Of a DNA stretch of 12,672 nt, positions 1 through 12,672 are shown piece after piece (positions within the stretch are counted from its first letter, which is position 1; each line of letters begins with the position of its first letter). The translations under genes were made by a program, and so were the position numbers. The notes under the pieces were generated by a model that saw nothing but the letters and a program-made list of their open reading frames with translations, did no database searches and had not been told where the DNA came from. This DNA comes from Desulfobacterales bacterium (GTDB lineage Bacteria > Desulfobacterota > Desulfobacteria > Desulfobacterales > JAUCGF01): assembly GCA_029940345.1 (NCBI GenBank), contig JAOZRC010000084.1, forward strand, positions 1 through 12,672, written 5' to 3'.

Positions 1-1
1 A

Positions 2-148
2 CGAGAATCTTTGCGTAACCCCATTTTTTTGGATAATTATTTCTTTCCATCTCCCCAAGGCAAATTAGCGGAATTTAAAAAAATGTCTGAATCAGAATTT
101 ACAGAATTATTAAATGAACAAAATTCTGAACATTCTGAAATCCTGTAA
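2..148 (+). CDS. C-terminal end of an unrecognised protein (5' partial)
   Basis: One frame is open from the left edge of the window to a TAA at 146-148, giving the last 48 residues of a protein that begins outside the window. The other two forward frames are closed by stops within the first 70 bases. The peptide begins RESLRNPIFLDNYFF and ends in a polar, Glu/Asn/Ser-rich tail (FTELLNEQNSEHSEIL). I recognise no domain. The last 20 or so codons lie inside an AT-rich inverted repeat (88-159), so the natural C-terminus may have been replaced by repeat-derived sequence, or the frame may be open by chance. The 73-bp gap to livG shows no terminator-like hairpin with a T-run. Confidence 0.35.
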   Translation, partial: RESLRNPIFLDNYFFPSPQGKLAEFKKMSESEFTELLNEQNSEHSEIL

Positions 149-159
149 ATTCTGATTCA
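88..159. repeat. AT-rich inverted repeat upstream of livG
   Basis: Arms 88-104 (TGAATCAGAATTTACAG) and 143-159 are exact reverse complements over 17 bp. Pairing continues inward for three more base pairs (106-108 with 139-141) after one mismatch. The loop of about 30 nt contains two direct TTCTGAA copies (124-130, 133-139). No T-tract follows, so it does not look like an intrinsic terminator. It resembles dispersed intergenic repeats built on TTCTGAATCAG/CTGATTCAG words, but assignment to a family is recall only. Confidence 0.7.
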
Positions 160-221
160 AACAATTAAAGTAAGATTAAACCCATAGAAAAGTGTAAACT
201 ACTTTCAGTGTAAAATGAAGC

Positions 222-995
222 ATGCCGAAAATTCTTTCCATTGATGGTGTCTCCCTGGCCTTTGGCGGTTTAGAAGTGTTATCGGATATCTCATTTGATG
301 TAAACGAGGGTGAGATATTTGCCATTATCGGACCCAATGGTGCCGGCAAGACATCGACATTGAACATTATCAACGGTTTCTACCGCCCGAAAAAGGGGAA
401 AGTGTTTTTCCAAGGCACTGATATCACCCACCTGCAAGCGGACAAAAGAGCGGCCCTGGGATTGGGGCGGACATTCCAGAATATTGCCCTGTATCATGGC
501 ATGTCTGTGCTGGATAATATCAAACTGGGCGCGCATTCCCATTTAAAAACCGGTTTGATATCTGGTCTGTGGTATTGGGGTGCGGCCCACAAGGAAGAGA
601 TGGCGTTGCGTAAAGAAATTGAAAAAGATATCATTGATTTTCTGGAGATTGAGTCCATTCGCAACCAGTCGGTGAGTACCCTTGCCTATGGCCTGCAAAA
701 ACGGGTTGAACTCGCCCGGGCCCTTGCAATGCGTCCCAAGGTTCTTTTGATGGACGAACCCGTTGCCGGTATGAATGCTGAAGAGACCGAAGACATGGCC
801 CGGTTTATCCTGGATATTAAAGAAGAGCGCAATATCACCATTGTACTCATCGAGCATGACATGAAAATGATCATGGATATTTCAGACCGGGTTCTGGTGT
901 TAAATTTTGGTTATAAACTGACCCAGGGGTCTCCCCGGGAAGTGCAAAAACACCCCGATGTTATCAAAGCCTACCTGGGACAAAAAAAAGGATAA
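222..995 (+). CDS. livG: HAAT/branched-chain-type ABC transporter ATP-binding protein LivG
   Basis: This is one of the two cytoplasmic ATPases that power the LivHM permease pair. At 257 residues it has the normal LivG length. Visible motifs are Walker A GPNGAGKTS (37-45), Q-loop Gln86 in TFQN, a signature region reading YGLQKRVELARAL (from 156) where most ABC proteins have SGGQ, Walker B VLLMDEP (174-180) and the switch His212 in IEHDM. The C-terminal DVIKAYLG matches the extra tail typical of LivG/LivF proteins. The ATG at 222 places the ABC domain start (ILSIDGVSLAFGGL) as expected; there is no clear Shine-Dalgarno sequence and no good in-frame alternative. livH starts two bases after the stop. 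The true substrate is not shown by this protein. Confidence 0.93.
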   Translation: MPKILSIDGVSLAFGGLEVLSDISFDVNEGEIFAIIGPNGAGKTSTLNIINGFYRPKKGKVFFQGTDITHLQADKRAALGLGRTFQNIALYHGMSVLDNIKLGAHSHLKTGLISGLWYWGAAHKEEMALRKEIEKDIIDFLEIESIRNQSVSTLAYGLQKRVELARALAMRPKVLLMDEPVAGMNAEETEDMARFILDIKEERNITIVLIEHDMKMIMDISDRVLVLNFGYKLTQGSPREVQKHPDVIKAYLGQKKG

Positions 996-997
996 AA

Positions 998-1882
998 ATG
1001 GATATATTCCTGCAACTGATCGCCAGCGGTTTATTGGTCGGCGGAATCTATGCCCTTATTGCCCTTGGTTTTGTACTTATCTATAAGGCTACTAATATCA
1101 TCAATTTTGCCACTGGCGAATTCATGATGATCGGTGCCTATATTTTTTATTCCTTAACGGTATACTTGAAATTATCTCCCTATGCCGGGTTTCCCCTGGT
1201 GATTGTGTGTGCCGCTCTGCTGGGCACCCTGGTTGAGCGATTGATTTTAAGGCATATGCTGGGACAGCCCAATATCAGTATCATCATGGTGACCATCGGC
1301 TTAAGTTCCATCCTGCTGGGGATCGCTGAAATCATATGGGGGTCTGACTTCAGAAGCTTGCCCCCCCTTTTCCCCAGGAAACCGATTATCATCGGGGAGG
1401 TGGTGCTGCGGTCCAATCTTTTTTACGGATTTTTAATGGCCATTGCCGTGGTGGTGATCTTTATGCTCCTGTTCAAGTACGCCAAAATCGGGGTGGCCAT
1501 GCGGGCCACAGCCAATGATCAGATGGCCGCTTTTTCCATGGGAATCAACGTTAAAACGATGTTTACGATTTCCTGGGCATTTGGCACCATTGCCGCTTCG
1601 CTGGGTGGAATCATCATTGGCAACATCGGTGGCGTTCAGCCAACCCTGGGGCATATCGGGCTTAAAATATTTCCCATCGTGATCCTGGGCGGACTTGATT
1701 CCGTTGGCGGTGCGGTGCTTGGCGGGTTTATCGTGGGTATTGTGGAAAACCTGGCAGGGGGCTATCTGGATCCATACTTTCACGGGGGGGTCAAGGACCT
1801 TGCTCCCTTTGTTGTCCTGATTTTGATCCTTTTGATCAAACCCTATGGACTGTTCGGCACAAAGGAGATCGAACGGCTTTGA
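998..1882 (+). CDS. livH: HAAT/branched-chain-type ABC transporter permease LivH
   Basis: An integral inner-membrane permease of 294 residues, normal for LivH. It is made almost entirely of hydrophobic segments (about eight by eye). It opens with LIASGLLVGGIYALIALGFVLIYKATNIINFATGEFMMIGAY, split here as LIASGLLVGGIYALIALG plus NIINFATGEFMM, the classic LivH N-terminal region. The cytoplasmic loop GVAMRATANDQMAAFSMGI (about 165-185) is the ATPase-coupling region. The final segment ends LIKPYGLFGTKEIERL, as in the family. The ribosome site is AAGGA (988-992), overlapping the end of livG, so the two are probably translationally coupled. It pairs with LivM to form the channel used by LivK-delivered substrate. 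Confidence 0.93.
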   Translation: MDIFLQLIASGLLVGGIYALIALGFVLIYKATNIINFATGEFMMIGAYIFYSLTVYLKLSPYAGFPLVIVCAALLGTLVERLILRHMLGQPNISIIMVTIGLSSILLGIAEIIWGSDFRSLPPLFPRKPIIIGEVVLRSNLFYGFLMAIAVVVIFMLLFKYAKIGVAMRATANDQMAAFSMGINVKTMFTISWAFGTIAASLGGIIIGNIGGVQPTLGHIGLKIFPIVILGGLDSVGGAVLGGFIVGIVENLAGGYLDPYFHGGVKDLAPFVVLILILLIKPYGLFGTKEIERL

Positions 1883-2065
1883 CCAAGTAACCGTTTGATT
1901 CTCTAACAATCGAATAACGAACATCAAAAAAACGATAGATTCATGCATTTGGCAGTTTTGTTCGAATGTTCGTCATTCATCTGTTCGCTATTCGATTGTT
2001 GCATTAAGATAATTAAACGCGACGAGAAATTTGTATACAGTCTCTTAACAAGAGCAATCGTAACT
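1883..2065. repeat. livH-livM spacer with 19-bp inverted repeat
   Basis: This 183-bp gap contains arms 1905-1923 (AACAATCGAATAACGAACA) and 1982-2000, which are reverse complements with one mismatch in 19. Further TTCG/GTTCG words lie between them (GTTCGAATGTTCGTCATTC, 1960-1978). A related copy lies at 10848-10866 in the ugp operon. An open frame from an ATG at 1943 runs through the right part of this repeat into livM, but it is probably not translated. No T-tract follows the hairpin. Confidence 0.75.
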
Positions 2066-3109
2066 ATGCGCATTGGACACTTTAAGGAAACTTACGTATC
2101 CGACCAGGCTGTTTTTGCAACCGCCACTTCCCGTTTCTGGCTGGGCATTTTGTTTGCCCTGTTGTTACTCTTTCCCTTTGTGGCTGGGGATTATCTTCTG
2201 TTTATGGCCAATCTGGCCGGCATCACTATCATCGGGGCTGTGGGTTTGAACATTCTCACCGGTTTTGCCGGTCAGATATCCTTGGGCCACGCGGCATTCA
2301 TCGGCGTCGGCGGGTATACTGCCGCTATTTTAGCCACCCGTTTTAATCTGCCGTTCCTGATATGCCTTCCCCTTTCAGGTCTGATGGCCGCGTTTTTCGG
2401 CATCATTGTGGGCGGGCCCTCTTTACGCCTGAAAGGCCTGTATCTTTGTATCGCCACATTGGCAGCCCAATTGATTCTTGAGTTTGTTTTTGTCCATTGG
2501 GAATCCGTGACCGGGGGGATTCGGGGAATCAATCTTTCTCCGCCTGAAATTTGCGGATATGTTCTGGACAATGATTTTAAATATTATTTTTTAACCCTTG
2601 CCATGGTCATTTTATGCGTAACCGCAGCACGGAATCTTTTCCGGACCCGGGTGGGCCGGGCGTTTATCGCTATCAGGGACCGCGACATCTCAGCCGAGCT
2701 CATGGGCATTAACCTGCTGCGCTATAAGCTCTATGCTTTTGCTGTCAGCTCATTCATGGCAGGCCTTTCCGGATGCCTCTGGGTGAATTTTTTAAAGACA
2801 GTGACCCCGGAGCATTTTCCCTTAATGGAAAGTGTTCGATACCTGGCGATGATTATTGTGGGCGGCATGGGAAGCATCCTGGGGTCCATCTTCGGCGCTA
2901 TTTTTATGACCATTGTACCCGAGGCGATCAGCACTGTCCTTGGCTTGCTTGTGAATACCTTTCCAACCGCCATGAGTTTTCTATTCCCGTTGCAGCAGGT
3001 CATATTCGGATTACTGATTGTCATATTTTTAGTGTTTGAACCTCATGGACTGGCTGAAATTTGGCGGCGTATCAAAAACTATTTTCATCTGTGGCCATTT
3101 GAACACTGA
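2066..3109 (+). CDS. livM: HAAT/branched-chain-type ABC transporter permease LivM
   Basis: The second inner-membrane permease subunit. I place the start at the ATG at 2066, giving 347 residues and the N-terminus MRIGHFKETYVSDQAVFATAT. A polar stretch of this kind before the first membrane segment is typical of LivM. An upstream in-frame ATG at 1943 would add 41 residues encoded by the intergenic repeat, with a Cys-rich and implausible sequence. Family hallmarks include GLNILTGFAGQISLGHAAFIGVG (split: GLNILTGFAGQ, ISLGHAAFIGVG), the coupling loop GRAFIAIRDRDISAELMGI, and AMIIVGGMGSILGSIFGA. The Shine-Dalgarno is weak (AAGAG about 11 nt upstream). It works with LivH, LivG and LivF. Confidence 0.92.
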   Translation: MRIGHFKETYVSDQAVFATATSRFWLGILFALLLLFPFVAGDYLLFMANLAGITIIGAVGLNILTGFAGQISLGHAAFIGVGGYTAAILATRFNLPFLICLPLSGLMAAFFGIIVGGPSLRLKGLYLCIATLAAQLILEFVFVHWESVTGGIRGINLSPPEICGYVLDNDFKYYFLTLAMVILCVTAARNLFRTRVGRAFIAIRDRDISAELMGINLLRYKLYAFAVSSFMAGLSGCLWVNFLKTVTPEHFPLMESVRYLAMIIVGGMGSILGSIFGAIFMTIVPEAISTVLGLLVNTFPTAMSFLFPLQQVIFGLLIVIFLVFEPHGLAEIWRRIKNYFHLWPFEH

Positions 3110-3263
3110 TGTGACAAATAACAAATTTGGCTACCATAAGCCTTGTTTCAATAGATATGATATCCCTAACAGGACAAACTGTAACTGCTCAGTGAACGAA
3201 GCCCAATAAAATATAATGTTTATTCATTTAGTTAACCGAAAAACCATTAACAAAGGAGTGATT
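3110..3263 (+). promoter_or_regulatory. livM-livK gap: possible promoter and strong RBS for livK
   Basis: The gap is 154 bp. A perfect -10 hexamer TATAAT sits at 3212-3217, but no good -35 is found at 16-18 bp spacing, so a separate livK promoter is only possible. The ribosome site AAAGGAG (3252-3258), five bases before the ATG at 3264, is the strongest in the operon. It fixes the livK start in preference to an in-frame ATG at 3216. Binding proteins are normally needed in excess over permeases, which fits an extra promoter or strong RBS here. Confidence 0.4.
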
Positions 3264-4445
3264 ATGAAAAAAAGTATTATTTTGGCCTTGGTCATCAGTT
3301 TGGCGTTATTTTTAACTTTAGGCGTGTCATTTGCCGATGAGGTGATCAAAGTGGGTGCAGGCCAGCCCATTACCGGACGCTTTGCCTTTGCGGGCAAACA
3401 TATCCATCAGGGTCTGATGGATTCCCTGGGCTATGCCAATGAACAGGGCGGTGTCGGAAATAAAAAATTCAAATATATTTATGAGGACACCGGCTACGAT
3501 CTTAAACGCGCTATTGCCTCGTTTAAGAAAATAATGGCCCAGGAGAAGCCCCCCATGATGTATGGCGAGTCCACAGGAGTCGGCAAAGCCATGGCGCCTG
3601 AGATCAACTCCCGCTATCATGTCCTCTACGGTTCCACCAGCTTTTCAGAGGAACTCAGCGACAGACAAAAAAACCCTTATATCTTTGTGAGCGGCCCCAC
3701 TTATGCTCAACAGTTTGGTGTCTTGTTAAAATACATTGCCGGCCAACCAAAGAAAAACAACAAACCTCACCGGGTGGCGTTTTTCTACAGTGACACGGAA
3801 TTTGGCCGGGACCCGATTCCCTTTGCCCGCAAACTGGCCAAAAAACTGGGGATTGAAGTGGTGGCTGAAGAAGTGACCAAGGTCGGGGCTGTGGATATTA
3901 CCAGCCAACTTCTGGATCTGAAACGCAATAAGCCCGATTATTGTATTTTCCAGGGTTATGTGGTGCCGCCCATTCCCGAAGTCATAAAGGGGGCAAAGGA
4001 TTTTGGCCTTGATATCACCTTTATGGGAACCTTCTGGGCCATGAGCAAAATGCTGCTGGACAAACTTGGGCCGGATGCTGAAGGATACATGGGGGTGTCT
4101 CCCTATTCCTATTGGTACATGGATGAGTTTCCCATGATTCAGGCCATACGCACCTATTCTGAAAAACATCATCCCGATGTAACCTATCGTCCCAACTCCT
4201 ATATGCAGGGGTGGTTCACGGGCATGATCTATGTAAAATTGTCCAAAATGTGCCATGAAGCCGGTCTGCCCATCACGGGTGAAAATCTTAAAGACATGAT
4301 TCCCAAGGTCAAAGACTGGGATACCGGCGGTTTGAGCGGTGTGGTCAGTTTTGCCGGTTCAAATGCCACGGGCATGGGAAAAGTTTACAAAGCCCAAAAT
4401 GGTAAATTTGTTCCGGTTTCCGACTGGATCCGACTGGATGAATAA
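3264..4445 (+). CDS. livK: HAAT-type periplasmic substrate-binding protein (LivK-like)
   Basis: A 393-residue secreted binding protein. Residues 1-24 form a Sec signal peptide: MKK, then a long hydrophobic core, then SFA before DE. There is no lipobox Cys, so the protein should be soluble in the periplasm. The mature part begins VIKVGAGQPITGRFAFAGK, the usual start of a Peripla_BP_6 / type I fold. It contains IMAQEKPPMMYGESTGVGKAMAPEI (split: IMAQEKPPMMYG, ESTGVGKAMAPEI), YSDTEFGRDPIPFARKLAKK and a C-terminal half with GFLD-like strands, giving two lobes. The length is nearer to homologues of aromatic or other carboxylate binders than to the classic leucine-binding protein, which is an inference. 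Its start is fixed by AAAGGAG at 3252. The substrate is unknown; the downstream CoA ligase hints at an organic acid. Confidence 0.9.
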   Translation: MKKSIILALVISLALFLTLGVSFADEVIKVGAGQPITGRFAFAGKHIHQGLMDSLGYANEQGGVGNKKFKYIYEDTGYDLKRAIASFKKIMAQEKPPMMYGESTGVGKAMAPEINSRYHVLYGSTSFSEELSDRQKNPYIFVSGPTYAQQFGVLLKYIAGQPKKNNKPHRVAFFYSDTEFGRDPIPFARKLAKKLGIEVVAEEVTKVGAVDITSQLLDLKRNKPDYCIFQGYVVPPIPEVIKGAKDFGLDITFMGTFWAMSKMLLDKLGPDAEGYMGVSPYSYWYMDEFPMIQAIRTYSEKHHPDVTYRPNSYMQGWFTGMIYVKLSKMCHEAGLPITGENLKDMIPKVKDWDTGGLSGVVSFAGSNATGMGKVYKAQNGKFVPVSDWIRLDE

Positions 4446-4455
4446 GTAGTCTGCC

Positions 4456-4643
4456 AAAAGCTTTCGACCTGTGCGGTTAGCGCTGAAAGCGCGAAATATG
4501 AAAGCCCAGGGCATCGCTCTGGGTCAGGATAGGTTGTAATATCAGCCCTGAAAGGGCGCACTGGCGGCAGTTGCCCCTGCCTTCTTCATACTAGCCCGCC
4601 CTTTCAGGGCTTTGATTCTTAACCGTACAGATTGAAAATTTTC
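4456..4643. repeat. Palindromic cassette I (23-bp terminal inverted repeats)
   Basis: The left end (4456-4478) and right end (4621-4643) are copies, in inverse orientation, of a 23-bp unit: a palindromic GAAAATTTTC core followed by GACCTGTGCGGTT. Each matches the consensus at about 20 of 23 positions. The payload carries two small hairpins of the same design, GCGCT-gaa-AGCGC (4480-4492) and GCCCT-gaa-AGGGC (within 4544-4558). A CCCAG/CTGGG hairpin lies around 4505-4523. The 15-bp AGCCCTGAAAGGGCG (4544-4558) is repeated inverted at 4597-4611. No reading frame of note is present. The cassette starts 10 bp after the livK stop. Confidence 0.8.
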
Positions 4644-4890
4644 GACCTGTGCAATTCATTCAGAGTCCCATCAGGACGGCATATTTGTAGAATCATCAGG
4701 GTAATATCTCGGCAGAGTCCCATCGGGACGGCATATCAGTCACAGCACAACAGGGTACGCGCAATCACATTATAAATATGCCGTCCCGATGGGACTCTGA
4801 CCGAATCATAACATCATTTACTACAAATATGCCGCTCTCACGGAGCTTTTAAGGAATATTTTATTTCAACCGCGCAGGTCGAATGTTTTC
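4634..4890. repeat. Palindromic cassette II (23-bp terminal inverted repeats)
   Basis: The left end is 4634-4656 and the right end 4868-4890 (inverted, 20 of 23 matches). The payload has the REP-like unit CAGAGTCCCATC followed by RGGACGGCATAT in direct orientation at 4661-4684 and 4713-4736, then inverted at 4776-4799. A fourth, diverged inverted unit begins at about 4824. CGGCATATTTGTAG (4677-4690) is the exact reverse complement of 4821-4834, so units 1/4 and 2/3 can pair as nested stems. Each unit also has a small GTCCC-atc-GGGAC hairpin. The first ten bases (4634-4643) are shared with the right end of cassette I. Confidence 0.8.
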
Positions 4891-4958
4891 AGGTGTTTTT
4901 CGCACTGCTAGCGGTGGGGTTGTAAATCCGGCAGAGCTATGCCGGGAAACTTATGGCC
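4891..4958. repeat. Inter-cassette segment with CCGGCA hairpin
   Basis: Between cassettes II and III there are 68 bp with a small hairpin CCGGCA-gagcta-TGCCGG at 4928-4945. It is REP-like in appearance. Nothing coding or promoter-like was seen. Confidence 0.4.
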
Positions 4959-5198
4959 GAAAATTTTCAACCTGTGCGGTTGCTATTAAATGTAGGGTGG
5001 GCAACGTTTTTTCACTTACTTAGTTCATAGCAGATGATTCGGCAAAGCGACGGACTTCGTTAAAGGAAACAGCCTTTGCCCACCGATTTTTCAGTAAAAC
5101 GGTGGGCATCGCCGACAAAGATAGGCACTGTATACAATATATGTTTCCGGCGATGCCCACCCTACCGATAAGTGTAACCGCACAGGTCGAAAATTTTC
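4959..5198. repeat. Palindromic cassette III (23-bp terminal inverted repeats)
   Basis: The ends 4959-4981 and 5176-5198 are inverted copies of the same 23-bp unit, differing at one position. Just inside lie GTAGGGTGGGCA (4992-5003) and its exact complement TGCCCACCCTAC (5154-5165). Further nested pairs are GGTGGGCATCGCCG (5101-5114) with 5148-5161, TGCCCACCG (5077-5085) with 5100-5108, and GGCAAAG (5041-5047) with CTTTGCC (5074-5080). The right end stops 41 bp before the livF start. No transposase or reading frame of substance is present, so this is a non-autonomous, MITE-like or hairpin element. Confidence 0.8.
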
Positions 5199-5228
5199 AT
5201 GGCGTATTGATTATGACCATCAAAAAGC

Positions 5229-5242
5229 AGGAGGACCGGGTG
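5229..5242 (+). promoter_or_regulatory. livF ribosome binding site fixing a GTG start
   Basis: AGGAGG at 5229-5234 lies five bases before GTG 5240-5242. The alternatives in the same frame, ATG 5213 and GTG 5102, have no such site. The latter would translate through cassette III. Confidence 0.75.
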
Positions 5243-6043
5243 CCGTCTATTCTTGAAGTGAATAATTTAGAGGTGCTTTACAATAATGTCATCCTGGTGC
5301 TGAAAGGGCTTTCCCTTGAAGTCGAAAAAGGCGCCATTGTGGCATTGCTCGGTTCCAATGGCGCCGGCAAGTCCACTACCCTGAAAGCCATCAGCGGATT
5401 TCTGCCCTTAGAGGACGGGGCGATCACCGACGGAACAATTTATTACCAGGGAGAGTCTTTATCGGGACTGGCACCCCACCAAATTGTACAAAAGGGTCTT
5501 TTCCAGGTCATGGAGGGCCGGCGAGTTTTTGAAGATCTGACAGTGGAAGAAAACCTGATCTGTGGGGCCTACACCCAAAAAAACCGGGTGAAAATTGCCC
5601 GGAATATGGATAAGTGCTTTGAATATTTCCCCATATTAAAACGAAGCTTCAAACGCCTGGCTGGCTATCTCAGCGGCGGTGAACAGCAGATGTTAGTCAT
5701 CAGCCGGGCCCTGCTTGCAACCCCTTGCCTGATGATGCTGGATGAACCTTCCATGGGTCTTGCCCCCATGCTGGTGGAAGAAATCTTTGAAATCATCAAA
5801 AAAATAAATGTGAATGAGGGAACCGCCATGCTGCTTGTGGAGCAGAATGCGCAGATGGCATTGGAAATGAGCACCTACGGGTATATCATGGAAAACGGCA
5901 GGATTGTGCTGGACGGGCCTGTGGATATCTTATTAGGGGACAAGGATGTCCAGGAATTTTATCTTGGCATGGGGCATGGGGATGAAGCTGCCAGCTATCG
6001 CAACGTGAAACATTACAAGCGAAGGAAAAGATGGTTAAGCTGA
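5240..6043 (+). CDS. livF: HAAT/branched-chain-type ABC transporter ATP-binding protein LivF
   Basis: The second ATPase of the importer. From GTG 5240 it has 267 residues and begins PSILEVNNLEVLYNNVILVLKG, the usual LivF opening. Motifs, numbered from that start, are Walker A GSNGAGKST (38-46), MEGRRVFEDLTVEENL (from 91), signature LSGGEQQM (144-151) and Walker B CLMMLDEP (163-170). VEQN carries Gln202 where other ABC ATPases have the switch His, which is normal for LivF. A basic tail (SYRNVKHYKRRKRWLS) extends past the usual end and is reminiscent of LivF proteins encoded next to acyl-CoA ligases in sulfate reducers (recall, not verified). It is separated from livK by the cassette array and overlaps the next gene by 13 bp. 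Confidence 0.92.
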   Translation: MPSILEVNNLEVLYNNVILVLKGLSLEVEKGAIVALLGSNGAGKSTTLKAISGFLPLEDGAITDGTIYYQGESLSGLAPHQIVQKGLFQVMEGRRVFEDLTVEENLICGAYTQKNRVKIARNMDKCFEYFPILKRSFKRLAGYLSGGEQQMLVISRALLATPCLMMLDEPSMGLAPMLVEEIFEIIKKINVNEGTAMLLVEQNAQMALEMSTYGYIMENGRIVLDGPVDILLGDKDVQEFYLGMGHGDEAASYRNVKHYKRRKRWLS

Positions 6044-7842
6044 CTGACAAAACACTGCCACGGGTTTTCCTGGATCGGGTGGCGGAATGCGGCGACCAGG
6101 CAGCCCTGAGGGAAAAGGATTTCGGGATATGGCGGCGCATCACCTGGAACCAATATCTTACCCATGTGACGCATTTTGCCTTAGGGCTTGTGACACTTGG
6201 ATTTCAACGGGGGGATCATTTGGCCATTATCAGTGAAAACTGTAAGGAATGGCTCTATGCCGATCTTGCGTGTATCAGTCTCGGGGGCGTCACCTTAGGG
6301 GTATACCCCACAAGCCCCTATCCTGAAGTCAAATATGTCGTACACCATTCCGACTCGGTCATGGTTGTGTGCGAGGATCAGGAACAGACAGACAAAATCC
6401 TTGAGGTTCTGGATGACCTGCCCATGCTGAAAAAAATCATTGTCAAAGACATGAAAGGGATGCGGAAATATCCCAAAGAGAACATTATCTCTTTCAAAGC
6501 AGTTGAAGATAGTGGCCGGCAATTGGCAAAGACCCGCCCGCACCTGTTTCTTGAAGAAGTTAAAAAAGGTGACCCCGAAGATATTTGTATCATGATCTAC
6601 ACCTCCGGCACCACAGGCCCGCCCAAGGGAGCCATGGTCAGCCACCGAAATGTGGAGGCCGCGACCTGGTCTGCTGCCGAAGCCATGGAAGTCACCCCAA
6701 AAGACACGGTTGTCTCCTATCTGCCGCTATGTCATGTGGCTGAACAGATTTTCAGCCTGTATCTGCCGCTGTTTGTGGGCAATACGGTCAATTTTGCCGA
6801 GAGTGTTACCACGATCCAGAATGATTTGAGGGAAATTGCGCCGACCCTGTTTCTTGGCGTCCCCCGGATATGGGAAAAGCTGCACAGTTCTATCACCATC
6901 AACATCCAGGATTCCGGGTGGTTAAAACGGTGGTTCTTTGATCATTGCATGGCCATCGGCTACAAGACAGCCAAACTGCGCCTTGACTTCAAAAAAATAA
7001 ATCCGGGCTTGAAACTGTCCTGGCAGGTCTGCTACTGGCTGATATTCAGGTCCCTGCAAAATTATATCGGCCTTCGAAAGGCCCGGTTGTGCCTGTCGGC
7101 CGCAGCCAAGGTCAGCCCGGAAGAACTGCTGTTTTTTCACGCCTTGGGCATTCTGACCAAGGAAGGCTACGGTATGACCGAGTGTACAGGGCTCTCCTTT
7201 ATCCATAAGGGAAATGACATCAAACTTGGCAGCGTGGGAAAACCCGTCGCCTGTATCGAGTATAAACTGGCGCCTGACGGTGAGTTGATGAAAAAAGGGC
7301 CTGGCATTTTCATGGGCTATTACAAAAATCCGGAAGCCACGGCCAAAACCGTTATCAATGGCTGGCTCATGACCGAAGACATCGCTACCGTGGACAAGGA
7401 TGGGCATCTTTCCATTATTGACCGGAAAAAGGATATCCTTATCACATCGGGCGGTAAAAATATCGCCCCGTCTTTGATTGAAAACGAACTCAAGGTCAGC
7501 CCTTATATCAAGGAAGCCATTGTGCTTGGGGACGGGAAACAATTCATCGCGGCCCTGATTCAGATTGATTTTGAAAATGTGGGCAAATGGGCTGCCAACA
7601 AGCAGATCCCTTACACTAATTTTAAATCGTTGTCCGGAAGGCCGGAAGTCAGGAACTTAATCCAGGAAGCCGTGAACACGGTCAATGCCAAGTTTGCCAG
7701 GGTGGAAAATATCCGCAAATTCCTGCTCTTGACCAAAGAACTGGACCATGATGACGATGAAATGACCGCCACCATGAAAGTCCGGCGGGCCACAATTTAC
7801 AAGAAATTCGATAGGGAAATTAATATGATTTATGATGTCTGA
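6031..7842 (+). CDS. AMP-dependent acyl-CoA synthetase (long-chain fatty acid-CoA ligase-like)
   Basis: An ANL-superfamily adenylating enzyme of 603 residues, expected to convert a carboxylic acid, ATP and CoA to acyl-CoA, AMP and PPi. Visible motifs are the phosphate-binding loop YTSGTTGPPKG (190-200), YGMTECTG (380-387), the hinge region IDRKKDILITSGGKNIAP and, near the C-terminus, TATMKVRR with Lys583 in the region of the catalytic lysine. The usual TGD motif reads TED (448-450), a change worth checking. No signal or membrane segment is obvious. The ATG at 6031 follows AAGGA (6022-6026) and lies inside the end of livF, so translation is probably coupled. Context suggests it activates what the transporter brings in; chain length and substrate cannot be read from sequence. 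Confidence 0.9.
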   Translation: MVKLTDKTLPRVFLDRVAECGDQAALREKDFGIWRRITWNQYLTHVTHFALGLVTLGFQRGDHLAIISENCKEWLYADLACISLGGVTLGVYPTSPYPEVKYVVHHSDSVMVVCEDQEQTDKILEVLDDLPMLKKIIVKDMKGMRKYPKENIISFKAVEDSGRQLAKTRPHLFLEEVKKGDPEDICIMIYTSGTTGPPKGAMVSHRNVEAATWSAAEAMEVTPKDTVVSYLPLCHVAEQIFSLYLPLFVGNTVNFAESVTTIQNDLREIAPTLFLGVPRIWEKLHSSITINIQDSGWLKRWFFDHCMAIGYKTAKLRLDFKKINPGLKLSWQVCYWLIFRSLQNYIGLRKARLCLSAAAKVSPEELLFFHALGILTKEGYGMTECTGLSFIHKGNDIKLGSVGKPVACIEYKLAPDGELMKKGPGIFMGYYKNPEATAKTVINGWLMTEDIATVDKDGHLSIIDRKKDILITSGGKNIAPSLIENELKVSPYIKEAIVLGDGKQFIAALIQIDFENVGKWAANKQIPYTNFKSLSGRPEVRNLIQEAVNTVNAKFARVENIRKFLLLTKELDHDDDEMTATMKVRRATIYKKFDREINMIYDV

Positions 7843-7923
7843 GGAACGGGGAATAAAAAACTTCCCAGGCAGGCGCATGGATTTGGGTCGGGTTTGTTCG
7901 ATCTCAAATCACAAAAGTTGAAG

Positions 7924-7996
7924 GAGTGCTAAACTTACAGTTTAGCGGAAAAAACTACGGCCGTTTATCAACCGCTAAATTGTAAGTTTGGCACTC
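7924..7996. repeat. Inverted repeat between convergent operons; possible bidirectional terminator
   Basis: Arms 7924-7948 and 7972-7996 are reverse complements over 25 bp with two mismatches (left arm GAGTGCTAAACTTAC then AGTTTAGCGG), with a 23-nt loop holding the palindrome ACGGCCGT. It lies between the stop of the CoA ligase and the stop of ugpC. That position suits a terminator for both transcripts, but neither side has a clean T-run. Its terminal word GGAGTGC recurs in the element upstream of ugpB, so it is probably a dispersed repeat used secondarily. Confidence 0.7.
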
Positions 7997-8010
7997 TGGA
8001 TTATATCCTT

Positions 8011-9087
8011 TCAGATACGCGCTCCCGTTTCCCTATCAAAAATATGGATTTTAGCCTGCGCAACGCTAAGGGGCAGGATCGTCTCGGATTTGAAATGATG
8101 AATATCAGGAAGACGAATCGTGATCAAACCAGGGGTGTCGGCAAAGCGTCCGTAAACCGTTGTGTCGGCTCCTAAAATCTCGGTATGATCCACAGTTAGC
8201 AGCATGGATTGGGGGCCTTTTACAATTATTTTGAAATGCTCAGGCCGAATGCCGATGATGACCTGTTGGCCGCCAAAGCGGGGAACGCCGCCGTTAGCTA
8301 ACGCAAGACGGATATCACCTTGCATCAGGGCCCATTGGCCGTCACGGCTGATATGTGCGTCCATGAAGTTCATCGCTGGCGAACCGATAAAACCGGCTAC
8401 GAATTTTGTTCCAGGTTTTTCGTACAATTCAAGGGGTGAGCCGATCTGTTCGGCGGCGCCTTCATTGATGACAATCAGGCGATCCCCCAAGGTCATGGCT
8501 TCCACCTGGTCATGGGTGACATAAATACTGGTGACTTTCAGTCTTTCATGCAGTTTGCGCAGTTCAAGACGCATCTGCACGCGCAACTTGGCATCCAGAT
8601 TGCTTAACGGTTCATCAAACAGGAAAACTTTGGGCTCCCGCACAATACAGCGTCCCATGGCCACACGCTGACGCTGGCCGCCCGATAGCTGGCGCGGTTT
8701 ACGATCAAGCAAGCCCTCCAACTGGAGCAGTTGGGCGGCCTGGTCCACACGCTGTTTAATTTCATCCTTACCGAACTTTCTCAGTTTAAGCCCATAAGCC
8801 ATATTATTAAAAACGGTCATGTGGGGATAGAGCGCATAATTTTGGAAGACCATGGCGATATCGCGGTCTTTGGGTTCCAGTTTGTTGACCACCTGTCCGT
8901 CGATGCGGATAATGCCCCCGGTGATCTTCTCCAGGCCGGCGATCATGCGAAGCACGGTGGACTTGCCGCATCCCGAAGGGCCGACGATCACAATAAACTC
9001 ACCATCGGCGATGGTCGTACTGATGCCGTGAATCACTTCGGTTTTGCTGTATGCTTTGACGACATCTTCAAGAATTACTTCGGCCAC
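8011..9087 (-). CDS. ugpC: sn-glycerol 3-phosphate ABC transporter ATP-binding protein UgpC
   Basis: The ATPase of the Ugp importer, 358 residues (E. coli UgpC is about the same). Motifs are Walker A GPSGCGKST (36-44), Q-loop Gln82 in VFQNYALYPHMTV, signature LSGGQRQRVAMGR (134-146), Walker B VFLFDE (154-159), D-loop SNLD (162-165) and His192 in YVTHDQVEAMTLGDR. After about residue 230 comes a MalK-type regulatory/TOBE region (VIIGIRPEHFKI), shared by CUT1-family ATPases. The start is a GTG (complement of 9085-9087) preceded by GGAG. It lies one base after the ugpE stop, so coupled translation is likely. MalK-type proteins look similar, so the Ugp assignment rests mainly on the neighbours. 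Confidence 0.9.
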   Translation of the reverse strand: MAEVILEDVVKAYSKTEVIHGISTTIADGEFIVIVGPSGCGKSTVLRMIAGLEKITGGIIRIDGQVVNKLEPKDRDIAMVFQNYALYPHMTVFNNMAYGLKLRKFGKDEIKQRVDQAAQLLQLEGLLDRKPRQLSGGQRQRVAMGRCIVREPKVFLFDEPLSNLDAKLRVQMRLELRKLHERLKVTSIYVTHDQVEAMTLGDRLIVINEGAAEQIGSPLELYEKPGTKFVAGFIGSPAMNFMDAHISRDGQWALMQGDIRLALANGGVPRFGGQQVIIGIRPEHFKIIVKGPQSMLLTVDHTEILGADTTVYGRFADTPGLITIRLPDIHHFKSETILPLSVAQAKIHIFDRETGARI

Positions 9088-9088
9088 G

Positions 9089-9937
9089 TTATTTCTCCGT
9101 TTCGGTCAAACCTTTGATGAAAAGTTTTTGCATTCCCACAACCACGACGATGGGCGGCAGCATGGCCAGCAGCGTGGTCATCATGATCAGGTGCCATTCC
9201 GGGGATTCTTCGGCCGCCTCCAACATCTGCTTGATGCCCATAACGATGGTGTACATATTCTTATCCGTGGTGATCAGGAGCGGCCAGAGATATTGATTCC
9301 ATCCGTAAATAAACAGGATCACAAACAGTGCCGCAATATTGGTGCGTGACACCGGGATCAGGATATCCTTGAAAAAGCGCATCGGCCCAGCACCATCAAT
9401 GCGGGCAGCTTCCAATAATTCATCGGGAACCGTCAGAAACACCTGGCGAAACATAAATGTGGCCGTGGCCGATGCGATCAAAGGAATGCTCAAGCCCCAA
9501 TAATTATTTAGCATTCCGAGATTGGCGACCACCTCGAAAGTTGGCAGGATACGGACTTCCACAGGTAGCATGAGCGTCACGAAAATCATCCAGAAAAAAC
9601 CCATACGAAACGGAAAGCGGAAATAGACGATGGCAAAGGCCGAAAGCAGTGAAATAATAATCTTGCCAACGGCGATCATCATTGCCATGATCAGGCTGTT
9701 CATCAGCATCAGGCCAACGGATTGTTCGCGCGCATTGCCCACACCTTGCGTAAAGGTGTCTTTCAGATTGATGAAAAACTGATCTCCGGGTAAAAGCGGC
9801 AGCGGCGTCTGGGTCATGCGCACAGCGTCATGGCTGGCGGCCACAAACGTGATCCAGATGGGAAAGGCGATAATTGCGATGGCGAATATCAAAACAGCGT
9901 GACTGCAAAAGTTCGTCAAAGGACGGTTTTCAACCAT
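9089..9937 (-). CDS. ugpE: sn-glycerol 3-phosphate ABC transporter permease UgpE
   Basis: An inner-membrane permease of 282 residues, matching the usual 281 or so of UgpE. It starts MVENRPLTNFCSHAVLI, very like the enterobacterial protein as I recall it. It has about six hydrophobic segments, including SAFAIVYFRFPFRMGFFWMI and VTLMLPVEVRILPTFEV. The ATPase-docking EAA loop is EAARIDGAGPMRFFKDILIP. It ends VVVVGMQKLFIKGLTETEK, also family-like. It forms the channel with UgpA. The start ATG lies three bases after the ugpA stop, and its own stop is one base from ugpC. Confidence 0.92.
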   Translation of the reverse strand: MVENRPLTNFCSHAVLIFAIAIIAFPIWITFVAASHDAVRMTQTPLPLLPGDQFFINLKDTFTQGVGNAREQSVGLMLMNSLIMAMMIAVGKIIISLLSAFAIVYFRFPFRMGFFWMIFVTLMLPVEVRILPTFEVVANLGMLNNYWGLSIPLIASATATFMFRQVFLTVPDELLEAARIDGAGPMRFFKDILIPVSRTNIAALFVILFIYGWNQYLWPLLITTDKNMYTIVMGIKQMLEAAEESPEWHLIMMTTLLAMLPPIVVVVGMQKLFIKGLTETEK

Positions 9938-9940
9938 GGC

Positions 9941-10822
9941 TTAATACTCCACTTTCCGTTCGATATAACGAAACTGAATCACTGTCAGGGTGATCACGAT
10001 CGCCATCAGCACGACCGATTGGGCCGCCGAGCCACCCAGGTCCAGGCCGATAAAGCCATCATTATACACTTTATACACCAATATCTCGGTGGCTCCGGCC
10101 GGTCCGCCCTTGGTCACCGCATGCACGATTCCAAACGTTTCGAAAAAGGCATACACAATATTCATCACCAGGAGAAAAAAGGTGGTTGGCGAAAGCAGCG
10201 GAAAAACAATCGTCCAGAAACGCCAGGCCGGTCCGGCACCGTCAATGGCAGCCGCTTCGGTCAATGATTTGGGGATCGCCTGCATACCGGCCAAAAAAAA
10301 CAAAAAATTATAACTGATCTGCTTCCATGAAGCGGCGAAGATGATGAGCGCCATAGCCTGGTTGCCGTTTAAGCGATGGTTCCAGTCATAACCCAGGGCT
10401 TCTAACATATACGCCACGATTCCCAGCGTGGGATCAAAAATGAACATCCACAAAGCGCCCGCCACAACCGGAGCCACCGCATAAGGCCATATTAAAAGCG
10501 TTCGGTAGGTGGTGGCGCCACGCACGATCCGGTCCGCCGTGGCTGCTAAAAGCAGCGCTGTTCCCAGGGATAAAAAGGCCACCAGGGAAGAGAACAAAAG
10601 CGTTCTTCCGAACGAATTGAAATAGATTTCATCGGTAAACAGCTCAATAAAATTGTCCAACCAGACAAATTCGCTTTTCAGGCCAAAGGCATCTTCCACA
10701 AGCAGGGATTGAAAAATGGCCTGGCTGGCCGGCCAGATAAAGAAAATAATCGTGATCAGTATCTGCGGGGTGACCAGCAGATAAGGCAAAGGCGAAGGGT
10801 TGAAATGGGTGCGTTTGAGCAT
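9941..10822 (-). CDS. ugpA: sn-glycerol 3-phosphate ABC transporter permease UgpA
   Basis: An inner-membrane permease of 293 residues, with six or so hydrophobic segments. The N-terminus [20 protein letters not shown], the middle [20 protein letters not shown] and [20 protein letters not shown], the EAA loop [20 protein letters not shown] and the end [15 protein letters not shown] closely match enterobacterial UgpA from memory. No good Shine-Dalgarno precedes the ATG at 10822. Just upstream lie a TTCGATTGTT-type repeat and a strong hairpin, so it may be expressed at a lower level than ugpB. It partners UgpE. Confidence 0.93.
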
Positions 10823-10830
10823 GGTGTTTA

Positions 10831-10870
10831 ATGGTTCGTCGTTCGATTGTTCGTAATTCGATTGTTATTG
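10831..10870. repeat. TTCG/ATTCGATTGTT repeat upstream of ugpA
   Basis: GTTCGTCGTTCGATTGTTC then GTAATTCGATTGTT. Bases 10848-10866 match 1982-2000 (livH-livM gap) at 17 of 19 positions. This is therefore a dispersed repeat present in both transporter operons. It replaces the region where a ugpA ribosome site would be expected. Confidence 0.6.
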
Positions 10871-10906
10871 TTTAATAATTCGAAAACCGATGAGTTATTT
10901 ATTCTC

Positions 10907-10930
10907 GTTCCAACGCCGGAGCGTTGGAAC
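10907..10930. repeat. Strong hairpin between ugpB and ugpA
   Basis: GTTCCAACGC-cgga-GCGTTGGAAC is a perfect 10-bp stem with a 4-nt loop, 11 nt past the ugpB stop in the direction of transcription. No U-tract follows in the minus-strand transcript (GAGAATAAATAAC), so it is not a standard terminator. By analogy with the malE-malF intercistronic palindromes it may protect the ugpB message from 3' decay and raise binding protein over permease; that is inference. The sequence also resembles widespread GTTCCCACGC/GCGTGGGAAC dispersed repeats. Confidence 0.75.
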
Positions 10931-10941
10931 AAGAGATGAAA

Positions 10942-12264
10942 TTACTTATTCGCTTTTTCAAATTTACGCAGCAATTTATTACCTCGTTTAACAGCATCAT
11001 CCATGGCTTGAGATGCGGTTTTGCCACCGTTCCAGATAGCTTCCATCTCTTCGTTGATAATATCGCGAATCTGAACGAAATTACCGAAACGCAAGCCACG
11101 TGAGTTGGGGGTCGGGGTATTTAAGCTAAGTTGTTTAATCGCCGTATCCGTACCCGGATTTTTATCATAAAAGCCCTGCTTTTTGCTTAATTCATAAGCG
11201 GCTGTGGTGATGGGCACATAACCGGTTTCTTGATGCCACCAGGCCTGAACCTCGGGCGAAGAGAGATGATTCATAAACTGGGCGATACCTTTGTAATCGC
11301 CTTGGGGATGACCTTTAAGAACCCATAGGGTGGCTCCGCCGATAATGGAATTCTGCGGTTTGGCGATGATGTCAGGATAAAAAGGCAGCATCGTCTGGCC
11401 AAACTTGAATTTTGCCTGTTTTTTGATCCCGCCGTAATACGCCGAGGAGTTCAGCCACATGCCGCACTCGGCGTTGGTGAATTTGGGCAGACTGTCGCCA
11501 CGGCGTCCGCCGTAATCAAAAATCTTGCTTTTCTGCCATTTGCCCACATCACCCATCATCCGTTTGACGTTAGCGTTGTTGAATGTAAATTCGGTGTCCA
11601 GGCCTGCAAAACCGTTTTCCTTGGTTCCCAGGGCCAAATTGTGCCACGAGCTAAAATTTTCCACCATCACCCAGGATTGCCAGCCAAAGGAAAAACCGCT
11701 TTTATAACCGGCTTCCAACAATTTTTTAGAGGCCGCTTCCACCTCCGGCCAGGTTTTGGGCGGTTCCTTAATGCCCGCTTTGGCAAAAGCATCCTTGTTG
11801 TACCACAGCACCGGCGTGGAGCTGTTAAACGGCATGGACAAAAGGTCGCCTCCAGGGGTTTGATAATAGCTGATAACGGCAGGTAAAAACGCGGATTTAT
11901 CCAGTTTTACACCGGCATCATTCATCATTTGCTCAACAGGATAAACGGCGCCTTCGGCTGCCATCATCGTGGCGGTGCCCACTTCGAATACCTGGACGAT
12001 ATGAGGGTGCTTTTTGGCCCGAAAGGCGGCAATGGCAGCCGTCATGGTTTCCGTGTAGTTGCCCTTATACACTGGAACCACCTTGTATTCTTTTTGAGCG
12101 GCATTGAAATCATCAGCGATTTTGTTGACCCGTTCGCCATTGACGCCGCCCATGGCGTGCCACCACAGGATCTCCGTGGCCGCCTGGCCGTCAGTTGTCA
12201 GAATTCCGATCAAAAACACGGCCATAACCATTGCCACCGAAATGGCTTTTGCAGATTTTCGCAT
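10942..12264 (-). CDS. ugpB: sn-glycerol 3-phosphate-binding periplasmic protein UgpB
   Basis: The periplasmic receptor of the Ugp importer, 440 residues (E. coli 438). Residues 1-28 form a Sec signal peptide (MRKSAKAISVAMVMAVFLIG, cut likely after GQA). The mature protein starts ATEILWWHAMGG. Stretches nearly identical to what I recall of E. coli UgpB include YKGNY (66-70), EVGTATMM (94-101), FNSSTPVLWYNKDAF (from 146), ENFSSWHNL, IIGGATLWVL, WHQETGYVPITTAAYEL, KQGFYDKNPGTDTA and the end RGNKLLRKFEKANK. The start ATG at 12264 follows AAAGGAGG (complement of 12270-12277) five bases away. An upstream in-frame ATG at 12336 lacks such a site and would hide the signal peptide. It heads the operon ugpBAEC; no ugpQ phosphodiesterase is seen here. 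Confidence 0.95.
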   Translation of the reverse strand: MRKSAKAISVAMVMAVFLIGILTTDGQAATEILWWHAMGGVNGERVNKIADDFNAAQKEYKVVPVYKGNYTETMTAAIAAFRAKKHPHIVQVFEVGTATMMAAEGAVYPVEQMMNDAGVKLDKSAFLPAVISYYQTPGGDLLSMPFNSSTPVLWYNKDAFAKAGIKEPPKTWPEVEAASKKLLEAGYKSGFSFGWQSWVMVENFSSWHNLALGTKENGFAGLDTEFTFNNANVKRMMGDVGKWQKSKIFDYGGRRGDSLPKFTNAECGMWLNSSAYYGGIKKQAKFKFGQTMLPFYPDIIAKPQNSIIGGATLWVLKGHPQGDYKGIAQFMNHLSSPEVQAWWHQETGYVPITTAAYELSKKQGFYDKNPGTDTAIKQLSLNTPTPNSRGLRFGNFVQIRDIINEEMEAIWNGGKTASQAMDDAVKRGNKLLRKFEKANK

Positions 12265-12329
12265 GCTTTCCTCCTTTAATAGAATTAAGGTTAATACAAA
12301 TAATTTTTTCCTACCCTTTATGTTAGGGA

Positions 12330-12368
12330 ATTGCAACGATTTAGTTACAATCAGGTTAATAATGACAG
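12330..12368 (-). promoter_or_regulatory. Candidate regulatory region of ugpB
   Basis: An imperfect palindrome ATTGCAAC-gattta-GTTACAAT (12330-12351, one mismatched pair) lies 66 bp before the ugpB start and could be an operator. Just beyond, ATGACAG at 12362-12368 reads CTGTCAT on the coding strand, the half-site of enterobacterial Pho boxes. The second half at the required 11-bp phase is not recognisable. No convincing -35/-10 pair was found. Confidence 0.3.
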
Positions 12369-12375
12369 GATTTTT

Positions 12376-12558
12376 GTATCCTGTTCACAAATTATGGCCA
12401 AGTGTAGTTCCGGAGTGCGAAAATTATGTTTTTCGCATGGGTCTGAATCCGTGGAACAGCACGTTATATCAGCGAAAGACCGTTCCGCTCCGTTCCTCCG
12501 CTCTGCTTAACTTTCGCACTCCTTACTTGGCCATTACCATCTAATTTGAATAGGATAC
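12376..12558. repeat. Long imperfect inverted-repeat element upstream of ugpB
   Basis: Outer arms GTATCCTGTTCACAAATT (12376-12393) and AATTTGAATAGGATAC (12543-12558) pair imperfectly. Inner arms are ATGGCCAAGT...GGAGTGCGAAA (12394-12422) and 12512-12534 (TTTCGCACTCC then TTACTTGGCCAT), which pair apart from a 6-nt insertion in the left arm. The central 90 bp has no significant reading frame. The overall form is MITE-like. The terminal word GGAGTGC is shared with the repeat at 7924-7996. Confidence 0.65.
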
Positions 12559-12672
12559 GGATTTTTCTTGAATGCACGTATATTAATAGGTGAACAACAT
12601 GGGAAAATGGGCATCCTTCATATAAGAGCCTGTTTGAAAAGTCTTAAATCGGCTGCAAAAGCGTGAGAGCGG
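12559..12672. other. Right edge, no gene recognised
   Basis: These 114 bp beyond the inverted-repeat element contain only very short open frames. The string AGAGCCTGTTTGAAAAGTC (12627-12645) looks like the end of some dispersed or insertion element, but nothing in the window confirms that. Confidence 0.3.

Follow-up and report, generated by a model that had tools for sequence, protein, structure and literature searches.

The question raised by this locus is how three consecutive cassettes, all lying between two genes of one operon, came to carry shared ends around three unrelated palindromic interiors. The window, that is the whole stretch of 12,672 nucleotides analysed from a Desulfobacterales genome (contig JAOZRC010000084.1), has the array preceded by a livK-type gene for a periplasmic binding protein (3264..4445, + strand; Pfam PF13458, E 2.7e-48) and followed by a livF-type ABC ATPase gene (5240..6043, + strand; Pfam PF00005, E 1e-26). 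The surrounding genes make up an ABC operon of the branched-chain-amino-acid type, after which comes an AMP-binding enzyme, so that the initial annotation was right in placing the array inside an operon. The ribosome-binding site of livF (AGGAGG-like) and its GTG start, picked by eye, lie outside element 3 and the array. The six cap copies in three head-to-head pairs which that annotation had described (4456/4621, 4634/4868 and 4959/5176) were found again in the sequence; its observation of three unrelated payloads under shared caps is confirmed, with the corrections given below, and its interpretation is partly supported. Very probably, the cassettes are non-autonomous transposons (MITEs) with swappable, mostly hairpin cores, mobilised by a Mutator-like transposase.

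The caps had been regarded as identical 23-bp units. In fact they differ, and comparison of the window copies with copies elsewhere gives as the conserved unit a 14-bp TIR, CGACCTGTGCGGTT (consensus across the family, SRASCTGTGCGGTT), the neighbouring AAAATTTT being flanking target DNA in the form of an 8-bp target-site duplication (TSD). The longer string GAAAATTTTC occurs exactly three times (4634, 4959 and 5189), covering four of the six caps, with caps 2 and 3 sharing the copy at 4634. The other two caps depart from it, with AAAGCTTT in cap 1 and AATGTTTT in cap 4, and pair 1 has AACCGTACAGATTG as its right TIR. Owing to the cap differences and to this deviant TIR, removal of the payloads would not yield the perfect palindromes that had been proposed, and no empty cap-to-cap palindrome was noticed among the retrieved loci in a non-exhaustive look.

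Described in these terms, and with no strand assigned to elements or TSD copies, the array begins with a TSD copy, AAAGCTTT (4457..4464; two mismatches against AAAATTTT), and element 1 (4465..4634, 170 bp; TIRs 4465-4478 and 4621-4634), whose core A (4479-4620) holds the hairpins CCCTGAAAGGGCG / CCCAGGGC. The single AAAATTTT which follows (4635..4642) serves caps 2 and 3, so that pairs 1 and 2 are taken to be two insertions in tandem, accompanied by three copies of the TSD, AAAGCTTT, AAAATTTT and AATGTTTT, the last lying to the right of element 2 (4882..4889; again two mismatches against AAAATTTT). Element 2 itself (4643..4881, 239 bp; TIRs 4643-4656 and 4868-4881) carries core B, made of AGAGTCCCATCGGGACGGCATAT palindromes with GTAG at 4687 and CTAC at 4821. 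Element 3 (4968..5189, 222 bp; TIRs 4968-4981 and 5176-5189) carries core C, a REP pair GTAGGGTGGGCA ... TGCCCACCCTAC with GTAG at 4992 and CTAC at 5162, between identical copies of AAAATTTT at 4960..4967 and 5190..5197. Elements 2 and 3 are separated by 86 bp, TSD copies counted in; the array would represent two insertions sharing one TSD copy and a third starting 86 bp on, all between livK and livF. Within that separating stretch, positions 4936-4955, ATGCCGG(A/G)AAACTTATGGCC, recur (by eye) in an extra insert in the core of another element, L013:1203-1514, and another small repeat family may be present there.

The abundance of the caps in the window's genome (assembly of 6.05 Mb in 1,024 contigs, 93% complete) is not due to chance, since AAATTTTCGACCTGTGCGGTT, allowing up to 3 mismatches of 21, gave 162 matches and the reversed pattern none. 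The cap pattern was matched in 13 of 58 relatives, the window's genome counted in, and TTTSGASCTGTGCGGTT with at most one mismatch in 91 of 389 genomes of the class (the window's genome and 90 others), where the reversed control over the tabulated class genomes yielded one match or none on each strand of a genome. When named genomes were scanned, at least 115 matching stretches were returned; among the 80 of those 115 examined, paired TIRs with flanks at two mismatches or fewer came mainly from Desulfobacterota, and were also carried by Prevotella and Chloroflexi/Anaerolineales MAGs. Three viral contigs with the cap pattern held no pair having similar flanks. One Prevotella MAG contains a 549-bp element (L270:7036-7584) which shares the 14-bp ends, has flanks differing at two bases and contains a very long near-perfect palindrome (z -35.7).

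The initial annotation had stated that its reading would fail if the unit occurred elsewhere only singly or in random orientation, and this was not what was found. In loci of the window's genome chosen for holding a TIR, 69 of 105 distinct TIRs (at most one mismatch) had a head-to-head partner within 340 bp at no more than 3 mismatches, and a further 4 had one at 4 mismatches; 16 lay 340 bp or less from a contig or locus end, 16 were unpaired, and a TIR with only a same-orientation neighbour was seen in 0 of 105 cases.

The flanks of the pairs point in the same direction. In the window's genome, 12 of 46 distinct pairs have identical 8-bp flanks and 27 have at most one mismatch. As the targets are AT-rich (8 bp, consensus near AAAWTTTT), left and right flanks were re-paired as a control, whereby 3.6% of mismatched pairings were identical and the maximum in 10,000 shuffles was 8 of 46. 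At other loci, identical 8-bp flanks were found in 34 of 62 pairs against a re-pairing maximum of 10 in 10,000, or in 33 of 60 when two rows from L438, a locus of the window's own genome, are taken out. By length, flank identity (own genome and other loci, respectively) was found in 12 and 34 pairs at 8 bp, in 3 and 1 at 7 bp and in none of either at 9 bp. These counts take caps with up to two mismatches in the window's genome and up to one at other loci; with a laxer cap threshold the number of pairs is 64, which includes some that pair by chance. The flanks of elements 1 and 2, carrying two mismatches, were counted against the MITE explanation. In length, 45 of the 46 pairs span 112-324 bp and one spans 563 bp.

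Moreover, one empty site was found: a dispersed repeat interrupted by the element at L018:1267-1514 exists in unbroken form in a congener (G001, L441:2682-2838). Identity is 85% across 66 bp on one side and 89% across 53 bp on the other, and one AAATTTTG stands where they meet; on the left the alignment is strong only as far as 48 bp from the element, and contains gaps over the remaining distance to the junction. The search covered 101 joined flanks, from which this case was the one examined and kept; the other junction-spanning hits resembled further element copies or neighbouring repeats. With TIRs at both ends and a TSD of fixed length, the identity of the cassettes as MITEs is, on sequence grounds, close to certain.

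The same data bear on a second idea of the initial annotation, namely that REP modules repeatedly insert at the dyad centre of a host palindrome. This would account for pairs that enclose palindromic modules, and it recalls section 7 of PMC3733652, where Anabaena variabilis and Halothiobacillus neapolitanus are reported to have REP dimers within palindromes. Nevertheless, the 8-bp TSDs lie outside the caps, the empty site has no caps, caps bound a transposase gene in other genomes, and the junction between cap and core C is fixed at 23-24 bp in 24 of 30 copies, which together leave insertion at a dyad highly improbable.

That junction was examined in 30 of the 43 exact copies listed for the core C motif TGTAGGGTGGGCAACGTT, namely those given as loci, taken regardless of caps or flanks. 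A cap with at most 4 mismatches stood 23-24 bp upstream in those 24, only at its usual far-side place in 4, and at neither place in 2, so that 28 of 30 copies have a cap where expected; that the payloads are always found without the caps, the other circumstance which the initial annotation had named as fatal to its reading, does not hold for payload C. The constant distance indicates that shell and core are propagated together in this case, the junction being inherited. Each core class would have been acquired in a single event or a few, and would have multiplied together with its shell from then on.

An autonomous partner of the MITEs was found in Delta proteobacterium NaphS2: a 1,680-bp insertion sequence (L322:113-1792) with TIRs at 0 and 1 mismatch, the 8-bp TSD AAACTTTT on both sides, and a 441-aa frame encoding an unnamed Mutator-like (p-MULT) transposase. 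The arrangement has two frames, and an A8 run marks the point at which they would be linked by a -1 shift. A protein search of 20 genomes gave transposase matches in 6, and all six hits reaching the transposase C-terminus end 14-20 bp from a TIR (0-2 mismatches), one of them in the window's genome (G000:C110). The expectation of a transposase gene bounded by the same caps is thus borne out in other genomes; in the 93% complete genome of the window no intact transposase of the family was found, and only a 61-aa remnant with a stop is present.

As described in PMC3942029, the p-MULT insertion sequences include ISLre2, ISKra4/ISMich2, ISH6 and IS256, and share a DDE triad with 99-138 residues between the second D (D2) and E and a C/D(2)H motif 11-19 residues past D2. 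In the transposase found here, D262/D263, D335, D359xxH362 and E451 are invariant in 33 of 33 sequences; the D2-to-E spacing of 116 residues falls within the p-MULT range, and D359xxH362 stands 24 residues past D335. Its best structural match is the ISCth4 transposase, and no solved structure matched its profile below E 0.2. No NCBIfam model scored up to its cut-off, the best scores of six proteins being 60 bits for ISLre2 (cut-off 200) and 67 for ISKra4 (cut-off 205). With UPF0236 (Pfam PF06782, gathering 24.3), one of five homologues scored 28.8, three scored 17.5-18.0 and one gave no score, and the NaphS2 protein had no match. Relatives of the transposase number 2,347 at E 0.001 or better among 7,999 candidates scored. 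Judged by their ends, flanks and partner, the cassettes are MITEs belonging to an unnamed p-MULT group.

Several other candidates were set aside. IS1595 (PF12762) was present in 0 of 5 genomes; ISL3 (PF01610) gave hits in 4 of 7 genomes, at loci with only isolated TIR matches at 3 mismatches, and IS1 (PF03400) in 4 of 12, with isolated matches at 2-3 mismatches, none bounding a gene. No convincing long TIR pair was found in two further genomes (G287 and G255). In L256, the flanks of a 2,331-bp pair differ by one base, and its left TIR pairs with a nearer TIR having identical flanks. In G287, positions 900-3134 of L255 (contig C5) show, by eye, a serine-recombinase-like reading frame beside a TIR, with no closing TIR in the stretch read. 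The stretch L296:92-1819 of Desulfobacteria Co_bin7, where outer TIRs with identical flanks, AAAAATTT, surround a MITE-like pair and unrelated reading frames, was rejected as an autonomous element because of that inner MITE and those frames, and is possibly a composite unit or a coincidence.

The picture that best joins these observations is one in which a Mutator-like DDE transposase, presumably supplied in trans, would cut and rejoin the shell and insert it into AT-rich 8-bp targets, duplicating them. The TIRs, the TSDs, one empty site and one autonomous partner agree with it at the level of sequence. The shell carries a core without a transposase gene which, in most classes, folds into strong hairpins.

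As for the cores, the interiors of the 46 pairs in the window's genome fall into four unrelated BLAST classes with 27, 9, 8 and 2 members, of which the first three include elements 3, 2 and 1, respectively; the copies are diverged, with median identities of 77-91% within classes. Over all genomes, leaving out two rows from L438, 28 BLAST classes were obtained, a number to be read with the fact that such groups are not all independent, some single-member classes resembling larger ones. The fold z, computed from 60 shuffles per class, is below -3 in 20 of the 28 and not so in the other 8. A member with identical 8-bp flanks exists in 18 classes, 12 of which have z below -3, while in 3 of the 28 every member has 5 or more flank mismatches. 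Cores B and C are GTAG-tagged palindromes in inverted pairs and core A is without GTAG; core B had no plasmid match, nor, searched as one exact pattern, any in viral contigs.

It might be argued that these are ordinary MITE subfamilies whose interiors are simply the DNA that happened to lie between two TIRs, with no process of exchange, REP-like repeats being frequent inside because they are frequent in the genome. A few chance captures would indeed predict the fixed junction of core C, and the 8 classes that are not strong hairpins, as well as the finding of a single hybrid (described below), would fit equally. Against this, hairpin cores make up 20 of 28 classes, and 12 of the 18 with an identical-flank member, and two further lines of evidence come from other shells. 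The first is that a second TIR family, TIR2 (GGCATCCTTCAT), also bears several palindromic cores, at least 4 different ones (by eye) in the window's genome; of its 11 pairs, taken from several genomes, 5 have flanks identical over 8 bp and 2 others differ there at one base. Its elements in the window's genome include L422:510-683, L425:589-762, L429:527-705 and L108:80-208, with others in L240 (G255) and L117 (G049). An element of the array's own TIR family (TIR1), at L170:1464-1701 in genome G250, lies nested within a TIR2-type pair.

The second line is the sharing of REP parts between shells. GTAG-type REP pairs are also found, in the window's genome, in TIR2 and in a third family, TIR3 (ends GGG..TTCC); their REP cores share the head GTAGGGTGGGCA with core C, yet differ from it, and one TIR2 and one TIR3 element have an identical 32-nt REP arm. 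Furthermore, one hybrid element (L431; G000:C298, - strand) joins two shells at a REP arm: its left part is of the TIR1/core C kind (76% identity, positions 21-154) and its right part is TIR3 with another REP core (90%, 149-210), the two meeting in a shared GGTGGG. On balance, enclosure by chance without exchange appears unlikely. The REP cores in two other TIR families and the one hybrid support the exchangeable interior proposed in the initial annotation, as the TIRs, TSDs, autonomous partner and unrelated core classes support its non-autonomous mobile element. Different cores in one shell, and REP-type cores in several shells, suggest recombination between shells and cores, for which shared REP arms or REP insertion into a MITE are the probable routes. 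Core exchange is thus a motivated inference, drawn from one hybrid and from shared arms.

Several of the cores are of REP type, a type linked to Y1/RAYT transposases. In G250 (L480, L486), arrays of AAGCCCCGTAGGGGCGGCATATTTGTAGAATA and its relatives flank two neighbouring Y1 transposase genes, and the tail of AAGCCCCGTAGGGGCGGCATATTTGTAGAATA is that of core B, which makes it a core-B-type repeat. Any of the core motifs searched was present at 3 of 20 Y1 loci in six genomes (these two and one in G001); the window's genome has 11 Y1 matches, and the motifs were absent from all 4 of the Y1 loci fetched from it.

A different proposal starts from the operon itself, and regards the array as a conserved structured RNA or attenuator kept for the regulation of the liv genes. 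The position within the operon favours it, and so does folding, since the computed z values of -6.1, -11.0 and -8.3 for elements 1, 2 and 3 bear out the expectation of three large RNA hairpins. A near-threshold Rfam match can be added: RF01687 (Acido-Lenti-1) matches core A at 4479..4523 on the - strand, adjoining the left TIR of element 1, with 36.8 bits, just under the gathering score of 37 (E 1.7e-6), and the whole window had nothing at gathering. Of 13 loci chosen for their core A, 9 do reach gathering with RF01687, as against 0 of 7 other loci. The family was proposed, according to a table in PMC2864571, from Acidobacteria and Lentisphaerae. A further Rfam hit, mir-1294, scored far below gathering and was taken as a hairpin artefact. 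Nevertheless, these elements are found at numerous further sites of the genome, and in G029, the closest orthologue found (livK 80% identical), the livK-livF gap is about 180 bp, as against 794 bp in the window, and has no TIR at 3 mismatches or fewer. An element kept for regulation of this operon is therefore quite improbable. As MITEs, the three elements may still affect their host, since their strong folding makes an effect on downstream expression plausible: transcribed, the array would form three hairpins, which may lower the expression of the genes that follow.

These results suggest that bacterial hairpin repeats can spread as the swappable cores of one kind of transposon. For the origin of bacterial palindromic repeats, and for the way in which similar hairpin motifs come to be in unrelated lineages, these elements give a testable vehicle with a defined shell, a defined transposase family and swappable cores; the shells also offer a testable explanation for the REP dimers inside unexplained palindromes reported in section 7 of PMC3733652. 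There is a warning as well, since transposons can carry, as cargo, copies of at least one Rfam sRNA family; and an unnamed Mutator-like transposase group has been given a place. A wider generalization is conceivable, although it is put forward as rather doubtful: a general two-layer class of bacterial mobile DNA in which DDE shells, having a short TIR and an 8-bp TSD, and REP-type hairpin cores, the latter mobilised by a separate single-strand (Y1/HUH) transposase system, would be freely interchanged, the REP arms forming the seam between them. Were this true, many palindromic repeats shared across phyla would be cores in changing shells and not host-functional RNAs, and some catalogued structured RNAs, Acido-Lenti-1 for example, would likewise be travelling cores.

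Among known systems, mobile insertion cassettes and transporter IS use the ends of an insertion sequence to move an interior without a transposase gene; both carry passenger genes, whereas the elements described here carry mostly non-coding hairpins. MITE families usually have one interior each, and it is in having one shell with many unrelated cores, most of them hairpins, that the present elements differ from other bacterial MITEs. They resemble RUP, NEMIS and Nezha, which are among those named in PMC3733652, in being short, TIR-bounded, of high copy number, flanked by TSDs and without a transposase gene, and, like bacterial MITEs, they are probably mobilised in trans. With the p-MULT group they share the invariant DDE triad, 8-bp direct repeats (8 or 9 bp in PMC3942029) and, in many copies, the terminal cytosine, and the two-frame arrangement with a -1 shift of the NaphS2 copy is like that given there for ISMich2; they differ in a conserved TIR of about 14-16 bp, against inverted repeats of 18-39 bp with terminal cytosine, in the terminal G of other copies, and, with respect to the ISLre2 and ISKra4 families, in NCBIfam scores below the cut-offs. 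Cores B and C have GTAG...CTAC around palindromes, as do the REP, BIME and REPIN sequences linked to RAYT (Y1) transposases (PMC2817692, PMC3733652), and core-B-type repeats flank Y1 transposase genes in G250; unlike REP/RAYT, the copies here spread inside a DDE-transposon shell with 8-bp TSDs. In agreement with the initial annotation, the literature search gave no named element of such design. A partial precedent is section 7 of PMC3733652, where REP dimers of A. variabilis and H. neapolitanus lie inside a palindrome that was not found without REPs; that section calls the palindrome a target and names neither TSD nor transposase, and its sequences differ from the TIRs described here.
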